DNA from: a virus
IMG/VR virus record: IMGVR_UViG_3300021373_002342
Span: 28,206-92,205 of that record
DNA length: 64,000 bases
Strand: one strand, 5' to 3'
The notes under the pieces are model-generated. The model saw nothing but the letters and a program-made list of their open reading frames with translations, had not been told where the DNA came from and searched no databases. Made by a program: the position numbers and the translations under genes. How positions within the stretch are numbered: position 1 is the first letter of the stretch; each line of letters opens with the position of its first letter. Below are positions 1 to 64,000 of the stretch, one piece after another.

Positions 1-358
1 CAAAACCTATTAGATTGACAAATCCTTCTTTTGCATACATTGCAGCAATAAGTATAGCATACGGTCCGCTACCCCAATGAAAGGGTTCGTCTGCTCTTTC
101 GTCACCTTTATAAGGCAATGGCGGAACTGGACGAACACGTTCTGCTATAAATCTATCATACCAATCAGATCTTGTATATAGTAATGTGCCTTTGCCATTT
201 ACGTTTGCTCGCAAACATTCTGACATCATACGTTTATCAACACATACTAGATAATCAGTGTAGTAATCTCTCCATAGGGCATTACACCCTACTTTTGGAC
301 CTTCGAGAAGATCAATCTTGATCGGAGTCCGGCTCTCTCCGTTGCCTATTGCCCACAT
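1..358 (-). CDS. Conserved phage protein, 3' part only (runs off the left edge)
   Basis: Open minus-strand frame from an ATG at 358 to the window edge. The visible N-terminus has an 'IGNGESR' motif, then 'VGCNALWRDY' and 'DYLVCVDKRM'. This GNG(P/E)SR...GCNA...D pattern occurs in uncharacterised phage proteins that look nucleotide- or sugar-binding (MptE/DUF115-like arrangement); the function is not established. It overlaps the end of the upstream membrane-protein gene by 47 bases in another frame. Start chosen because the motif begins right after it. Confidence 0.6.
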   Translation of the reverse strand, partial: MWAIGNGESRTPIKIDLLEGPKVGCNALWRDYYTDYLVCVDKRMMSECLRANVNGKGTLLYTRSDWYDRFIAERVRPVPPLPYKGDERADEPFHWGSGPYAILIAAMYAKEGFVNLIGF

Positions 359-626
359 CTTTTTTTATCTCGCTTAGTTCATTTTTTATTGCTTCAAAAT
401 TACTCTCTACTCTGTGAGAACATTTTATCATATATACTATTTTACTTATCGCCCACCACCACCAGAATACACTGGTTGCGACAAATGTAACAGCGATTAT
501 GACTGATGTAGGTGCTGTATCAAAGCCTAGTAGTTTTTCGCCTATAAGGATGGCTAGTGCGACAAATGGTAGTGTCCACGCCGCATAACGCCAGTATTGT
601 GCCTGTTTTTCTGTTTTTTTATACAT
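312..626 (-). CDS. Small two-helix membrane protein, unknown function
   Basis: 104 residues with two predicted membrane helices (about residues 14-33 and 40-66, the second containing a run of four tryptophans), then a charged coiled-coil-like tail. An AAAGGG ribosome site lies 6 nt before the ATG and a perfect TATAAATA box lies 39 nt upstream. A short CTAGAA/TTCTAG inverted repeat sits in the leader. Its last 47 bases overlap the next gene. Not recognised; a virion or envelope membrane role is a guess from the neighbouring fibre genes. Confidence 0.6.
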   Translation of the reverse strand: MYKKTEKQAQYWRYAAWTLPFVALAILIGEKLLGFDTAPTSVIIAVTFVATSVFWWWWAISKIVYMIKCSHRVESNFEAIKNELSEIKKDVGNRQRREPDSDQD

Positions 627-664
627 AGATTTCCCTTTCTAGAAACTTAGTGTTCTAGCACAAA

Positions 665-672
665 TATTTATA
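665..672 (-). promoter_or_regulatory. T4-late-like promoter box TATAAATA
   Basis: Exact TATAAATA on the minus strand, 39 nt before the membrane-protein start at 626. It matches the late-promoter consensus of T4-like phages. Confidence 0.6.
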
Positions 673-700
673 GTGATTATTGTTAGGATTATGTTTAGTT

Positions 701-1855
701 TTAAACCGATATAGAACCAAAAGTTTTCCATTCGCCTGGAGTTCCGCTTTTAACGCATACCCATCCTACATATGATGTAGGTCTTGGATCTGAATTCCAA
801 ACAATGTCGCCTTTGTTCCAATTTCCGTCTACAGGTTCTGTATTAGATACTGCAAACTTTTTACCTTCAAATCTAACAGAACCGTTAGTTTCTAGAGATA
901 CATCATTAACTGATGTTACTCCAATACCAAGTTTGCCGTGTATATTTACATCTGCTGAATTAGCACCTCTAATACCGAATTCAACCTTGCCTGATTTACT
1001 AATACTAATTCTAGGAGTATCATCTGTAATTAAATGAACACCTGAATTACTAAATGCACCAATACGAATGTCAGTGTCGTCTACATCAACTACAAACTCA
1101 CTTCCCCAGCCTTGCACTGCGAAGTTACCATTTGGTTGCTCAGTACCAATACCTAGTCTATCAGTATCAGTATTATATCTAAAACCATCGCCAAACGAAA
1201 CATGTCCAGCAACATCTAAAGACTCAAGTGTACCTACAGATCTTAGTTTGCTTGATCTAACGCTATTTCCTAATCCTGATGATGATATTACCGGCTCACT
1301 ACCGATATAATAAGCAGCATCTCTAGCCATATCAATACTAATACTAGACCACAGTCTGACTGGATTATTCTTTAATACTAGTTGTTTTGATGTGCCATCG
1401 CCTTGCCACAACAAACCTTTGTTGTATACTGTTCCGTCTGTAGCACTAAACTCTAAGGATTTTGAAGAACTATTTCTTAGGTCGCCTGCAATTTCATCTG
1501 CATATATTTTGCGGACAGTAAGATCACCGTCTACATCTAAGTTTCCGGATACTGTAGTATCGCCTACTACTTCGTCAACATCTATTTTATCTGTGCTAAT
1601 ACCATCGTCGTCTATTAGTACAGATAACTTAGTAGCACTGTCTTTAATACCAACAGAACTAAAATTACTAATAGTTCCGCCATTAATTTTATTTCCGCTT
1701 ATTCCACCCTGAGGAATATCGTCCACATTAGGCTTTACATCACTTGGCACTGTTGCTAGTGTTCCTAGCAATTCTGCTAACTGAATCAAACCTTCTTGCG
1801 AATGTTTTAGAGTTATTGGGTCAACTGATTTGTTCTTCATATAACTATTTATCAA
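701..1855 (-). CDS. Tail-fibre-like structural protein
   Basis: 384 residues, rich in Gly, Ser, Asp, Val and Ile with short beta-repeat character. The middle has 'GDTTVSGNLDVDGDLTV', a repeat typical of phage fibre shafts, and the end has 'GDIVWNS...GWVCVKSGTPGEWK', a C-terminal motif common in phage fibre and tail adhesin proteins. The long frame begins at TTG 1855 with AAAGG upstream and overlaps the previous stop. An ATG at 1840 lies 5 nt after a GATAAATA box but has no ribosome site, so the start is uncertain. Likely a virion tail component. Confidence 0.7.
   Translation of the reverse strand: MINSYMKNKSVDPITLKHSQEGLIQLAELLGTLATVPSDVKPNVDDIPQGGISGNKINGGTISNFSSVGIKDSATKLSVLIDDDGISTDKIDVDEVVGDTTVSGNLDVDGDLTVRKIYADEIAGDLRNSSSKSLEFSATDGTVYNKGLLWQGDGTSKQLVLKNNPVRLWSSISIDMARDAAYYIGSEPVISSSGLGNSVRSSKLRSVGTLESLDVAGHVSFGDGFRYNTDTDRLGIGTEQPNGNFAVQGWGSEFVVDVDDTDIRIGAFSNSGVHLITDDTPRISISKSGKVEFGIRGANSADVNIHGKLGIGVTSVNDVSLETNGSVRFEGKKFAVSNTEPVDGNWNKGDIVWNSDPRPTSYVGWVCVKSGTPGEWKTFGSISV
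1846..1853 (-). promoter_or_regulatory. T4-late-like promoter box GATAAATA next to a start codon
   Basis: GATAAATA followed by GTTAT and ATG (1840). The box overlaps the stop of the upstream gene and would give an almost leaderless fibre-gene transcript. Confidence 0.45.
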
Positions 1856-3144
1856 GATACCTTTAGAAGCACTGTATCAGGATTACAGCGACCATTTAGT
1901 TTGGTATCTGTTGTATTAATATTATCTAAGAACTTGCGTAGTGCTACTTTACCTGCGGCTTTGAACTCTTTTAATTGTTCGGGTGGCTTACGCAAAGTCT
2001 TTTGAATACTCTGTGCTTCATCAAATCCGATAATAGTTGTACCTTTGACACTAAGTCCAGTGCCGTCACGCATTAGTCCTTTTGGATCTACATTTGACGC
2101 AACATACTTACCTAGTTTCCGTGTTTTAACATTAAATACCCAAAGTTCGTTTGCACCTACAATAAGTGTAGGATCAATTGATGCAAGTGAATACTTGTCA
2201 TCTGCTTTGTTAAACTTGAGCTTTTCAACAATCTTACTTGCTGAACGTTGCTTAGGCTTACGTGGTTTACGTGTTGCTTTTGCTTGTTCAATAATAAAGT
2301 CAAGCTCTGCATTTACAGTCTCAATTGCTTTGCGATACTTTGCAATGTCTGATTTTTTAAGATGACTATAACCTTCTTTAAGTTGTGCCCATTGATCTGC
2401 TTCAAACTCGCTCATCTTCTTAAGTTGGCCAGCAGTAGGGAATCGTTCTAGTTCGTTAAAGTCTTCAAGTTCAGACTCCCAAAAAGATCGCATTTTACGA
2501 GCATGTGCTTGGCTAGGTTGTATCTTTTTAAAATGTTTTTTAAAGTCAAATCCTTTAGGATCAAAGTTATCTTTATCGCTAATCCAAACTTCTAACCATT
2601 CATCAATTGGTTCTGCCATTTCGTATGCTTGATCGCGAATACGTTCTTGAATCGTAGGAACATGCTTCTTAGCTTCGTTTTTGGCTTCTTCTTTCTTTTC
2701 AACAACAACCTTTGAGCCTTCTTCGATATAATGTTCAATTCTTTTTTGTAAAAATATCTTTGGATCTTTTGCTTCGCCTATTGTTCCTGGAAGACTTTGC
2801 CAATATTCATCTTCAGCTTTTACATACCCCGGCATTCCATTTAGAAACTGCTTTGCAACAATAGCACTTGTAACACTAATAAAAGTGTTAGGCATTGCTT
2901 TTGCATGTTTAATTTGTTCTTTAGTATACTCGCCACTCTTTTCCATCCATTCAAAAATTGCAGGATAAAGATCTGCGGGTTTAAATTCTTCGTAATAGAA
3001 CTGACGGGTGTGTTGTCTGTGACGATGAATCTGCTGACCAGTCCATTCTTCCCAGCCGTCCCAACCCGGTGCTTCGATTTTACCACCTCGTTTGATACGA
3101 GGAGCAGCTCTAGGTGCTTTACGTTTTGTTTTTGGAAGTGCCAT
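1852..3144 (-). CDS. Large conserved phage protein, probable structural protein
   Basis: 430 residues with a very basic N-terminus (KTKRKAPRAAPRIKRGGK), a charged helical middle and a compact C-terminal part containing 'KYSLASIDP' and 'ELWVFNVKTRKLGKY'. I recall similar proteins in T4-like marine phages, without an assigned function. A strong sigma70-type promoter (3177-3205) lies just upstream, and the stop overlaps the fibre gene start. The position beside the fibre gene suggests a virion-associated protein; the basic N-terminus could bind DNA. Both are inferences. Confidence 0.6.
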   Translation of the reverse strand: MALPKTKRKAPRAAPRIKRGGKIEAPGWDGWEEWTGQQIHRHRQHTRQFYYEEFKPADLYPAIFEWMEKSGEYTKEQIKHAKAMPNTFISVTSAIVAKQFLNGMPGYVKAEDEYWQSLPGTIGEAKDPKIFLQKRIEHYIEEGSKVVVEKKEEAKNEAKKHVPTIQERIRDQAYEMAEPIDEWLEVWISDKDNFDPKGFDFKKHFKKIQPSQAHARKMRSFWESELEDFNELERFPTAGQLKKMSEFEADQWAQLKEGYSHLKKSDIAKYRKAIETVNAELDFIIEQAKATRKPRKPKQRSASKIVEKLKFNKADDKYSLASIDPTLIVGANELWVFNVKTRKLGKYVASNVDPKGLMRDGTGLSVKGTTIIGFDEAQSIQKTLRKPPEQLKEFKAAGKVALRKFLDNINTTDTKLNGRCNPDTVLLKVS

Positions 3145-3176
3145 TGTATTGTCCTTGCAATTTCAATTATTTTACT

Positions 3177-3205
3177 ACTATATAGCCACTATGCTACAAA
3201 GTCAA
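3177..3205 (-). promoter_or_regulatory. Sigma70-type promoter
   Basis: TTGACT, 17 nt, TATAGT, reading into the gene starting at 3144. The -35 box lies inside the last codons of the upstream deaminase gene. Confidence 0.7.
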
Positions 3206-3605
3206 GTATTTTTGACTCATCTTCAGACCAAAAAACTCTTTTAATGCCATAGCTCTTGATTATATTAGAACAGCCTGCACAGGGTTTAGCAAGACCGTAT
3301 ACCCACCTGTTAGACGCAATATGCGGTCGTTTAACACGTACTATGTGTAAGTCGCACTGTTTGAGTTGCTCGGGTGTAATCAAGCGTAGAGCGTTGCGTA
3401 TAGCGTCTACTTCGGCATGCATAAACAGTTGATCTGTGCGGTATCCTTCACCTAACATCATTGGGTGAGTTTTTCTTCGATTAACACCTGTAGAAATGAG
3501 ATGTTTCTTATAGGTAATGCCAGCAGCCATTGGCACTCTTCGACTTGATTCAAATCCGCCCGAACTAATAGCCAGCCGAGTAAGCATTTGATTTATACGA
3601 TTCAT
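3189..3605 (-). CDS. Deoxycytidylate/cytidine deaminase family protein
   Basis: 138 residues. The zinc-site motifs of the CDA/dCMP deaminase fold are visible: 'HAEVDAI' (zinc His plus catalytic Glu) and 'PCAGC' (the two zinc Cys). In T4-like phages dCMP deaminase supplies dUMP for thymidylate synthesis. The sequence is shorter and more divergent than T4 Cd, so another cytosine or tRNA-type deaminase substrate is possible. Its ATG overlaps the stop of the gene at 3602-3844, suggesting translational coupling. Confidence 0.75.
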   Translation of the reverse strand: MNRINQMLTRLAISSGGFESSRRVPMAAGITYKKHLISTGVNRRKTHPMMLGEGYRTDQLFMHAEVDAIRNALRLITPEQLKQCDLHIVRVKRPHIASNRWVYGLAKPCAGCSNIIKSYGIKRVFWSEDESKILDFVA

Positions 3606-3844
3606 TGTGCTTTCTTTAATTCGTAGAATGTAGCATACTTATCTTTGAGTGTGCCAATAATCTTAATGCGGTGTCCATAGGTGTGAGGGTTTGGAGTAGA
3701 AGTCCAGTATACATCTTCTGCTTTTTCCATTGCCCATTTGCCTTCGGGTGTCTGCTGCCAGTTATAAATAGGCTCTGCTACATAGATTTCTACATCATCC
3801 ACATCGCCCATTGTAAACTCGTGTAAGACATACTTAGCCTTCAC
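3602..3844 (-). CDS. Small conserved phage protein
   Basis: 80 residues, acidic start 'EFTMGDVDDVEIYVAEPIYNW' region, many aromatic residues, no membrane segment. No domain recognised. It overlaps the deaminase start by 4 nt and follows the ligase gene, so it is probably co-expressed with DNA-metabolism genes. Confidence 0.55.
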   Translation of the reverse strand: MKAKYVLHEFTMGDVDDVEIYVAEPIYNWQQTPEGKWAMEKAEDVYWTSTPNPHTYGHRIKIIGTLKDKYATFYELKKAQ

Positions 3845-3873
3845 GTTCTAGATCCCACACACAAATATTTGGT

Positions 3874-5181
3874 TTAGATTTTTTCGCCGACTTCAAATCC
3901 GCGGAAGGTTTTGAACCTTGGGAAACGAAGCGAATAAGTGCCGTCTTGATTTTGCGTAATAGCATCTGCTCGTACCTCTACTAAATTGCCGATAATATCA
4001 TCACGGCTGTTCCAAAAATCGTCACGATTAGCATCAGTGAAGCCGCTGCCAACATTAACGTGAATATGTCTTCCGTCGTCGATTCCCTCGCAGACAAACG
4101 CTCCAAGGCGTCCTTCGTTGCGGCCAGTACCTTCTTCAATCTCCTTTACCTCCAATGTTACTTCAATAAATGGCTTTGCTTTGAGCCAAGCATGAGTACG
4201 CTTACATTCATACGGTGCATCAGGATCTTTGATCATAACTCCTTCATATCCACCGTCTACAGCCGCTTTATTAAGCTCTACAAAGCGTTGTTGTCCTTCG
4301 GGTGTGTCCAAGTTAACATCTTCCCATTCAAGTGCCTGTACGTGCTTTAAAACGCTTTGATGATCACGTACCCAATGGCTAGTAATAAGGCTTCTAAAAC
4401 TCTGTGGTTTATCCCACTCGCCTTTTAAGAAACAACCTAATGGAATAGTATCAAACAAGTGTAGCACAGCATCATTCGCTTTTACGTTGTCCTTACGGTG
4501 CACCTGCTTCATAAGATCTTGAAAGTTAGCACTCATTACTTCTCCGTCTAAAACAAGCGGATAAGGTACAGGATGTTCTTTTAGCACCTCTTTGATTTCG
4601 TTAATGATATGATCAAAGTTGTGAAATTGTTTACCATTACGACTAAACATTTCTACTTTGTCACCTTTAATAACTGTAAGTACTCGAACACCGTCTAGTT
4701 TAATTTCAATCTGCTTAGGACCTACCATTTTCTTTTCGTGCTTGGCACTATCATGAGCAAGAGCACAAGTAAACACAGGTACAGTTCCAGGTACTACTTT
4801 GTTTACAGTCTTTTCACTAACACCGCAACGTAAGTCCTTGATAAGGATACGACGGTACCAATCATTCCACTGTTCTGTAGTAGCAACACCCATTGCTAGT
4901 TCAATAGCATCACGTGCCGCATGTCCAGTTAGCTCACGCTGTTGTAGTTTTTCAGCAAGTTCTTTAAACACTTCCCAAGACAATCCTTGTCCAGTTAATA
5001 TGTCTGAACGCTCAGGGACTTGTTTTACACCAAATGTAATGAGAGGATCTAGGGCCATTGTAAGACCTTCAAAAAACTCTGGCAATCCTTCGTCGTATGC
5101 CGCTCGAATAATGCCTTCTTTGTCTAAGCGACTGTTGTGGATTTCAAGTTGACGAATAATTGCGTCTGGTTGTGTTCTCAT
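3874..5181 (-). CDS. ATP-dependent DNA ligase
   Basis: 435 residues. The adenylation motif I is 'EIKLDGVR' (Lys accepts AMP), followed by 'FSRNGKQF' (motif III-like), 'YEGVMIKDP' (motif IV) and 'WLKAKP' (motif V), then a C-terminal OB-fold region. It seals nicks in DNA during replication, recombination and repair, as T4 gp30 does. Length is near T4 ligase (about 490) and larger than the minimal T7 type. It overlaps the SWIM gene by 4 nt. Confidence 0.92.
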   Translation of the reverse strand: MRTQPDAIIRQLEIHNSRLDKEGIIRAAYDEGLPEFFEGLTMALDPLITFGVKQVPERSDILTGQGLSWEVFKELAEKLQQRELTGHAARDAIELAMGVATTEQWNDWYRRILIKDLRCGVSEKTVNKVVPGTVPVFTCALAHDSAKHEKKMVGPKQIEIKLDGVRVLTVIKGDKVEMFSRNGKQFHNFDHIINEIKEVLKEHPVPYPLVLDGEVMSANFQDLMKQVHRKDNVKANDAVLHLFDTIPLGCFLKGEWDKPQSFRSLITSHWVRDHQSVLKHVQALEWEDVNLDTPEGQQRFVELNKAAVDGGYEGVMIKDPDAPYECKRTHAWLKAKPFIEVTLEVKEIEEGTGRNEGRLGAFVCEGIDDGRHIHVNVGSGFTDANRDDFWNSRDDIIGNLVEVRADAITQNQDGTYSLRFPRFKTFRGFEVGEKI

Positions 5182-5402
5182 GCCATTGCCCTTTCAACTT
5201 TCTTTAATACTGCTTGTGAATGCTTGCAAGCACCTCTAAATGTAAATCCAGGACAATCGCAGTTAAAACCTTTGTCATGTAGTTCTACATTATAAACATT
5301 ATCTTTACTACCTTGCATAGGCCAGATAGTGCCTACCATCCAATGGCCCTTAGGCGAAAAGACGGTAGGTCTTAGATAGCGTTCAAACTTTGACTTTTTC
5401 AT
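5178..5402 (-). CDS. SWIM zinc-finger protein
   Basis: 74 residues with 'CDCPGF...GACKH', the CxCx(n)CxH signature of a SWIM zinc finger, expected to bind DNA or protein. Coupled by a 4-nt overlap to the downstream ligase gene, so a role in DNA replication or repair is likely. An internal promoter (5445-5473) in the preceding gene reads directly into it. Confidence 0.75.
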   Translation of the reverse strand: MKKSKFERYLRPTVFSPKGHWMVGTIWPMQGSKDNVYNVELHDKGFNCDCPGFTFRGACKHSQAVLKKVERAMA

Positions 5403-5698
5403 ACTTGCCTCGGTGTTGTGCCTGTTGCTGTATATAACTTCATTATTATACCATCAACTTCAGCTTCTGTCAACCATCCTTTTATTGTATCGCCTTCATT
5501 AGTAATACCTGGAAGTTCTACCATATCCGAAGCAACACCATCATTGGCATCAAACACGCCGATTTCGTATTTTCCTTGACTGCCGCCATATGAGAAATCG
5601 CTCTTGACAATACTCAAGTGATATTTGCCAAAGTCAAGAACTGCTTGTACACCTTTAGGTACATCAGTTTCCAATAGTTTGAAATCCTTCAGTTTCAT
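5399..5698 (-). CDS. Hypothetical phage protein
   Basis: 99 residues, predicted mixed alpha/beta, no recognised domain, no membrane segment. Its 3' codons contain a consensus promoter for the SWIM gene. It overlaps the SWIM gene by 4 nt and the upstream 65-residue gene by 35 nt. Confidence 0.55.
   Translation of the reverse strand: MKLKDFKLLETDVPKGVQAVLDFGKYHLSIVKSDFSYGGSQGKYEIGVFDANDGVASDMVELPGITNEGDTIKGWLTEAEVDGIIMKLYTATGTTPRQV
5445..5473 (-). promoter_or_regulatory. Sigma70-type promoter inside a coding region
   Basis: TTGACA, 17 nt, TATAAT, perfect consensus at optimal spacing, inside the 3' end of the 99-residue gene and about 45 nt before the SWIM gene start. Confidence 0.75.
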
Positions 5699-5861
5699 AA
5701 TATTCTGGCTCCATTTCTAGTGATTCGTGGTAATCAAAAACTGTATATCCTTGTAGTGCATACCACGTCGCTTGTTTAGGTGTAGCAAGAGCAGTAAGTC
5801 TATCAGTAATCTTACCGCCCTGCCACTTTTCAAACTCATACAATCGGTGTTCGTAAAGCAT
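5664..5861 (-). CDS. Small hypothetical phage protein
   Basis: 65 residues, rich in Tyr and Glu, no recognised domain. It overlaps the phosphoesterase end by 26 nt and the next gene by 35 nt, so it belongs to the same coupled run of genes. Confidence 0.5.
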   Translation of the reverse strand: MLYEHRLYEFEKWQGGKITDRLTALATPKQATWYALQGYTVFDYHESLEMEPEYYETEGFQTIGN

Positions 5862-6360
5862 CTAAGTTCACCGGAGTGTAATTAATTTGCTCTACGCAAA
5901 CACATTTGTAAGGTCCTTCCGGTGAAGGATTACTATGAACGTGTCCGTGTACGTTTACAACATCTTGTCCGTCCCAGCGCAACTTTTCACCTAGTGTTTG
6001 CGGGTGCAAAGGCATGTGGGTAAACACCAAGTTATCAATGTTGTACCAGTACTGTATATCTTTGAAGAATGGAGCAAGGTGCTTAACATTATCGTGATTG
6101 CCTAGTGCAAGTTTTTTCTTGCCAGGCAACTTAGCAAAGTTTGCCTCCATCCATGCAACCTTATCCATACCAAACAACACATCTCCACAGTGAATAACTG
6201 TATCGCCGTCTTTAACAGTATCGTTCCAGTTGTCTAACATGCACTGATTCATCTCGTCTACATTAGCAAACTGCCTTGTGGGCTTGCCATCGTAATCACA
6301 AAACTCTAAAATTTTAGCGTGGTTGAAGTGAGTGTCGCTTAAAACCCAAATATCTGCCAT
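5836..6360 (-). CDS. Calcineurin-like metallophosphoesterase
   Basis: 174 residues carrying the family motifs in order: 'DTHFNH' (DxH), 'GDVLFG' (GDxx), 'GNHD' and 'HGHVH' (GHxH). These bind two metals for phosphoester hydrolysis. The size fits small YfcE-like or phage phosphoesterases; the substrate (nucleotide or protein phosphate) cannot be told. Driven by a consensus promoter at 6397-6425. Confidence 0.88.
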   Translation of the reverse strand: MADIWVLSDTHFNHAKILEFCDYDGKPTRQFANVDEMNQCMLDNWNDTVKDGDTVIHCGDVLFGMDKVAWMEANFAKLPGKKKLALGNHDNVKHLAPFFKDIQYWYNIDNLVFTHMPLHPQTLGEKLRWDGQDVVNVHGHVHSNPSPEGPYKCVCVEQINYTPVNLDALRTPIV

Positions 6361-6396
6361 CTTGTGTGCCTCTGTGTGTGCCTAATTAATATAACT

Positions 6397-6425
6397 ATTA
6401 TAAGCTCATTTTATGCTGTTGTCAA
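6397..6425 (-). promoter_or_regulatory. Sigma70-type promoter
   Basis: TTGACA, 17 nt, TATAAT. The -35 box is also the Leu-Thr codons (TTG ACA) four codons before the end of the sulfotransferase gene. It reads into the phosphoesterase gene at 6360. Confidence 0.78.
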
Positions 6426-6929
6426 CTGAAAAAGCTCTAAATCTTTGGCGTAAAAGTCATTGATTTTATTATAGTTTGCGTGTTCAGTTACATAATTTCT
6501 AATTTTTACTTTGTTTCTGTTACCATCAATTGTATTAATAATGTCTAGAGTTGCAGTCTTTCTAAAACAGTTCCAATCTTCTTGCATACGATGCAAAAGA
6601 TTAGGTTCGAACTGATATAACTTTGTTCTGTTTGGATCGAGCATTTCAATAAATGTATGTTGCGGTTGTGTGTGCTTGTCTAGATGCAGTTTTTCTAAAT
6701 TAAAACTTCTAATATCTGTATTATCAAACTGCTGACATCTCCATAGGTACTCTGTTGCACCACTAATCCATCTATCTATTGGATCTCGTATTACAGCAAT
6801 GTATGTGCGTCTATTGATGTGCTTGTAGTCAGTAGGTGTCCAACTACAGTATGCAGAGATTGCGGTGCTTGCATTCTTTGGAATTAATACAATACATGCT
6901 TTGTCATTGTAAAAGCCAGTTCTAAACAT
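6411..6929 (-). CDS. Sulfotransferase-family protein
   Basis: 172 residues from ATG 6929. 'IPKNASTAI' resembles the 5'-phosphosulfate loop (PKxAST) and 'VIRDPIDRWISG' the 3'-phosphate motif of PAPS-dependent sulfotransferases. Such enzymes transfer sulfate to sugars or proteins; a phage copy might modify surface glycans. The open frame extends 5' through tRNA-Arg, but that extension is tRNA sequence, so the start just after the tRNA CCA is used. It may be co-transcribed with the tRNA from the promoter at 7030-7058. Confidence 0.7.
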   Translation of the reverse strand: MFRTGFYNDKACIVLIPKNASTAISAYCSWTPTDYKHINRRTYIAVIRDPIDRWISGATEYLWRCQQFDNTDIRSFNLEKLHLDKHTQPQHTFIEMLDPNRTKLYQFEPNLLHRMQEDWNCFRKTATLDIINTIDGNRNKVKIRNYVTEHANYNKINDFYAKDLELFQLTTA

Positions 6930-6942
6930 GCTGTATTTACAT

Positions 6943-7019
6943 TGGCGCGGCTGAAGAGATTCGAACTCCTGACCCTTGGTTTCGTAGACCAATGCTCTAT
7001 CCAGCTGAGCTACAGCCGC
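6943..7019 (-). tRNA. tRNA-Arg (ACG), CCA encoded
   Basis: Acceptor GCGGCTG/CAGCCGC with G discriminator and encoded CCA, anticodon loop CTACGAA (anticodon ACG), normal D and T arms. It decodes CGU/CGC (and CGA if A34 becomes inosine). It has its own consensus promoter 11 nt upstream. Confidence 0.95.
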
Positions 7020-7029
7020 GTAAAATAAT

Positions 7030-7058
7030 ATTATAGTTGACTTTCATCTAAATGTCAA
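7030..7058 (-). promoter_or_regulatory. Sigma70-type promoter between tRNA-Cys and tRNA-Arg
   Basis: TTGACA, 17 nt, TATAAT, perfect consensus, starting 4 nt after the CCA end of tRNA-Cys. It gives tRNA-Arg and the sulfotransferase gene a second promoter. Confidence 0.78.
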
Positions 7059-7061
7059 CCA

Positions 7062-7135
7062 TGGAGTGAGAGGTGAGAATCGAACTCACATACAAGGATT
7101 TGCAATCCTCTGCGTAACCATTCCGCCACTCTCAC
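7062..7135 (-). tRNA. tRNA-Cys (GCA), CCA encoded
   Basis: Acceptor GTGAGAG/CTCTCAC with T discriminator and CCA; anticodon loop TTGCAAA (GCA) on a stem with one G-T pair; T loop TTCGATT. Confidence 0.93.
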
Positions 7136-7140
7136 ATAAT

Positions 7141-7217
7141 TGGTCGGGGATGCAGGATTCGAACCTGCGACCTCTCGCTCCCAAAGCGAGCGCACTACCA
7201 GACTGTGCTAATCCCCG
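7141..7217 (-). tRNA. tRNA-Pro (TGG), CCA encoded
   Basis: Acceptor CGGGGAT/ATCCCCG with A discriminator and CCA; anticodon loop TTTGGGA (TGG), which reads CCA and CCG by wobble. The typical tRNA-Pro C1-G72 pair is present. Confidence 0.95.
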
Positions 7218-7291
7218 TGGCATAGGTGGAGGGAGTCGAACCCCCGCTTGCAGTTTTGGAGACTGCCGTGCTACCATAACACTTCACCCAT
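7218..7291 (-). tRNA. tRNA-Trp (CCA), CCA encoded
   Basis: Acceptor ATGGGTG/CACCTAT with a G-T pair, G discriminator and CCA; anticodon loop CTCCAAA (CCA). Its 5' end abuts the T-run of a strong terminator, so it is the first gene after the proposed attenuator. Confidence 0.93.
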
Positions 7292-7323
7292 AAAAAAAGC
7301 CCCTTGCTTTCGCTTGGGGCTTT
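7292..7323 (-). terminator. Intrinsic terminator upstream of the tRNA operon (attenuator)
   Basis: AAAGCCCC ... GGGGCTTT stem with an inner GC-GAAA-GC loop, followed on the minus strand by seven T. It ends transcripts coming from the promoter at 7437-7465 before tRNA-Trp. Its 5' arm can instead pair with GGGGCTT inside the leader ORF. Confidence 0.88.
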
Positions 7324-7344
7324 CTCACGTACTCAAATATCACG

Positions 7345-7407
7345 TCAAGACAAGCCCCTACCTCTTGGCGGGCACCAACGAAAATTTGTTGTAACTGTCT
7401 TGAACAT
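7345..7407 (-). CDS. 20-residue leader peptide with Arg-Trp-Cys-Pro-Pro codon run
   Basis: ATG at 7407 preceded by AAGGA (7 nt spacing) encodes MFKTVTTNFRWCPPRGRGLS then TGA. Codons 10-14 are CGT TGG TGC CCG CCA. These are exactly the codons read by the four tRNAs that follow: Arg-ACG, Trp-CCA, Cys-GCA and Pro-TGG. Codons TTC-AAG-ACA near the start and TTG-TCT-TGA at the end are complementary over 8 nt. The GGGGCTT near the ORF end can pair with the terminator 5' arm. This is the architecture of an amino-acid attenuator leader peptide; a stand-alone peptide function cannot be excluded. Confidence 0.75.
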   Translation of the reverse strand: MFKTVTTNFRWCPPRGRGLS

Positions 7408-7436
7408 GTAAGTATCCTTTTGTTTAGTATGTTACT

Positions 7437-7465
7437 ACTATAGTATCAGTATTTAGCTTTGTCAA
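7437..7465 (-). promoter_or_regulatory. Sigma70-type promoter of the leader/tRNA transcript
   Basis: TTGACA, 17 nt, TATAGT, 30 nt before the leader-peptide ATG. Confidence 0.78.
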
Positions 7466-7473
7466 CCATTATT

Positions 7474-7602
7474 TTAAGATGCAGCGTAAATTATAAATAC
7501 CGGTAGCATTAAAATTAGTGCTGGAACTGCCGTTGCCGATATTGCCTCACAAATTTCGCAAACTGATCGATTATTTTTTAATCTAATTATCAAGTCCGTC
7601 AT
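7474..7602 (-). CDS. Tiny membrane protein with a CxxC pair
   Basis: 42 codons from ATG 7602. Residues 15-18 are CEIC and the last 22 residues form one hydrophobic helix. An AGGAG site lies 12 nt before the ATG. It overlaps the previous tiny gene by 20 nt in another frame. Function unknown; the CxxC could bind metal or be redox active. Confidence 0.5.
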   Translation of the reverse strand: MTDLIIRLKNNRSVCEICEAISATAVPALILMLPVFIIYAAS

Positions 7603-7744
7603 TAGTTTTGTTTTCTCCTGTATGTCTGTGTTGTCGTTCGGCTTCTCTCATTGCTAGAACATATCTTAGATCATGCATAGGAGCATATTTTAGGTAAACA
7701 AAAGAAACAATTATACAAGCAATAAAAATTAAGAATTCTATCAT
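7583..7744 (-). CDS. Tiny membrane-anchored protein
   Basis: 53 codons. Residues 1-20 form a hydrophobic helix (MIEFLIFIACIIVSFVYLK), followed by a polar His- and Arg-rich tail. A strong GGAGGAGGA ribosome site precedes the ATG, which overlaps the stop of the upstream gene. Holin-like size, but there is no specific evidence for that. Confidence 0.55.
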   Translation of the reverse strand: MIEFLIFIACIIVSFVYLKYAPMHDLRYVLAMREAERQHRHTGENKTNDGLDN

Positions 7745-7854
7745 TCCTCCTCCTCATCCTGCATTGGTTGTTTCCTCCATTGCCAACCTGTATTCCAAGG
7801 TAGTATCCAATAATGAAAAAACCATTCTGCCCAACTTTTTTTCTGTGTTATCAT
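7741..7854 (-). CDS. Tiny Trp-rich protein
   Basis: 37 codons with six Trp and a C-terminal Glu run (QDEEEE) that encodes the ribosome site of the next gene. ATGA overlaps join it to both neighbours. Function unknown; possibly membrane-associated. Confidence 0.5.
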   Translation of the reverse strand: MITQKKSWAEWFFHYWILPWNTGWQWRKQPMQDEEEE

Positions 7855-7958
7855 AGTGGATTTACTCCGTATAAAGTCATCAAAAAAATACTCACTAGAA
7901 ATCCTACTTCAATACGATCTCGTAGTGTACTTTCGTCTAACAGTTTTTTTGATTTCAT
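7851..7958 (-). CDS. Tiny membrane protein
   Basis: 35 codons; residues 18-34 are hydrophobic. TATAAAT overlaps the ATG itself, so the transcript may be leaderless, or it may start from the GATAAATA box 53 nt upstream. ATGA overlap with the next gene. First of four coupled tiny genes. Confidence 0.5.
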   Translation of the reverse strand: MKSKKLLDESTLRDRIEVGFLVSIFLMTLYGVNPL

Positions 7959-8010
7959 TTATAATTAGTAGTTATAATATATTATAATCATATATTATGT
8001 TTTTCACGCT

Positions 8011-8018
8011 TATTTATC
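8011..8018 (-). promoter_or_regulatory. T4-late-like promoter box GATAAATA
   Basis: GATAAATA 53 nt upstream of the run of four tiny genes starting at 7958. Confidence 0.5.
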
Positions 8019-8052
8019 ATTTAGAATAAAAAAACAGTAGAAAACTGGTAGT

Positions 8053-8331
8053 TTAAATATTATCAGGCGGAGCATAGGTTTCAGCAAGAGGTTTGTAACT
8101 TGCAGGATATTTAGACAACGTTAATTGTTCACCGTCCCAAATGCACCAAATTGAAGGACGCACACCTACTTTAAATTCATGTACTTCGTAATCTCCTAAG
8201 AGAGACTCAGGAAGTATATTGCCTTTGCGATCTCGCATTGGCCCTGTTCCACTAATGTATGTAACCTGGGCACTACCCCATCTATTCCACGCTTCATCAA
8301 CTAGATCAAAGCAGTCTGTCATGTGTTCCAT
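8053..8331 (-). CDS. Hypothetical phage protein
   Basis: 92 residues, predicted beta-rich, with 'WNRWGSAQVTYISGTGPM' and 'RPSIWCIWDGEQLTL'. AAGGA precedes the ATG. It lies just downstream of tRNA-Ala. No domain recognised. Confidence 0.55.
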   Translation of the reverse strand: MEHMTDCFDLVDEAWNRWGSAQVTYISGTGPMRDRKGNILPESLLGDYEVHEFKVGVRPSIWCIWDGEQLTLSKYPASYKPLAETYAPPDNI

Positions 8332-8345
8332 ACTATTTCCTTATT

Positions 8346-8421
8346 TGGTGGAGCCGACAGGGGTCGAACCTGCGACCTTCTGGATGCAAACCAGACGCTC
8401 TCCCAACTGAGCTACGGCCCC
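8346..8421 (-). tRNA. tRNA-Ala (TGC), CCA encoded
   Basis: Acceptor GGGGCCG/CGGCTCC with the G3-T70 pair that marks alanine tRNAs, A discriminator, CCA; anticodon loop TTTGCAT (TGC). Confidence 0.95.
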
Positions 8422-8427
8422 TTAAAC

Positions 8428-8503
8428 TGGTGCCGGATGCAAGAGTCGAACTCGCGACCTTCTCATTACAAGTGAGCTGCTCTACCAACTGAGCTAATCC
8501 GGC
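8428..8503 (-). tRNA. tRNA-Thr (TGT), CCA encoded
   Basis: Acceptor GCCGGAT/ATCCGGC, A discriminator, CCA; anticodon loop CTTGTAA (TGT). Confidence 0.95.
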
Positions 8504-8504
8504 T

Positions 8505-8579
8505 TTATCTTTTTACTCTACAATTAGGACAAAAGTCATTGTATCCTAACTCTGTCTTACATTCTGGACAAGTATTCAT
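8505..8579 (-). CDS. 24-residue zinc-ribbon mini-protein between tRNA genes
   Basis: ATG 8579 to TAA 8505 encodes a peptide with two CxxC pairs ('CPEC' and 'CPNC') eight residues apart, an almost minimal zinc ribbon with a basic tail. It fits exactly between tRNA-Ser and tRNA-Thr. Only a weak AGGA lies upstream. Function unknown; RNA or protein binding is a guess. Confidence 0.5.
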   Translation of the reverse strand: MNTCPECKTELGYNDFCPNCRVKR

Positions 8580-8599
8580 ATTTTACTTATCCTAGTTTT

Positions 8600-8689
8600 T
8601 GGCGGAGAGTGAGGGATTCGAACCCTCGATACGCTTTCACGTATGCACCCTTAGCAGGGGTGTGCTTTCGACCACTCAGCCAACTCTCC
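8600..8689 (-). tRNA. tRNA-Ser (GCT), CCA encoded
   Basis: 90 nt with the long variable arm typical of serine tRNAs; acceptor GGAGAGT/ACTCTCC, G discriminator, CCA; anticodon loop CTGCTAA (GCT). Confidence 0.95.
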
Positions 8690-8690
8690 A

Positions 8691-8747
8691 ATTACACTCC
8701 TAGTTTATCAGTCTAGTGCAAGTTGCTATGCTTCCTGCTGAGTGTAA
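8691..8747 (-). repeat. Inverted repeat in the spacer between tRNA-Asn and tRNA-Ser
   Basis: TTACACTC and GAGTGTAA (about 8693-8700 and 8740-8747) are complementary and could fold the spacer into one long stem-loop, perhaps as a processing signal. Confidence 0.4.
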
Positions 8748-8750
8748 AAT

Positions 8751-8826
<76 letters not shown>

Positions 8827-8849
8827 ATACTCTTTACTTACCTACTTGT

Positions 8850-9242
8850 TTAATTTTTATCAAACAAATCGGCTGTAGTCATTAGAGGCTGTTCTTCCTC
8901 TCTTAGGTCATCGTCATCATATGTTTTCTTCATGATATCACTGGCCATAATTTTTACATCTTTACCAGCAAGACGATATTCCATTTCTTTGCGAAGTACC
9001 TTTTCAACTGATCCTGGTCCTTCCCAAATTTCATTTAATGCTTCGTTAATTTTTTCAATTTTAACTCGGCTAAGTCGAATAACACCAAAATGGTGTTGCA
9101 AGAAGCCTTTGAATACTTCTGGAATTCTGCTATGTTCTGTTATAGCAAATGTTCCGTCAAATCCATTTACATAATAAGGCTTGTCAATATCCTTGGCATA
9201 GAATGCTATTCTATCTTCCATGATACCTTGTATATCTAACAT
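8850..9242 (-). CDS. Hypothetical phage protein
   Basis: 130 residues, soluble, mixed alpha/beta, acidic C-terminus. AGGAGA precedes the ATG. It lies between the tRNA cluster and a small membrane protein. No domain recognised. Confidence 0.6.
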   Translation of the reverse strand: MLDIQGIMEDRIAFYAKDIDKPYYVNGFDGTFAITEHSRIPEVFKGFLQHHFGVIRLSRVKIEKINEALNEIWEGPGSVEKVLRKEMEYRLAGKDVKIMASDIMKKTYDDDDLREEEQPLMTTADLFDKN

Positions 9243-9250
9243 AAGTTCTC

Positions 9251-9418
9251 CTATACATCTATTATTAATGTTGCAAAAAATAGCAGTCCTACAACTGCCC
9301 CTAAAAAACCTAAAATTAAAAGAAATCCGAAAAGCATAAAATTAAAAATAGTAGGCTTAGGTGGGTCTTCTGGTAAACTACCTACACCTATTAATGCTTT
9401 TAGTACTTCTTTGATCAT
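9251..9418 (-). CDS. Small two-helix membrane protein
   Basis: 55 codons from ATG 9418, ATGA overlap with the upstream gene. Residues 27-53 form a long or double hydrophobic segment with Gly-rich packing (FLLILGFLGAVVGLLFF). Function unknown. Confidence 0.6.
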   Translation of the reverse strand: MIKEVLKALIGVGSLPEDPPKPTIFNFMLFGFLLILGFLGAVVGLLFFATLIIDV

Positions 9419-9609
9419 ACTTTCAAAATATGGTCACTATAATAAGTGTCCATTAACCTTTGTAACTCTTGTGACTTTGCATCTTTGCCTAGGTCTTGTT
9501 CAACAGTTTCTAAGTAATCGTACATGTCTTGACCGTTAAGTAAACGATGTTCAACCCATTGTTGCATATCATCTAGAATTAAATGTTCTAAAATTTGTCC
9601 TTCATCCAT
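9415..9609 (-). CDS. Hypothetical phage protein
   Basis: 64 residues from ATG 9609 (MDEGQILEH...), acidic and helical. A longer frame starts inside the upstream gene, but this ATG has an AAGG site and gives the usual 8-nt overlap. Confidence 0.5.
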   Translation of the reverse strand: MDEGQILEHLILDDMQQWVEHRLLNGQDMYDYLETVEQDLGKDAKSQELQRLMDTYYSDHILKV

Positions 9610-9805
9610 CACTCTGCCTTCCCATAATTTGATGGATAATTTTTTCTGCATCAGGATACGATGTCATAGATTGGATTTGCTCTTCAAGAAAATCCATACG
9701 TGCAATTTCATTCATTACATTGATTTGTTTAATGGGGTCTGGCCAAGTGTAGCCGTAATAAGGTTGTGTCCAACTAAAACTATAACTAAAATCTTCAGGA
9801 TTCAT
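9602..9805 (-). CDS. Hypothetical phage protein
   Basis: 67 residues; an aromatic N-terminus (YSFSWTQPYYGYTW) then a helical part. Short overlaps with both neighbours indicate translational coupling. Not recognised. Confidence 0.5.
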   Translation of the reverse strand: MNPEDFSYSFSWTQPYYGYTWPDPIKQINVMNEIARMDFLEEQIQSMTSYPDAEKIIHQIMGRQSDG

Positions 9806-10133
9806 TTTGCTCGTCCTCTATAATTCTTATTGACTTTAAACGATCGTATCGAAAACTTCTAAAGCCTTTTGCATCTATTACCCATACTGCAACTACTTCT
9901 TCGTTTAGTTCTCGAACTTTCTTTTGGGTAATAGGATCATCTTTTTTGGCAGGAGGTAAGTATGACTCTTGTAGTGTACAAGGCATAACTCTTTCATCAC
10001 CGTTTAATTTAGTAAAAGTAACTTCTACTATATTTTCTTTAAGTAATGCTACTAGTTCTTCTCTAGTAGGAATACCTTTTTTATCTGCAACAAACTCTTT
10101 TAGTTTGTCGGCATGCCAAATCGCTGCACTCAT
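9795..10133 (-). CDS. SH3-like beta-barrel (DUF2693/WYL_2-type) phage protein
   Basis: 112 residues. The C-terminal half has 'VTFTKLNGDERVMPCTL', 'ITQKKVRELNEEVVAVWV' and 'GFRSFRYDRLKSIRI', the signature of a small SH3/Sm-like barrel family common in T4-like phages. Exact role unknown; nucleic-acid binding has been suggested by fold. ATGA overlap with the 54-residue gene upstream. Confidence 0.7.
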   Translation of the reverse strand: MSAAIWHADKLKEFVADKKGIPTREELVALLKENIVEVTFTKLNGDERVMPCTLQESYLPPAKKDDPITQKKVRELNEEVVAVWVIDAKGFRSFRYDRLKSIRIIEDEQNES

Positions 10134-10294
10134 AGTTCTTCTAAAATGCCTAGTACTTCAGCGGCTGCAAAAAAGATTACAAACCAACCAATTGCGTTAG
10201 TAGCAAAGGCTGCGCCGCAACCTGCTAGTCGAAGGCCGCTTTTAGCCATGCTCATATAAAAATGCTTTTTGCTTACGTCTACTGGTTCTACCAT
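10130..10294 (-). CDS. Small conserved membrane protein
   Basis: 54 codons from ATG 10294; one hydrophobic segment at residues 22-50 (LAGCGAAFATNAIGWFVIFF). TAATG overlap with the clpP stop and ATGA overlap with the next gene. Co-transcribed with ClpP; function unknown. Confidence 0.6.
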   Translation of the reverse strand: MVEPVDVSKKHFYMSMAKSGLRLAGCGAAFATNAIGWFVIFFAAAEVLGILEEL

Positions 10295-10911
10295 TATCTA
10301 TTCTCCACTACTTTATCAGCAAAGCCGTTTTCTACTGCTTCGTCTGCTGTTAGGAATGTATCAAACTTCATTGTTTCAAACAATTCCTCATATGTTTTGC
10401 CTGCAGAGTTGTGTTTTACATATAGCTCTGTCAGACGCTTGTTAACTTTCTGTGACTCTTCGTAGTGACGTTTGATATCTTCCATTTGCAGTTCTTGAAT
10501 ATGAACACTACCGCTTGTACCAGGAGTGCCTGAACTTACACGGTGAATCATTGTACGGCTTTCAGGTAATACAACTCGTTTACCTTCTGTACCTGCTTGT
10601 GCTAAGAAACTGCCCATTGAACATGCTTGACCCATTACAATAGTGCGTACATCACATTTAATAAACTGCATGGTATCATAAATTGCTAGTCCTGCTGTTA
10701 CAGCACCGCCTGGTGAATTAATATACAAATTAATATCTTTATCAGGGTTTTCACTTTCTAAAAATAACATTTGTGCTACAATTAGATTTGCCATATTATC
10801 CTCAACAGGACCATTTAGCATAATAATACGATCTTTCAGCAATCGACTGTAAATATCGTATGAACGTTCTCCTCGAGCTTCTTGCTCAACTACCATAGGT
10901 ATAAGTGGCAT
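10294..10911 (-). CDS. clpP: ATP-dependent Clp protease proteolytic subunit ClpP
   Basis: 205 residues, full family length. The catalytic Ser is in '[10 protein letters not shown]', the His in 'MIHRVS', and the 'YINSPGG' oxyanion/strand motif is present. ClpP forms a tetradecameric chamber fed by ClpX or ClpA from the host. With the phage ClpS and tmRNA it could redirect host proteolysis. A promoter inside the upstream gene (11086-11114) reads into it. Confidence 0.95.
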
Positions 10912-11147
10912 TAGTATCTCCCCTTTGTATTAACTGATCTAATAACTTTAGGACCAGTAGTTGTTAATTCCATTCCATGTATGCTACCAACATAAATTCG
11001 GCCAGTCCATTTCATATGAATCTTTTCCCCGGCAACGAATGCGTTAAGCGATACGTTTTCTTTTAAGTCTGCTACTTCAGCTTCTATTGTAACATCAGTA
11101 CGAGTGTTTGTCAACTGTGCTGTAGTACTGTAAATATCTTGTCTCAT
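10911..11147 (-). CDS. Small conserved phage protein, beta-rich
   Basis: 78 residues, with alternating hydrophobic strands including '[20 protein letters not shown]'. I recall relatives next to clpP-like genes in marine myophages, without assigned function. Its coding region contains the likely clpP promoter. Confidence 0.55.
11086..11114 (-). promoter_or_regulatory. Sigma70-type promoter inside a coding region
   Basis: TTGACA, 17 nt, TACAAT within the first third of the gene at 10911-11147, likely driving clpP. Confidence 0.6.
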
Positions 11148-11416
11148 TTTTTTCCTAACAATTTTAAATTTAATACGAAGTTCTCAACTAATAGTTTAAC
11201 AATAATTGCGCCATCTGTCAAGTGATTTCTTTCCATTTGTAGCACATGTGTTGCCATCATTATGTAGGCTTGTTCTTCTGTTATCGCAAGTTCGCCCCAG
11301 TCAATTGGATCGACACCCTCGCATTCTTTTGCAAGTATAACAAGATTTCGGATTGCTTCGTCGTCTACATCAAACATATTTTGATGATTTTCTGCATCTT
11401 CTCTAAGTGTACTCAT
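11144..11416 (-). CDS. Hypothetical phage protein
   Basis: 90 residues, helical and acidic N-terminus, 'DPIDWGELAITEEQAYIMMA' core. No domain recognised. Short overlaps with both neighbours. Confidence 0.55.
   Translation of the reverse strand: MSTLREDAENHQNMFDVDDEAIRNLVILAKECEGVDPIDWGELAITEEQAYIMMATHVLQMERNHLTDGAIIVKLLVENFVLNLKLLGKK
11193..11221 (-). promoter_or_regulatory. Sigma70-type promoter inside a coding region
   Basis: TTGACA, 17 nt, TAAACT near the 3' end of the 90-residue gene; it reads into the gene at 11147 and clpP. Confidence 0.55.
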
Positions 11417-11730
11417 CGTTTAAATAACTCCCAGAATCTTCCAAGTAATATTAGTGCGCCTCCAAAAGCAAACCATCCAAAGACAGCACCAAATCCATCA
11501 TAATACCAAATAAATGGCATTGCACCTATCCATACTGCTTTAGCAGTATAACTTTTCCAGTTCCATAACACATAAAGCAAGCCATCGAAACTCCATAGTT
11601 TTTCAGGTTTTTCTGGTCCAAAGTCTAATTTAGCATCTCCATATTGGTTTTTAAACCAACCTAAACGCCAAAATATTAAGCAAGGTAAACCTATGACAAG
11701 TAGTATTCCTAGTACTTCGTGTAACTCCAT
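11413..11730 (-). CDS. Membrane protein, unknown function
   Basis: 105 residues with hydrophobic segments at about 5-22, 63-78 and 80-98, rich in Trp and Phe. Not recognised. ATGA-type overlap with the next gene. Confidence 0.6.
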   Translation of the reverse strand: MELHEVLGILLVIGLPCLIFWRLGWFKNQYGDAKLDFGPEKPEKLWSFDGLLYVLWNWKSYTAKAVWIGAMPFIWYYDGFGAVFGWFAFGGALILLGRFWELFKR

Positions 11731-12143
11731 TATACTACATAACTCTGTACTAAGTTCATTGCAACTGCTGTACCGCTGATACTCGAGCCAATCATAATAG
11801 CTCTGTCACTCCATACCATGCCAACAAACACCCAGCACATGCTGGATACGAGATATGCTATTTGACCGTACTGTGTAAAGCCTGCGCTAATTGTAAATAC
11901 ACCTGCTACAGCGAGTATAGTAGCGATCCACTTTACATACCAGTCTGGTGTACCAGTAGGAGTAGTAGGCGTTAAGTCTTCTACTTCTGTTTGCAGTTCA
12001 GCAAGTTCCGCTTTCAGTCGCTTTCGTTCTTTAGACAATTCCATCGCAAGGTTGCGAGCTCTTGTCTGCGAAGAGATCTCTTTGTATTCTTCTTGCGTTG
12101 TTTTGTCGTCTAATTCCAATTCTTCAATCCCAGAGGTTTTCAT
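11730..12143 (-). CDS. Coiled-coil protein with two membrane helices
   Basis: 137 residues from ATG 12143: a charged coiled coil (about residues 15-55), then two hydrophobic helices (about 68-88 and 92-112). A longer frame starts at 12170 inside the previous gene; ATG 12143 has an upstream GGA and gives a normal overlap. Function unknown, probably an inner-membrane protein. Confidence 0.55.
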   Translation of the reverse strand: MKTSGIEELELDDKTTQEEYKEISSQTRARNLAMELSKERKRLKAELAELQTEVEDLTPTTPTGTPDWYVKWIATILAVAGVFTISAGFTQYGQIAYLVSSMCWVFVGMVWSDRAIMIGSSISGTAVAMNLVQSYVV

Positions 12144-12777
12144 AATATTTTCCAAATAGTCGGAACCCATTACTTATTCTTTCTTGATATTTCTTTCTAC
12201 CTTCCCAATCATACTCTCTAGTATGCTTAGGTCCATTTACCATTTCGTAGTTACCATCTTCCAGTTTCTTCCACTGTAGATCGCTTTCACCTGACTCGAA
12301 CTGTTCTTCCCAGCGTCCATCATCTACTTTAGTTTCAAACGCAAAGATCATTTCGTCTAACACCCAATCCCAACGTTCAAAGTGTGTGCTGTCAGTTTCG
12401 TGATTGTCTTTCTGTTTCTTAGTCTGCTTCTTAGGCTGTAGCTCTTTAGGCACATCCTTAGGATCAACAAATGGAGCACCGTGCTTGGTTTCTTTTAGTT
12501 GTTTGAGCATGGGAAGCACAATAAGGGCAAGAGTATGATCCATACTCCACGTATCCCAGCGGTCTATGCGTACTTTTACTGTCTGTGTGCGTCTGTCAAA
12601 CCAAATCCAGTTGAACACATTGTAAAAGTCTTGTACACGATCCTCCAGCCATTCAAGACTGCGTTCGAATCGTGTTTGTTCTGTGGGCCAATCCACGTAG
12701 CCATATTTACGATCCATATAACGAGTATGGAATCGAGACATAAGTCTGTTAGGATAATTAGAAATTTTAACCTTCAT
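12124..12777 (-). CDS. Conserved marine-phage protein
   Basis: 217 residues, very rich in Trp, Arg and Asp, helical. A Lys/Gln stretch near residue 115 divides two domains, the second with 'FERWDWVLDEMIFAFE' and 'KKYQERISNGFRLFGKYY'. I recall homologues in T4-like cyanophages, function unknown. Its end overlaps the downstream membrane protein gene by 20 nt. Confidence 0.6.
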   Translation of the reverse strand: MKVKISNYPNRLMSRFHTRYMDRKYGYVDWPTEQTRFERSLEWLEDRVQDFYNVFNWIWFDRRTQTVKVRIDRWDTWSMDHTLALIVLPMLKQLKETKHGAPFVDPKDVPKELQPKKQTKKQKDNHETDSTHFERWDWVLDEMIFAFETKVDDGRWEEQFESGESDLQWKKLEDGNYEMVNGPKHTREYDWEGRKKYQERISNGFRLFGKYYENLWD

Positions 12778-12955
12778 AATAATCTACCACCATTACCATC
12801 TCTGGCCTGTCAGGATGTTGAAATGTTTTTGCAAACTCCATTGCTTCTTCTGCATCTTCAAACAGTTCAGGTTGCAAGTCCCAACAGTGCTCTGTTTGTT
12901 TAGTAACATAAATCCAATCGTCCTTGCCGTCAAGACATACCATCACTGCGTACAT
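12767..12955 (-). CDS. Small hypothetical phage protein
   Basis: 62 residues from ATG 12955, which has a strong GAGGAGAAG site; the longer frame from 12970 would include that site as codons. Beta strand plus helix pattern. Unknown function. Confidence 0.5.
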   Translation of the reverse strand: MYAVMVCLDGKDDWIYVTKQTEHCWDLQPELFEDAEEAMEFAKTFQHPDRPEMVMVVDYYEG

Positions 12956-13202
12956 GCTTCTTCTCCTCATAATCGTGCATTAACATTGTCAGTTCGTCTA
13001 CAGGTGTAGTTGTGCTTAATATTTCAGGACACTTCGTTGCCAAGTAGTCTAGGTTATAGCCACCTGGATAATGTCGTAAACAATAGTATGCCTGTTGTCT
13101 AATAGCCTTAGGCACACGAGGCGTTTTCTTAGGATCTAGTAGATCAACAAGAAACTGTTCAGTTCTTTGTAGAGCATGATATCGTTCGCAAGGTAGTGTC
13201 AT
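12930..13202 (-). CDS. BPSL0761-like small conserved protein
   Basis: 90 residues from ATG 13202, which forms an ATGA overlap with the upstream stop. 'MTLPCERYHALQRTEQFL', 'TPRVPKAIRQQA' and 'LRHYPGGY' match a small family seen in bacteria and marine phages, with unknown role. The 26-codon longer frame lies inside the upstream gene and is rejected. Confidence 0.6.
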   Translation of the reverse strand: MTLPCERYHALQRTEQFLVDLLDPKKTPRVPKAIRQQAYYCLRHYPGGYNLDYLATKCPEILSTTTPVDELTMLMHDYEEKKHVRSDGMS

Positions 13203-13579
13203 GATAAATCCGTGATTAGCAAATAGTTTTCCCATGCTTTTTGTTGCGCAGGAGTATGATCTTCTTGTGGTACAACACACTCTAACCAGTGATATGGCAT
13301 TCTTGGAGGATGAGCACCAAACTGACGAGGCTGATGTAACTTACCTGTTTTGTATAGTTCCATTAGGATATCGTGCATTTCTCGTTCTCTATCTTCTAGG
13401 CCTGACCACTCTGCACGGCTAAGTCCACCGTACAAGTAACCTTCCCAAATCTGACTCCAGTGTTCATCATTGAAAGGATCTACATCTGTACGTGCTACAA
13501 TAACTAGCACATCGTGTAGATCTACTTTATTTTCAAGAATGTCGCGCATACAGCGACTAAGGCTTAGACCTATTTTCAT
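13199..13579 (-). CDS. Conserved marine-phage protein
   Basis: 126 residues from ATG 13579. Motifs 'LSLSRCMRDI' and 'VLVIVARTDVDPFNDEHW' recur in T4-like marine phages as I recall, function unknown. ATGA overlap downstream and 4-nt overlap upstream. Confidence 0.6.
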   Translation of the reverse strand: MKIGLSLSRCMRDILENKVDLHDVLVIVARTDVDPFNDEHWSQIWEGYLYGGLSRAEWSGLEDREREMHDILMELYKTGKLHQPRQFGAHPPRMPYHWLECVVPQEDHTPAQQKAWENYLLITDLS

Positions 13580-13806
13580 TGTTTTCTTACCCATCTATAA
13601 AATTCATGTTCAAAATTTTGTCCTACGTACAAGTTTTCAAAGTAGAATGTATCCTCGTATATGTCCGTCCATTTCACATGATTCCATTCGCACTTTTCTA
13701 ACTGCTTGCACCAATCCTTTGCTTTACTTCTTAAGTCACTGTGTATAGGAACAGTATAACCCGGCATCCAACGTTGCTTGTATTCAAATATTTCTTGTGG
13801 TGTCAT
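13576..13806 (-). CDS. Conserved marine-phage protein
   Basis: 76 residues from ATG 13806 (TAATG overlap), beginning 'MTPQEIFEYKQRWMPGY'. Rich in Trp and Tyr, soluble. The frame is open to 13839, but the coupled start is preferred. Confidence 0.6.
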   Translation of the reverse strand: MTPQEIFEYKQRWMPGYTVPIHSDLRSKAKDWCKQLEKCEWNHVKWTDIYEDTFYFENLYVGQNFEHEFYRWVRKQ

Positions 13807-14039
13807 TAGTGTATAGTCTCCGAAAAATCGTCTTGCCAAAAATCATCTTCTTCACGCTCTTCTTCGAAGTTCATTCCGAAGTACTGTTCCATAATTACAA
13901 TTATTGCTTCAGGTACTTCATCCTCGTCACTTCCGTCTGGTATAAACAATCCTTTTAGTTTTCCATCACCATCAATTACAATAGCCCAATCATCATTACC
14001 TAGTTGTTCTTCTAATGTTTTCTTTTTATCATCGTCCAT
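13806..14039 (-). CDS. Small very acidic phage protein
   Basis: 77 residues with over 30 percent Asp and Glu, 'WAIVIDGDGKLKGLFIPDG' core. Such acidic phage proteins can act as DNA mimics or inhibitors, but there is no direct evidence here. Confidence 0.55.
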   Translation of the reverse strand: MDDDKKKTLEEQLGNDDWAIVIDGDGKLKGLFIPDGSDEDEVPEAIIVIMEQYFGMNFEEEREEDDFWQDDFSETIH

Positions 14040-14478
14040 AAGAATAGTCCCCTATTGCTACTAGGTCGTCAATATCTTTAGCAATGAACTTGCCGTTAGT
14101 AATTCGCATAACAACATTACATCCACTAGACCTAATATACTGTCGGCCGCCGTCAATCATTTTGTCTCCTACTACCTTATAATCATGATGTGATTGACTG
14201 TAATAGTACTTACCGTCTACTTCGATCATACCAAACTCAAGTGACTCTACAATGTCTGCGTTTGTAATCATAAGATGACCTCTAACGTGATCGTGATACA
14301 AGCCAAAATAACGATTACCAAACTCAGGATGAGGCGTTTCTCTATAATACACATCAACAGGCACATCACTAGCATTAAGATCTGTAGTGCAAACATATGT
14401 CACAGGTACTCCGTCTTTTTTACTATAATGTTCTGTAATAAGTGCTACATCAAAATTGGGTTTATGTTCAATGTTCAT
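14029..14478 (-). CDS. Hypothetical phage protein
   Basis: 149 residues, beta-rich, His-containing ('HPEFGNRYFGLYHDHVRGHL'). No domain recognised. 10-nt overlap with the gene downstream. Confidence 0.55.
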   Translation of the reverse strand: MNIEHKPNFDVALITEHYSKKDGVPVTYVCTTDLNASDVPVDVYYRETPHPEFGNRYFGLYHDHVRGHLMITNADIVESLEFGMIEVDGKYYYSQSHHDYKVVGDKMIDGGRQYIRSSGCNVVMRITNGKFIAKDIDDLVAIGDYSYGR

Positions 14479-14617
14479 TTGGTCTCATACCTTTTCGTGT
14501 AAATTCTTTTGCTCTTTTATTAAGATCCTTATCGCTCAACTTGCTAGTTGCAAGATGTTGTTTCCATTCTTTTAGTAATTTTTTACTCTGCTCTTTAGAG
14601 AGTTTGTTCTGGGTCAT
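14468..14617 (-). CDS. Small basic helical protein
   Basis: 49 residues from ATG 14617, rich in Lys and Gln. The longer frame lies inside the TilS-like gene. AAGG lies 9 nt upstream of the chosen ATG. Unknown function. Confidence 0.5.
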   Translation of the reverse strand: MTQNKLSKEQSKKLLKEWKQHLATSKLSDKDLNKRAKEFTRKGMRPNEH

Positions 14618-15203
14618 CAGCACGTACCTTTTTTGCAATATTTTTATAAATGCCTGGATTGACATGCAATACATGAGGCATCATTTCATGCCTAATATAG
14701 TTTCTAGTATAACACGTATCTGTGTTGCTGTCATCCTCTACATAAGGTACTTGTTTTAAATTTTTCCAAAGTTCTAAGTCACGTTTGCGGGTAAGGCGAA
14801 AAGGACGAATAACATTACGATTGCGATACGGAATAATTTTTCCTTGTCCATGCATACTGCTCCATACCCATGTTTCTACACAATCATCTAAATGATGTGC
14901 TGTAATAATTGGTGCGTCAATACTATGAAAGAATTTGTATCTTTCATTACGCCAAAATTCTTCTGGGCTTTGTTCTTTAGGTTTTTCTTTGTTAAGAACA
15001 CCTAGAAGTAACGGAATAGAGTTTACATGACAATACCAATTGACAAACTCATGTGCTTGGTCACTAGCTAGTGTTCCATGATTGTAGAAGCATATAGTTA
15101 CATCGTGATTATTACGCAAAAAGTCAACAATAGCCATACTGTCGACTCCGCCACTACATGCTACAAAAACTTCTCTTGGTAACTTAGTTTGAAGTTTGAT
15201 CAT
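14595..15203 (-). CDS. tilS: TilS-like PP-loop ATPase (tRNA-Ile lysidine synthetase family)
   Basis: 202 residues. The PP-loop 'CSGGVDSM' binds ATP; 'AHHLDDCVETW' and 'DDSNTDTCYTRNYIRH' match the TilS N-terminal catalytic domain, which converts C34 of tRNA-Ile(CAU) to lysidine. The usual C-terminal domains of bacterial TilS are missing, so it is a catalytic-domain-only form. Together with the phage tRNAs it suggests tRNA maturation under phage control. Confidence 0.82.
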   Translation of the reverse strand: MIKLQTKLPREVFVACSGGVDSMAIVDFLRNNHDVTICFYNHGTLASDQAHEFVNWYCHVNSIPLLLGVLNKEKPKEQSPEEFWRNERYKFFHSIDAPIITAHHLDDCVETWVWSSMHGQGKIIPYRNRNVIRPFRLTRKRDLELWKNLKQVPYVEDDSNTDTCYTRNYIRHEMMPHVLHVNPGIYKNIAKKVRADDPEQTL

Positions 15204-15402
15204 CGCACCACTCGGTCCAAGGGATGATCTCCATATTATTACCGTGCCCTTGTGTTTTAATTACTTTTTGCTCAATTAAACTATCGATCACTTTTTCAGC
15301 TACACTTTTTACAGCATATTTGTAACCAATATAAAGACCAAATAAAGTTCCTACAACATAAGCAAGAAGTAGCCAAGTATGATCTGCACTAAAAAAGTCC
15401 AT
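15184..15402 (-). CDS. Small membrane-anchored protein
   Basis: 72 residues from ATG 15402 (AAGG upstream); one N-terminal membrane helix (about residues 9-30) and a cytoplasmic tail. Function unknown. Confidence 0.55.
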   Translation of the reverse strand: MDFFSADHTWLLLAYVVGTLFGLYIGYKYAVKSVAEKVIDSLIEQKVIKTQGHGNNMEIIPWTEWCDDQTSN

Positions 15403-15403
15403 A

Positions 15404-15655
15404 TTAATTTCCTTCAATCTCACGAATTAATTTTTCGTTTTCTCTGTCAATTTCGTCCTTTGACATCTGCCAGGTAAGTCTTATCATCATAGCTAAACTC
15501 GGAATAATTATCATACTAGCAAGTATAGCAACAAACCCCCACTTACCATATAAGTCTTCAGCAAAGTTAGCAATCGAAAAGGCAATTACCACGTATACCA
15601 TCATACCAATTGGTTCTGCAATTTTACGCAGAAAACGTTTTGTAACTCTATCCAT
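15404..15655 (-). CDS. Two-helix membrane protein
   Basis: 83 residues, hydrophobic segments at about 15-31 and 40-60, then a charged helical tail. TAATATG junction with the next gene. Function unknown. Confidence 0.55.
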   Translation of the reverse strand: MDRVTKRFLRKIAEPIGMMVYVVIAFSIANFAEDLYGKWGFVAILASMIIIPSLAMMIRLTWQMSKDEIDRENEKLIREIEGN

Positions 15656-16331
15656 TTTTAATCTCCATCATATCAAAAAGTTCATTCTTCCATAGTTGTG
15701 AAAATTCACAATTTCTGTAGTTTTCAAACCAAGGTCCACCTTCTGTGTAGTGTATCAACTTTGGATTCTCAATGTCATCATAAACTCCAACAAGGTAATT
15801 CCAAGTATGATCTAATTTGCCAATTTCTTCATCTGTTAACCAACTAAATCTATGCAGATATGCTCCGTTTATTTCTGGACTATTTACTAAGTCCATTGTA
15901 AGTGCAGCATTACTTGGATGCGCACAATTAAACAACATTACACTTGACCAGTTTTTACGTGGATATGTAGTTTGCTTTTGTCCATCCATTTTAAAACGTT
16001 CTTTAGGTGTGTAATCATGTTGTACACACATGACAGCATATTGATCATCTGTTTGATCAAACAGCTCTTTAATGTCTGTTGTAAGGATCATGTCGCAATC
16101 CATAAACAGTGCCCAACCCTTATAGTCTGCAAGAGCTGGAACTAAGAATCTTGTAAAAGTAAATTCTGTACTTGCTAATTTGTCAACATCCCTGTAATAC
16201 CAACCTGCATCACGTAGTTCTTTTTGATTTAAAGGACTTACTTCTGCATTAGGTTGCTTTGATAAGATACTATGCTTACACACTTGATAAGCAATATCTT
16301 CTCTTGTATCATATCCTATGAATACCTTCAT
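15648..16331 (-). CDS. Glycosyltransferase (GT8-like)
   Basis: 227 residues beginning 'MKVFIGYDTRE'; 'WALFMDCDMI' carries the DxD metal and nucleotide-sugar site, followed by 'SSVMLFNC' and a C-terminal 'LIHYTEGGPW' typical of GT8-type enzymes. Probably transfers a sugar to a surface glycan or to phage DNA or protein; the acceptor is unknown. Confidence 0.75.
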   Translation of the reverse strand: MKVFIGYDTREDIAYQVCKHSILSKQPNAEVSPLNQKELRDAGWYYRDVDKLASTEFTFTRFLVPALADYKGWALFMDCDMILTTDIKELFDQTDDQYAVMCVQHDYTPKERFKMDGQKQTTYPRKNWSSVMLFNCAHPSNAALTMDLVNSPEINGAYLHRFSWLTDEEIGKLDHTWNYLVGVYDDIENPKLIHYTEGGPWFENYRNCEFSQLWKNELFDMMEIKNG

Positions 16332-16332
16332 T

Positions 16333-17208
16333 TTAAACCTTATATAATCTTACGTAGTTTAAACGAGACTCGTCTGCGCTAAACATACGGTTTTTACTTT
16401 GAGCTTTTACTTTGGCTTTGATTCGTTTCATTGTGCCAACTTCGTGTGCATACTTGTTCATAAAACTAACAAGGTTGCCATCCATAACTGCAACATAGTT
16501 ATAAGACTCCCAGCGAGAACTCCAAACTCTATCAAGAAACTTAATAACGCCTTCTACTGAATCGCCTACGTTGCCTACGTATTTGCTGTCGCGATACTCT
16601 ACACGAATTTCTTTTTTAAGACCTGACTCTTGCATATCACGTTTAATAAACTGCGGAGCAAATGCAATACGTCCCATACCAACAACACGAACTTCATCTT
16701 GCGACAGTTCTTTTACCATGTCTGCTTTAAAGTCATCTAGATCGCCAAGGCCTAGCATTACATAACGCTTCATCCACTTGCGAGCTTCTTCTACTTTAGC
16801 ATAATCTTCTTCAGTAGGTTCAAACATTACAAAGTCTGTAGGAAGATACTGTGCTTCGTTAGTGTTTAATTTCTTAGTCCAGTAGTAACGAACAAGACTT
16901 TTGTTATCAAACTGTGTTGGATTGTCTTCACTGAAGCGACGAGTATCTTTGATATATTGTTCGTTGTTAATGCGAAATGCCGCATATGCTACAGCAAGAG
17001 CTTCTGTAAGGGGTACAGTCTTAGGAGGAAGAGGCTTATCGTAACGAACCTGTTTGCCAGACTCGTCTGCAAGCTCGTATTCAAGTTCCCAACGTTTGAA
17101 CTCGCTCTTGCTCATTGATCCCCAATCTAGTGTATTTGGATCTGGAAGTGTATTTTTCTTCATTTGATTTGCCCATCCAATTGGTTTATAAATTGTCGTT
17201 GCTGACAT
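16333..17208 (-). CDS. Hypothetical phage protein
   Basis: 291 residues, soluble, Arg, Lys and Tyr rich, mixed alpha/beta. No recognised domain. Driven by a promoter embedded in the upstream gene (17246-17274). GGAAGAGG ribosome site. Confidence 0.55.
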   Translation of the reverse strand: MSATTIYKPIGWANQMKKNTLPDPNTLDWGSMSKSEFKRWELEYELADESGKQVRYDKPLPPKTVPLTEALAVAYAAFRINNEQYIKDTRRFSEDNPTQFDNKSLVRYYWTKKLNTNEAQYLPTDFVMFEPTEEDYAKVEEARKWMKRYVMLGLGDLDDFKADMVKELSQDEVRVVGMGRIAFAPQFIKRDMQESGLKKEIRVEYRDSKYVGNVGDSVEGVIKFLDRVWSSRWESYNYVAVMDGNLVSFMNKYAHEVGTMKRIKAKVKAQSKNRMFSADESRLNYVRLYKV

Positions 17209-17596
17209 GTTGTGCCTCTTCCAATTTGCCTATTAACTCTTCTATAGTATATACTGTTTCTCCGTCTGTGTCAACCGAAAAAACATGATAATGATAACCT
17301 TTGATAGTTTCGTTAATCTGTTCTAGAATTTTATCTTCTGTTTCGTAAACCCATTCTGTAAAGCCACGTCCTTCAAATTGAATAGCATATCCAAATTGAT
17401 TCTTAAGTGTCTTTTCAAGTTCCTTAACAGGATTGTCTTCACCATACCACACACGATTAAATGTAGCAAGGTGACTCTTACCTGGAAATGAGTTTTGGTA
17501 TGTGCCAAGTCTTACCTTGGCACTGCGAAATGATGTTATTCCAATCTTGTTAGCATCACTGCCAAACGGGTCACGCATTAAGTATAAAAGTTTCAT
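17186..17596 (-). CDS. T5orf172/GIY-YIG-like protein
   Basis: 136 residues; 'LLYLMRDPFG...KIGITSFRSAKVRLGTYQ' resembles the GIY-YIG strand pair and the KIG(I/K)T...R motif of T5orf172 (MUG113) domains. Possibly a nuclease or nucleic-acid-binding protein; catalytic residues are not certain. It is followed upstream by a second member of the same general type. Confidence 0.5.
   Translation of the reverse strand: MKLLYLMRDPFGSDANKIGITSFRSAKVRLGTYQNSFPGKSHLATFNRVWYGEDNPVKELEKTLKNQFGYAIQFEGRGFTEWVYETEDKILEQINETIKGYHYHVFSVDTDGETVYTIEELIGKLEEAQHVSNDNL
17246..17274 (-). promoter_or_regulatory. Sigma70-type promoter inside a coding region
   Basis: TTGACA, 17 nt, TATACT near the 3' end of the 136-residue gene, reading into the gene at 17208. 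Confidence 0.65.
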
Positions 17597-18144
17597 TCTA
17601 GTACCTCAAAAAAATTGTTAAAAGACTCACTTGCAAGTTTAGGCAAGTATTCTGCACCAGGCAATTGGTCCCAATCTCTGTAAAATATAGTATCCTTGTT
17701 GCCTTCTTTAAATACATCAATTGTATGAACATATCTAATGTTTGAAATCGTTTCAAACAGTGTTTCAATTACTGAATATGTTTGATTGCAATCTAATTTA
17801 AACAACTCAGTACCAATTACTTCTGGACCCGCATAATATTTACGTAACAAACGATGTATTTGTGATTCTAGCCTTTTCACATTATTTCTTGAATTGGTTG
17901 TTACACTCCAAAAAAGTCTAGTGTCACTGCCTACTTGATTATATGCACGTTGTCTGTTAGCAATGCTTTGTGCTTTTCCTATTTTGGTAAAATCTGATGG
18001 AAACCATTCACCATTAATTCTAAAGTAAGGTTTCATTGCATATACACCCCATGGGCATCCTGTACCATAATCCAATTCTGTTGCAGTAACACAATATTCA
18101 TTCATTAAGATTTCTCTAGTATCAAAAACATCAATACCTTGCAT
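17593..18144 (-). CDS. T5orf172/GIY-YIG-like protein
   Basis: 183 residues from ATG 18144 (GGTGG upstream; a GTG at 18159 is the alternative). 'FTKIGKAQSIANRQRAYNQ', 'LESQIHRLLRKYY' and 'GTELFKLD' follow the T5orf172 pattern of KIGK...R, ExxxH and GxExF. Likely related in fold to its downstream neighbour. Confidence 0.6.
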   Translation of the reverse strand: MQGIDVFDTREILMNEYCVTATELDYGTGCPWGVYAMKPYFRINGEWFPSDFTKIGKAQSIANRQRAYNQVGSDTRLFWSVTTNSRNNVKRLESQIHRLLRKYYAGPEVIGTELFKLDCNQTYSVIETLFETISNIRYVHTIDVFKEGNKDTIFYRDWDQLPGAEYLPKLASESFNNFFEVLE

Positions 18145-18146
18145 AA

Positions 18147-19250
18147 TTACCACCGACACTGTGCTGTTGGAAGTTGAATGCGTTTAATTTTCTTGTTGTA
18201 CAAGTTAATAATCGCATCATACACACGCCACTGATCGTGGTCTCGAGGCTCCTTAAAGCCATTTGTATGCAGTTCGTTGTAGTATTCGTCCTTAAGACTT
18301 TGCTGTACTGTGTTAGGATCGCCATACAACTTAACAAACAAATTGCCTAGTTCAATATCAAACTGTTCGTCTAATACAAAGCCTTGTAATTCTGCTTCTT
18401 TGTAAAGCAGTGCCATAGGACGCCATACTTCTAGTTCTGCAGGTGCCAAGTCCCAGGTACGCTTATGGAACTGTAGAGCACGTTTGAAATATTTGCCCCT
18501 GCTACCATATTCGTCTGTCATATCAAAGATTGCTTGTCCACTCTTAATCTGACTAAATGCATTGTTTGTGTTTGCATTACGCTTAGGAGTAAATCCTGCG
18601 GCAGTTAAGATATTGTTCATTTGAACAGTATGTGTATCTTTTGTTTCTAACAAAATCATAAACTCATCGTATGCGTGTAGTTTACGCTTGTTACGACTGT
18701 TAATACGGATCATGTTCTGTCCTGCAAGCCACACACCGTATTCTACTTTGTCGTCAAATCCTGCGGCACTAACTTCGTCATCTGTGATTAAGTCGGTATC
18801 AATGTACCATACAGGAAACGCTGTATAATTTTGTCGCTTCATTGCTTGTGCAGTGTGATGTCCGTCCCACAGCATGTACTTGCCATTAATTTTAATTGCT
18901 GTTGGAACAATCACACAGGTAGGATCAAAATCTTGTTCAATTTTGTATAAATGGTTTGGCGCAACATCACGTTGGAATCGCGGCCAAAGAAATAATTCTT
19001 CCCAAGTTACGTATGCAAATTTGACTACGCCATCGCGAGGATCAAATGGATCACGTTCTTGTGGATGTTTTTGAGGACCTAGCACAATATCAATTGCTTC
19101 TGCAATATCTGCTAGTGGAATAATACCATTCTCGTAGTTGTCTGCCATTGTACGTGTGTCAATAGCATCGTCTTTCATTTCAAAAGACACATTAAATTTA
19201 GATTGGTATTTGTTAATTTCAACCAGACGGTTGTAAGGTTTCGTTTTCAT
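18147..19250 (-). CDS. ParB/sulfiredoxin-fold nuclease-domain protein
   Basis: 367 residues. 'MLWDGHHTAQAMKRQNY' is the GxHR-like signature of ParB-type N-terminal domains, preceded by 'FQRDVAPNHLYKIEQDFD'. The C-terminal half is helical and unassigned. Such proteins act as CTP-dependent DNA-binding or nuclease proteins; which one applies here is unknown. Preceded by a promoter at 19318-19345. Confidence 0.65.
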   Translation of the reverse strand: MKTKPYNRLVEINKYQSKFNVSFEMKDDAIDTRTMADNYENGIIPLADIAEAIDIVLGPQKHPQERDPFDPRDGVVKFAYVTWEELFLWPRFQRDVAPNHLYKIEQDFDPTCVIVPTAIKINGKYMLWDGHHTAQAMKRQNYTAFPVWYIDTDLITDDEVSAAGFDDKVEYGVWLAGQNMIRINSRNKRKLHAYDEFMILLETKDTHTVQMNNILTAAGFTPKRNANTNNAFSQIKSGQAIFDMTDEYGSRGKYFKRALQFHKRTWDLAPAELEVWRPMALLYKEAELQGFVLDEQFDIELGNLFVKLYGDPNTVQQSLKDEYYNELHTNGFKEPRDHDQWRVYDAIINLYNKKIKRIQLPTAQCRW

Positions 19251-19317
19251 GTTTTTTCCTTTGCTACTTTACTTTTGCGTTTAGTGTAGTGCGTAACGAA
19301 TTACTGGCTACAACTAT

Positions 19318-19345
19318 ATAATAACATCTATAGGTTAGATGTCAA
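19318..19345 (-). promoter_or_regulatory. Sigma70-type promoter
   Basis: TTGACA, 16 nt, TATTAT before the ParB-like gene (start 19250). Confidence 0.6.
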
Positions 19346-19348
19346 CCA

Positions 19349-19828
19349 TTAAATGACTTCTTGAGTCCATTTATATTTTGCTAGATCGTTTGCTTCAGCC
19401 CACTGAATAAACAAGCCTGCTTCTCGGCCGTGTGCTTCAATTTCCCAAGGCATATCCCAATAGTTAAGATTTTTGCTAACCCACTTTCCTTGCCAACGTT
19501 GCTTTGCAAGACGTGTGCTGTCGTACAGCTCACCTTTTGCATACTGTTTAGCATGTACCATTTCATGTGCAACAGTTTCAAGAACTCTACGTAGACGCAT
19601 ATTCTTGTGTACTTCGATCATAAAATGTCGTGGACGATCTGAACGTTCGGATTCGCCATCTGGATCAGAAGTACAAAATCCATACGCATGTTGCTTTGTG
19701 AGATCTTTTAGATGGATTCTAATTTCGACTACGTCTTTGATACGTGGCATAAACTTATCTACACAAAACTGTGCTAGACTAGCCACATGCTTTTTTTGAC
19801 TCTTAGATCCACCAAATACTGTAATCAT
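19349..19828 (-). CDS. Zincin-type metalloprotease-like protein (SprT-like)
   Basis: 159 residues. 'TVAHEMVHAKQYAKG' contains HExxH; 'PWEIEAHGREAGL' supplies the downstream Glu and His expected for zinc binding. Found in marine phages; possibly a protease acting on DNA-protein crosslinks or virion proteins, but the substrate is unknown. Confidence 0.7.
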   Translation of the reverse strand: MITVFGGSKSQKKHVASLAQFCVDKFMPRIKDVVEIRIHLKDLTKQHAYGFCTSDPDGESERSDRPRHFMIEVHKNMRLRRVLETVAHEMVHAKQYAKGELYDSTRLAKQRWQGKWVSKNLNYWDMPWEIEAHGREAGLFIQWAEANDLAKYKWTQEVI

Positions 19829-19860
19829 TAGATTAGTTCCTTTGTTGTGTTTATTTGTAT

Positions 19861-19889
19861 ATTATACACTATTCAGGAGGTGTGGTCAA
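19861..19889 (-). promoter_or_regulatory. Sigma70-type promoter
   Basis: TTGACC, 17 nt, TATAAT before the zincin gene at 19828. Confidence 0.7.
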
Positions 19890-19932
19890 GTAAAATCGTA
19901 ATTTTAAATTCTAGTAGAATCAATGACTTACG

Positions 19933-20151
19933 TTAAAGTCTGAAAATAATTCTGCCTTTTGACAGATCATATGGGCTCATTTCTACTCGTACTTTGTCGC
20001 CCAATATCATTCTTATTTTATACTGACGCATTTTTCCGCCCGTATATGCAGTTATTTCATGTCCGTTTTCCAAACGTACTTTGAACATTTGATTAGGGAG
20101 AACATTAACTATTTCTCCTTCTATTTCTAATAACCCTTTATCTTTTGACAA
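19933..20151 (-). CDS. infA: Translation initiation factor IF-1
   Basis: 72 residues, the normal IF-1 length. '[20 protein letters not shown]', '[20 protein letters not shown]' and '[18 protein letters not shown]' match IF-1 along its whole OB fold. IF-1 binds the 30S A site during initiation. A phage copy could bias initiation toward phage mRNAs, especially together with phage bS21. Encoded downstream of an AbrB-like gene. Confidence 0.92.
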
Positions 20152-20160
20152 TTTTAGTTT

Positions 20161-20364
20161 TTACTCCTTGACCCAGTCAATTTTAATACCGCGTCTTTTT
20201 AGTTCGTTTATGCACTTTTGCTTTAATTTTGGCTTTGTGCTAGTTTTATTAATTGCTTCAAAAAGTTCTTCTTTTGAAGTATTTTTTATATAGTGTCGTT
20301 GTATGGACTTCTTACCTGTTTTTCTATCAACTGTTATCGAGTCCTCCTTGAATTTCACTGGCAT
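20161..20364 (-). CDS. Small basic conserved phage protein
   Basis: 67 residues, Lys-rich; begins 'MPVKFKEDSITVDRKTGKK'. I recall similar small proteins in T4-like phages, function unknown. It overlaps the AbrB-like gene by 38 nt. Confidence 0.6.
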   Translation of the reverse strand: MPVKFKEDSITVDRKTGKKSIQRHYIKNTSKEELFEAINKTSTKPKLKQKCINELKRRGIKIDWVKE

Positions 20365-20551
20365 CGTCGTTCTCCTTAACTTCTGTGATTATGACCGTTC
20401 CGTGGTCGCCAATTTCAAATTTTAGATTAGTTCCTTCAACCCAACCTTGGGCATCTAAAATTTCTTGTGGGATATTCATTAGAATGTTTTCATCATCTCC
20501 TGGTATATCTTCAAAAATTTCTTCTGCTTTATATGTAAATGTCTTACTCAT
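20327..20551 (-). CDS. AbrB/MazE-like DNA-binding protein
   Basis: 74 residues; 'MNIPQEILDAQGWVEGTNL' and 'GTVIITEV' form the swapped-hairpin AbrB pattern (IP..iL...gw..Gd.l.i). Such proteins bind DNA as dimers, so it may be a transcriptional regulator. No cognate toxin is seen. Confidence 0.6.
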   Translation of the reverse strand: MSKTFTYKAEEIFEDIPGDDENILMNIPQEILDAQGWVEGTNLKFEIGDHGTVIITEVKENDDASEIQGGLDNS

Positions 20552-20575
20552 TTTCTAGTCTCCCAATAAGGTAAA

Positions 20576-20583
20576 TATTTATA
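20576..20583 (-). promoter_or_regulatory. T4-late-like promoter box TATAAATA
   Basis: Exact TATAAATA on the minus strand 25 nt before the AbrB-like gene, in a palindromic TAAATATTTA that also precedes the divergent plus-strand gene. Confidence 0.55.
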
Positions 20584-21008
20584 TGAAAGATGAATACACA
20601 ACAGTATTCTTTGATGCTGTACGTGAAACCCAGACTTCAACAGGGTATGAACTGCCCGAACATATAGAAGCATACATTGTAATGCTTTTAAGCAGTTATG
20701 TGGATAAAGAAGATTTTCCGCCTGACTTAACATTTACCGAACAATACCTTACTCTCAAAAACTCTTATCAAGCCAAAGAGCTTGGTGATACCTGTTTGTT
20801 TATAAGCGGAGCATTTCCTCATTTTAAAAAACGTCGCGGAATGAATAGACGATTTTATATAGATATTGGATCATCGTCATACGAAATAGCAAGCACAATG
20901 AACAATGATTTGTTTCCTGTGCTTGCTACTCATTTTGTATTTTTATCCGAATTTATAGAAACTACTATTCATTCGCCCAAACGTAAGCTGAATAGCCTTT
21001 TCCGTTAG
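20583..21008 (+). CDS. Conserved hypothetical protein
   Basis: 141 residues, one of the few plus-strand genes. 'ELPEHIEAYIVMLL' and 'GDTCLFISGAFPHFKKRRGM...FYIDIGSSSY' match a bacterial/phage conserved family of unknown function as I recall it. It converges on the acidic gene at 20965-21684, with a 44-nt tail-to-tail overlap. Confidence 0.65.
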   Translation: MKDEYTTVFFDAVRETQTSTGYELPEHIEAYIVMLLSSYVDKEDFPPDLTFTEQYLTLKNSYQAKELGDTCLFISGAFPHFKKRRGMNRRFYIDIGSSSYEIASTMNNDLFPVLATHFVFLSEFIETTIHSPKRKLNSLFR

Positions 21009-21684
21009 TATCGCCGCCGTTGTTGTCAACTTCCTGATCATCATAATGAACTTCCGTAATAACATCTTCACCATTTGGATATTCAGTTGTAACAAACTTT
21101 AGTTTTTTAGGATCAAAGTCTCCATAAGTTTCAATGACACCGTCCCAGAAGCCGCCTTTTTCTGCGCTATAGAACTGTAAAACATATTCCATGTCGTCTG
21201 GTCCCATGTCTTCGTCACCTTCAACTTGTTCGACTTCCCAGTCAGTTTCTTCACCAATTCTATCAATGAATGAACTTACTTCCTCGCCTTCTATTACATC
21301 AGCAACAAAACTTGAGCCCCAGCCATCGCCGTCGACTTCTTCAACAGTTAGATATGCACTGTCATATGAAACTCCATACTGGTGAATTTCTTCAGTAGGT
21401 GCTTCGTACCATTGTGATTTAAAATCATCTTCTGTTAAAAAGTCAGCTTCTTCCGGTACTCCGTCAATATCATCGAAATCGTATTCTTCTGGATCATCAG
21501 TTACACAATAGTTAACTAGATCAGAATCTCCATATTCGTCGCAAACATTATTCCAAAAATCAAATGCTTCTTTGGTTAATTTAATATATGCTGCTTCACC
21601 ACCGTATCCACTAAGTGATAATCTATAATAACGTCTTCCTTTTAATGCGTCGACTGTTTCTTGTCTTTCTTCTGGGCTTGCCAT
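20965..21684 (-). CDS. Large acidic phage protein
   Basis: 239 residues, about a quarter Asp and Glu, beta-rich, no membrane segment. 'RRYYRLSLSGYGGEAAYIKL' suggests a beta-domain at the N-terminus. No recognised domain; possibly a DNA mimic or a late regulatory protein. Confidence 0.6.
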   Translation of the reverse strand: MASPEERQETVDALKGRRYYRLSLSGYGGEAAYIKLTKEAFDFWNNVCDEYGDSDLVNYCVTDDPEEYDFDDIDGVPEEADFLTEDDFKSQWYEAPTEEIHQYGVSYDSAYLTVEEVDGDGWGSSFVADVIEGEEVSSFIDRIGEETDWEVEQVEGDEDMGPDDMEYVLQFYSAEKGGFWDGVIETYGDFDPKKLKFVTTEYPNGEDVITEVHYDDQEVDNNGGDTNGKGYSAYVWANE

Positions 21685-21694
21685 AATATAATCC

Positions 21695-22246
21695 TTATGC
21701 TGGCTCTAACACGCTTTCAAAATATGCAATAACGTTTTCAGGTGAAGTTTCTCCATATGGATCAGGATCATCTGCTGTGCCTACTGGTTCAACAAATGAT
21801 TTTACTACTACACCATCCTCTAGGACAACTGCAAAACGTCTAGAACGCTTGCCAAAGCCTACATCACTCATATCAATAAACATACCTAAACTATCAGCAA
21901 ATTCCCCATTTCCGTCTGGAATAACTTTTACATTTTTAATATCTAGATAATCAGCCCAGGCGTTCATAACAAAGCCGTCATTTACTGATGATACATAGAT
22001 TTCATCTACTTTGTACTTTTCACAGATTTCATCATAGTTTTCTTCAAAGCCTGGTAATTGGTATGTTGAACAGGTTGGAGTGTATGCGCCCGGTAGGCTG
22101 AATACAATTACTCTTTTTCCTGCAAACAAATCTTCTGTTGTGGTGGGAACAAACTCGCCACCAATTGGACAGCCACCATCTTCGGGGGCTTCATCACCTT
22201 CTCTATACATAAAGGTGATATCTGGGATCACTTTACCTTCAATCAT
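21695..22246 (-). CDS. Peroxiredoxin, Prx5/type II family
   Basis: 183 residues. The peroxidatic site is 'LPGAYTPTCS' (PGAFTPTCS consensus), followed by 'VSSVNDGFVMNAWA' and the Arg in 'GKRSRRFAVV'. Such enzymes reduce peroxides using glutaredoxin or thioredoxin, and a phage glutaredoxin is encoded at 47523. An auxiliary oxidative-stress gene. Driven by a consensus promoter with a 5' hairpin leader. Confidence 0.9.
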   Translation of the reverse strand: MIEGKVIPDITFMYREGDEAPEDGGCPIGGEFVPTTTEDLFAGKRVIVFSLPGAYTPTCSTYQLPGFEENYDEICEKYKVDEIYVSSVNDGFVMNAWADYLDIKNVKVIPDGNGEFADSLGMFIDMSDVGFGKRSRRFAVVLEDGVVVKSFVEPVGTADDPDPYGETSPENVIAYFESVLEPA

Positions 22247-22277
22247 ATTTTATCTCCTGTGTGTATGACTGTATGGC

Positions 22278-22294
22278 GAGATGTTTATCATCTC
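22278..22294 (-). repeat. Stem-loop in the peroxiredoxin leader
   Basis: GAGATG and CATCTC flanking a 5-nt ATAAA loop in the transcribed leader between the promoter and the start codon. Confidence 0.45.
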
Positions 22295-22303
22295 ACACTA
22301 CTA

Positions 22304-22331
22304 ATTATACACAATAATAATCTATTGTCAA
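22304..22331 (-). promoter_or_regulatory. Sigma70-type promoter
   Basis: TTGACA, 16 nt, TATAAT, reading into the peroxiredoxin gene. Confidence 0.72.
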
Positions 22332-22354
22332 CCATTTTCTTTATATTTTTTAAA

Positions 22355-22362
22355 GATAAATA
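22355..22362 (+). promoter_or_regulatory. T4-late-like promoter box GATAAATA next to a start codon
   Basis: GATAAATA, five nt, ATG at 22368 on the plus strand; no ribosome site between, suggesting a leaderless transcript for the six-gene plus-strand cassette. Confidence 0.5.
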
Positions 22363-22367
22363 TTAAT

Positions 22368-22544
22368 ATGAAGCAAGATCCAGAACTAATAAGTCAACCC
22401 GAGGGCGCGATGATATATGAAAAATGTGTGGTGTGCGGCCATGCATGTCATCACGGGGATGTCTGCAAAGTTAAGGACTGTTCTTGCGGAGTTTGCTATC
22501 ACGAAGTTGAAGAGGTAGATGATTATATAAACATGGAGGGCTAA
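22368..22544 (+). CDS. Small Cys/His-rich zinc-binding protein
   Basis: 58 residues with nine Cys and five His in 'CVVCGHACHHGDVC' and 'CSCGVCYHE', a dense treble-clef- or ribbon-like zinc pattern. It starts the plus-strand cassette; its TAATG overlaps the next gene. Function unknown. Confidence 0.6.
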   Translation: MKQDPELISQPEGAMIYEKCVVCGHACHHGDVCKVKDCSCGVCYHEVEEVDDYINMEG

Positions 22545-22822
22545 TGGATTTTTTATCATTAGTAAGTGAAGTAGGATTTCCTATTGCGGGGGCTATTGCG
22601 GCAGGATATTTTGTATATCTTACACTAAGATTTATTTTAGCAGGTGTTACTGGATCGGTAACTACACTTAAAAATATCATAGGACAACTAGACAATCGTG
22701 TACAAACAATGAACAACGATCTTGTTAAAATAGATGCACTACTATCTTATACACTTGGTGTAAAACCCAATGTGGATCGTATTGCAGCAAACGAAGGTAA
22801 AGAAGACGCAAGGAGAGATTAA
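22544..22822 (+). CDS. Small membrane protein, paralogue of the gene at 22954
   Basis: 92 residues. An N-terminal helix in 'EVGFPIAGAIAAGYFVYLTL' is followed by an amphipathic helix and coiled coil 'TLKNIIGQLDNRVQTMNND'. The same order (GFPI, GYF, membrane helix, TL..., ND) recurs in the gene at 22954. The layout resembles UviB/BhlA-like holin or spanin-type small proteins, but identity is not established. Confidence 0.6.
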   Translation: MDFLSLVSEVGFPIAGAIAAGYFVYLTLRFILAGVTGSVTTLKNIIGQLDNRVQTMNNDLVKIDALLSYTLGVKPNVDRIAANEGKEDARRD

Positions 22823-22953
22823 TGTCAAATATCGTTGAAATAGTAGATAACATAAAAAATAGATTAGAGCAGAAAGCATTAGAAGAGACGCCGCCCGAAT
22901 TAATTAAAATAACAGATAATAGTACTGCTGTTGAATCAAAAAAGAAAAAATAA
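22822..22953 (+). CDS. Tiny charged protein
   Basis: 43 codons, helical, ends in a Lys run. TAATG overlap upstream, and the stop is immediately followed by the next ATG. Function unknown. Confidence 0.5.
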   Translation: MSNIVEIVDNIKNRLEQKALEETPPELIKITDNSTAVESKKKK

Positions 22954-23316
22954 ATGGAAGCTGACCTCGCAACAACAATTAAGGATTTAGGATTCCCAAT
23001 AGTGGCAGCACTAGGAATGGGATACTTCATCTACTTCATTTGGAAGTGGGTAACAGAAACTATTGATCCTATTATTGGCGAGACAATGGGAACACTTATT
23101 AAACTAGTTGACCGTGTTCGTATGTTAGATAATGATATGATACGTATGAATATGAAACTAGCAATGGTGTTAGAGCATAGACATTTATTAGAAGAAAAAT
23201 TGTCGCCAGAACAAGTTAGCGAACTAGATGAAATAATTACTCGTTACCAAAGTAGAAATAACGAATTTGACTCTACAGGGAAAGCTCCGGGAGGAAGCGA
23301 TGAGCCAAAAAAGTAA
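22954..23316 (+). CDS. Small membrane protein, paralogue of the gene at 22544
   Basis: 120 residues. 'DLGFPIVAALGMGYFIYFIW' membrane helix then a helical region with 'TLIKLVDRVRMLDNDMIRMN' and a longer coiled-coil tail than its paralogue. Unknown function; probably an inner-membrane protein with a cytoplasmic coiled coil. Confidence 0.6.
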   Translation: MEADLATTIKDLGFPIVAALGMGYFIYFIWKWVTETIDPIIGETMGTLIKLVDRVRMLDNDMIRMNMKLAMVLEHRHLLEEKLSPEQVSELDEIITRYQSRNNEFDSTGKAPGGSDEPKK

Positions 23317-23461
23317 CTACTTGCCAGAAGAAAAAAAGTACGATTCCATGGATCGGTTTATTGAGTTTCTATGCAAGCACGATGATTGGATTATTACTTT
23401 TGGGATTGTTAGTTCTATAATGGCGTTATTTCAAGCAGTATGTTTTTTGGGGATTATATAA
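23300..23461 (+). CDS. Small single-helix membrane protein
   Basis: 53 residues from ATG 23300, which follows GGAGGAAG; one C-terminal membrane helix. Overlaps the upstream gene by 17 nt and the next ATG follows directly. Confidence 0.55.
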   Translation: MSQKSNYLPEEKKYDSMDRFIEFLCKHDDWIITFGIVSSIMALFQAVCFLGII

Positions 23462-23626
23462 ATGTTTAAATCTAAATGGGATATATGGTTAGAAAACCAA
23501 AACGAAGCTACTAGAGTTTATCTAAAAAATCAAATGAAAGAAGATGATAAACTTATTTGGCTCGGTTTTGGTTTAGGCATACCTGTAGGATTATTACTAG
23601 CAGTTATTATTTACTCTGCGCTATAA
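23462..23626 (+). CDS. Small single-helix membrane protein
   Basis: 54 codons; polar N-terminal half, C-terminal helix 'LGFGLGIPVGLLLAVIIY'. Last gene of the plus-strand cassette; it converges on the adenylate cyclase gene with a 20-nt overlap. Confidence 0.55.
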   Translation: MFKSKWDIWLENQNEATRVYLKNQMKEDDKLIWLGFGLGIPVGLLLAVIIYSAL

Positions 23627-25646
23627 ACACACCGTTCCAATCTTTAGGTAACTTTTGCGTTTTCTGGAACTCACAGCGTTCAATCCACATTTTATAATAA
23701 CCTTCCATTTTTCCATCAAAATGCCGCATAAGTTTATTACATTCTGTAATTGCTTGATCAAACTTTTGTGCTCTATAACAATCGTGCATACGTTCGTGTA
23801 TTTCTTTGCTTTTTAGTTGTGCAGGTGTTCCAGCAATATCTAATACTGTATAAATGCTTAGTCCAACACTTTTACCTTTAACTTGTAGATCATCTACTTT
23901 TAAGTAGAAGAAGTCATTTTTAGTTTCTTTGTAGGTTGATTCTCCGACAAGGAGTAAGCATCCGTATTCTTTACACTTTGACTCAATTCTTGCTGCTGTG
24001 GAAACAGCGTCTCCCAAAACGTCATATGAGTGTCTTTTTGTTGAGCCCATTTCACCAAGATATCCAAGGCCTGTGTTGATACCGGCTCCCATTCCAACTG
24101 GCGGCCTTCCTTCTGCTGTAATTTTGTCATTAAACTTCTCCACTGCTCGCAACATTTCTAGCCCACATTGTACTGCTGTTTTAGGATGATCTGGATCTTC
24201 TATAGGTGCATTATGTATATGCATACTTGCATCGCCTATGTATTTGATAATCATTCCGTCCATATCAAGTACAGGCTGTGTGATAGCATCCATATATCCA
24301 TTCATGATTTTTGTTAGTCCTTTAACATCGTCGCCAAAACTTTCACCTAATGGTGTAAAGCCACGCAAGTCTGAGAATAAAATACTAACTTCTCGTTTCA
24401 TACCTTCTTTAATAAGTGCAGGATTTTCTTGTAATAGTCTTACTACAGTAGGTGATGCATAACCTGCAAACTGTTTCTTTATCGCTTGTTTTTCAAGGAA
24501 CTCACGAACAAACTTAATTCCGTATACTTGTAATGCAATAATAACCAAAGTAATGATAGGTGCTGTAACATCAATTAACGCCTTTTCTGTTGCAAACATA
24601 TGCCATGAGTAAGGTAGTACTCCACTAATTAATCCTACTGTAACTACTAGTCCTACTAGCATCCATCGACTGAGTAAAATCAATAATAAACCACCTATAG
24701 CAAGCCCTACAAGCTCTGCTGTTGGCGCCCAGTCAGGTCGTTGTATATTTGTACCGTTAAACATTGTACCTATTACTGCGGCTTGGGTAGTACCTGCAAA
24801 CTGTGCGCCTGTTGCTGTAGGAACAGGATTAGCAATACCTGCTGCTGTTACATCTACAATAACAACTGCTCCGCCAAAATCACTAGGCAAGTCTGCTACA
24901 CTTACACGTTTTGATTGTTGACTCCAGTCAATCCACACACGCCCTTCTGAATCAGTAGGTATAGGACCAAACTGAGGTATACGCATTTTTTCTACGCCAA
25001 ACTGATTTAACTTAATTTGAAAGTTTGGATCGCCTGCTATAACACGCAGTGTTTCTAATGCTAAACTAGGATATAATGTGCCGTCAACTACTGCTACAGT
25101 TGGCATACGTCTTACTACACCGTCAATTTCGGGCTCTGTACTTACAATACCTGCTCCAACACTGCTGTTTTCTAGTATAGGAATATTAGCAATAATGCCA
25201 CCATATGGAAGTATACGATCTAAGTATTGAGGTTGTAGAATTGCTGCTCCAGGATTAATAGGCAAGTTAACAGTTTTATCGCTAGGACGACTTGCTAGTA
25301 TTACAGGCAATGCCATCATAGTTTCTGCTAATTCTGTATCACCTCCAAAGCGATCTTTTTCAGGCATCATTACGTTCCATATAACTATACCTGCTCCTCT
25401 GTTATATAGATCTTTTATAATGTCTGAATATATGTTTCTAGGAAAAGGATACTGTCCATAACGTTCTAATGCAGCGTCATCTATTTCTGCTACATAGATA
25501 TTGTTTTCTACAGGTTCCTGATTTACAATAAGTTGATCAAAATAATTTAATTTAACACTTTGGAAAAAAGCAGGCGGTGTCATAAACAAATATATTAGAG
25601 CAGATAGTGTTAATAATGCCCACCACGGACTTAGTAATTTTTTCAT
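23607..25646 (-). CDS. CHASE2-domain membrane adenylate cyclase (class III)
   Basis: 679 residues. N-terminal membrane helix, a periplasmic CHASE2 sensor domain (about 30-300, with 'RNIYSDIIKDLYNRGAG'), three further membrane helices (about 305-375), then a class III cyclase domain. 'LFSDLRGFT' holds the first metal Asp, 'KYIGDASM' the second Asp and the adenine-selecting Lys, and 'YDVLGDAVSTAARIESK' the second adenine site and transition-state Arg (Ser replaces the usual Asn). It should make cAMP in response to an envelope signal. Very unusual in a phage; it lies next to a FecR/curli set. Confidence 0.88.
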   Translation of the reverse strand: MKKLLSPWWALLTLSALIYLFMTPPAFFQSVKLNYFDQLIVNQEPVENNIYVAEIDDAALERYGQYPFPRNIYSDIIKDLYNRGAGIVIWNVMMPEKDRFGGDTELAETMMALPVILASRPSDKTVNLPINPGAAILQPQYLDRILPYGGIIANIPILENSSVGAGIVSTEPEIDGVVRRMPTVAVVDGTLYPSLALETLRVIAGDPNFQIKLNQFGVEKMRIPQFGPIPTDSEGRVWIDWSQQSKRVSVADLPSDFGGAVVIVDVTAAGIANPVPTATGAQFAGTTQAAVIGTMFNGTNIQRPDWAPTAELVGLAIGGLLLILLSRWMLVGLVVTVGLISGVLPYSWHMFATEKALIDVTAPIITLVIIALQVYGIKFVREFLEKQAIKKQFAGYASPTVVRLLQENPALIKEGMKREVSILFSDLRGFTPLGESFGDDVKGLTKIMNGYMDAITQPVLDMDGMIIKYIGDASMHIHNAPIEDPDHPKTAVQCGLEMLRAVEKFNDKITAEGRPPVGMGAGINTGLGYLGEMGSTKRHSYDVLGDAVSTAARIESKCKEYGCLLLVGESTYKETKNDFFYLKVDDLQVKGKSVGLSIYTVLDIAGTPAQLKSKEIHERMHDCYRAQKFDQAITECNKLMRHFDGKMEGYYKMWIERCEFQKTQKLPKDWNGVFIAQSK

Positions 25647-25656
25647 TATAATATTC

Positions 25657-25761
25657 CTAAATAAACAGCATACCTATTAAAAATCCAATATTAAGTCCTA
25701 GTGAACAATACAATAAAAGATCTTTCCCATAACTGTAAGGTTGGTATTCTACTTCGTTCAT
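25657..25761 (-). CDS. Tiny membrane protein
   Basis: 34 codons from ATG 25761, ATGA overlap with the upstream gene; one hydrophobic helix at residues 15-34. It lies directly upstream of the cyclase gene and may be co-translated. Confidence 0.5.
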   Translation of the reverse strand: MNEVEYQPYSYGKDLLLYCSLGLNIGFLIGMLFI

Positions 25762-26057
25762 GCCCTTCTTCCCATTAGTTTTGCTTTTAACGCATTCATT
25801 TCTGCATCTCTGCTTGTTTTTTCAGATGTTGTACCCAAGTCTTTTTGCGTAACATTTGTTTCCTTGGGTTGGCGTATATCTCTGGGTGTCGAATAACGAT
25901 TAAGTCGTCTGTTCTGTTCTGCAATTCTTCTTCTGATATCTCGAACTTTGGCTTCAAGATCCACGGTACTATTTTGTCTGTCACTGTTTGCCCTTTCTGC
26001 GACTGTGTCTGTCGCGCCCTTATTTCCACAAATGATTCTGCACAACCATTGCCTCAT
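25758..26057 (-). CDS. Small basic helical protein
   Basis: 99 residues rich in Arg, Lys and Gln; helical middle 'VRDIRRRIAEQNRRLNRY'. A TATAAATA box lies 4 nt before the ATG with no ribosome site. Function unknown. Confidence 0.5.
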   Translation of the reverse strand: MRQWLCRIICGNKGATDTVAERANSDRQNSTVDLEAKVRDIRRRIAEQNRRLNRYSTPRDIRQPKETNVTQKDLGTTSEKTSRDAEMNALKAKLMGRRA

Positions 26058-26061
26058 AACG

Positions 26062-26069
26062 TATTTATA
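26062..26069 (-). promoter_or_regulatory. T4-late-like promoter box TATAAATA next to a start codon
   Basis: TATAAATA, CGTT, ATG (26057): predicted leaderless or near-leaderless transcript for the genes leading to the adenylate cyclase. Confidence 0.5.
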
Positions 26070-26169
26070 TTACACCTAAGAAGGCTAGCCTAAGAATTGC
26101 TAGCCAAGCTGTTACTGATACTAACAGCCACAAGTAATGTCTATAAGTTGTGTCCTTATAGTGCCACAT
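26065..26169 (-). CDS. Tiny membrane protein
   Basis: 34 codons from ATG 26169; hydrophobic helix in the C-terminal half (LWLLVSVTAWLAILRLAFLG). The ATG is part of TATAAATG, and an AATAAATA box lies at 26188-26195. Confidence 0.45.
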   Translation of the reverse strand: MWHYKDTTYRHYLWLLVSVTAWLAILRLAFLGVI

Positions 26170-26195
26170 TTATACGCCCTCTAAACGTATTTATT

Positions 26196-26879
26196 TTAAT
26201 TATTACGATTAACTGTGACTGAACAGCCACCTAATGTTGCACAAGTACCTGTAATGCTAAATGAATCAGAAGCAGTAGTAACATTTTGAGTAAGAGTATA
26301 ATTGTAGGCTCCGCCACCGTTTGTTAGATCTATTGCGGCACTTGCACTTTTGCTTCCACGCTGATCAACATCTACACTATGACCATCACCTGTAAGAACT
26401 ATGTCAGCCCACTTTTGTCCGCCGTTGCCTCTTTGCAGTAAATCTACAGTATTACCGTCGCCTTGTATTTCTACAAATCCATCGTGTCCTGCTTTGCCCA
26501 TTTGTATGTGTTCAACTGTATTGCTGTCACCATTTACAATGTTTGCTAGATGATGCGGTGCTCCGCCTCCGCCACCTCTATTTTCATCTGTTTGATAACT
26601 GGCTACTGTGTTTCCATCTCCAGTTACAGTCCAGTATGCTTCGTGGCCGCCTGTTTCGTCTTGATCTATTGTACCATCTTTGTGCATGCCTTGACGTATT
26701 GTAATATTATTGTTTGGTCCAGTAGAATTCAAACTAACGTAGTTGTCTACACTACGTTGTTGTATTTCTAAGTCGAGATTATCTCCACTTTGTGTTACAT
26801 AAATTTCGTTAGCACTACTTTTGAATGATATTAATGTTGTTGTTACCAACACCAAGAAGGTAGTCATAAACTGCTTCAT
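26196..26879 (-). CDS. Curlin-like secreted amyloid-repeat protein
   Basis: 227 residues from ATG 26879 (GGAGCAAGG upstream). A Sec signal peptide (about 1-23) is followed by degenerate curlin-type repeats such as 'TGDGNTVASYQ', 'NGDSNTVEHIQMG', 'QGDGNTVDLLQRG' and 'TGDGHSVDVDQRG', each with the G-D-x-N-x-V...Q-x-G pattern of CsgA/CsgB strands. Its first 65 nt overlap the FecR gene. Likely a substrate of the phage CsgG pore, assembling or nucleating fibres outside the host cell. Confidence 0.75.
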   Translation of the reverse strand: MKQFMTTFLVLVTTTLISFKSSANEIYVTQSGDNLDLEIQQRSVDNYVSLNSTGPNNNITIRQGMHKDGTIDQDETGGHEAYWTVTGDGNTVASYQTDENRGGGGGAPHHLANIVNGDSNTVEHIQMGKAGHDGFVEIQGDGNTVDLLQRGNGGQKWADIVLTGDGHSVDVDQRGSKSASAAIDLTNGGGAYNYTLTQNVTTASDSFSITGTCATLGGCSVTVNRNN

Positions 26880-27948
26880 CGCCTTGCTCCACGTTAAGTT
26901 TGTATCCATAATTTCCGTTCAAATATAAATCTATTGTATTTTCTACACTAGAATCTTGTCTTTTAATATGCCACATAGGATCTTCGTAATCTAAGAAAAA
27001 TCCTGTTTCTTCGTCATAACCTAATTGACGCTGTCTAAAAAATTCTTGGTTTTGAGCTTCTAGTTCGTCTTTAAAACTATTTAGTAATGCTTGATTAAGA
27101 GCATCTATCATATCAACAAGTATTTCTCTAAGATAATAATCTGCTCCTTTATCTAATTCTGTTACCCAAATATCTTTAATGCTATCAGCTAGTGCATCTT
27201 GATCAAGATCATCAAATTTTAAAAAATCAAAATCTAATACACTTACACTAGCTTCTTGTTGCAGCTCTTTTTCTATTGCTGCATCAATAGGATCTTTACG
27301 CCTTACAATAAGCATACCAGTAATTTGTGGCTCTGTTAGCTCAACAATAATAGGAGGGCTAGGAGACTTCCAAAGACTTTCTACACGAGTCATTTGGAAT
27401 GGTTGATTCATTATAACCATTCCTGCATCATTCTCAACACTAATTTCACCTGTCACGCACTCTAACTCTACGCCGTTTTCTGTTTGACAACTAGGTAATA
27501 GTGTTACATAACTTTCGCCTATTTCATTTACAATCATAGCAAAGTCTGTACCACGAACTGATATAGTTGCAGTTGGTGTTCTTAGTCTTACATTTTGTCT
27601 TGAGTTTTTTGCAATTTGTCCACTTGCATAACGAACAGCACCTAGTGTTGCTCGCATATCTAACACGCCCTTGCCCGAAGCTGGATCATATATAAATTCA
27701 TCAATAACAACTCTACTATGATCAACTACATCAAGTCGAGTGTCATCAACAAAATCAATACGCATTTTACCTGCATTAGTAACGGCTTCGTCCAATTGTT
27801 GGACGCTAGTGCCTACTTCGTTACCTGCATTGTTTCTGTCGCGTAAGATTTGTCCATCCCCGTCTAGTTCAGTAACGGTACCAATTGAGGACTGTGCCGC
27901 AGATGCGACAGAGAAAAATAAACTAAAGAGTAAGACTAGCACTCTCAT
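26815..27948 (-). CDS. Exported FecR-domain protein
   Basis: 377 residues: signal peptide (about 1-18), a FecR-type beta domain (about 50-150, with 'VRLRTPTATISVRGTDF' as the signature), and a C-terminal helical region ending in short curlin-like 'GNNNINIIQ'. FecR domains act in envelope signalling, and FecR genes often neighbour CHASE2 cyclases in bacteria. It lies between the two curlin-like genes. Role inferred: periplasmic sensor or anchor. Confidence 0.78.
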   Translation of the reverse strand: MRVLVLLFSLFFSVASAAQSSIGTVTELDGDGQILRDRNNAGNEVGTSVQQLDEAVTNAGKMRIDFVDDTRLDVVDHSRVVIDEFIYDPASGKGVLDMRATLGAVRYASGQIAKNSRQNVRLRTPTATISVRGTDFAMIVNEIGESYVTLLPSCQTENGVELECVTGEISVENDAGMVIMNQPFQMTRVESLWKSPSPPIIVELTEPQITGMLIVRRKDPIDAAIEKELQQEASVSVLDFDFLKFDDLDQDALADSIKDIWVTELDKGADYYLREILVDMIDALNQALLNSFKDELEAQNQEFFRQRQLGYDEETGFFLDYEDPMWHIKRQDSSVENTIDLYLNGNYGYKLNVEQGDEAVYDYLLGVGNNNINIIQK

Positions 27949-27955
27949 ACTAGTC

Positions 27956-28711
27956 TTAATCTATTTGTGTGATGTCAATAGTACTACCGTTTGTTGTAGC
28001 ATCAATATCAATAACGTTATCGTATACTCCGCCTTGCGAAATAGTGAATACATTGCCGCCGCCTGTTAAATCTAGATTGATAAAGTGGCCGTTTGCATCT
28101 CCATCGCCGTCTACGTCGATATCAATAATGTTACCTGCATTAGATGCACTCAAACTTACGTCTGTAGCACTAGTTGCGCCTGTTGTGTGTAAACTTGCAC
28201 TATTATTAACAACAACTGTGATATCTGAATCAACACCATCAACATCTGCATCAACTACGTTGTCGTCACCTGTTACTGTAAACGCAACTGTTGACGAACC
28301 TGCGTCTGCATTTTCGCCGATGTAGAATTTAAATGTGTTATCGTCACCTGTAGTTGTAATATCTAGTTGTACACTTTCACAATTTCCTGCACCTGCTGTT
28401 CCTAAACTGTCACACTTCATGTCTACGACATTAGTATTGCCAGTGAAACTCCAAGTACCTGTGTATGAATCACCATTGATGATTGCTGCAATATCATTAG
28501 TATCACCTGTTTGGGTAATAGAAAATACCATGCTGTCACCTGTTAAAGTCACACCCGTGGTGCTGTCACCAAACTGGTTATTCTGCCCATCTTGAGTAAT
28601 GTCTAAATCTAAGCTATCACCAACTTGCGTAATGTAAATATCATTCGCTAGGGCTGGTGTCGCTAGTAGCACTGTCATCAACGCCGATAATGTCAACGTC
28701 TTCAACTTCAT
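27956..28711 (-). CDS. Curlin-like secreted amyloid-repeat protein
   Basis: 251 residues: signal peptide (about 1-22, LLATPALA cleavage site), then repeats 'TQVGDSLDLDITQDGQNN', 'TQTGDTNDIAAI', 'TTTGDDNTFKF' and 'TVTGDDNVVDAD'. The G-D-x-N and Q/T spacing resembles curlin strands, although Gln is often replaced and Asp is very frequent, which might bind calcium. AGGAGGG ribosome site. Its start overlaps csgG by 71 nt. Confidence 0.72.
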   Translation of the reverse strand: MKLKTLTLSALMTVLLATPALANDIYITQVGDSLDLDITQDGQNNQFGDSTTGVTLTGDSMVFSITQTGDTNDIAAIINGDSYTGTWSFTGNTNVVDMKCDSLGTAGAGNCESVQLDITTTGDDNTFKFYIGENADAGSSTVAFTVTGDDNVVDADVDGVDSDITVVVNNSASLHTTGATSATDVSLSASNAGNIIDIDVDGDGDANGHFINLDLTGGGNVFTISQGGVYDNVIDIDATTNGSTIDITQID

Positions 28712-29513
28712 AACTTCCCTCCTGTTGGAACTTCCAAAGTCCCTTTCTTTCGCCTTCGTAAACTAGTTCAACTACCGCTTGCTCGATAGCAGCCCTCGTA
28801 GCATAATTTACGGGCTCATTAACTGAAAAACCTGTTTCAGTCTCGAGTAACTCAGTTCCCATGTCCAAGAACTTAAATACATCCGCTCCGGACTGGTGGC
28901 TTGCAATCGTTTTTTCGGTTGCAATACTTAAAAGTACTTTCCCTGTACTTACACTTACAATTCTTAAAGAAATTGTAACTGTATCGATGCGATATTGCGT
29001 ATTTGCGCCAACACCTAACCATCTTGCGCCGACACCGCCTACTGCGACATTACTATCGTAGCCAATTATCCCCCCTTCTAATAAAAGTCCTGCAAATAGC
29101 AAGGGTTTTAATTGTGGTGCATCTGGGCCTTCGTATTGATCTCTAGTCTGTCTTATTAGTTGTCTTTCTTTGATAAGATTGTCCATCCCTACTCGCTCAA
29201 CTACGTCAAACCATCCTTCGTCGCCTACATCTTGCAGAGCCTTAATTACCCAAACTTCTCCACCTTGCGTGACTGCTGAGCTTAATTTTGCTACACCGTC
29301 ACTTGGTTTACGTTGTCCTGTTTTATCACTAAACTGATAAACAGCAATAGTAATTTTAGGTCCGTCAATTTTTGGTACATCTTCAAGACGTTGCTGAATT
29401 GGAGATGGTTGTACTATCGGTGATGTCTCTGCTTCCTGTAGTTTTAATAAACTCGGAGTCATTGCACAACCGCCTAGTAGAGCTAAAGATAGTACGAGAA
29501 ACAGATGCTTCAT
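28641..29513 (-). CDS. csgG: Curli secretion channel lipoprotein CsgG
   Basis: 290 residues. The lipobox 'LALLGGC' gives an outer-membrane lipoprotein; 'KITIAVYQFSDKTGQRK', 'ALQDVGDEGWFDVVERVGMDNLIKERQ' and 'LLLEGGIIGYDSN' are typical CsgG blocks. CsgG forms a nonameric outer-membrane pore. A gatekeeper csgE is not seen in the window, while csgF lies directly upstream. Full length compared with E. coli (277). Confidence 0.92.
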   Translation of the reverse strand: MKHLFLVLSLALLGGCAMTPSLLKLQEAETSPIVQPSPIQQRLEDVPKIDGPKITIAVYQFSDKTGQRKPSDGVAKLSSAVTQGGEVWVIKALQDVGDEGWFDVVERVGMDNLIKERQLIRQTRDQYEGPDAPQLKPLLFAGLLLEGGIIGYDSNVAVGGVGARWLGVGANTQYRIDTVTISLRIVSVSTGKVLLSIATEKTIASHQSGADVFKFLDMGTELLETETGFSVNEPVNYATRAAIEQAVVELVYEGERKGLWKFQQEGSYEVEDVDIIGVDDSATSDTSPSE

Positions 29514-29965
29514 TAGAAACTAAAGTCTCCTTCTGCCGGAATAGTAATCTCTGTAACTGTGCCATCTTCTTGGACAATAGTTATAGTGATCATTCCGTCT
29601 GCCTTTACCCAAGTAATTGTTGACCCTTCAATCTCTGCTGTGCCTGTGTTAGAACATGTATCTGTGCAATCAGCAAACATAGCGTCAACCATCTGTTTGG
29701 ATAATTGGGCATATATTCTTGATTCAACATTCCGAATAAACTTATTCAAAATGCTATTTTCTAGCTCACGTTCAATTCTTCTAGCCTCTGCTTCTGCCTT
29801 GTCTTTAATATCTTGCTTGCGATTGAACGATAATTGTTCTGTACTTAAAACGTGTGCAGAATAACCTTGTCCACTAAAACTTGGGTTTTTAAATCCCCAA
29901 ACTAATTCGCTTGCCTGAGCTACAGAGCTCATAAAGAACAACGTGAGTACGGCATATTTAATCAT
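29513..29965 (-). CDS. csgF: Curli assembly protein CsgF
   Basis: 150 residues: signal peptide (about 1-18), then 'ELVWGFKNPSFSGQGYSAHV', the CsgF N-terminal segment that inserts into the CsgG pore, a helical middle and a beta C-terminus. One-nt overlap with csgG shows co-translation. CsgF would cap the phage CsgG pore and link it to curlin nucleation. Confidence 0.88.
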   Translation of the reverse strand: MIKYAVLTLFFMSSVAQASELVWGFKNPSFSGQGYSAHVLSTEQLSFNRKQDIKDKAEAEARRIERELENSILNKFIRNVESRIYAQLSKQMVDAMFADCTDTCSNTGTAEIEGSTITWVKADGMITITIVQEDGTVTEITIPAEGDFSF

Positions 29966-30025
29966 AATGGATTCCCTCTTTCATATATTTATTAAAACGT
30001 TGCCCTAATCACGTAAATACACTTG

Positions 30026-30033
30026 TATTTATC
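30026..30033 (-). promoter_or_regulatory. T4-late-like promoter box GATAAATA
   Basis: GATAAATA 60 nt upstream of csgF. A second AATAAATA box lies at 29986-29993. Suggests late expression of the curli set. Confidence 0.5.
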
Positions 30034-30038
30034 TGATG

Positions 30039-30060
30039 GGTGTTAAAATTCTAACACCAT
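30039..30060. repeat. Palindrome GGTGTTAnnnnnnTAACACC between csgF and the Fis-like gene
   Basis: GGTGTTA and TAACACC flank six A/T-rich bases in the divergent intergenic region. It could be an operator for the neighbouring Fis-like protein or a transcript-end hairpin. Confidence 0.5.
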
Positions 30061-30084
30061 ATTACTTCGATAGGAACAAGACAA

Positions 30085-30333
30085 ATGAAAGATAAAATGA
30101 CTGAAGACGAATTACGAGCGGCTGAGCAAGATGCCCTTTGGAGAATATGTGAAGAACTAAGTGCCTATCATGATACAAGGCCTGTGGATTTGTCTCAAGA
30201 AGTTAGCGAATTAGAACAACAAGAGATTGAACGTGCATTAAGAGCGTGTGATGATAATCAAACAAAGGCAGCTAAATTATTAAAACTTAATCGCACTACA
30301 CTTCTTGCTAAAATGAAAAAGTACAATATTTAA
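30085..30333 (+). CDS. Fis-type helix-turn-helix regulator
   Basis: 82 residues. The last 40 ('EIERALRACDDNQTKAAKLL' then 'NRTTLLAKMKKYNI') match the HTH_8/Fis DNA-binding module found at the C-terminus of NtrC-family activators and in Fis. There is no AAA+ domain. GGAA lies upstream of the ATG. Transcribed divergently from the curli operon, so it is a candidate regulator of it. Confidence 0.78.
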   Translation: MKDKMTEDELRAAEQDALWRICEELSAYHDTRPVDLSQEVSELEQQEIERALRACDDNQTKAAKLLKLNRTTLLAKMKKYNI

Positions 30334-31994
30334 GAAGCAATATATCCAGGTGTTGGCGTTTGCTGATCGTCGTTCCAGTTAAAGCCGCCGCCTGTTATAA
30401 TTTTATCTCCGCCCATTTGCTGTACTAAATCATCAGCGTCTTTAAAGATAACATAGTTTAGATTGTCTGTTCTAAGCAACATAACAGTAGTAATACCATC
30501 TGCTAAATGATAACTTGAATACGCAATTTTAGAATATGCTATATTCATTTTCTTCATATCAACTGTACCGTCATCGTTAATAGCATCAGCAATAAGTTCG
30601 CCCGGATTAAATGGTTTATGATGTTTGTTACCTGCTTGTTCTTTGCTTAACTTATCATAGTTTTGTACTAGTGCTTTGATAGTAGATTCAAAGAGTTCAT
30701 ATGTTTCTCTCTTGTTAGCATAAGGTTGTAAGACTTCAATATTAAGTGCTTTGAAACCTGAATTGTTCCAGTTGTATTTTGAACCTTCTTTTGCTTTCTT
30801 TTTGATAACGTTATATCTATTACCGTTATACTTTCTTGCAGGTACTAGTTTTTCTGAACCATCTTTTTGTGTAACAGAGACTGTTGCGTCTTCTGGTGCA
30901 TTCTGCATTATTTGATTAATACCTTTTGCCCACGTAGACCAACCTGTTGTTGCTTTTGCAATAGCCTTACTATTAAATCGTCCACCAGTCTTTGCACTTG
31001 CTTTAATTTCAACTTCTTCGTCACCTATCTTAAGATCACCCTTTTTGCCTTTTTCAGCAGGGTTACCCATCATTGACAGTGCCATTTCGCCTGGACCGAT
31101 TGCACCTGATGTTGTACCTGGAGAATAACTAAAAATGTTTTCTTCAACAAATACATCAAACACTTTTTGGTATTTAGGATTTACATGATTCTTAATGTTA
31201 CCCTCTGATCTACTAATAACATCAAGCATGTTAATAACATCGCCTTTTACACAGGCACCTAAAAAATCTTTTATTTCTTCACTTGTTACATCGCTGCCTT
31301 CTTGTATGTCAAGTATTTTACCAAACAGTGCTTGCTTTAGTGTCTTGGTAAACTTTTCTGCATTAACAGCCATCTTTTTATATGAAGCTCTGTCTGTTGA
31401 TGTCATTGCAGAAGTGTCTGCATCTGCTGAATAGCCTTGTACCTTGTTTCCTAATGTGACAAGAATACCAGTTACTTCTTTTACAAAATTTATAGCTTCA
31501 TCACGCTCTGATCTTGCTTGATCACGTTGCGCACGAACTACTTCAAATTCTTTTACTAATTGATCTAATGGTTTATTGATGTCTGCAATAACTTTTTCTT
31601 TTTGTGCATCATCAATAGGTAATTTAGCAACTGCCGAAACTGCATCTTTAATTTCTTTAATTGCTTTTTCAGCTCTTGCATCAGCTGCTTCATAATCCTT
31701 AATTGAATATAACTTCTTTTGTACTTGTGGATTTGCTTTAGCTTCTTGTTGTTGTGGTTGTGGAGCAGACTTTGCTTGATTTGTAACTCTGTTAACAAAT
31801 GCTGTAACATCTTTAGCCATTTTTTCTAGTTTAGAAACTAGAGTCATTTTAGCATCTACTTTTTCAGTAGGTATTTGTGATATAGAAGAACTAATGGCTT
31901 CTAAATCGTGTAACGTGTGTTGTGTTTCTAAACCAGCATTAGCTGCTTTATTTTCTGCAAGTTGAATTGATACTTTGATGTCACTAAAACGCAT
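30330..31994 (-). CDS. Large phage protein with a possible PD-(D/E)XK-like core
   Basis: 554 residues. Residues 1-200 are helical coiled coil. Around 300-345, 'GPGEMALSMMGNP...KGDLKIGDEEVEIKAS' has the E...D...ExK spacing of restriction-like nuclease folds. I recall similar proteins in T4-like marine phages. It could be a head-associated or DNA-processing protein; nuclease activity is inference only. Confidence 0.55.
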   Translation of the reverse strand: MRFSDIKVSIQLAENKAANAGLETQHTLHDLEAISSSISQIPTEKVDAKMTLVSKLEKMAKDVTAFVNRVTNQAKSAPQPQQQEAKANPQVQKKLYSIKDYEAADARAEKAIKEIKDAVSAVAKLPIDDAQKEKVIADINKPLDQLVKEFEVVRAQRDQARSERDEAINFVKEVTGILVTLGNKVQGYSADADTSAMTSTDRASYKKMAVNAEKFTKTLKQALFGKILDIQEGSDVTSEEIKDFLGACVKGDVINMLDVISRSEGNIKNHVNPKYQKVFDVFVEENIFSYSPGTTSGAIGPGEMALSMMGNPAEKGKKGDLKIGDEEVEIKASAKTGGRFNSKAIAKATTGWSTWAKGINQIMQNAPEDATVSVTQKDGSEKLVPARKYNGNRYNVIKKKAKEGSKYNWNNSGFKALNIEVLQPYANKRETYELFESTIKALVQNYDKLSKEQAGNKHHKPFNPGELIADAINDDGTVDMKKMNIAYSKIAYSSYHLADGITTVMLLRTDNLNYVIFKDADDLVQQMGGDKIITGGGFNWNDDQQTPTPGYIAS

Positions 31995-32019
31995 TAAATT
32001 ATTTCCTAAATGTTTTTAG

Positions 32020-32027
32020 TATTTATA
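32020..32027 (-). promoter_or_regulatory. T4-late-like promoter box TATAAATA
   Basis: Exact TATAAATA 26 nt before the gene at 31994; it overlaps the stop codon of the bilin reductase reading frame. Confidence 0.6.
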
Positions 32028-32267
32028 CTATTTTAGGAAATAACATATCCGTGCAGAATTTATCTACATCTGCTTCTGGTAATCCTAAACTTTTCATTGT
32101 ACGTGGAGTGTGCGGATTTTGTTGTTGATTATGACAATAATAGTTTTGTGCGGCAGCAACTAATGGTACTTCACCTGAACCATCGCTTTGACCTATTTCA
32201 TCAAAATATGCACGAAGATTGTTTAATGCTAGTTCTACGATAGCAACTGCTTCTTCTTAGTGTTTAC
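32023..32267 (-). pseudogene. C-terminal part of the bilin reductase, out of frame
   Basis: About 78 codons with no start codon, in the -1 frame relative to the upstream part, ending at TAA 32023. 'AAAQNYYCHNQQQNPHTPRT' and 'DVDKFCTDMLFPKI' match the C-terminus of ferredoxin-dependent bilin reductases. One extra A at ACTAAGAAGAAG (about 32258-32262) would join the two parts as ...NT-KEEAVAIVELAL... . Either a real one-base deletion or an assembly error. Confidence 0.75.
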
Positions 32268-32714
32268 ATTACCTGCGGCAACCATTTTATCAGTAAAAAT
32301 ATTTTTAGCCCACTGCGGAAGCTCACGTTGTTTCTTAGGAATAAAATCTGCTACTGCTTCATAATAGCCTTGTATCATATCATGATCTTCATTGGTAGTA
32401 GGAGAAAAATCATGGAATGCTCCTGTCATTTTATTCTTACCTGCAATCACATCAAAGCCATATATTGGTCCGTCATTATTTAAATTAGGAAAGACACATA
32501 CATGCATCATCCAAAGGCCTTTGCTATCTCTAGCATCCACAACGTCAATGTGTGCCCTGCGAACACTACTGTTAGCCCACACACGGTTAATCCAACCGTT
32601 ATCAGGTTGGTTAAAAGCATCAAGTCCTTCTTCATTATATTCTGTTGCTTTTTCGTTGAATATATTTATAATTTCGTCTTGACATTCAATTAGTTTAGTC
32701 CAAATAATACTCAA
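32235..32714 (-). CDS. Ferredoxin-dependent bilin reductase (PcyX/PebS-like), N-terminal part before a frameshift
   Basis: Starts at TTG 32714, six nt after GGAGG (a TTG at 32720 is also open). 'HIDVVDARDSKGLWMMHVCVFP' and 'YGFDVIAGKNKMTGAFHDFSP' are family blocks including the conserved catalytic Asp. With the out-of-frame C-terminus the protein would be about 230 residues, the normal length. It would reduce biliverdin made by the adjacent phage haem oxygenase, using ferredoxin. The exact product (phycoerythrobilin, as in PebS/PcyX) is inferred from phage relatives. Confidence 0.75.
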   Translation of the reverse strand: MSIIWTKLIECQDEIINIFNEKATEYNEEGLDAFNQPDNGWINRVWANSSVRRAHIDVVDARDSKGLWMMHVCVFPNLNNDGPIYGFDVIAGKNKMTGAFHDFSPTTNEDHDMIQGYYEAVADFIPKKQRELPQWAKNIFTDKMVAAGNVNTKKKQLLS

Positions 32715-33264
32715 GAGCAACCTCCATCATTTCTTGAAATAATTCTGTAGCAGATGTAAACACCCATTTGGCTTCTTCTGCTTGTCCGTCGTGTGTATAT
32801 GTTCTTAAATTTTCTTTAAGATCTTTTACATCACCTTTAAACTGATACATGCGGCCTTCACCAGGTATCTTCTTTTTAATCATTTGCCCGCCACTAAGGT
32901 CACCCATATGTAGTACATATACGTGTGCCATAAGCAGGTCTTTGTTGTCTTTAATTTCTTCAATTCTATCTAAGTACTTCCAAGTACTAGGTAGTGTTAT
33001 TGGTGTCCTATTAGCAATGTCCCAAAGCTCTTGCCAATCATCTTCTATCTTTTTCATTTGTTTGATGTCAAATAATTTTAAATCATCTGCCCAAACACCT
33101 AACTGATCTAATGCTTCTTCGAGTGCTTCGTACTTCTTCCATTGATTATATAAGTATGTTGCATAAAAATCAGGATTGATTTTACCACTCATTAATACTT
33201 TGACAAACTCTTGTCTTTCGGCGTTTTGGTGATGCTCCCAAGTTAGCTCTTTTAAATTGCTCAA
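32695..33264 (-). CDS. Haem oxygenase
   Basis: 189 residues. The N-terminal 'LTWEHHQNAER' holds the proximal His, and 'MGDLSGGQMI' is the distal-helix glycine motif. It opens haem to biliverdin, iron and CO. It overlaps the bilin reductase start by about 20 nt, the operon order known for ho-peb/pcy genes of marine phages. Confidence 0.9.
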   Translation of the reverse strand: MSNLKELTWEHHQNAERQEFVKVLMSGKINPDFYATYLYNQWKKYEALEEALDQLGVWADDLKLFDIKQMKKIEDDWQELWDIANRTPITLPSTWKYLDRIEEIKDNKDLLMAHVYVLHMGDLSGGQMIKKKIPGEGRMYQFKGDVKDLKENLRTYTHDGQAEEAKWVFTSATELFQEMMEVALEYYLD

Positions 33265-33579
33265 TTAGTCCTCCTCTTCCATTTTGATTTGCAATGGAAA
33301 GCCTTTTTGTCTACTTGCCTGAACAGCTTCGTTGGTCTTTGTTTCAGCAATTTCAAAACTATACACGCCTGCTATTCCACTTCCTTCTGTATGTATCGTC
33401 ATTGTAAGTTGTTCTGCAGAAATATGGCTGTGTTTGAATACAACAGTAAGTAATTCTATTACCCATTCTACCGGAGTATGATTATCATTTAAAAAAATAA
33501 CTTTGTAGCGTTTTGGAACTTCAACAGTCTTTTCTATTTTTTCATCAATTTGAATATCTTCTACAATATCTGTACTCAT
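33265..33579 (-). CDS. clpS: Clp protease adaptor ClpS
   Basis: 104 residues. 'YKVIFLNDNHTPVEWVIELL' and 'MTIHTEGSGIAGVYSFEIAE' are the ClpS core, including the N-degron pocket region. ClpS hands N-end-rule substrates to ClpA. With phage ClpP at 10.3 kb it suggests active retargeting of Clp proteolysis. Directly upstream of haem oxygenase and downstream of the Hsp20 gene hairpin. Confidence 0.9.
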   Translation of the reverse strand: MSTDIVEDIQIDEKIEKTVEVPKRYKVIFLNDNHTPVEWVIELLTVVFKHSHISAEQLTMTIHTEGSGIAGVYSFEIAETKTNEAVQASRQKGFPLQIKMEEED

Positions 33580-33597
33580 TTATTTTTCCTTAAAATG

Positions 33598-33621
33598 TTA
33601 GGGGAGACAATGCTCCCCTAA
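33598..33621 (-). terminator. Hairpin after the Hsp20 gene
   Basis: TTAGGGGAG ... CTCCCCTAA stem of nine pairs with a 6-nt loop, followed by CATTTTAAGG. Strong stem but weak T-run, so partial termination or mRNA protection is likely. Confidence 0.6.
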
Positions 33622-33629
33622 CAACTCTA

Positions 33630-34088
33630 TTACTCGACTTCGCCGTTAATTACAGGTGAACCAACATTGATGTTGATTTTCTTAGGTTGTAGTTCTTCAG
33701 GTACTTCACGAACTAAAGTAATGTTTAACATACCTAGTTCAAGATTTGCCTGCTCTACTTCCATATGATCTGCAAGTGTAAATTCTCTACGGAAATTACG
33801 TCCTGCAATACCTTTGTGCAAGTAATTTACATCATCGTCACCCTTTGGTGCTAAACCTTCTACACGAAGAATATTACCCTCTTTAGTAATATCCAACTCG
33901 TCCATAGCAAAGCCTGCAACGGCAAGTGAGATTACATACTCATCATCAGATATCTGTACAATATTATACGGAGGATATCCTGTTGATTGTGAATTAGAAA
34001 ATTGTCTTTCTAATTCGTTAAACATTCTATCAAAGCCAATTGTGGCCCTGTGAAAATGTGGTAGGTCTAAAGTTGTTAGTCTTGTCAT
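33630..34088 (-). CDS. Small heat-shock protein Hsp20 (IbpA-like)
   Basis: 152 residues: alpha-crystallin domain from 'YPPYNIVQISDDEYVISLAVAGF' onward, with 'LEHGxLxI'-like 'LELGMLNITL' and the C-terminal 'IxI' motif 'ININV'. A holdase that binds unfolding proteins, common in T4-like marine phages. Its leader shares a 16-base block with the dnaK leader. Confidence 0.92.
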   Translation of the reverse strand: MTRLTTLDLPHFHRATIGFDRMFNELERQFSNSQSTGYPPYNIVQISDDEYVISLAVAGFAMDELDITKEGNILRVEGLAPKGDDDVNYLHKGIAGRNFRREFTLADHMEVEQANLELGMLNITLVREVPEELQPKKININVGSPVINGEVE

Positions 34089-34101
34089 TTTATTTCTCCT
34101 T

Positions 34102-34145
34102 ATTAAGCAAGATTAATGTGTAGAGCCCAAATGGCACTCTACACA
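34102..34145 (-). promoter_or_regulatory. Structured leader of the Hsp20 gene, possible RNA thermometer
   Basis: A nine-pair stem (TGTGTAGAG/CTCTACACA, 34117-34145) is followed by ATTAATCTTGCTTAAT and AAGGAGA. The TTGCT motif upstream of the ribosome site, and TCTT able to pair with AGGA, recall ROSE-type thermometers. The same block precedes dnaK. Confidence 0.45.
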
Positions 34146-34153
34146 ATTATTTA

Positions 34154-36049
34154 TTAAGATGCTTCGTCAAACTCTGCATCAATTATATCCTCAGCTTCAA
34201 TTGGACCTTCGTCTGTTGCTGCTGAAGAATCTTTTTGCTGTTTAGCCGCCATTACTGCGCCGGCTGCGGTAGCAAACTCCGTGATCTTAGCGTTGATAGC
34301 ATCTGTATCATCGCCTTTAACTGCTTCTTCTAATGCATCACGTGCTTCAGTATAAGCAGTAACTTGTTCTTCTGTTAAGTCTGCTTGCACTTCTTCAAAG
34401 TCACGGTTGGCTTGAGCAATGTGTTGCTCTGCACCATTACGTGCTTCAACAAGGGCTCTACGCTTCTTGTCTTCTTCTGCATTAGCTTCTGCATCTTTCA
34501 CCATTTGTTCAATTTCAGACTCAGACAAGCCGCCGTCACTTTGAATAGTTAACTTTTGTTCTTTGCCTGTGCCTTTGTCTGTAGCACTTACACTTAGAAT
34601 ACCGTTTGCATCAATATCAAATTTTACTTCAATTTGAGGAATACCACGCATTGCTGGTGCAATACCTTCTAAGTTAAACATGCCAAGATGTTTGTTATCT
34701 CTGATAAACTCACGCTCACCTTGTGCTACATTAATTGTAACTGCTGGTTGGTTGTCTTCTGCTGTTGAGAAAACTTGTGACTTTGATGTAGGAATAGTTG
34801 TATTCTTATCAATCAATTTAGTCATAATGCCACCCATTGTTTCAATACCTAGTGACAATGGAGTAACGTCTAATAATAGTACGTCCTGCTTGTCGCCTGC
34901 TAGTACTGCACCCTGGATCGCTGCACCTGCTGCAACTGCTTCATCTGGATTTACATCCTTGCGTGGAGCCTTACCAAAGTATTTTTCAACAGCCGTTTGT
35001 ACTGCTGGCATACGTGTTTGGCCACCTACAAGAATAACTTCGTCAATGTCACTTGGCTTTAGTCCTGCATCTTTAACTGCAACTTTACATGGCTCAATTG
35101 AACGTGCAACAAGGTCATTCACCATTGCTTCGTACTTTGAACGTGTAAGGTTAATAGCCATATGCTTAGGACCACTAGCATCAGCAGTCACATACGGAAG
35201 GTTAATTTCAGTTTGTTCTGTGCTTGATAGTTCTACTTTTGCCTTTTCTGCCGCTTCCTTCAAACGCTGAAGAGCCATTTTATCTGTCGATAGATCAACA
35301 GCATCTGACTTTTTAAATTCTGCAATCAAATAGTCAATAATTGCTTGGTCAAAATCTTCACCGCCTAAGAATGTGTCGCCGTTTGTAGCAAGAACTTCAA
35401 ACTGCTTTTCACCGTCAACATCTGATATTTCAATAATTGAGATATCAAAAGTACCACCACCTAAGTCGTATACTGCAATCTTCTTATCACCTTTGCCGCC
35501 TTTATCAACACCATATGCTAGTGCTGCTGCCGTTGGCTCGTTGATAATACGTAGGACTTCAAGACCTGCAATCTTACCAGCGTCTTTAGTTGCTTGACGT
35601 TGCGAGTCGTTAAAGTATGCAGGAACTGTAATAACTGCTTGTGTTACAGGCTCACTTAGATATGCTTCTGCATCTTGTTTAATTTTGCGTAGGATTTCTG
35701 CACTAATTTGCTGTGGTGCATACTTTTCTTCACCTACTTGTACCCATGCATCTTTGTTGTCTGCTTCGACAATTTTAAAGGGCATGTTTTTGATATCTTT
35801 TTGTACTGCTTTGTCTTTGAACTTACGTCCAATCAAACGTTTTACAGCAAATACTGTACTATCTGCGTTTGTTACGCCTTGACGCTTTGCAGTAGTACCT
35901 ACTAGAACTTCACCGTCGTCCTTATAGGCAACAATACTTGGGGTAGTTCTGTTACCTTCTTTGTTTTCGATGATTTTATATGATGATCCGTCTACAATAG
36001 ATAGACATGAATTTGTTGTACCGAGATCGATACCGATTACTTTTGCCAT
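34154..36049 (-). CDS. dnaK: Chaperone DnaK (Hsp70)
   Basis: 631 residues, full bacterial length. '[16 protein letters not shown]' (phosphate 1), '[19 protein letters not shown]', '[14 protein letters not shown]' (phosphate 2) and '[14 protein letters not shown]' (adenosine) give the ATPase domain. '[14 protein letters not shown]' marks the substrate domain and '[10 protein letters not shown]' the conserved tail. DnaJ and GrpE are not in the window, so host partners would be used. A complete Hsp70 is very rare in phages and was probably acquired from a bacterium. Confidence 0.96.
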
Positions 36050-36061
36050 TTTATTCTCCTT

Positions 36062-36099
36062 TATTAAGCAAGATTAATATTCGAACCCTTTCGGCGTTC
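36062..36099 (-). promoter_or_regulatory. Structured leader of dnaK, sharing a block with the Hsp20 leader
   Basis: A GAAC...GTTC stem closed by a GAAA tetraloop (36083-36099), then ATTAATCTTGCTTAAT and AAAGGAGA before the ATG. The 16-base block is identical to that of the Hsp20 leader. Confidence 0.45.
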
Positions 36100-36104
36100 A
36101 TTTT

Positions 36105-36112
36105 TATTTATC
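36105..36112 (-). promoter_or_regulatory. T4-late-like promoter box GATAAATA
   Basis: GATAAATA 55 nt upstream of dnaK, overlapping the stop of the co-chaperonin gene. Confidence 0.5.
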
Positions 36113-36395
36113 ACGAGAAAACCGCTACTATTTCATTATTGGTAACAGAAATGTATTCTTCATCCTCATGAGTAAATTTTGTTCCACCATTTGCATTTAC
36201 CAAGATACGATCTCCTGGAGATACATTTGGCTTTGTAAACTTACCTTTGTTATCGTAAGTTCCTTCACCTACTGCTAAAACTTCAGCTTCTACTACGCCA
36301 TCGTTTTTAGCATTAGCTAAAATAATTCCGCCTGATGTTATTTCATCAGGATCATTTTGTTTAATAATGATATTTGCGTGAATTGGTCTTAACAT
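36111..36395 (-). CDS. groES: Co-chaperonin GroES-like (gp31 functional analogue)
   Basis: 94 residues: 'LRPIHANIIIKQND' start, mobile-loop region 'DEITSGGIILANA', then 'GVVEAEVLAVGEGTY' and 'VSPGDRILVNANGGTKF'. It would cap host GroEL to fold capsid protein, as T4 gp31 does. A GroEL gene is not seen. It sits directly between GMP reductase and dnaK. Confidence 0.9.
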   Translation of the reverse strand: MLRPIHANIIIKQNDPDEITSGGIILANAKNDGVVEAEVLAVGEGTYDNKGKFTKPNVSPGDRILVNANGGTKFTHEDEEYISVTNNEIVAVFS

Positions 36396-36396
36396 A

Positions 36397-37545
36397 TCAA
36401 TTTCCTATTGTTGATTTTTCGTATACAGCATTATGTGTTTGCGTACATCTAACAAATGTAGTGCATTTACTTAAATGCTTTAATTTTACTGCGCCTGCGT
36501 AAGTACAAGTAGAACGCACCCCACCAAGGATATCTTGAATAGTACGAGCCACTGTTCCTCTGTAAGGCACAAGAACCGTTCGTCCTTCACTGCTACGGTA
36601 CTCCTTTAGTCCGCCAAAATGTTTATCGTTTGCACTTTCACTACTCATACCGTAGAACTGCACAAACTGTTTTGTTTCTTTTACATAACTTCCAGTTGCT
36701 CCAGAAGGTATTATTTCATTTGTAACATAAGTCTTTGTAATTACTTCGCCGCCGCCTTCATCGTGTCCAGCAAGCATACCACCAAGCATTACAAAGTCGG
36801 CCCCGCCCGCAAAAGCCTTAGCAATATCGCCAGGACAGGTACAACCACCGTCAGCAATAATATGACCACCAAGGCCATGAGCGGCATCAGCGCACTCCAT
36901 AACGGCACTGAGTTGTGGATATCCCACACCAGTTTGTATCCTAGTAGTGCAAACGCTACCAGGCCCGATACCCACTTTAACAATATCTGCTCCTGCAAGA
37001 ATAAGTTCCTCCGTCATTTCGCCTGTAACAACATTGCCTGCAATTATTACAATATGTGGATAAGTCTCACGCATCTTTGCAACAAAGTCACGAAAGCGAT
37101 TTGAATATCCGTTAGCTACATCAATGCAAACATATTTTAGATTGCCGTCTGCACGTTCGTATACATTTTCAAACTTGTACCAGTCATTACCACCAATACC
37201 AATGCTCATTGCTACATAGTTTGTACGTTCGTACATATCTGTATCGAAGTATTCAACGAGTTCGTCTACGGTATAAGTTTTAACTAGACATGTAAACAAG
37301 CCGCCTTCTGCCATCTTGTCTGCCATTTCAAATGTACCAACACCGTCCATATTAGCAGCCATAATAGGCACACCTACCCAATGCGGAATATCTCGCATGG
37401 TTTCTATACTCATGTCTTCAGGTTGCCAGTTACGCCAATTATATTCTCTATTAAGATCTACTTCTTTACGACTTCCTAATGTGCTACGTTTTGGTCGAAT
37501 CAAAACGTCTTTGTAGTCAAGTTTTAGATCCTCTTCAAGGCGCAT
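36397..37545 (-). CDS. guaC: GMP reductase
   Basis: 382 residues. '[20 protein letters not shown]' holds the catalytic Cys; '[31 protein letters not shown]' region and the C-terminal '[10 protein letters not shown]' are GMP-reductase rather than IMP-dehydrogenase features, and no CBS domain is present. It converts GMP to IMP with NADPH, and so could let the phage move host guanine nucleotides (from RNA decay) toward adenine nucleotides for its A+T-rich DNA. Confidence 0.9.
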
Positions 37546-37546
37546 T

Positions 37547-37810
37547 TTAAAATCCTCTTTCTTGTTCCTGTTTGCGTAATTTTTTCAACCAACGAGCCCT
37601 GCCGGCTGCTTTTGCTTTTTTACGAAGTTCACTTGGCTTAGTGTAACGCTCACGTTCTCTAAGCTCTTGTAAGATTCCATCTTCTTGGACTTTCTTTTTA
37701 AAAATTCTTAGTGCTTTGTTAAAGTCACCGTTTTTAACTTCAACACTTAAACCTTTGAAGTTACTTTCGTTTTGATATCGATTCCGATTATTTTTGCGAT
37801 TAAACGCCAT
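37547..37810 (-). CDS. rpsU: Ribosomal protein bS21
   Basis: 87 residues; '[20 protein letters not shown]' and '[19 protein letters not shown]' cover the bS21 core. Very basic. bS21 binds the 30S subunit near the anti-Shine-Dalgarno region; phage copies are known in marine phages and may exchange into host ribosomes. A promoter (37866-37895) gives it its own transcript. Confidence 0.92.
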
Positions 37811-38180
37811 TCATATCTCCTTCTTTTAAGAATGATAAATCATATACTCTGTTAATGCTTATATTATTATATACTGAATCGATAGAGTTTGTCAACCAGT
37901 ATGTGTTCGGATTAGCAATAATATAACTTGCTAGATCTCTAACTTCTGATGTAGAGTTATCAACATCAAATATAACATAATCTACAATTTTTGACACAGT
38001 TAATAACCAATCAAAATTATGTTCTTTTAACTCGTACACGTAAAGATTAAAACTTATGTTCCAGTCTTGTACAACAGTTTGAAACTCAGATTTAAGAGAT
38101 TCACTAGGATAAATTAAAAGTATTGATTTGCTATGATTAAGGACTTTGTCGGGTGGTGTAACTAATGTTATATTTGGCAT
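37800..38180 (-). CDS. Conserved T4-like phage protein
   Basis: 126 residues starting 'MPNITLVTPPDKVLNHSKS', receiver-like alternating beta/alpha pattern with 'YVIFDVDN'. I recall it as conserved in marine T4-like phages, function unknown. The bS21 promoter is within its last codons. Confidence 0.6.
   Translation of the reverse strand: MPNITLVTPPDKVLNHSKSILLIYPSESLKSEFQTVVQDWNISFNLYVYELKEHNFDWLLTVSKIVDYVIFDVDNSTSEVRDLASYIIANPNTYWLTNSIDSVYNNISINRVYDLSFLKEGDMNGV
37866..37895 (-). promoter_or_regulatory. Sigma70-type promoter of the bS21 gene
   Basis: TTGACA, 18 nt, TATAAT, inside the 3' end of the upstream gene. Confidence 0.72.
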
Positions 38181-38187
38181 TTATGAC

Positions 38188-40011
38188 CTATTTGTCTCGT
38201 ATCTCTTTCCAAATAGAATTGTTTGATTGCTCTGCATTTTGAACATAACCTTCTTCTGGTATCCATGGCAAACTATTGATTCTACCATGTATGTATAACT
38301 TTTTATACATCTTGAGGTTCTCGTTTGGATGCTCTGCTTTCCACTGTTGTTTTAATGTTTTTATATCGTCACGTAGTTCTTGTTCTTCAATGTATTCTTT
38401 ACGTTGTCTTTGTTCTTCAGTTTCAATATGTATTTCTTCGTCGGCTTCAGGATCAATTTTTACTTCTGTTTCTTTAGACTGCACTTCATCAGGTTGTACT
38501 TCTGACTGTTCCAGTTCTGTATCCACTGCATCTGCCACGGCAGTATCTGCTTCTGGTACCACGTCTCCCAAATCATCATCTGTTGTAGTAGTAGGTTCTG
38601 TAACATCTACTTGTCTTTCTTCTTGCGAAGTTTCAACCACAACTGAATCATCTCCAGTCTCTGACGGAACGCTTTCTTTAGGTTCCCCGTCGCGAAGTTC
38701 TTCAGCATCTTGCTGTTTTTCTTCTGTAGTTTCTCGTCTATCTTCTTCATCTTTTTCCTCCTTAGGAGTATTAACATTAAAGCCAGGGTTGTCAACTATA
38801 CGCTGTGCTCTTGCTTGCTCGTATTGCCGAAGCCAGCCACCGTTATCATCTTTGCGTGATCTCCACTCAAAGGTATATTGGCTTGCTATCAATAATAAGA
38901 CTGCTAGTGGATCAAATACAAATATAATAATTATAATTACCCAGCGAACTGCTTCTTCAAGCATATTCTTGTCTGCTTGTTCGCCATAAACAAATTCAGC
39001 AATATATTTAATTGGACCTACTTCTGCTTCTAGTTTGCGGTACTCGCTTTCTAGTGTTATTTTTTCGTCTGTTAAGCGATCAATCTCAAATGACGCTGTT
39101 CGAACACGTTCGTTCTGTTCATCTATGTCAGATTGAATTTGTTTTGAATTATCTTCGCTTGCTATGTTGTTTTGCAATCTAGCAATAAGTGATTGACTTT
39201 GTTGTACTTGATTTTCAGCACCTCGTCTTAGTCTTGCTATTTCTTCTCGAGCTGCTTGTACTGTAGGGCTATTTGCGGCATTTTGTATTTTTTCTAACCA
39301 CTCATCGCGCTCTTGTTTTTTACGGTCTTGATAGGCTGTAAATGCGGCGGCCGTTCTTGGACCGTAGTCGCCGTCTACCTTTGCTCCTACCATTGCTTGT
39401 GCTTTTTCAATATCGTTTGTATCGATATAATTTTGTAGTGTTGCAAGTTCGTTATCAATTCTTGTAAGCTCTGCTTGGAATAATGCTGTTACATTATTGA
39501 TTATTTCGTTTTGCTCATCTATTGCAGGTTGAATACGAGTAAATGCACTATCAATACGTTCTTGCTCTCTATCTATTTGAGCTTGAACGTTTGCATCACT
39601 GCCTGTTCCTACATTTTCTAGTTGTTCAATTCTGTCTTCTGCTCTAGAAATTATATTTTGATTTCTATCTATTTCTGATTGCAGAGTTTCTATTTTTGCA
39701 ATATTATCTTCGCTTGCACTTGTTTGTTCTATATGTGCTTTTGATAAGAAACCAAAAATACCCATACTTGTTATGAGCATTAGAACAAGAACTGCTGTGG
39801 AGAGATAAGTCTTTAGCCACCAGGTAGCCTGACTCCAGTATCTATGTAACCAAACTGCTGTAACTAGTTTGCCTATTTCTAATACACTGCCCATTATTAT
39901 AATAGGCACTGCGGCCGCGGCGAATATAGCGACCAAACCTGCCACTGAATAGTATATTGCTACTGCCGAAATGCTTAAGGCAGTAATTAAAGTTAGTATT
40001 CCTAAAAGCAT
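38188..40011 (-). CDS. Large membrane coiled-coil protein
   Basis: 607 residues: three or four membrane helices in the first 95 residues, a long coiled coil (about 100-330), one more helix pair near 345-375, then a very acidic, Glu/Thr-rich tail (about 400-560). 'VGAKVDGDYGPRTAAAFTAYQ' is a peptidoglycan-binding-like motif. An ATAAATA box lies 4 nt before the ATG. Relatives occur in marine T4-like phages; an envelope role is inferred. Confidence 0.6.
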   Translation of the reverse strand: MLLGILTLITALSISAVAIYYSVAGLVAIFAAAAVPIIIMGSVLEIGKLVTAVWLHRYWSQATWWLKTYLSTAVLVLMLITSMGIFGFLSKAHIEQTSASEDNIAKIETLQSEIDRNQNIISRAEDRIEQLENVGTGSDANVQAQIDREQERIDSAFTRIQPAIDEQNEIINNVTALFQAELTRIDNELATLQNYIDTNDIEKAQAMVGAKVDGDYGPRTAAAFTAYQDRKKQERDEWLEKIQNAANSPTVQAAREEIARLRRGAENQVQQSQSLIARLQNNIASEDNSKQIQSDIDEQNERVRTASFEIDRLTDEKITLESEYRKLEAEVGPIKYIAEFVYGEQADKNMLEEAVRWVIIIIIFVFDPLAVLLLIASQYTFEWRSRKDDNGGWLRQYEQARAQRIVDNPGFNVNTPKEEKDEEDRRETTEEKQQDAEELRDGEPKESVPSETGDDSVVVETSQEERQVDVTEPTTTTDDDLGDVVPEADTAVADAVDTELEQSEVQPDEVQSKETEVKIDPEADEEIHIETEEQRQRKEYIEEQELRDDIKTLKQQWKAEHPNENLKMYKKLYIHGRINSLPWIPEEGYVQNAEQSNNSIWKEIRDK

Positions 40012-40015
40012 AATG

Positions 40016-40023
40016 TATTTATT
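40016..40023 (-). promoter_or_regulatory. T4-late-like promoter box AATAAATA next to a start codon
   Basis: AATAAATA, CATT, ATG (40011), no ribosome site between. Confidence 0.5.
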
Positions 40024-40050
40024 GGGTTCTCCTATGCCTATTAAAGCATG

Positions 40051-40491
40051 TTATTTCTTTATAAAATACCAATGGTCGTCTTCATAGTGTTTTTTACAAG
40101 CAGTTTCATCAAACTGTCGAGTTGTACCTCTAACAGTAATTGCAGAAAATATAACTCTACAAAACCCTACACCTTGCGGATATCCATGTACTGCTTTTAC
40201 TGCGCCCATTGCATCTTGTTCGTACCAATGTATAACTTTACCATAGTCTGATGCTAGTGCTGTATACACTGCCTGTGTTTGTTTGAGCTTTTGGTCTTTG
40301 TCCAAACTGTATCGATTAGCAATGTAAACATGTTGTACCGCAGAAACAATCATACTCCCGCCACCATTTGGTGCTGTAACTACAGGAGTTGATATTGTAC
40401 TACTTTGATATGGTGTTACACTACAGGCAGATAAACTAACTATTATTGCCGTTGATATTAACAATCTCAAGTGAACCGTCAAACTTTTCAC
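40051..40491 (-). CDS. Outer-membrane-type lipoprotein, unknown function
   Basis: 146 residues from GTG 40491 (AGGAG six nt upstream). Signal peptide with lipobox 'VSLSAC'. Mature part contains two Cys and a basic C-terminus. Third gene of a lipoprotein trio. Not recognised. Confidence 0.6.
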   Translation of the reverse strand: MKSLTVHLRLLISTAIIVSLSACSVTPYQSSTISTPVVTAPNGGGSMIVSAVQHVYIANRYSLDKDQKLKQTQAVYTALASDYGKVIHWYEQDAMGAVKAVHGYPQGVGFCRVIFSAITVRGTTRQFDETACKKHYEDDHWYFIKK

Positions 40492-40762
40492 AGGCTACTC
40501 CTTTTTGTTTTACAAGGTTACCATTACGTCTCTCAGTGTACCAAAACTCTCTGCAAGATGCATCAACACCAGCACGTTGTATTGCTGTTTGTTGTCCAGG
40601 TCTATCTGTACATTGAAGGACTGTTTCACTGCCTACTTGATTGCCATTACTCATTGTAATAGTTTCATCAGTATAACAGTAAGGAGCAGTATAATTGTAC
40701 TGTGTACTACTACATGCTCCTAAGAACAGTATACTAGTTAGCAGAAGCGATAGCCGTTGCAT
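40436..40762 (-). CDS. Small lipoprotein, unknown function
   Basis: 108 residues, lipobox 'LFLGAC', then a Cys-rich mature part (YCYTDE, VLQCTD, ASCREFWY, GVACEKF). Overlaps both neighbouring lipoprotein genes, so all three are probably co-translated. Confidence 0.6.
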   Translation of the reverse strand: MQRLSLLLTSILFLGACSSTQYNYTAPYCYTDETITMSNGNQVGSETVLQCTDRPGQQTAIQRAGVDASCREFWYTERRNGNLVKQKGVACEKFDGSLEIVNINGNNS

Positions 40763-41240
40763 CTTTAGCCTCAGTAATTAGTCTGTCAAATGTTTCGAGT
40801 GGCATTTTAATACGCACATAGGTGTGTACATGACCAGTGCTTGCTAGTTGATAAGACTTTTTCTTAACTTCTAAATGCTCTCTAATAACAGTATCTTCTA
40901 CAGAGTGCTTTACATAAGTCTGTGTAGTGCGCAGATCATTATTAATGTCTACTTCAGTAAAACTATTTACTGTACCATTAATGCGTTCTGCAAATCCTTT
41001 GACAGCAAATGCATATGCTTGTGCTTCACTTGCTTGTTCATATCTACTTTCGCCCATGCCACATGCATATGCGTAGTCAGTTTTCCAAAACAAGAAACCT
41101 TCAGATCCGATTTGTTCGCAATCTTCATACCAATTAGGATTGGCTTTAGTTTCTCTTACTTCGATTGTTTTCATTGAGCTACACGCACCTAGTCCAATAA
41201 GAAGTGCGCCCAAACTCAATGCCTTAATTGTGCCTTTCAT
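40734..41240 (-). CDS. LPP20-like lipoprotein
   Basis: 168 residues from ATG 41240: GGAGG lies 5-10 nt before it, while the earlier in-frame ATG at 41252 overlaps that ribosome site. Lipobox 'LIGLGAC'; 'NPNWYEDC', 'ACGMGESRYEQASEAQAYAFA' and 'VRIKMP' resemble LPP20 lipoproteins, which in bacteria sometimes accompany CsgG-like genes. Driven by a consensus promoter. Confidence 0.68.
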   Translation of the reverse strand: MKGTIKALSLGALLIGLGACSSMKTIEVRETKANPNWYEDCEQIGSEGFLFWKTDYAYACGMGESRYEQASEAQAYAFAVKGFAERINGTVNSFTEVDINNDLRTTQTYVKHSVEDTVIREHLEVKKKSYQLASTGHVHTYVRIKMPLETFDRLITEAKDATAIASAN

Positions 41241-41271
41241 ATATGCCTCCATTAGGTCATTTAATTTTTAA

Positions 41272-41300
41272 AGTATACAACCACACGTTTACATTGTCAA
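41272..41300 (-). promoter_or_regulatory. Sigma70-type promoter of the lipoprotein operon
   Basis: TTGACA, 17 nt, TATACT, 32 nt before ATG 41240. Confidence 0.75.
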
Positions 41301-41303
41301 CCA

Positions 41304-41822
41304 TTATTTTTCCCATCGGTAAAATATATGATCTTCAATTTCGATTGTTTTAGTTTTAGTTTTAGCCCATGCAGGCATTACATAATCTGCATGGTAGTGA
41401 GTTGCACCTTCGGTAATATCTACTACAGTGATTTCACCTCGTACAACAAGTGCGGCTAAACTATAAATCTCATTATAGACTTTTTGGTCATAGATAGTAT
41501 CAGCCTTGCCATCGCAATACCAACTAAACTGGCAACGATTTCGTACAGGAATCATTTCTCCTGTGCCTTTCCAACTGGGTCGAGTTGGACCTTGTTTTAC
41601 AACTTCACAAACTGTATCAGGATATCTGTCATCTTGAACCCTATTTGATGTAACTGCAATAACTGCTAGTCGTCCAGCGGTTCCCTGTCCACGAGCTTCG
41701 TGATAGACGTTTTGAGCCATACACTCAACTTGTTTTTCTAACCACACGTTGTCTGATGTTTTTGCTTCGTTGACGGGTGATACTGAAAGGATAGTTGTTA
41801 GAATAATTTCAGAAATAGTCAT
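41304..41822 (-). CDS. SleB/CwlJ-type cell-wall hydrolase (candidate endolysin)
   Basis: 172 residues. Short N-terminal hydrophobic segment that could be a signal. 'NVYHEARGQGTAGRLAVIAVTSNRV' holds the catalytic Glu of the SleB family; 'CQFSWYCDG' and 'ATHYHADYVMPAWA' complete the domain. Likely cleaves peptidoglycan during lysis. No holin is identified with certainty nearby. Confidence 0.85.
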   Translation of the reverse strand: MTISEIILTTILSVSPVNEAKTSDNVWLEKQVECMAQNVYHEARGQGTAGRLAVIAVTSNRVQDDRYPDTVCEVVKQGPTRPSWKGTGEMIPVRNRCQFSWYCDGKADTIYDQKVYNEIYSLAALVVRGEITVVDITEGATHYHADYVMPAWAKTKTKTIEIEDHIFYRWEK

Positions 41823-41825
41823 TTG

Positions 41826-42257
41826 TTACCTCCGCATTTTGGCTATTTCTTCAGCCTGTTTTGTTCCTCGCATTACTGGTACTGCGTTTGACTTGTGCAT
41901 TGTAGCAATACCAACAATAAGATCGCCAGTATATTTCATAGGTTCTTTTCTAGTGCCACCACCTGTTGGTATGCTGTTTGTTAGTGATGGATAGTTTGGG
42001 GTTTCACGTTGATAACTTTGATCTCCTTTATAGGGAACAAATTCACGTTTAGTCTTAGGTTTGCTCTCGCCTCTACAATATGCAATATAATCTTCTAGTT
42101 TTTCATACTGAAGATCATGCATATGATTTTTGCGCATTGATTTATTATGTTGACGCCATTGAACAGTGTATTGTTCAATTTGCTTTTGTGTTAGAGGTTT
42201 CTTCTTACGCTTTTTGGTATTGATGGTTGTAAGGCCTCTAGCCAAATGCATAGTCAT
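41826..42257 (-). CDS. Conserved marine-phage protein
   Basis: 143 residues, very basic N-terminus ('LARGLTTINTKKRKKKPLT') as I recall from many marine T4-like phages, function unknown. Its ribosome site AGGAG is part of the 3' arm of the terminator hairpin at 42258-42308, and its promoter lies inside the 5' arm. Confidence 0.65.
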   Translation of the reverse strand: MTMHLARGLTTINTKKRKKKPLTQKQIEQYTVQWRQHNKSMRKNHMHDLQYEKLEDYIAYCRGESKPKTKREFVPYKGDQSYQRETPNYPSLTNSIPTGGGTRKEPMKYTGDLIVGIATMHKSNAVPVMRGTKQAEEIAKMRR

Positions 42258-42308
42258 AAAAAAACTCCTGCTATTTTGTTAATAGTAAAACTATTATAGC
42301 AGGAGTTT
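42258..42308 (-). terminator. Terminator hairpin containing a promoter -10 box and a ribosome site
   Basis: AAACTCCTGCTAT ... ATAGCAGGAGTTT (13 pairs, 21-nt loop) followed by T's up to the ATG at 42257. It should stop read-through from the gene at 42328-42573. The TATAAT box of promoter 42293-42321 lies at the 5' arm, so transcripts starting there lack that arm. Confidence 0.75.
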
Positions 42309-42321
42309 AGTAAGGTGTCAA
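42293..42321 (-). promoter_or_regulatory. Sigma70-type promoter inside a terminator stem
   Basis: TTGACA, 17 nt, TATAAT, perfect consensus; start expected in the hairpin loop. Confidence 0.78.
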
Positions 42322-42327
42322 CCGATT

Positions 42328-42573
42328 TTATGCAAAAACTTTTGCTCTAGAACCGTTTACATCTCTTGCTGATACTGAATATCTAGTCTTGCCAGTTGTA
42401 GCAACGTCAGTATTCACTTTTAAGCCAGCTGCTCTAAATTCGCTCATTCTTGCAGGTAGTTGCTGGATACCGAATCTTGCTTTAGCGTCTGCTGCTGTAA
42501 GAGTCTTACCAGTACCTCTAAGATAATTCTCTAAGAATGTTTTTTGGTTAGTTTTAATTGTAGTAAATGCCAT
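42328..42573 (-). CDS. Small conserved winged-helix-like phage protein
   Basis: 81 residues: 'TFLENYLRGTGKTLTAADAKARFGIQQLPARMSEFRAAGLKV' region gives a helix-turn-helix pattern followed by a beta wing 'GKTRYSVS'. Widely present in marine T4-like phages as I recall, role unknown; DNA binding likely. Flanked by its own promoter and terminator, hence an independent, probably strongly expressed unit. Confidence 0.65.
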   Translation of the reverse strand: MAFTTIKTNQKTFLENYLRGTGKTLTAADAKARFGIQQLPARMSEFRAAGLKVNTDVATTGKTRYSVSARDVNGSRAKVFA

Positions 42574-42628
42574 TTAGGGCCTCCTTTATAAAAATTAATA
42601 AACATACTAATTTTCTTAGTATTCTATT

Positions 42629-42657
42629 ATTATACGGTCGCCCTAATGTATTGTCAA
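42629..42657 (-). promoter_or_regulatory. Sigma70-type promoter
   Basis: TTGACA, 17 nt, TATAAT, followed by a short ATACTAA/TTAGTAT stem in the leader. Confidence 0.78.
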
Positions 42658-43145
42658 CCTTTTTCTTCCATTAATTTTACAGCCGCATCATAATCTTCTT
42701 GTTTGATTACACCTTCGCGCAATAGTTTTGCTCTATTGGCTTCGTGTTTCATTTGCACTTCTTCTTTGCTTCCGCCAAAGTATGCAACTGCATGTCCTTC
42801 TTCAATAAGAATATCTGTAACTTTTGCCCAGCGATCGTGTGTACCATCGTAAACTCTAAAATCACCTAAGATACGTCCGAACTTGCCTTTCATATCTTCG
42901 CCTTTGCGATCTTCTGTGGTAATAAGTTTGCCACCGTTCTTCATAAGTTCCTTTAGTCTTGCCTTTGCGGCTTCACCAAATAGATCTTCTACTTTGTCTC
43001 TTGTTCTCGATTCTGGAGTGTCAATGCCCATAATACGAACACGTTCGTCTTTTAAACATACGCCAAATCCTAGATCAATATCTACATCAACTGTGTCGCC
43101 GTCGACGACTTTTAATACAGTAACATCATACTCGTTTTGTGTCAT
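42654..43145 (-). CDS. Staphylococcal-nuclease-like (thermonuclease) protein
   Basis: 163 residues. 'VLKVVDGDTVDVDIDLGFG' and 'RVRIMGIDTPE' are the SNase core with the calcium Asp and active-site Arg, and a second active-site block lies near 'TEDRKGEDMKGKFGRILGDF'. No signal peptide, so it is a cytoplasmic nuclease, possibly for host DNA or RNA breakdown. A strong palindrome lies in its promoter. Confidence 0.88.
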   Translation of the reverse strand: MTQNEYDVTVLKVVDGDTVDVDIDLGFGVCLKDERVRIMGIDTPESRTRDKVEDLFGEAAKARLKELMKNGGKLITTEDRKGEDMKGKFGRILGDFRVYDGTHDRWAKVTDILIEEGHAVAYFGGSKEEVQMKHEANRAKLLREGVIKQEDYDAAVKLMEEKG

Positions 43146-43160
43146 TTGGATTATCCCCTC

Positions 43161-43189
43161 TAAATAATATGCCCATATTATTTAGTCAA
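43161..43189 (-). promoter_or_regulatory. Promoter with an 11-bp palindromic operator-like repeat
   Basis: TTGACT, 17 nt, TATTTA. The whole interval 43161-43184 is TAAATAATATG-CC-CATATTATTTA (plus strand), a perfect 11-bp inverted repeat covering the -10 box. Confidence 0.55.
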
Positions 43190-43218
43190 AAATAAAGGGG
43201 CAAGTTTCCCTGCCCCTT
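43189..43218 (-). terminator. Intrinsic terminator after the exported protein gene
   Basis: AAGGGGCA-GGGAAACT-TGCCCCTT then TATTTTT on the minus strand. The T-run runs into the -35 box of the nuclease promoter. Confidence 0.85.
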
Positions 43219-43245
43219 GACACCGCTTTGTTCTGTGTGCTTATC

Positions 43246-43641
43246 TTAGAACGAGAATGTAGCTGTTGCTGTGATCTCGCCACGCTCTTCTGCTTCTAGG
43301 TCATATGATGTGCCTAGTTCTAGTTCTACATTGTCCATCATTGCTGGTACATATGTTGCACCAAACTTTAGTGTTGGTAGAGTGTCGAACTCGTCACCCA
43401 GTGTGAAACCACCATCGTTGTCCCATACTGATAGAGTTGTGTCAGCTGTTAGGCTTAGTGGACCGTCAACCATTGGTTGCCACTCTAGTTCTGGTGTGAT
43501 TGTTAGTGTAGTTGCTTCTGCATCAAACTTGTGCTCTGCTACTACGTCTGTGTTTAGCGCCAAACCTGGAACTGGTAAGTCCATGGCTGTCGCTGATGTT
43601 GCAGCCATTGCGGCTACCATTGCTAATACTGCTGTACGCAT
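43246..43641 (-). CDS. Small exported beta-barrel-like protein
   Basis: 131 residues: signal peptide (about 1-19, 'MAATSATA' site), then amphipathic strands ending in Phe ('ITATATFSF'), as in outer-membrane barrels. Flanked by its own promoter and terminator. Relatives occur in marine phages; role unknown, possibly outer-membrane alteration. Confidence 0.62.
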   Translation of the reverse strand: MRTAVLAMVAAMAATSATAMDLPVPGLALNTDVVAEHKFDAEATTLTITPELEWQPMVDGPLSLTADTTLSVWDNDGGFTLGDEFDTLPTLKFGATYVPAMMDNVELELGTSYDLEAEERGEITATATFSF

Positions 43642-43714
43642 TCATAAATTTCCTTATTATTATTATTTTGATATGAGCGGAGGGTTTTTGTTTGCTCACA
43701 ATATTAGTTATCTT

Positions 43715-43744
43715 ATTCTAACACAAAATTTACAGATGCGACAA
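43715..43744 (-). promoter_or_regulatory. Probable sigma70-type promoter
   Basis: TTGTCG, 18 nt, TAGAAT before the exported protein gene at 43641. Confidence 0.45.
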
Positions 43745-43747
43745 CCA

Positions 43748-43781
43748 TAAAAAAAGAGTGCGGCATTTCTGCAACACTCTT
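43748..43781 (-). terminator. Intrinsic terminator
   Basis: AAGAGTG ... CACTCTT stem followed by seven T on the minus strand, after the gene at 43802-44404. Confidence 0.85.
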
Positions 43782-43801
43782 ATTCTACGTTTTAATTTAA
43801 A

Positions 43802-44404
43802 TTAAAACTTTACAGCAAAAGCCACTAGTGCTTCTCTGTCTACTTTGTTAAAGTCCGCATCCATTGTTTGCATTACTGCTACTGAAACTACAGTGTTTGA
43901 TGTAACGCTGAACCTTGTGCCAACTTTTCCATAACTGTCTGACTTACGAAAATCTAGAAAATTTCCATCATCTGATTTGAAGTCATAACCTAATTCGACA
44001 AAAGGAACTAAGACTGAAATGTTTCTTAATTCAATTCCTGCATATGGACTAAGCAATAGTTCACTACCGTCAATTGAATCGCCAAAGTCGAAATGTGCTT
44101 CTGCTGCACCATATCCTGTAAAAGCACCTAATGGAACTTCACCGCGTGTTGACACGTTGATACGGTAATCCTGTACACTGTTGTCATCAATAATTTGAAC
44201 GCCAACATTTACAGGTCTGTTTACTGTGAATACACCTAGCCTACGTGAGTCTGCTGAAAAATCACGAGAAGCGCCTGTACCAAGCGACACTCCAAATTTT
44301 TCACCATGAGCTGACACATATACTCCGGTATTATCAAAGTCGTCTGCTAAAGCAGAAGTAGTTAGGCCAAAAAACAAGCCTAATGCTAATATAATATTTC
44401 TCAT
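43802..44404 (-). CDS. Exported outer-membrane-like protein
   Basis: 200 residues from ATG 44404: signal peptide (about 1-20, 'LTTSALA' site), alternating strands and terminal Phe ('LVAFAVKF'), the mark of outer-membrane barrels. The longer frame to 44434 would remove the normal signal-peptide start. Independent unit with terminator. Function unknown. Confidence 0.62.
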   Translation of the reverse strand: MRNIILALGLFFGLTTSALADDFDNTGVYVSAHGEKFGVSLGTGASRDFSADSRRLGVFTVNRPVNVGVQIIDDNSVQDYRINVSTRGEVPLGAFTGYGAAEAHFDFGDSIDGSELLLSPYAGIELRNISVLVPFVELGYDFKSDDGNFLDFRKSDSYGKVGTRFSVTSNTVVSVAVMQTMDADFNKVDREALVAFAVKF

Positions 44405-44488
44405 TTTATTATTTCCTTTATTTTTGTTTGCCACCTGGCAAACACAATACTTACTTATGATGGATAACTATTTTTATGTTTAATTCTG

Positions 44489-44518
44489 GCAGAAAAGAAA
44501 AGCACCCGAAGGTGCTTT
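44489..44518 (-). terminator. Intrinsic terminator of the tmRNA transcript
   Basis: AAAGCACC-TTCG-GGTGCTTT with a UUCG tetraloop, then TCTTTTCT. Confidence 0.88.
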
Positions 44519-44524
44519 CCTGCT

Positions 44525-44672
44525 ATTTTTGGTAACAAGGTATAACTACCCCGTAGCGATCACGCCGCTAATGCAAAGTTTTCGTTTGCGTTTGTTTTGT
44601 TTCTTGCGTTAACCGAGCTTGCGCCGGACAACTCCACTCATCTATGCCGTGTATCGATCCTAGTTCGCCCCC
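44525..44672 (-). ncRNA. ssrA: tmRNA, coding piece of a circularly permuted ssrA
   Basis: The 5' end GGGGGCG (44672-44666) pairs with CGCCTCC of the acceptor piece, with the G3-U70 alanine determinant. A short tag frame ends GCA AAC GAA AAC TTT GCA TTA GCG GCG TGA (44589-44560), encoding ANENFALAA-stop, close to the classic ANDENYALAA tag. The frame is open back to GCA at 44607, giving up to 15 codons. The tag C-terminus ALAA is a ClpXP/ClpAP signal. The 3' boundary is approximate. Confidence 0.9.
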
Positions 44673-44684
44673 ATCATAAAAACA

Positions 44685-44813
44685 CTATCCACAACACTTT
44701 GGCTTTTGTCTGCCTGCTCTCCAAGCACGGAAATCAATAACCCATTTCGTCACACACATTCCTAGTAGTGCGGCTAAACTTGTGTATTGTATTCCTGTCC
44801 AAATTAATGCCAT
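44685..44813 (-). CDS. 42-residue membrane peptide encoded inside the tmRNA intervening segment
   Basis: ATG 44813 with AAGGACAC upstream, ending TAG 44685. Residues 2-24 are hydrophobic, then 'WRAGRQKPKCCG'. It lies wholly between the acceptor 3' end and the coding 5' end of the permuted tmRNA, a segment normally cut out and discarded. Codon usage and ribosome site look genuine, but translation is unproven. Confidence 0.55.
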   Translation of the reverse strand: MALIWTGIQYTSLAALLGMCVTKWVIDFRAWRAGRQKPKCCG

Positions 44814-44826
44814 TATAGTGTCCTTA

Positions 44827-44887
44827 TGGTGGAGGCGCCGGGTACCGCCCCCGGGTCTACTCCGTCGTCAAATTGCTTCAACATTGT
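44827..44887 (-). ncRNA. ssrA: tmRNA, acceptor piece of a circularly permuted ssrA
   Basis: T arm CCGGG-GGCGGTA-CCCGG (44838-44854), acceptor strand CGCCTCC, A discriminator and encoded CCA ending at 44827. Transcribed before the coding piece, as in two-piece tmRNAs of alphaproteobacteria. The T loop is not the usual TTCRANY. The 5' end is taken from the promoter position. Confidence 0.88.
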
Positions 44888-44893
44888 ATATTA

Positions 44894-44923
44894 TTTATAA
44901 CACACTCAGACCGAGTAAGTCAA
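44894..44923 (-). promoter_or_regulatory. Sigma70-type promoter of the tmRNA
   Basis: TTGACT, 18 nt, TATAAA, lying entirely within the last codons and stop of the gene at 44895-45209. Confidence 0.65.
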
Positions 44924-45209
44924 GTTCTAATTCTTCTTGTTCTTTAGATTTTTTACCTGGTCGAATAGGTTCTAACCAAGTGTCTGCAATATATGCTCTA
45001 GGGCTCGGTCCTAGTTGAATGTCTAAATCTTCTGCTTCAATCCACCAATAGTGATCTGATACTAATGCTTGACATACTACACCTCTAAAGGCAAACTGTG
45101 AACCCTGTTGAAACTTTCCAATATACTCTGCTACTTTAACAATTCGTCCTACATTGCTAGGATTCATAGAGTATATTATTTTTGCTACATCACCTTTGTT
45201 ACACTTCAT
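44895..45209 (-). CDS. Hypothetical phage protein
   Basis: 104 residues, SH3/KOW-like beta pattern at the N-terminus ('KGDVAKIIYSMNPSNVGRIVKV'), 'WWIEAEDLDIQ' later. Unknown function. Its last codons contain the tmRNA promoter. Confidence 0.55.
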   Translation of the reverse strand: MKCNKGDVAKIIYSMNPSNVGRIVKVAEYIGKFQQGSQFAFRGVVCQALVSDHYWWIEAEDLDIQLGPSPRAYIADTWLEPIRPGKKSKEQEELELDLLGLSVL

Positions 45210-45438
45210 TCTTTTTTATTTTATTACTTTCATGTTTTATTAGTAGTGCATTGACTTCATCTGTTTTACGCAACCAACCGTCTTCATCTACTATGTAAAC
45301 ATCACCTGGGCTATATAAGACGGTCTTGTCAGGAATTTTATTACCATCCTTATCAAAGCCCATTACTTCTCCGGGCCAGTCGCCTTCTACTCTAAATCTA
45401 TTTAATCCGCTATGTACCGTATAATCTATCCAAAACAT
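45199..45438 (-). CDS. Small hypothetical phage protein
   Basis: 79 residues, beta-rich ('DKTVLYSPGDVYIVDEDGWL'), basic tail. Overlaps SHMT by one nt and the next gene by 11 nt. Confidence 0.5.
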   Translation of the reverse strand: MFWIDYTVHSGLNRFRVEGDWPGEVMGFDKDGNKIPDKTVLYSPGDVYIVDEDGWLRKTDEVNALLIKHESNKIKKNEV

Positions 45439-46577
45439 TAACTCAATATATCAGCGATACGATGTGCTAATTTATTAAACCACATTTTATCGTGTCCTTT
45501 TGTTGTCTCTGCGGCTGTGCCTATTCTAATACCGCTTGTTTCGACAAAAGAACGTGGATCATTTGGCACACCGTTTTTATTGACAGTGATGCCGTTTTCT
45601 TCTAGTAAGTCAGCGGCTTCTCTGCCACTGTATTTACTACTAGACAAGTCCATAAGAATTATATGCGAATCAGTACCTCCTGTGAGTATTTTGATGCCAC
45701 GCTCGTTAAACACTGCACACATTTCTTGTGCATTATCAACAACACGGCATGCATAATGACGGAAGTCAGGGTCATTTGCTTCTACAAATGCTTGTGCTTT
45801 GGCAGCAATAATGTTCATTAGTGGACCGCCTTGTGTTCCTGGAAAGATTGCTGAATTAATTTTCTTTGTATAGGCTGCATTGTTCCAAAGAATAATACCG
45901 CCACGTGGGCCTCTTAGAGTTTTATGTGTAGTTGATGTAACAAAATCTGCATAAGGTATAGGACTTGGATATGCATGTCCTGCAACAAGACCCGAGTAAT
46001 GTGCCATGTCAACTAATAGATAAGCACCTACATGATCTGCAATTACTCTAAATGCTTCCCAATCAATTTGTCTTGGATATGCACTTGCACCAGCGACAAT
46101 CATTTTAGGTTTAACTTCAACTGCTTGTTTCATTATAGCATCATAGTCTAGCCAACCTGCTTCGTCTACACCATAGTGATGTGCTTCATAAACTTTACCA
46201 GAAATATTTACAGGTGCACCATGGCTTAAATGGCCGCCGCTTGCTAGATCCATTCCAAGTATACGATCGCCTGGCTTTAAAAATGCAAGATAAATTGCAG
46301 TGTTTGCATTGGCTCCACAGTGAGGTTGGACGTTAGCAAACTCACATTCATATATTTCTTTAAGTTGATCTATTGCAAATTGCTCAATTTCGTCCATATG
46401 CTCGCAGCCGTTGTAATAACGCTTGCCTGGATAACCTTCTGCATACTTGTTAGTAAACACTGAACCACATAGATTCATTACACTATGGCTTGCAAAGTTT
46501 TCACTTGCAATTAATTCAATAGTAGAATGTTGCCTGTCTACTTCTCTATCTAAAATTTCGTATATTCGTTTATCCAT
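45438..46577 (-). CDS. glyA: Serine hydroxymethyltransferase
   Basis: 379 residues from ATG 46577 (TAATG overlap). 'IELIASENFAS', 'NKYAEGYPGKRYY', 'VQPHCGANAN' and the PLP-lysine site 'TSTTHKTLRGPRGG' are all present. It converts serine and THF to glycine and methylene-THF, feeding thymidylate and purine synthesis. About 35 residues shorter than typical bacterial SHMT, mostly at the C-terminus. Uncommon in phages. Confidence 0.93.
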   Translation of the reverse strand: MDKRIYEILDREVDRQHSTIELIASENFASHSVMNLCGSVFTNKYAEGYPGKRYYNGCEHMDEIEQFAIDQLKEIYECEFANVQPHCGANANTAIYLAFLKPGDRILGMDLASGGHLSHGAPVNISGKVYEAHHYGVDEAGWLDYDAIMKQAVEVKPKMIVAGASAYPRQIDWEAFRVIADHVGAYLLVDMAHYSGLVAGHAYPSPIPYADFVTSTTHKTLRGPRGGIILWNNAAYTKKINSAIFPGTQGGPLMNIIAAKAQAFVEANDPDFRHYACRVVDNAQEMCAVFNERGIKILTGGTDSHIILMDLSSSKYSGREAADLLEENGITVNKNGVPNDPRSFVETSGIRIGTAAETTKGHDKMWFNKLAHRIADILS

Positions 46578-46786
46578 TACCAAATTCCTAAAGTTTTACT
46601 GTTACCAAGGATAATCATTACACAAGTAACTATGTGAAGCACTATCCAAAAGGTGCGAAAAGCCAGTGCCTTCTTTACATCCTTTTGAGATATAGGAAGG
46701 AATTCTGGCTTATCGTCGTCTGTTATGCCTATGGGCATACCAACGGTTCGTGCCCAAGTTTTGAGCCAACGCCGTTGCCCGCTCAT
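46577..46786 (-). CDS. Small conserved membrane protein
   Basis: 69 residues. 'WARTVGMPIGITDDDKPEF' then a C-terminal membrane helix 'TFWIVLHIVTCVMIILGN'. Conserved in marine T4-like phages as I recall. Overlaps both neighbouring genes by start/stop fusion. Confidence 0.62.
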   Translation of the reverse strand: MSGQRRWLKTWARTVGMPIGITDDDKPEFLPISQKDVKKALAFRTFWIVLHIVTCVMIILGNSKTLGIW

Positions 46787-46962
46787 TACATAGAGTTCTT
46801 TTTATCTTGAATTTCTTTGCGGCGTTCTTTTGTAAGTTTGCCAAGATCGCCTAGAGCTTTACGAGCTCTTGCGGCTGCTGCCTTTACACCTTTTTCTTCA
46901 AAAGTTGCGTGTTCAGCAAGATAGTTATTGTACGCCTGTACAATTTCTTCATGGTTTGACAT
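46786..46962 (-). CDS. Small basic histone-H1-like phage protein
   Basis: 58 codons from ATG 46962 (GGAG upstream). Helical, Ala and Lys rich: 'EKGVKAAAARARKALGDLGKL'. Similar small proteins are widespread in T4-like marine phages; DNA binding suspected. TAATG overlap with the next gene. Confidence 0.62.
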   Translation of the reverse strand: MSNHEEIVQAYNNYLAEHATFEEKGVKAAAARARKALGDLGKLTKERRKEIQDKKNSM

Positions 46963-46975
46963 ATTTTTTCTCCTA

Positions 46976-47242
46976 TTAATTACCTACAAATACGTTTTCA
47001 CTGCCTGTGGCAGCATGGCCACATGTAGCAGTATCATCAGCATTGCATACTGCAATACCGCCTACAAAAACATTTTTAGAACCTGCTGTCATAGTAGGAG
47101 AATTGTGAGGCGCATCGCCGTGACTTGCGACTGAATCGCCGTTGACAATGACCTTTTCTCCGTTAGCATATACAGTAGTTTGACTCGGAATTAAATCTCC
47201 GCCTGCTGTATCGTTATCTCTGCAGATTCCTGTTTTTGACAT
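46976..47242 (-). CDS. PAAR-repeat tail-spike tip protein
   Basis: 88 residues with the PAAR pattern: 'VNGDSVASHGDAPH', 'AGSKNVFVGG' and 'CGHAATGSENVFVGN', giving His/Cys residues for zinc at the tip. T4 gp5.4 is the analogue, sharpening the tail spike. Two nearly repeated 'GSxNVFVGx' strands are visible. Confidence 0.82.
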   Translation of the reverse strand: MSKTGICRDNDTAGGDLIPSQTTVYANGEKVIVNGDSVASHGDAPHNSPTMTAGSKNVFVGGIAVCNADDTATCGHAATGSENVFVGN

Positions 47243-47526
47243 TAAGTTACAATACCTGTAGTTTGGGTTGTATATGATTTAGCAACATCATCGGCTGTTT
47301 TCATAACACACGATACTGCTGCTTTTTTAATGAGTACAGGACTATCTGCACTTACAGAAAACATAAACGGTGCAAGTCCAAGTCCATCTGTTGTTTGAAC
47401 TAGCATCATTGGTTTATGCATTTTGTATCCATTTTCTTCATCTTCCAGACGACCTACAACTTCTTCGCCTGACAATAGTTTTAGTGAGACTGTGTCTCCA
47501 ATTTTATAAGGGGTTTCTATAATCAT
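47242..47526 (-). CDS. Sm-like beta-barrel phage protein
   Basis: 94 residues. 'VSLKLLSGEEVVGRLEDEENGYKMHKPMMLVQ' region resembles an LSm/Hfq-like barrel. Found next to PAAR-type genes in marine phages as I recall; role unknown. Confidence 0.55.
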   Translation of the reverse strand: MIIETPYKIGDTVSLKLLSGEEVVGRLEDEENGYKMHKPMMLVQTTDGLGLAPFMFSVSADSPVLIKKAAVSCVMKTADDVAKSYTTQTTGIVT

Positions 47527-47789
47527 GTTCCTACGCTATATCCTGTACCGTTAAAACCTGTGTCTTCACAATACTTTATTAGTTCGTTATATCCGCCAAT
47601 GGATTGACCATTGATTAATATTTGCGGTACACTTCTTGCATTTGGTACAGACTCTAAGAGATCTTCTCTTGTCCATCCATCGCCAATTTTACGAACTTCG
47701 TAAGTTAAGTGTAAAGAGTTTAGTTTTGCTTTTGCTTTATCACAAAACGGACAGTTATCTTTAGACCATACTACAATGTTTGTTGTCAT
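47523..47789 (-). CDS. Glutaredoxin
   Basis: 88 residues with the 'CPFC' active site, 'RSVPQILINGQSIGG' (cis-Pro and glutathione-site motif). It supplies electrons to the phage ribonucleotide reductase encoded directly upstream (4-nt overlap), and possibly to the phage peroxiredoxin. Confidence 0.92.
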   Translation of the reverse strand: MTTNIVVWSKDNCPFCDKAKAKLNSLHLTYEVRKIGDGWTREDLLESVPNARSVPQILINGQSIGGYNELIKYCEDTGFNGTGYSVGT

Positions 47790-48889
47790 AATGAAAATCC
47801 TTTCAGTGAGTCTTTACTGACATCTTGTTTAATGCCACCAATTACATAACTTTCTACTTCTGTTTCTTGAGGTGCAACCTGTAGTCCAGAACTAGATAGC
47901 CAATGTGTTGTCCACGGTAGCGGGTTAGTATTAACTGGAGCATCAAATATAGTATTCATGCCCAGTGCCTTTAGTCTACGATTAGCAATATACTCTACAT
48001 ATTGATGTAGTAGTGTATCATTTAGTCCAATCATTGAACCATCTTTAAATAGATAATTGGCCCAATCTTTTTCTTCAGCTACACATTCACGCCATAAGTC
48101 GTATACTTCTTCTTCACATTCTTTTGCAATCTTAACCATTTCAGGATCATCTTTACCTTGCGCCCAAAGTTTTAAAATATGAGTGCTTAGTGCAAGATGT
48201 TGTGCTTCGTCTCTAGCAATAAGGCTAATGATCTTAGCACTACCTTCCATTAGTTTTAATTCGCCAAATGCAAATGTACAAGCAAAAGAAACATAAAAAC
48301 GTAAACCTTCAAGAATATTTACCGTATGCATTGCTAGGTAGAGCTTCTTTTTGACTTCACGTAAGTCGCCTTCGCCACGATGAAAATAAGCATCTGCTGC
48401 TTCGTTGAATGCATCGTAATGTTTTGTTACTGACTCTGCACGAGCAATAATCTTCTCGTCGTCGAGTATTGTATCAAATACTTCACTTGGGTCTGCATAT
48501 ACATTTTTCATAATATGTGTATATGAACGACTATGAATTGTTTCAAAGAAGTCCCAAGTTACAATACAACCTTCGATTTCAGGTAATGATACATGTGGTA
48601 AAAAACTTAGGCATGGCCCACGTCCTTGAACACTATCTAATAGTGTTTGGTATTTTAAGTTTGATGTAAAAATATGCTTTTGCTCTGGACGGAAATTAGC
48701 ATAGTCTGCACGATCTTTCTGCAAACTTACTTCTTCTGGTCGCCAAAAGTAACCGAGCATAGTTTGGTTCAATTTGTCAAACACAGGAAATTTGAATGTG
48801 TCATATCTCTGTGTGTTTTGTTCTGCGCCGAAAAACATCGGCTGTTTGGTAAAATCTACCTTTTCTTTGTTGAATACTGTCTTTGACAT
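47786..48889 (-). CDS. nrdB: Ribonucleotide reductase class Ia, beta subunit
   Basis: 367 residues. Iron ligands are seen in 'WDFFETIHSRSYTHIM' and 'IARDEAQHLALSTH', and the radical Tyr lies in that region. The N-terminal 'FTKQPMFFGAEQNTQRYD' is of E. coli type. It holds the tyrosyl radical used by NrdA. Own promoter at 48913-48941. Confidence 0.95.
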   Translation of the reverse strand: MSKTVFNKEKVDFTKQPMFFGAEQNTQRYDTFKFPVFDKLNQTMLGYFWRPEEVSLQKDRADYANFRPEQKHIFTSNLKYQTLLDSVQGRGPCLSFLPHVSLPEIEGCIVTWDFFETIHSRSYTHIMKNVYADPSEVFDTILDDEKIIARAESVTKHYDAFNEAADAYFHRGEGDLREVKKKLYLAMHTVNILEGLRFYVSFACTFAFGELKLMEGSAKIISLIARDEAQHLALSTHILKLWAQGKDDPEMVKIAKECEEEVYDLWRECVAEEKDWANYLFKDGSMIGLNDTLLHQYVEYIANRRLKALGMNTIFDAPVNTNPLPWTTHWLSSSGLQVAPQETEVESYVIGGIKQDVSKDSLKGFSL

Positions 48890-48912
48890 TTTTTAATCCT
48901 TTTCTATGTTCA

Positions 48913-48941
48913 ATAATAATATAATTATATTGACTTGTCAA
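48913..48941 (-). promoter_or_regulatory. Sigma70-type promoter of nrdB
   Basis: TTGACA, 17 nt, TATTAT, just after the nrdA stop region. Confidence 0.68.
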
Positions 48942-48944
48942 CCA

Positions 48945-51245
48945 TTAAATTGCACAAGCCTCGCACTCTTCGCCTTCTTCAACTTCACTTGGTGCAAGCT
49001 CTGGCTGTGGCTGTTCATCTTCTAACTCGCTTGGATCTTCTTTATAATCATATGTATTCTGATAATAAGAAGTCTTCCAACCATATTTGTAAGTATTCAA
49101 CAAATCTTGAATCATCACACTCATAGGAACTTCATTGTTTTCAAAATGCGTTGGATTATAACTCCAGTTTCCGCTGATCGCTTGATCAAAGAACTTTTGC
49201 ATAACTGCAACAACATTAATGTATCCCTCGTTACTTGGCATCTCCCAAAGTAATGTGTAGTGATTCTTTAACGTTTGATACTGTGGAACAATCTGCTTAA
49301 GAGGTCCTTTCTTTGACTTCTTAACGGACAAGTATCCTCTAGGTGGCTCAATGCCGTTTGTTGCATTCGACACAACGGAACTGCTTTCTGATGGCATCTG
49401 TGCGGACAAAGTTGAGTGCCGTAGTCCATATTCTTTAATGTCATTTCGAAGACTATCCCAATCATAATTTAATTTATGTGGTACTAAATTATCCACGTCC
49501 TTTTTGTAAGTATCAATCGGTAGAATACCGTCACTGTATTTAGTGCGGCTAAAATAATCACATGCACCTCTTTCCTGCGCTAATTTGTTACTGGCTTTTA
49601 GCAAGTAGTACTGAAATGCTTCAGTTAAATCGTGTACAATCTTCCAAGCTTCTGGCTCACTATACTGAACCTTCTGCTTAGCCAGATAGTGGGCTAGGCC
49701 AATATACCCTACACCTAACGAGCGCCTTGCTTTAGTGCTTATCTCTGCTGCCTTAATTGGATAACGTTGATAGTCAATAATTTCTTCTAAGGCACGAACA
49801 GCAAGATCGCATAGTTCTTCTAAATCGTTTAAGTCTTTAATCACACCAACATTAATTGCACTTAAAATACATAAAGCAATCTCGCCTTCTTCGTCATCAA
49901 TATGCTGTAAAGGTTTTGTAGGCAATGTGATTTCTTGGCAAAGATTGCTCATGTAAACTGTGTCTTTGAATGAACTGTGAGTGTTGCAATGATCAACGTT
50001 CATAATGTAAATACGTCCTGTTTCTGCACGTTCTTTGATTAGTGCAGAGAACAATTCCATAGCATCAATTTTCTTTTTCTTAATGCTTGTTTTACGCTCA
50101 TACATTTCGTACATTTCTTTAAATGCATCTGGATCTCCAAAGTATGCTTCGTATAGTCCAGGGACATCATGTGGCGAGAAAAGAGTTATTTCTTGACCAG
50201 ATAATAATCTTTCATACATTGTTTTGTTGAGCTGTATGCTATAGTCTAATTTACGTACTCGATTGTCTTCTGTACCTTTGTTATTTTTAAGTACAAGAAT
50301 ATCTTCAATCTCTTGATGCCAAAACGGAAAGTGTGTTGTAGCACTTCCGCCACGTACACCATTTTGTGTACAACATCTTACAGTAGATTCAAACTTCTTT
50401 AAGAAAGGAATGATACCAGTATGCGCCACTTCGCCACCGCGTATCTTCGAATTGACGCCACGTATTCTGCCAGCATTAATCCCAATACCTGCACGTTGTG
50501 CAGTATAGCGGCCAATAGCCATATCGCTACTGAAGATGCTATCAAGAGTATCATCACTGTCAACCAAAACACAACTAGCAAACTGACGTACAGGAGTTCT
50601 AACCCCTGCCATGACTGGGGTTGGAATGTTGACTTTAAAAAGTGAGGTCGCATCGTAGTATCTCCTTACGTAGTGCATACGTGTTTCTTTAGGATAGTTA
50701 GCAAATAGTGTTGCCGCAATCATCATATACATATACTGCGGTGTTTCAAAAATCTCGCCTGAGCTTCTATCTTGTACTAGATACTTATCAACTACTTGAC
50801 GCATACCTGCATAGGTAAAGTTTTCATCACGCTTGTGGTGAATGTAACTATCAAGTCTTTCAATTTCTTCGTCTGAATACAAATCAAGAATAGCAGGATC
50901 ATATACTTTACGATCAATATTTGCTTTAATAATGTCAATAAACGGTACAGCGTCATATTCGCCAAATACTTCCTTGTACAAGTTATATGTTAATAGGCGA
51001 GCAGCAGCAAATTGATAGTTTGGATTTTCTAAACTAATTAAATCGTTAGCACTTCTTACTAATATTTCTTGAATTTCTTTTGTACTCATACCATCGTAAA
51101 ACTGTAAATTAGCATTCATTTCGATTTGACTACTACTAACTCCTGCTAAACCTTCACAAGCAAATTCTACTACCTTGTGTATTTTGTTAATGTTAATTGA
51201 TTCTGTAGCGCCATTTCGCTTTACGATGTGAATACCGTTTGACAT
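48945..51245 (-). CDS. nrdA: Ribonucleotide reductase class Ia, alpha subunit
   Basis: 766 residues, full length. N-terminal ATP-cone 'VKRNGATESININKIHKVVE', the substrate site 'NLCQEITLPTKPL', and the C-terminal 'CEACAI' redox pair that interacts with glutaredoxin. Reduces ribonucleotides to deoxyribonucleotides. The retained ATP cone suggests normal dATP feedback control. Confidence 0.96.
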   Translation of the reverse strand: MSNGIHIVKRNGATESININKIHKVVEFACEGLAGVSSSQIEMNANLQFYDGMSTKEIQEILVRSANDLISLENPNYQFAAARLLTYNLYKEVFGEYDAVPFIDIIKANIDRKVYDPAILDLYSDEEIERLDSYIHHKRDENFTYAGMRQVVDKYLVQDRSSGEIFETPQYMYMMIAATLFANYPKETRMHYVRRYYDATSLFKVNIPTPVMAGVRTPVRQFASCVLVDSDDTLDSIFSSDMAIGRYTAQRAGIGINAGRIRGVNSKIRGGEVAHTGIIPFLKKFESTVRCCTQNGVRGGSATTHFPFWHQEIEDILVLKNNKGTEDNRVRKLDYSIQLNKTMYERLLSGQEITLFSPHDVPGLYEAYFGDPDAFKEMYEMYERKTSIKKKKIDAMELFSALIKERAETGRIYIMNVDHCNTHSSFKDTVYMSNLCQEITLPTKPLQHIDDEEGEIALCILSAINVGVIKDLNDLEELCDLAVRALEEIIDYQRYPIKAAEISTKARRSLGVGYIGLAHYLAKQKVQYSEPEAWKIVHDLTEAFQYYLLKASNKLAQERGACDYFSRTKYSDGILPIDTYKKDVDNLVPHKLNYDWDSLRNDIKEYGLRHSTLSAQMPSESSSVVSNATNGIEPPRGYLSVKKSKKGPLKQIVPQYQTLKNHYTLLWEMPSNEGYINVVAVMQKFFDQAISGNWSYNPTHFENNEVPMSVMIQDLLNTYKYGWKTSYYQNTYDYKEDPSELEDEQPQPELAPSEVEEGEECEACAI

Positions 51246-51280
51246 TCTTTGTTCTCCTAATTGTTCCGTTTATCTGATAT

Positions 51281-51709
51281 TTAGTTTAATGCTGGCATGC
51301 TATATTGCATTTGAGGCTGTAAATCTTTTGGGAAAGTTTGCCTAGTTATTCTTAATTGATTTTCGTAACCAATTACTACTTCGCCAACATTAAGAAGGTA
51401 GTAATGGTTGCTCTTCGCTCTATCTATAAAGATATGTATCTCAAATTTCTCTTGGGAAAAACGTTCAGTTAACTGCAAAGAGTATGCAATTCCTAACAAT
51501 TTTCCAAAGAGACAATAAGAGTTTTCCTTGATTAATTCCCAAGGATTGGGCCATGCAGATGGAGTGTAAGGATCAACAGACATATGTTCTGTTGGAACAG
51601 TTTCATATGTATCTATTGCTTCTTGGAACGGATCTTCTGCAGACTCTAAAACTTGTCTAAAGTCGTGCCAGATGCGTAGTCTTTCTTCATAAGTCTTATT
51701 AAAAAACAT
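51281..51709 (-). CDS. Conserved phage protein
   Basis: 142 residues; 'YLLNVGEVVIGYENQLRITRQ' beta region, soluble. Located between the RNR genes and a tail gene. Not recognised. Confidence 0.55.
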   Translation of the reverse strand: MFFNKTYEERLRIWHDFRQVLESAEDPFQEAIDTYETVPTEHMSVDPYTPSAWPNPWELIKENSYCLFGKLLGIAYSLQLTERFSQEKFEIHIFIDRAKSNHYYLLNVGEVVIGYENQLRITRQTFPKDLQPQMQYSMPALN

Positions 51710-51712
51710 AAT

Positions 51713-53314
51713 TTATGACTTTGAAGAAATTCTAAATGTTAGTGTTCCTTGATCTGATATGTTCTTACATTGTACTTGAGCAGTATATACTCCTTCTAGT
51801 TGTACTAGAAGTGCTTGAAACGATAGTGTCTCTTCGTATGTATCGTTGCCAGCAAAGTCATATTCATCTGAAAGTGTCACGCTGTTGTTCTCTCTATTAA
51901 TTATCACCGATAACTTTCCAGAACGTGTAAAGACATTTTGTGTTGACTGATAATGATATTCAATATCGTAGAATTTAGTTTCTTCAGCAGGTAGTCTAAA
52001 TAGACCGTTAAAGTTAATATCTGCTGCAACATCTACTGTCTCTGTATAACCATAGTCAACGAATCCAGGTCCTTCTACATCTGGTATGTAAGGGTCACTT
52101 ACAAAAAAGTTATTATCTATGCTTAAATTATATGTTCTATCAAAGTGATCGTCAAGAGAAATATTGCCTTTTTCACCAAATTTTATTATTGGCCATGCTG
52201 CACCTGATGCGTCTCCGCCATTGTTACCAACACTTACGCCAAACTTATTTTGGCTTGTCATGTTACGTGTGCCTTCTGATATAAAGATTGCATACTCGTC
52301 AATGTCTTCAAAATAACAACCTTTAATTGTATTGTCATATGGTGCTTTTTGTCCTGCTTGACGACTCACACCAAATTGTATTGCGCTTACTGCTCTATCA
52401 AATGTACAAAACTCTATATCATTATGATGTATTGAGTGATCTGACTTCATGCAAATTCCCAAGCCTACAAACTCACAATCGGTAATTCTATTAAATTGAG
52501 ATTGTACTGCATCGCTCTTGCTTCTAATAAGTAAACCAATATCACTTGCTGATCCTGTTAGTCTTGCACCGATAAACTTAACGTCATTTACTCTACAGTC
52601 TCTTGCGCTGTTCATTTGAAGTAGTACAGTGTTAGCAACTGTTGCTGTAGTTCTTAGAGTAAATCCTGATAAGTTAATGCCTCTTGACGATTCAGCGAAA
52701 GATAGTATTGGATCTTCAACCGGGTTAGTTGCAGCTACACTACCATTATAACCTGTGTCACTAGATATTGTGCTGAACATTATAAAGCCGCCGTCGCTTT
52801 CAAAAACTGTTTTGTCTCTACCTGCGCCTTGTAGTGTAACGTATGGAGGAATATATACTGTGCTAGTTAGTTTATAAACACCTGGTTCAACATGTAAAAC
52901 TACTCGGCTCTGTGGATTAGTATAATTTGTGGCATTAAGATATAATTCATAAAGAGCTTTTTGTAGTTGGTTAGTTACATCTGCACTATCACCTGTGCAA
53001 CCAAATGCTCTAACACTTACTCTGTCATTAAGACGTGCAGATAATGTTCTTTTTACTCTTGATAGTTCACCAGTTTCAATTTCATTTTCTCTATACTCGT
53101 AAGTTTCTGCAATGTCAAAAAAGTTATCATGTTCAGTAATAATTTTAGTATTACCTACTGCTGGTGCACCTTCAACTACTGCACCATTACCAATATAAAG
53201 TGATTGTGAATCAATAGCCCAACCTAGCTCTCCACTTGCAAGTTGTGGTAAGCCTGAGCCGCTATCTTCTCGTCCTCTTCGGACTTGAATTCTTGAAATT
53301 TGAATTACTGCCAC
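51713..53314 (-). CDS. Tail protein with right-handed beta-helix (pectate-lyase-like) domain
   Basis: 533 residues from GTG 53314 (AGGAG upstream). N-terminal 'IQVRRGREDSGSGLPQLASGELGWA' is the typical start of phage tail-fibre proteins. Middle 'VLHVEPGVYKLTSTVYIPPYVTLQGAG' begins a parallel beta-helix. Likely a receptor-binding or glycan-cleaving tail component. Confidence 0.8.
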   Translation of the reverse strand: MAVIQISRIQVRRGREDSGSGLPQLASGELGWAIDSQSLYIGNGAVVEGAPAVGNTKIITEHDNFFDIAETYEYRENEIETGELSRVKRTLSARLNDRVSVRAFGCTGDSADVTNQLQKALYELYLNATNYTNPQSRVVLHVEPGVYKLTSTVYIPPYVTLQGAGRDKTVFESDGGFIMFSTISSDTGYNGSVAATNPVEDPILSFAESSRGINLSGFTLRTTATVANTVLLQMNSARDCRVNDVKFIGARLTGSASDIGLLIRSKSDAVQSQFNRITDCEFVGLGICMKSDHSIHHNDIEFCTFDRAVSAIQFGVSRQAGQKAPYDNTIKGCYFEDIDEYAIFISEGTRNMTSQNKFGVSVGNNGGDASGAAWPIIKFGEKGNISLDDHFDRTYNLSIDNNFFVSDPYIPDVEGPGFVDYGYTETVDVAADINFNGLFRLPAEETKFYDIEYHYQSTQNVFTRSGKLSVIINRENNSVTLSDEYDFAGNDTYEETLSFQALLVQLEGVYTAQVQCKNISDQGTLTFRISSKS

Positions 53315-53339
53315 GTTATTCTCCTACGCATTTATAATG

Positions 53340-53347
53340 TATTTATG
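53340..53347 (-). promoter_or_regulatory. T4-late-like promoter box CATAAATA
   Basis: CATAAATA, with TATAAATG 10 nt further on, before the tail gene at 53314. Confidence 0.45.
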
Positions 53348-53354
53348 CGAAGAA

Positions 53355-53370
53355 AGGGGACAGTGCCCCC
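53355..53370 (-). terminator. Short GC-rich hairpin after the gene at 53376
   Basis: GGGG-GCACTGT-CCCC followed by TTTCTT; a weak terminator candidate. Confidence 0.45.
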
Positions 53371-53375
53371 TATTA

Positions 53376-53705
53376 TTACGTGTCTTTTAAAATTGACTTT
53401 CTTTGCTCGATGAGTTCTTGTATCTGTTTGTTGATTTCTGATACTTGGGTTTGAACTTTATCTCGTTCAACGGCTGTTTCAGTGAGTTTTCCTTCAATAC
53501 AAAGTTCTCTTTCAGCAAGTTGCATTGTTTCTTCAAACTCGCTTGCAAAAATGCCAGGATAAGCAAAACCTGTTTCAGTACACTCTAATTCAGCCAAATA
53601 CCAATCATCAGATGTACTATACTCAGGAACAGGTGGCTCGTAATTTCTTGCATCCCATAGACCGTCTAATACTACGGAAAATACAAGTGCTGTTAATGGT
53701 TCCAT
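53376..53705 (-). CDS. Hypothetical phage protein with C-terminal coiled coil
   Basis: 109 residues; acidic N-terminal half, then a helical coiled coil 'VQTQVSEINKQIQELIEQRK'. AAGGAGA ribosome site. Not recognised. Confidence 0.55.
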   Translation of the reverse strand: MEPLTALVFSVVLDGLWDARNYEPPVPEYSTSDDWYLAELECTETGFAYPGIFASEFEETMQLAERELCIEGKLTETAVERDKVQTQVSEINKQIQELIEQRKSILKDT

Positions 53706-53761
53706 AATTATCTCCTTATTAGGTCAGTACATGATACCACCGTAAGTCTACTGACAAAGGA

Positions 53762-53769
53762 TATTTATG
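53762..53769 (-). promoter_or_regulatory. T4-late-like promoter box CATAAATA
   Basis: CATAAATA 57 nt before the gene at 53705; it overlaps the stop of the nuclease gene. Confidence 0.45.
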
Positions 53770-54445
53770 CATGTTTTTCATAGTAGGTGTAAACGCGATT
53801 CCACCATTCTTGTTCCCATTCGGCAAACTCGTCTGGCCAAATATCAAACTGTTGATAAGTTAAGTCTCTAGAACACATAAACACATGTCCTTCACGTATA
53901 TTAGTACCGTGTACTTCGTTGTGTGCGATTGCGTAGGCAGTAAGTTGTAGGAAGTAATCATAAACCCATTCTTCTTTCTTAGGTTTATTTGACTGCTTGA
54001 AGTCCATAATACAAGGATTGCCTTTGTATTGTCCTACTAGGTCTGTTGTACCTGCATAGATGCCTGGAACATATAATGGAACTTCTGAACCCCATATTTC
54101 GTCTACATCACACATGGCTTTTTCTTTAATTTGTGTTGCCATCTTATGTGCTTGTTGTGCGTAAGGATTGCTGCCGGGTTGAGGCCATTCACCAAACTCA
54201 ATATAGTCCTCAAGATACTTGTGCATCCTTGTTCCTACACCTGCTGCTTCAGTAACAATTTCCTGTGCTTTCTGTTCTCCCACTCTTTTACGCCATGCAA
54301 TAAGATGTGTTTTATCTTTTGTTGCATCAAGGATTGTAGTAACACTTGCTACTGGGGGGCTTCCTGGTGCTGCATACCTACGTTTGCCATTTACTTCAAC
54401 TCTCTTCAATCGCTCATAGGTGTATCTTTCAGTAATTAAACTCAT
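53765..54445 (-). CDS. RecB/Cas4-like PD-(D/E)XK exonuclease
   Basis: 226 residues. 'GTRMHKYLEDYI' (His motif), 'YAGTTDLVGQYKGNPCIMDFKQSNK' with D...DxK, and 'YFLQLTAYAIAH' (QxxxY) form the RecB-type nuclease signature. Common in T4-like marine phages as a DNA exonuclease. Paired TGTTAACA repeats lie in its promoter. Confidence 0.82.
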   Translation of the reverse strand: MSLITERYTYERLKRVEVNGKRRYAAPGSPPVASVTTILDATKDKTHLIAWRKRVGEQKAQEIVTEAAGVGTRMHKYLEDYIEFGEWPQPGSNPYAQQAHKMATQIKEKAMCDVDEIWGSEVPLYVPGIYAGTTDLVGQYKGNPCIMDFKQSNKPKKEEWVYDYFLQLTAYAIAHNEVHGTNIREGHVFMCSRDLTYQQFDIWPDEFAEWEQEWWNRVYTYYEKHA

Positions 54446-54455
54446 AAGTTCTCCA

Positions 54456-54476
54456 ATGTTAACAACATGTTAACAT
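54456..54476. repeat. Two TGTTAACA palindromes one helical turn apart
   Basis: ATGTTAACA and ATGTTAACAT with centres about 11 bp apart, covering the -10 region of the nuclease promoter; operator-like. Confidence 0.5.
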
Positions 54477-54495
54477 CAAAAGTGTTGTTTGTCAA
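54467..54495 (-). promoter_or_regulatory. Sigma70-type promoter of the nuclease gene
   Basis: TTGACA, 17 nt, TAACAT; the -10 lies inside the second TGTTAACA palindrome. Confidence 0.6.
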
Positions 54496-54501
54496 GTTAA
54501 A

Positions 54502-54813
54502 TTAAAGGTCTGATAAGTCAGTTGCTCGTTTAGCCATATCGGTTACAGTTGTATCCGGAGCATCTGTTGCAGGTGATGCTATTTGATCCATTGCATCATC
54601 ATTAATTGTGATGCCGTCTGGATCAAACTTTACTAACTTTTGTAGTTGTGCAGTTGAATCGTATATTGTTTTGAATGATTCATAATTGAACTGAGGTATA
54701 CCGGCTTTTTCCATATACTCGTTCATTGTGTCCCAAGATACTTGAGAACCAGGTTTGATTGTTTTTAGGATTTGTAAGACAATGCCAGCATTGTCTAATG
54801 TTTCATTTAAGCC
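54502..54813 (-). CDS. C-terminal extension of the structural protein, reached by -1 frameshift
   Basis: About 103 residues in the -1 frame of the gene upstream: 'GLNETLDNAGIVLQILKTIK' to the stop at 54502. There is no good start codon until ATG 54726, far inside the conserved part. It reads on directly from ...RSKK if the ribosome slips at A AAA AAG (54812-54818), so the full protein would be about 345 residues. An assembly error in the A8 run is the alternative. Confidence 0.6.
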   Translation of the reverse strand, partial: GLNETLDNAGIVLQILKTIKPGSQVSWDTMNEYMEKAGIPQFNYESFKTIYDSTAQLQKLVKFDPDGITINDDAMDQIASPATDAPDTTVTDMAKRATDLSDL

Positions 54814-55544
54814 TTTTTTTTAGAACGCTCTACAGACTCACGTTTTTCACGGCCTGCTTCTTCTTCACCGCCAGCTGCTGCTGCATCTGTTGCGAACTCA
54901 TCGTCCATTGGCTCTTCTGCAGGTGCTTCCATGTCCATTTCGCCGTCAACTGTTGGCTCCATTGCTGGATCTTCTGCGCCCATTGCGTCCATTGGCTCAG
55001 CTTCGCCTGTAAGCATACCAACACCTTGTGTTAGTGTTTCGCGTGTTGTTTCCATTGTTGCATACATTGCTTCTAGTGCAGGCTTAACTGTATTAACAAA
55101 TGATTCAGATTGCTCTGAACCCATTTCATCGCGAATAGCATCTGCTAGTTCTAACATTGATTCTGTTTGCATTTCAGCAGTGTCTTCCATCCAACCAGTT
55201 ACACGGTCGACCATATCTTTTGCTGCCATTACTAATTCTGCTTTATCTTCTTCGCCTTCTACAATAACACTTTCTTCAATTGCTACATCAACATGATCAC
55301 GCTCAGAAAGCTCAGCATTTAAAACGTCAAGGAAGAGTTTTGATTTTTGATACTGTGCTGTGCTTGTTGAGTTGAAACTTTCAGTTGTTTCAACTTGGCT
55401 TAATTTAGTACGTAAGTTATTACGTGCTGTTTGTAGTTGATCGATAGTAAACGCTTCTAGGTTAATGCGTTGTCCGAACTTCTTAGCAAGGCTTTCGTTT
55501 AAGCTCTTCGCTGTTACTGGTTTTGAAATCTCTCTTATATTCAT
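54807..55544 (-). CDS. Conserved T4-like phage protein, probably head-assembly or structural
   Basis: 245 residues in the zero frame. N-terminus 'MNIREISKPVTAKSLNESLA', helical, then a very acidic Met/Glu/Ala-rich region and 'AGREKRESVERSK'. As I recall, relatives in marine T4-like phages run on past this point, supporting the frameshifted extension. A GATAAATA late box lies 38 nt upstream. The acidic composition suits a scaffold or core protein. Confidence 0.62.
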   Translation of the reverse strand: MNIREISKPVTAKSLNESLAKKFGQRINLEAFTIDQLQTARNNLRTKLSQVETTESFNSTSTAQYQKSKLFLDVLNAELSERDHVDVAIEESVIVEGEEDKAELVMAAKDMVDRVTGWMEDTAEMQTESMLELADAIRDEMGSEQSESFVNTVKPALEAMYATMETTRETLTQGVGMLTGEAEPMDAMGAEDPAMEPTVDGEMDMEAPAEEPMDDEFATDAAAAGGEEEAGREKRESVERSKKKA

Positions 55545-55581
55545 TTGTTACTCTTCCTAATTAGTAAATGTTTGTTATAGT

Positions 55582-55589
55582 TATTTATC
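55582..55589 (-). promoter_or_regulatory. T4-late-like promoter box GATAAATA
   Basis: GATAAATA 38 nt before the gene at 55544. Confidence 0.52.
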
Positions 55590-56012
55590 TCAAGATAAAA
55601 TTATTTGATCCAATTCTTCTTTTGCATCTTTTGTTGCATCAATGCTTATCTCAAAGCGGTTCTGTGCAGAAAGATACTTTATATTATCTTTTGTGACATC
55701 CATCGTGTGTTTATAAAATACACAATCATTGTAGTGTTTTGCTATAAAATGATCTAGTTCTATTATTCTATCTTGTTTAGTTCCTTCATCTGCTATGTTT
55801 TTAGCAAATGCCAATGCACTAGTTTTACAAAACATTTTAGCAAGTTGTACGTTTTCCTTTGAATCGTAGACTAACCAAGCATTGATCTTTTTGCTATGAC
55901 GCACTATAAGATGTTTTATTCTAATAGAGTTTCCTCTTACATGAGGAATTGAATAGTTCTCTATTTTAGAATTAACTATATCTTCTAGTACAGTTACTAC
56001 GTTTTTATTCAT
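55590..56012 (-). CDS. Hypothetical phage protein
   Basis: 140 residues from ATG 56012, which follows TTGGAGT; the longer frame from 56030 contains that site. Mixed alpha/beta, basic. Not recognised. Confidence 0.55.
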   Translation of the reverse strand: MNKNVVTVLEDIVNSKIENYSIPHVRGNSIRIKHLIVRHSKKINAWLVYDSKENVQLAKMFCKTSALAFAKNIADEGTKQDRIIELDHFIAKHYNDCVFYKHTMDVTKDNIKYLSAQNRFEISIDATKDAKEELDQIILS

Positions 56013-56073
56013 GGGGACTCCAACAAACATAATTATACTTAAACTATTTTTTATTAAGCTAGTGCAAATTAGA

Positions 56074-56313
56074 CTATTCGTCTACTTCTACACTATCACC
56101 TGGTTTAATTAATTTTGCTGGATCTTTTTTGTTGGGGTCTGGTTTCTTATTAAGTTGGACTTTACCCTGAGCATCTTTTGTTAATGCAGCAGGATTCTTT
56201 TTAAGGTCAACAACTGTTTTAGTTCCGTCACCGTGATCGATTTCAGCACTCTGACCAGGTTTCACCTGGCTAATTTTAGCAGGTTGCGCTTCTAAAATTT
56301 CTTTCATCTTCAT
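56074..56313 (-). CDS. Small hypothetical phage protein
   Basis: 79 residues starting 'MKMKEILEAQPAKI'. Two imperfect repeats of 'KPGxSxExD' (VKPGQSAEIDHGDGTK and IKPGDSVEVDE) suggest an internal duplication of a small beta motif. Unknown function; sits among structural-type genes. Confidence 0.55.
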   Translation of the reverse strand: MKMKEILEAQPAKISQVKPGQSAEIDHGDGTKTVVDLKKNPAALTKDAQGKVQLNKKPDPNKKDPAKLIKPGDSVEVDE

Positions 56314-56618
56314 ATTCTTTTTCCTTTAGACTTTTTCTTTTGTGTTCTATAACCAATATTAATATTGCTTAATCTCTTTGAATACGGATTTGCTCTCTTT
56401 GTCCTGCTGCTTTTTACTTTAATCGTAGGCGCTTTTGACCTTTTTGTTTTTGTTAATGTTCTTGACGCTTTTACATTACGTGGTGCATGACATGTTGCTG
56501 CCTTTGCAACAATACGGCCTTTGCGTTTACCACTAGTGCAACGATACTTACGAACAGTTTTGTTTCCTGAACGCCCAAAGATAGTAGTTACACCTTCTGT
56601 TATTTGTCGCAGTAACAT
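56310..56618 (-). CDS. Small very basic phage protein, paralogue of the next gene
   Basis: 102 residues, over 30 percent Lys and Arg. 'VRKYRCTSGKRKGRIVAKAATC' matches 'VRKFRCSGGKRHGRIVANISQC' of its neighbour. The paired Cys in C-x(5-9)-GRIVA-C may bind zinc. Begins 'MLLRQITEG', like other small head-region proteins here. Probably DNA-binding or packaged. Confidence 0.6.
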   Translation of the reverse strand: MLLRQITEGVTTIFGRSGNKTVRKYRCTSGKRKGRIVAKAATCHAPRNVKASRTLTKTKRSKAPTIKVKSSRTKRANPYSKRLSNINIGYRTQKKKSKGKRI

Positions 56619-56914
56619 TAAATTCTTCTACTTCTACCTGCTCGGTTTAATGCTGCTACTCTACGTGACGCTGCGTTTGTCCTTTTTGTTTTTCTAGCCT
56701 TACGTGTCATTTTAGCACCGAGTCTTGCTTTTGTCAATTTTAATTTGTTTCTCTTTTTTATGTCAGGTTTAGCAAAGCATTGTGATATGTTAGCAACAAT
56801 GCGGCCGTGACGTTTTCCGCCTGAGCATCTAAACTTACGGACAACTTTCTTGCCCTGTTTTGCCCAAGCCATTTTTGCTTCACCAAGAGGTTGTGTTAGT
56901 TCTCGTAATAACAT
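56618..56914 (-). CDS. Small very basic phage protein, paralogue of the previous gene
   Basis: 98 residues, same layout as its neighbour: 'MLLRELTQP' start, 'VRKFRCSGGKRHGRIVANISQC', then an Arg/Lys-rich tail. One-nt overlap between the two genes shows a tandem duplication. Confidence 0.6.
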   Translation of the reverse strand: MLLRELTQPLGEAKMAWAKQGKKVVRKFRCSGGKRHGRIVANISQCFAKPDIKKRNKLKLTKARLGAKMTRKARKTKRTNAASRRVAALNRAGRSRRI

Positions 56915-56932
56915 ATAGTTATTTAGCGAGAA

Positions 56933-57175
56933 TTACTGAGTATTCATTAAAATTACGACGACTGTGGAAAGTAAACCTGCGATTATAGTACCTGCTGTAC
57001 CAATTAAAACTTTGGTCATCGACTTCTGACCTTCTGTGATATCTTTGTGAATTGAATCGACCTTTTCTTCGAGTGTGCTAAGACGCCCGTCTAATTGCTC
57101 ATAACGCAATGCGCATAAGTCAACGTGTGCTTCTAAACTTGTTCTTTCTAGGTCTGTTGTTGGCGAACCAGCCAT
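56933..57175 (-). CDS. Small coiled-coil membrane protein
   Basis: 80 residues: coiled coil (about 20-50), then a C-terminal membrane helix 'VLIGTAGTIIAGLLSTVVVIL'. Conserved type in T4-like marine phages; possible holin-like or virion membrane role, unproven. Confidence 0.58.
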   Translation of the reverse strand: MAGSPTTDLERTSLEAHVDLCALRYEQLDGRLSTLEEKVDSIHKDITEGQKSMTKVLIGTAGTIIAGLLSTVVVILMNTQ

Positions 57176-57265
57176 ACTTAAATCTCCATTTAATTAATAA
57201 GTAAACTCGAAGTTGGCCTTAAAATGTGTTGTTAGTATGTGCCTGGTTTAAGTGTTGTATACTTT

Positions 57266-57273
57266 TATTTATC
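57266..57273 (-). promoter_or_regulatory. T4-late-like promoter box GATAAATA
   Basis: GATAAATA about 90 nt before the gene at 57175; the leader between has no other recognisable gene. Confidence 0.5.
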
Positions 57274-57658
57274 AAACTACTTCAAAAATGATGTTGATAT
57301 GCTTCAAATCTTTAGAGTGAAATACTGGTTTTGCAAACTTCGCTGTTTCTTCTAGTTCTGGTATAAATGGTACTAGATCAAAATCTTCTACTAAATTATC
57401 AACAGTAAGATAACCTTCACGTTCTACTTCAAACGTAAAAGTCCAAACATTTTGTTTGCCTTTAAAGTTAGATCCAAAGTTCATATCTGTTAATGATTTG
57501 TTTTCTTGTTCGAGGCTAATAAACTCTATGTTAGTCCTCATTCCTATTGTTTGCAACACAGACAAATAGTTTTGATTCTGCCTGTAAGCAATTGGATCTT
57601 CGCCTCTGCGAGCATTTGTATTAGTGATGTCAACTAATGTAGAAATACGATATATCAT
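57272..57658 (-). CDS. Conserved T4-like phage protein
   Basis: 128 residues, beta-rich: 'QNVWTFTFEVEREGYLTVDNL' and 'KHINIIFEV'. Found among structural genes; likely virion-related, function unknown. Confidence 0.58.
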   Translation of the reverse strand: MIYRISTLVDITNTNARRGEDPIAYRQNQNYLSVLQTIGMRTNIEFISLEQENKSLTDMNFGSNFKGKQNVWTFTFEVEREGYLTVDNLVEDFDLVPFIPELEETAKFAKPVFHSKDLKHINIIFEVV

Positions 57659-57674
57659 GCTGTATTTACAGAGA

Positions 57675-57705
57675 TAAAAAAAGAGCCCAGTAAAAACTGA
57701 GCTCT
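57675..57705 (-). terminator. Intrinsic terminator
   Basis: AGAGCTCAG-TTTTTA-CTGGGCTCT followed by seven T on the minus strand, after the gene at 57751-57999. Confidence 0.85.
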
Positions 57706-57750
57706 CTTAATGTGCGATTGCACGGTCCCTAAGGTAGTTAGGAATTTAAG

Positions 57751-57999
57751 TTACGCAGGGTTCTGATCGAAAGTTGCGACTAGAACAGCGTTAGTGATTG
57801 AAGGTGTACCTGTACCTTGAATTACAAAGTGGTTACCGTCTGCAACACCTTCTACTGCTGCTACTGTGAAACCTTCTTGTGCTGCTTCAGCTACACAACC
57901 GGCCATGTTAGTGCCTGTTGCTACTGATAGTACGTGTGTTTTTGGTCCTAGACCGTTACCTGCAACTACTGCTGCGTTTGGATTTGATACGATTGCCAT
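57751..57999 (-). CDS. Small structural-type protein
   Basis: 82 residues from ATG 57999 (GGAGAAAT upstream), Ala/Val/Gly-rich beta protein ('GFTVAAVEGVADGNHFVIQG'). Followed by a strong terminator, as expected for a highly expressed late gene such as a capsid decoration protein; that role is inference. Confidence 0.58.
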   Translation of the reverse strand: MAIVSNPNAAVVAGNGLGPKTHVLSVATGTNMAGCVAEAAQEGFTVAAVEGVADGNHFVIQGTGTPSITNAVLVATFDQNPA

Positions 58000-58094
58000 T
58001 TTATTTCTCCTATATTTCTCGAATGACACAAAACTAACTACTCTGTTAGTATTTGTTATTATTATTTAGTTCTTTTAAGAAAAAAACGGAGATA

Positions 58095-58415
58095 TCAGCG
58101 TTTTTTGACTCTTTTATGGAGTTGTTTTAGTAAAGTAATGCCGCCTGGGCCCGATTCTACTATATCATCTATCATTTCTATAATTGGACGATATGCTTTT
58201 ACAAAGTTGCTTGGTATGCCTTTGCCTTCTTCTGCCATCTCAATGAATCGCTTTGCTCTAGCAGCATTTTCTATACCAACAAGGTAACCGTATAGTGCGA
58301 TTCTTCTTGAGTCTGACAAACGGCCAATACGTCTAGCACGGATATCCTCCCATGCTGTTTCGTCTAACTGTGATTCAGTTAGCCCTTCTTCGTATAAGCC
58401 TTTAATAAAATCCAT
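58095..58415 (-). CDS. Hypothetical phage protein
   Basis: 106 residues, helical, 'MDFIKGLYEEGLTESQL' start. One-nt overlap with the upstream gene. Not recognised. Confidence 0.55.
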   Translation of the reverse strand: MDFIKGLYEEGLTESQLDETAWEDIRARRIGRLSDSRRIALYGYLVGIENAARAKRFIEMAEEGKGIPSNFVKAYRPIIEMIDDIVESGPGGITLLKQLHKRVKKR

Positions 58416-58828
58416 TAGCGTCCTCTTGCCACCATGTCTGCTTGACGTGCAATTTCGTCATCATCTGGACCGCCCATATCATCTTCTGGCTCGTCTTCTG
58501 GTTCTACGTCATTGCCTTTAACTTTTACAGGACCTGCTTTCTTAGCAAGTGCAATAAACTCTTTTGCTTCTTCGCCTGTGCATCTTGCTTGTTGACAAAG
58601 TTCAGTTGCATTCTTTGGACCCCATGATGTGCCAAAGCGTGTTAGTGCATCACCAAATGCTGCCATTTTATTTGACTTCTCAATTTCTGAATCTGGTGTG
58701 TCTTTTGTAATTTTCATCTTTGCACTTAGGTCCATTAGTGTACGACCCATACTTGCAAACTGTCTTAGTTTAGGATCATCACCGTAGTTTGGTGATGCTT
58801 CTCTTTTGATTACTTCATTTACTTTCAT
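58415..58828 (-). CDS. Hypothetical phage protein
   Basis: 137 residues starting 'MKVNEVIKREASPNYGDDPK', helical, acidic C-terminal region. Four-nt overlap with the nucleotidyltransferase-like gene. Confidence 0.55.
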   Translation of the reverse strand: MKVNEVIKREASPNYGDDPKLRQFASMGRTLMDLSAKMKITKDTPDSEIEKSNKMAAFGDALTRFGTSWGPKNATELCQQARCTGEEAKEFIALAKKAGPVKVKGNDVEPEDEPEDDMGGPDDDEIARQADMVARGR

Positions 58829-59598
58829 GATATTTTCCTTGTTAGTTCTTGAATTCTGTTAAGTTGTTTGTCTGCTAAACTTTCAACTGAAACTTTAGAC
58901 TTGTTCCATGGATGTTTTGGATCATCATTTGCTTCTAGAGCATCAACAAGCTCTTTTGCTTTTGGACTTACTTTTACCATTGCTTCAACTGATCCTAAAT
59001 CTTTAGCACCGGCATTACCACCTAATAGTATTTTAGCAATTTCATCTAAGTTACTAGACACTAAAGCATCATCTCTACGATCTAATAATCCTTTATATGC
59101 GCTCCACTTAAAACCTTCTGGGTGATCGTCTGTTATTGTGTTCTTTGCAAGGTCTGCAATTAGTATTTGTTTGTGTACGCCTTTGTATGGCGAACCTTTA
59201 GGAATATCATGAACATGAAACTTTTGTGCTGTCTCTCCATTATCAACAACCATAATGTCAACCTGTTGTGCAGTATCACCTATTGTTGTTTTAACGTGTA
59301 CACTTGTTCCTGATTTTTTAGTTTCAAAGCCTGCTTGCTGAAACATTTTCTCTAATTCTATTCTTGCATCTTTAGGTGTCTTTACGTCAAAATGTTTGAA
59401 TAGCGCACCAGCATCTATAATCATATCAAGGTCGCCACTTACCTTGCCTGGAGTAGGTGTTGCACCTGAACCAATTGGTAAAGCCTTTGCTCCTGTTTTT
59501 GCTGTAACACTATTGATCTGTTTCATCATGTCAGGAATGATTTTATGATCAAAAGGTTCTGTACCTTGGAATATATTTCCGCCTTCATTAATTATCAT
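58825..59598 (-). CDS. Nucleotidyltransferase-fold protein
   Basis: 257 residues. 'LPIGSGATPTPGKVSGDLDMII' gives the GS...DxD motif and 'VDIMVVD' the third acidic strand of the DNA polymerase beta superfamily. Could add nucleotides to protein, RNA or DNA ends; target unknown. Located among head-region genes. Confidence 0.65.
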   Translation of the reverse strand: MIINEGGNIFQGTEPFDHKIIPDMMKQINSVTAKTGAKALPIGSGATPTPGKVSGDLDMIIDAGALFKHFDVKTPKDARIELEKMFQQAGFETKKSGTSVHVKTTIGDTAQQVDIMVVDNGETAQKFHVHDIPKGSPYKGVHKQILIADLAKNTITDDHPEGFKWSAYKGLLDRRDDALVSSNLDEIAKILLGGNAGAKDLGSVEAMVKVSPKAKELVDALEANDDPKHPWNKSKVSVESLADKQLNRIQELTRKIS

Positions 59599-59848
59599 TC
59601 TTTTTACTCTCGATTACTCTTGCCATGCTACGTTTAAACTTTCTTGGATCTCCGCTTTTAATAGAATTAATAAATCTACGCTCAAGTTCGCCTGCTGTTT
59701 CTGCATCGTATATGTCATTAATTCTATTAAGCAAGTTAATAGAACTTTCAATGATATTGCTCGCAGTGGTTTCAACTAGAAGATCGTTATCCTTCTTCAT
59801 TCCAATGTTGTTAAGCTCTGCAAGTATACTTCTAGTATGTTTCTTCAT
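59588..59848 (-). CDS. Small hypothetical phage protein
   Basis: 86 residues, helical, Asn and Lys rich. Overlaps the nucleotidyltransferase-like gene by 11 nt. Not recognised. Confidence 0.5.
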   Translation of the reverse strand: MKKHTRSILAELNNIGMKKDNDLLVETTASNIIESSINLLNRINDIYDAETAGELERRFINSIKSGDPRKFKRSMARVIESKKNDN

Positions 59849-59887
59849 AACTTTAAATTCCTATATGTGTATTTAGTTTTATTAAAC

Positions 59888-59895
59888 TATAAATA
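59888..59895 (+). promoter_or_regulatory. T4-late-like promoter box TATAAATA
   Basis: Exact TATAAATA on the plus strand 50 nt before the lipase ATG; the leader contains a GCTACT-GGGT-AGTAGC stem-loop (59901-59916). Confidence 0.58.
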
Positions 59896-59944
59896 CACAT
59901 GCTACTGGGTAGTAGCACTATTAATACAGTTTTGAGGGGTTAAA

Positions 59945-60733
59945 ATGGGCATATCCAATATGAATTTTCCAGATCGATCTCTGTTATTTGCTAAGTTGTC
60001 AAGTATTGCATACAATGATAACATCAAAGAAGTTAAAAAGCAAGTAAAAGAGCTCGGATTTACAACCGTTGAGTTTTATAATAGAGATGGCGCACAAGCA
60101 TATCGCTTTATGAATAAAGAAGATCTAGTAATTGCTTGCAGGGGTACACAGCCAAGTGAATTCAACGATATTAAAGCAGATTTAAAAGCAGTACCAGTAA
60201 TGGCTGAAACCATTAGTAGAGTACACCAAGGTTTTAAAGATGAAGTAGATGAACTTTGGCCTATGGTGTTAGAAGACATCCAGCGCACTGTAAACAAAGA
60301 TAAAAAACTTTGGTTTACAGGACATAGTTTAGGTGCAGCAATGACTACTATCATGGCAAGTCGTTGTTTCCATAAAGAAGACATTCGTGATCCAGAAGAA
60401 GTTTATACATATGGTTCACCAAGAGTTGGCTGGCCTGCATATTGTAAGAGTTTAGGTATCGTACACCATCGTTGGGTAAACAATAATGACATTGTTACTC
60501 GTGTTCCTTTATGGATTATGGGTTACAGACATAACGGTGAAGAACATTATCTAAACGCATACGGTAATGTTAGAAAGCCAACGGGCTTTCAACGTTTCAA
60601 AGATAGAATGCGTGGCATGTGGATGGGTTTGAAGCAAGGACAAGTTGATAACTTCTCAGACCATTCTATGGTTAACTACATTAACTATCTTTCAATGTAT
60701 GCTAGTGGAAAAGAAAACAGTCAGTCTAGCTAG
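59945..60733 (+). CDS. Class 3 lipase (alpha/beta hydrolase)
   Basis: 262 residues. '[15 protein letters not shown]' holds the nucleophile Ser (GxSxG); 'VIACRGTQ' is the oxyanion strand; the later Asp in '[10 protein letters not shown]' and His near 'NFSDHSM' complete the triad. No signal peptide. It may hydrolyse host phospholipids during lysis or for membrane turnover. GAGGGG ribosome site; plus strand, converging on PRPP synthetase. Confidence 0.85.
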
Positions 60734-61679
60734 GAAACAAACTACTTACTGACTCTTCATTAGAAACTCGTCTAATCGCCTCACCAAAAAGTGCTCCAAC
60801 TGAAACTTGGCGCACTTTTTTAATGTTCTTGGGGCACTTGTATTCAATACTATCTGTAATTACAAGTTCTTCAAGAACGCTCTTCTCAACACGTTGACAT
60901 GCTTCTCCGCTTAACACCCCATGTGTGATGTAAGCTCTAACACTAAGGGCACCTGCTTCCATTATTGCTTTAGCGGCATTACATAGTGTGCCGCCACTGT
61001 CAATAATATCATCAACAAGGATAGCGTGTTTTCCACTTACATCACCGATGAGATTCATTACTTCTGATTTGCCTGCTTCTGGTCTACGTTTGTCTACAAC
61101 TGCAATGTCTCCGTGAAACATATCAGCAAACTTTCTAGCACGAACTGCGCCACCTGCATCAGGACTTACAAAAACAATACTTTCATCTTCAGTTTCGTTA
61201 GCATAAAGTTGACGCCTAATGTCTTTTGCAAAAACTACTCTGCTGGTTAAGTCATCTACCGGAATATCAAAAAAGCCTTGGATCTGTCCTGCGTGTAAGT
61301 CCATTGTAAGAATTCTATCTGCTCCTGCTGTTACTAACAAATTAGCAACTAGTTTTGCTGTAATTGGTGTACGACTTGCACTCTTACGATCTTGTCTTGC
61401 ATACCCAAAATAAGGTATAACTGCTGTTATACGTCTTACACTTGAACGTCTTGCAGCATCAATCATAATCAATAGTTCCATTAGACTATCGTTGACTGGT
61501 GTGCTAGTTGGTTGTACTATAAACACATCTTCACCGCGAATGTTTTCAAGAAACTCTACACTTGTTTCTCCATCTGCGAATGTGCTAATGTTACCGGGAA
61601 CTAAACCACAAAAACAATTTTCTGCGATTTCCTGTGCTAACTTTAAGTTAGCATTTCCAGCAAGTATTTTCATTTTCAA
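60726..61679 (-). CDS. prs: Ribose-phosphate pyrophosphokinase (PRPP synthetase)
   Basis: 317 residues, full length. '[10 protein letters not shown]', '[15 protein letters not shown]', '[18 protein letters not shown]' and the PRPP-binding '[14 protein letters not shown]' are present. It makes PRPP for nucleotide and NAD synthesis. Consensus promoter upstream at 61723-61751. Confidence 0.95.
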
Positions 61680-61722
61680 ACTAAATCCTTTCCCCAGGAA
61701 AAATGTAATTAATATTGTTTAA

Positions 61723-61751
61723 ATTATATGACACATTTGTAACTTTGTCAA
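61723..61751 (-). promoter_or_regulatory. Sigma70-type promoter of the PRPP synthetase gene
   Basis: TTGACA, 17 nt, TATAAT, perfect consensus, the -35 overlapping the stop of the upstream gene. Confidence 0.8.
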
Positions 61752-62071
61752 TCACTTATTACGTGTCCGATGTTAGTACTCCATTGCATTGCCATTGGCA
61801 GCCCGCCATACATTGGTATTACTTTTGCAGGATCGCCTACTTTGACAAATGTTTCCTTTACAAAATCAAAGTCATCAAGTTCAAGTTTTTCTAAAAAATC
61901 ATCAATAGTTGGCATCTGATCGTCTGCAAGATGATATAATTCTCTTACAGTTTCAATGCAACTAATCATATCAGGTGTTAAAACAACACCATCTTCTTGA
62001 GCCATTGTATACATGTAATCTATGTTCCAATCCCACTCGTTTAAAACAAAACCTTGTTCGTTTCTATTCAT
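61748..62071 (-). CDS. TusE/DsrC-like protein lacking the conserved cysteine
   Basis: 107 residues. 'RNEQGFVLNEWDWNIDYMYT' and 'EDGVVLTPDMISCIETVREL' resemble the N-terminal two thirds of DsrC/TusE ('GFL...DW...A...g..LT'). The C-terminal region is different and has no conserved terminal Cys, so a standard sulfur-relay role is doubtful. It might bind the TusBCD/DsrEFH partner without transfer. Uncertain assignment. Confidence 0.45.
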   Translation of the reverse strand: MNRNEQGFVLNEWDWNIDYMYTMAQEDGVVLTPDMISCIETVRELYHLADDQMPTIDDFLEKLELDDFDFVKETFVKVGDPAKVIPMYGGLPMAMQWSTNIGHVISD

Positions 62072-62801
62072 TGTTTTTCCTTATCTTAATATTATAAGCC
62101 TGTGCTTCTTTTAATATTGAAAGATCTACATTATCTCTTTCTGCTGTGTGTAGGATAGCACGAACATCTTTAGGAAAACAATGGCCGCCATAGCCTCGAT
62201 TGTCAGTAACTTCCGAATGACTAGGTCCTATCCTTTCATCAAGTGTAGTATACTGCCTTACTGCGTCAAAGTCAACACCTATTTCTTTACAAAGATCAAA
62301 CAGCTGATTAAAATAACTAACTTTCAAGGCAAGGAAAGTGTTCCTTGCATACTTGGTTAATACTAGAGCTTCAGGATCACATACTTCTGTTTTAATATTA
62401 AACACATCTTTCCAAAAGTTTGTTGCTTTGCCTCCAACTAGTAACAATGACATTGTTTTTAGATCTTCTACTGCTGTTGCAGCTCTTAGGAACTCAGGTG
62501 AAAATGCAATACGGTGTGTTGGAAATGCGTCTACTAACATTCTCCAACCTTCTACAGAAATTGTACTTTTTATAAGAATTGGGATATCAATTGAGTTGTC
62601 AATAACATTAAAAACGTTTGCCATTTCACACGAGCCATCATGCCTTGGTGGTGTAGCAACACATATAATTAGTGCATCGCAGGTACGCAAGTTACCAAAA
62701 TGTCCTTTTGCAGGATCGCTTATAACTATTTCATGTTCTTTTTCTAGCAATGCATGATGAGCTTGGCCTACAAATCCATAACCTGCTATTCCAATTTTCA
62801 T
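62064..62801 (-). CDS. Short UDP-glucose/GDP-mannose dehydrogenase-like protein
   Basis: 245 residues. N-terminal NAD site 'GIAGYGFVGQAHH', middle-domain 'FSPEFLRAATAVED', and catalytic-Cys motif 'GYGGHCFPKDV'. It ends shortly after the catalytic Cys, lacking the C-terminal UDP-binding domain of normal enzymes (about 390-440 residues). Could be active as a compact form or have a changed role in surface-sugar metabolism; a glycosyltransferase gene is close by. Confidence 0.8.
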   Translation of the reverse strand: MKIGIAGYGFVGQAHHALLEKEHEIVISDPAKGHFGNLRTCDALIICVATPPRHDGSCEMANVFNVIDNSIDIPILIKSTISVEGWRMLVDAFPTHRIAFSPEFLRAATAVEDLKTMSLLLVGGKATNFWKDVFNIKTEVCDPEALVLTKYARNTFLALKVSYFNQLFDLCKEIGVDFDAVRQYTTLDERIGPSHSEVTDNRGYGGHCFPKDVRAILHTAERDNVDLSILKEAQAYNIKIRKNNE

Positions 62802-63028
62802 TTTGATAATCTCCTAAATGTTTCTTTTACTTCATGTTGTCGAACATATTCTTCTTCATCTGCATAAGTGTTACATTCATCTAACTTGTGTTCTATAAAC
62901 CATTTAAGTTGATAAAGGTCTTGCTTATGCTTCCATGTGGTGATACCGGGCATGTTTCTATCTTTTTCAGCCCAAGCAATTTTAGATATTTCATTTATAA
63001 TCTGTTCTATTGACCAATCTTTAATCAT
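62798..63028 (-). CDS. Small hypothetical phage protein
   Basis: 76 residues, helical, Trp and Lys rich ('AWAEKDRNMPGITTWKHKQD'). Overlaps the dehydrogenase by 4 nt. Not recognised. Confidence 0.5.
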   Translation of the reverse strand: MIKDWSIEQIINEISKIAWAEKDRNMPGITTWKHKQDLYQLKWFIEHKLDECNTYADEEEYVRQHEVKETFRRLSK

Positions 63029-63271
63029 CTAGAGTTTTTCGCCACAGTGTGGACAATGTGTATGTGTTTCTGTGCCCATTTGCTTTTCCATCTTTTTAAG
63101 CAAATCACGCATTGACTTTGCTTCTTTAATTTGTTTCTTCAACCATTCTTTGCGTCTATCTGTTTTAGCACGTTCAAGTTCTTTTTTTAGATCTTGCTTT
63201 TGCTTGTCAAGTTTTCCTTTGAACACACCATAGAACGCTGTGTTTAATGGACCTTCTTCTTTCTTGCTCAT
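63029..63271 (-). CDS. Coiled-coil protein with C-terminal zinc knuckle
   Basis: 80 residues: a long charged coiled coil (about 17-65), then 'HTHCPHCGEKL' with CxxC and two His. Overlaps the glycosyltransferase by 4 nt. Function unknown. Confidence 0.58.
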   Translation of the reverse strand: MSKKEEGPLNTAFYGVFKGKLDKQKQDLKKELERAKTDRRKEWLKKQIKEAKSMRDLLKKMEKQMGTETHTHCPHCGEKL

Positions 63272-64000
63272 TTTGCTTCCACTAGGTTGTCTCTAAATAT
63301 TTCCCAAGCCCTTTCCCAGGACCACTTTTGACTTTCAGTATACACTGTATCTCTATCCAAGTCAAGAGCTTTTGTAACAGCATTGTAAAGATTGTTGTCC
63401 ATTATTCCAGTTACGTCTTGATCAATTACATCTAATGGACCTTGCACAGGATAAGCCGCAACAGGTGTGCCACAGGCCATTGCTTCAATCTGTACCAATC
63501 CAAATGTATCCCAACGACTAGGAAATACAAATACATCTGCTTGTTGGTAGTAGTCTGCTAGAGGTTGTCCTGTGAGTGGTCCTACAAAATGCACATCAGG
63601 ATATTTTTGTTTGTAGTATTCTAGTTTAGGTCCACTGCCTACCTGCATCTTTGTGCCAGGTATGTCTAGTTCGTAAAATGCTTCTAGATTCTTTTCAGCA
63701 CTTACTCTGCCTACATTAATCATTAAAGGTTTAGTACACTGTGTTTTTCTTTTTGCTGGTTTGAATAGTTCTCTGTCTACACCTCGTGTCCAAGGCTTTA
63801 CATTATCTCCAAAGCCGTGACTCTGTAGTTCTTCAACCATACTCTTAGTTGTGGTAAGGACAGCATTAGAGTTAGAATGAAACCAACGTATGAGAGGCCA
63901 ACTAATAAACTCTGGTATGCCCAGTATCTTTTTCATCCCTTCAGGAAACTTAGTGTGGTAAGCAGTATTGTAGCTAATCCCACGTACTGTAAGATACCTT
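63268..64000 (-). CDS. GT4-family glycosyltransferase, N-terminus outside the window
   Basis: The frame is open past 63936 to the right edge ('TAYHTKFPEGM' region), so the start lies beyond 64000. 'INVGRVSAEKNLEAFYEL', 'VFPSRWDTFGLVQIEAMACG' (ExxxxxxG/E nucleotide-sugar motif) and 'GTPVAAYPVQG' define the GT4 C-terminal domain. Probably builds surface or phage glycans with the nearby sugar dehydrogenase. Confidence 0.85.
   Translation of the reverse strand, partial: RYLTVRGISYNTAYHTKFPEGMKKILGIPEFISWPLIRWFHSNSNAVLTTTKSMVEELQSHGFGDNVKPWTRGVDRELFKPAKRKTQCTKPLMINVGRVSAEKNLEAFYELDIPGTKMQVGSGPKLEYYKQKYPDVHFVGPLTGQPLADYYQQADVFVFPSRWDTFGLVQIEAMACGTPVAAYPVQGPLDVIDQDVTGIMDNNLYNAVTKALDLDRDTVYTESQKWSWERAWEIFRDNLVEAK

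Follow-up and report, generated by a model that had tools for sequence, protein, structure and literature searches.

Translational control by a leader structure that is present in one transcript and missing from another has been described for the lysozyme gene e of phage T4. There, long early transcripts hide the ribosome site, and transcripts from the late promoter, which start just upstream and lack the 5' part of the structure, are translated (PMC3014915). The structure lowers lysozyme synthesis 100-fold (PMC3014915). The same control applies to I-TevI and other homing endonucleases (PMC2988022), and T4 leaders of related type include those of gene e, soc, 49 and I-TevI (PMC3014915, PMC2988022). 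The element reported here was found in an IMG/VR virus record of 92,205 bases, within a stretch of 64,000 nucleotides that we refer to as the window. It resembled the gene e leader in that the Shine-Dalgarno sequence was predicted to be paired in the long RNA and in that the promoter was placed so that its RNA would lack the 5' arm of the stem (start and arm positions in Table 1). Moreover, gene e functions in lysis, and the unit here had a hydrolase as its second gene. Unlike in gene e, the promoter was of the sigma70-type consensus rather than a T4 late promoter, the same stem carried a U run after the ribosome site, and the first gene and the hydrolase came from other families. Since a sigma70-type promoter and a putative terminator U run shared one stem, the element fell outside the T4 late-promoter group.

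Insertion sequences face a comparable problem. In Tn10/IS10, Davis et al. (1985) reportedly observed that read-through RNA from outside folds and blocks transposase translation and that transcripts of the internal promoter are free of this block; in IS200, Beuzon et al. (1999) are said to have found a terminator combined with hiding of the ribosome site. The present element would share with IS10 and IS200 the protection against read-through from outside promoters. It differed from them in that two ordinary phage genes followed, namely the phrog_27048 gene and a cell-wall hydrolase, rather than a transposase at the end of an insertion sequence, and in the fusion of promoter, stem, ribosome site and U run within about 65 bases. 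Related protection of insertion sequences against outside promoters was also cited in a 2010 paper, which considered terminators that hide a ribosome site realistic, at that time without experimental demonstration (PMC2965389). As in such bifunctional terminators, one hairpin would act here on both transcription and translation; unlike those of PMC2965389, it had a promoter embedded in it. An ordinary terminator followed by a promoter, as found after the upstream 81-aa gene in many relatives, likewise ends one unit and starts the next, but its parts are separate and the ribosome site is untouched. Within the library searched, we found no description of a promoter, a terminator and a ribosome-site lock in one stem, which does not by itself establish that none exists.

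Anatomy of the element

The element was located between an 81-aa winged-helix gene and a 143-aa gene on the minus strand (Table 1). Its 5' to 3' order was TTGACA, 17 bases, TATAAT, a loop region and ATAGCAGGAGTTTTTTTATG, with a total length of about 65 bases. The promoter matched the consensus at 12 of 12 positions, and its 17-nt spacer ended in TGC. The arms AAACTCCTGCTAT and ATAGCAGGAGTTT formed a stem of 13 bp with zero mismatches. Thus, an earlier note on this DNA, which had described a perfect promoter, a 13-bp stem and an AGGAG ribosome site in the 3' arm, was accurate on these points. It had also placed TATAAT in the 5' arm, and this was correct for TAT only: the arm was made up of the end of the promoter spacer plus these three bases, and AAT fell into a nested inner hairpin, AATAGTTTTACTATT, straddling the predicted start. 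This inner hairpin (ATAGT-TTT-ACTAT) lay in the loop and prolonged the main fold.

Table 1. Positions in the window of the parts of the element and of the genes around it
Feature	Position	Strand	Remark
81-aa winged-helix gene, PF14090	42328-42573	minus	upstream of the element
-35 element TTGACA	42316-42321	minus	17-nt spacer to the -10
Stem 5' arm AAACTCCTGCTAT	42296-42308	minus	the entire arm precedes the predicted start
-10 element TATAAT	42293-42298	minus	preceded by TGC (extended -10)
Predicted transcription start	42286	minus	placed 7 nt beyond the -10 by promoter geometry; coincides with the hairpin apex
Stem 3' arm ATAGCAGGAGTTT	42262-42274	minus	ribosome site inside
Shine-Dalgarno AGGAG	42265-42269	minus	7 nt before the ATG
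Seven-T run	42258-42264	minus	putative terminator U tract and spacer from ribosome site to ATG
ATG of the 143-aa gene	42255-42257	minus	
143-aa gene, phrog_27048	41826-42257	minus	first gene of the putative insulated unit
172-aa cell-wall hydrolase, PF07486, phrog_938 endolysin	41304-41822	minus	second gene of the putative insulated unit

The element had the form of an intrinsic terminator, namely a stable stem followed immediately by a U run (13 bp, seven T). The G+C content of the stem was moderate (5 of 13 pairs), its loop was large, and three T of the run were paired with AAA, so that only four T were unpaired before the ATG. Because of the modest G+C content, the large loop and the four unpaired T, termination may be partial. 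A simple terminator scan of the window did not list the element since the loop limit of the scan was 8. Among Rfam 15 families at gathering score, only tRNAs and tmRNA were found in the window, and the element matched no family.

The hydrolase gene started 3 nt past the stop codon of the 143-aa gene. The 143-aa protein had the conserved pattern KYTG...GIATMHKSN.VP; no informative family was found for it, and its structure model was of low confidence (pTM 0.37). After the hydrolase, three small minus-strand genes with lipoprotein-like signal sequences followed (40051-41252), the first of them with its own promoter at 41300; envelope or lysis functions are possible for these genes. On the other side of the element, the 81-aa gene had its own consensus promoter (42657-42629), and we found no separate terminator between this gene and the element. 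In its 5' leader was a small hairpin, ATACTAA-GAAAA-TTAGTAT (42604-42622, minus strand), which recurred in relatives with altered stem sequences and is possibly an autoregulatory site of the winged-helix gene.

The window also contained some features outside this region. These were a permuted tmRNA gene of alphaproteobacterial type with the tag ANENFALAA (44469-44919, minus strand) and a serine hydroxymethyltransferase gene (45438-46583, minus strand), both in a phage contig, as well as a 12-bp perfect palindrome, CTAAATAATATG-CC-CATATTATTTAG (43160-43185), just after a terminator (43195-43218) and before a nuclease gene (42654-43145).

Stability of the fold

The read-through RNA folded at -20.4 kcal/mol (z = -7.2), and none of 200 shuffles was as good. 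For RNA beginning at the predicted start, the fold was -5.9 kcal/mol (z = -0.8). The pairing between promoter and ribosome site was by far the strongest at this element (at 42321) among the 21 promoter-gene pairs of the contig, and 0 of 1000 shuffles of the promoter's own spacer reached the native pairing.

A genome-wide rule in this phage was rejected, given that only one of the 21 promoter-gene pairs in the 92-kb contig was strong. At the neighbouring promoter at 42657 there was a 7-bp match to the ribosome site (TTAGGGC/GCCCTAA), with p 0.007 in the shuffle test of that promoter. This pairing was present in only 1 of 26 homologues and looked like chance rather than a second element.

Recurrence in related phages

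When the 143-aa protein and related proteins served as queries, 246 distinct upstream regions were obtained, 173 of them with a promoter. The exact stem was found in 14 other viral contigs, and the arrangement was carried by an uncultured, mostly marine branch of the 143-aa gene family (bacterial viruses). About eight stem classes occupied the same place: CTCCTGC/GCAGGAG, ACCCTGC/GCAGGGT, CTCCTGTT/AACAGGAG, CTATTCCGTGC, GTGTCTACCT, ATTATGTGCTAC, TTTTGCGCCTA and TTTACGCT. The arms changed together, with the pairs C-G, A-U and U-A at spacer position -7, U-A, C-G and A-U at -6, C-G and U-A at -5, and C-G, G-C and A-U at -4. These pairs were counted in a register of our own, and the best stem of each member was taken, which biases the count towards pairing. 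With RNAalifold, no more than five pairs were obtained from a MAFFT alignment, since the ACCCTGC members were shifted by one base in it. The loop varied from 15 to 36 nt, 15 of 374 pairs were G-U, and bulges occurred.

Swapping the arms between members gave a measure of chance pairing. A stem score of at least 18 was reached by 52% of the hydrolase-linked promoters versus 7% of swaps between dissimilar members, and a score of at least 25 by 3.8% versus 0.07% in swaps (316 promoters of all gene families). All stems scoring at least 25 among these 316 promoters belonged to the 143-aa gene family. Some hairpins (the TTTACGCT class and L437) preceded other genes.

The element was not found in cultured phages by DNA search. 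The nearest cultured homologues among those examined were from Delftia phage PhiW-14 and Melnitz, where the gene abutted its neighbours or lay a few bases behind them, so that the element would not fit between them. The annotation of the corresponding stretch in Synechococcus phage BUCT-ZZ01 was not clean.

Other promoter arrangements were also seen in these searches. In five 143-aa homologues (L020, L027, L053, L043 and L078) the consensus promoter ended 6-7 nt before the ATG, which predicts a leaderless mRNA, so that RNA started there could be translated with no need of a ribosome site. Related contigs also had another type of fusion, with the terminator inside the promoter: a G/C-rich stem contained or overlapped TTGACA in its 5' arm, and the T run immediately preceded TATAAT within the promoter spacer (for example GGGGGTTGACATTCAACCCCTTTTTTGTTATAAT). 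Such sites were L211:2421 and 10615 (+), L312:1573, L325:1183, L333:1538, L339:1624 and L359:675, and one L211 case preceded a homologue of the 143-aa gene.

Proposed ribosome-site lock and termination

We compared a strong-hairpin set of 27 elements (stem score of at least 23) with 89 homologues without the hairpin. In the hairpin elements, the mean predicted unpaired probability of the Shine-Dalgarno region was 0.08 in read-through RNA versus 0.42 in promoter-started RNA; the corresponding values in the hairpin-less homologues were 0.47 and 0.53. The lower value in read-through RNA, together with pairing that was kept while its sequence changed, suggests that read-through RNA hides the ribosome site, as the earlier note had proposed. 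In several relatives (L002, L005, L069, L076 and the TTTACGCT class) the ribosome site was paired in the same way with no T run. Therefore, the lock appeared to be the more widespread feature, with termination added to it in one large class.

A U-rich spacer, defined as six or more T among the last eight bases ahead of the ATG, was present in 21 of the 27 strong hairpins, in 3 of the 89 hairpin-less homologues and at 2 of 200 promoters of other genes. In the tree-controlled analysis, hairpin and U run were associated by 4.2 to 0.0 across 8 independent comparisons, which was not significant (p 0.125). A separate terminator before the -35 was found in none of the 27 strong-hairpin elements. The 81-aa gene family provided a second line of evidence: with another gene next, 31 of 34 distinct contexts had an ordinary terminator, and with the 143-aa gene directly next, none of four did, the composite element being in its place. 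This replacement and the distribution of U-rich spacers argue for termination of the read-through RNA. On the other hand, many promoter-bearing 143-aa homologues had no hairpin, and most of those also lacked a separate terminator; insulation was therefore not essential for the 143-aa gene as such.

Link with the hydrolase

The hydrolase was directly downstream in 25 of 38 cases with a stem score of at least 18, in 12 of 82 with a promoter and a stem score below 14, and in 1 of 70 without a promoter. The difference between the two stem groups gave a Fisher p of 6e-8 with relatedness ignored. Among the strongest stems with enough contig left, nearly all preceded the pair of 143-aa gene and hydrolase. 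With control for the tree, the independent comparisons favoured the association by about 5 to 0.5 (12 comparisons, stems of at least 18) and by 3 to 0.1 (6 comparisons, stems of at least 23), neither of which was significant. Searching from the hydrolase instead, we took the 80 closest hydrolases and found no preceding 143-aa gene at any of the 75 loci that were examined among them. Thus, the hydrolase as such did not carry the element.

Discussion

In our reading, the element probably insulates two phage transcription units from each other in both directions within a small space. Transcription entering from the 81-aa gene would copy the whole hairpin, and most transcripts would end at the U run. 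In RNA that passed this point, the hairpin would lock AGGAG so that the 143-aa protein was not made, and through the 3-nt junction the hydrolase would probably also stay silent. The embedded promoter would start RNA at the hairpin apex, without the 5' arm, and such RNA would neither stop at the U run nor have its ribosome site covered. Both the amount and the timing of expression of the hydrolase unit would then depend on its own promoter only. The earlier note had proposed that RNA from the embedded promoter escapes both blocks and that two units are thereby insulated in about 65 bases; the predicted start and the weak fold of the shorter RNA agreed with the former idea, and the comparative evidence was consistent with the latter. 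The note had named neither the hydrolase in the unit nor the relatives that have the ribosome-site pairing but no T run. As for the purpose, we think that the hydrolase unit, probably lysis-related, is kept under its own promoter alone.

Since the lock occurred without a T run in some relatives, the hairpin might act like that of T4 gene e and only block read-through translation; the T run might then be a U-rich spacer causing little termination. U-rich spacers can help translation, which also favours this explanation. However, spacers of this kind were nearly limited to hairpin elements, and the 81-aa gene had no other terminator at a place where its relatives have one, so we regard a lock without substantial termination as improbable. 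The opposite explanation, that the hairpin is mainly a terminator sharing bases with the promoter and ribosome site by accident, with functionless hiding, would fit the frequent closure of the 81-aa gene by a terminator as well as the terminator-promoter fusions of related contigs, which had no ribosome-site pairing. Nevertheless, relatives without the T run kept the ribosome-site pairing through unrelated sequences, which makes an accidental overlap very unlikely.

An inverted repeat that overlaps the -10 element and the start site could also be a DNA operator bound by a repressor or an activator, and the upstream gene does encode a winged-helix protein. But the stem sequences varied widely among relatives, and the 3' arm tracked the ribosome site rather than a fixed distance. 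The variable loops and the G-U pairs fit RNA better than a DNA operator, as do the bulges, and we disfavour the operator as having very little chance of being correct. The combination of termination and lock in one RNA hairpin thus remained our preferred explanation.

On a broader level, we give roughly even chances to the idea that the promoters of uncultured phages include a recurring self-insulating class, in which one hairpin containing the -10 stops upstream RNA and locks the ribosome site, making an endolysin-containing unit readable only from its own promoter. If so, this would be a natural case of a combined transcriptional and translational block by a single terminator hairpin, kept despite sequence turnover. 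The recurrence of many stem sequences makes the idea directly testable with reporters in laboratory bacteria, and a short natural insulator would be useful for gene circuits. For the reading of such phage genomes, it would mean that the same bases can be annotated both as a promoter and as a terminator. Compact genomes must stop leakage between neighbouring genes, and the element would do so at two levels and at the same time supply the promoter.
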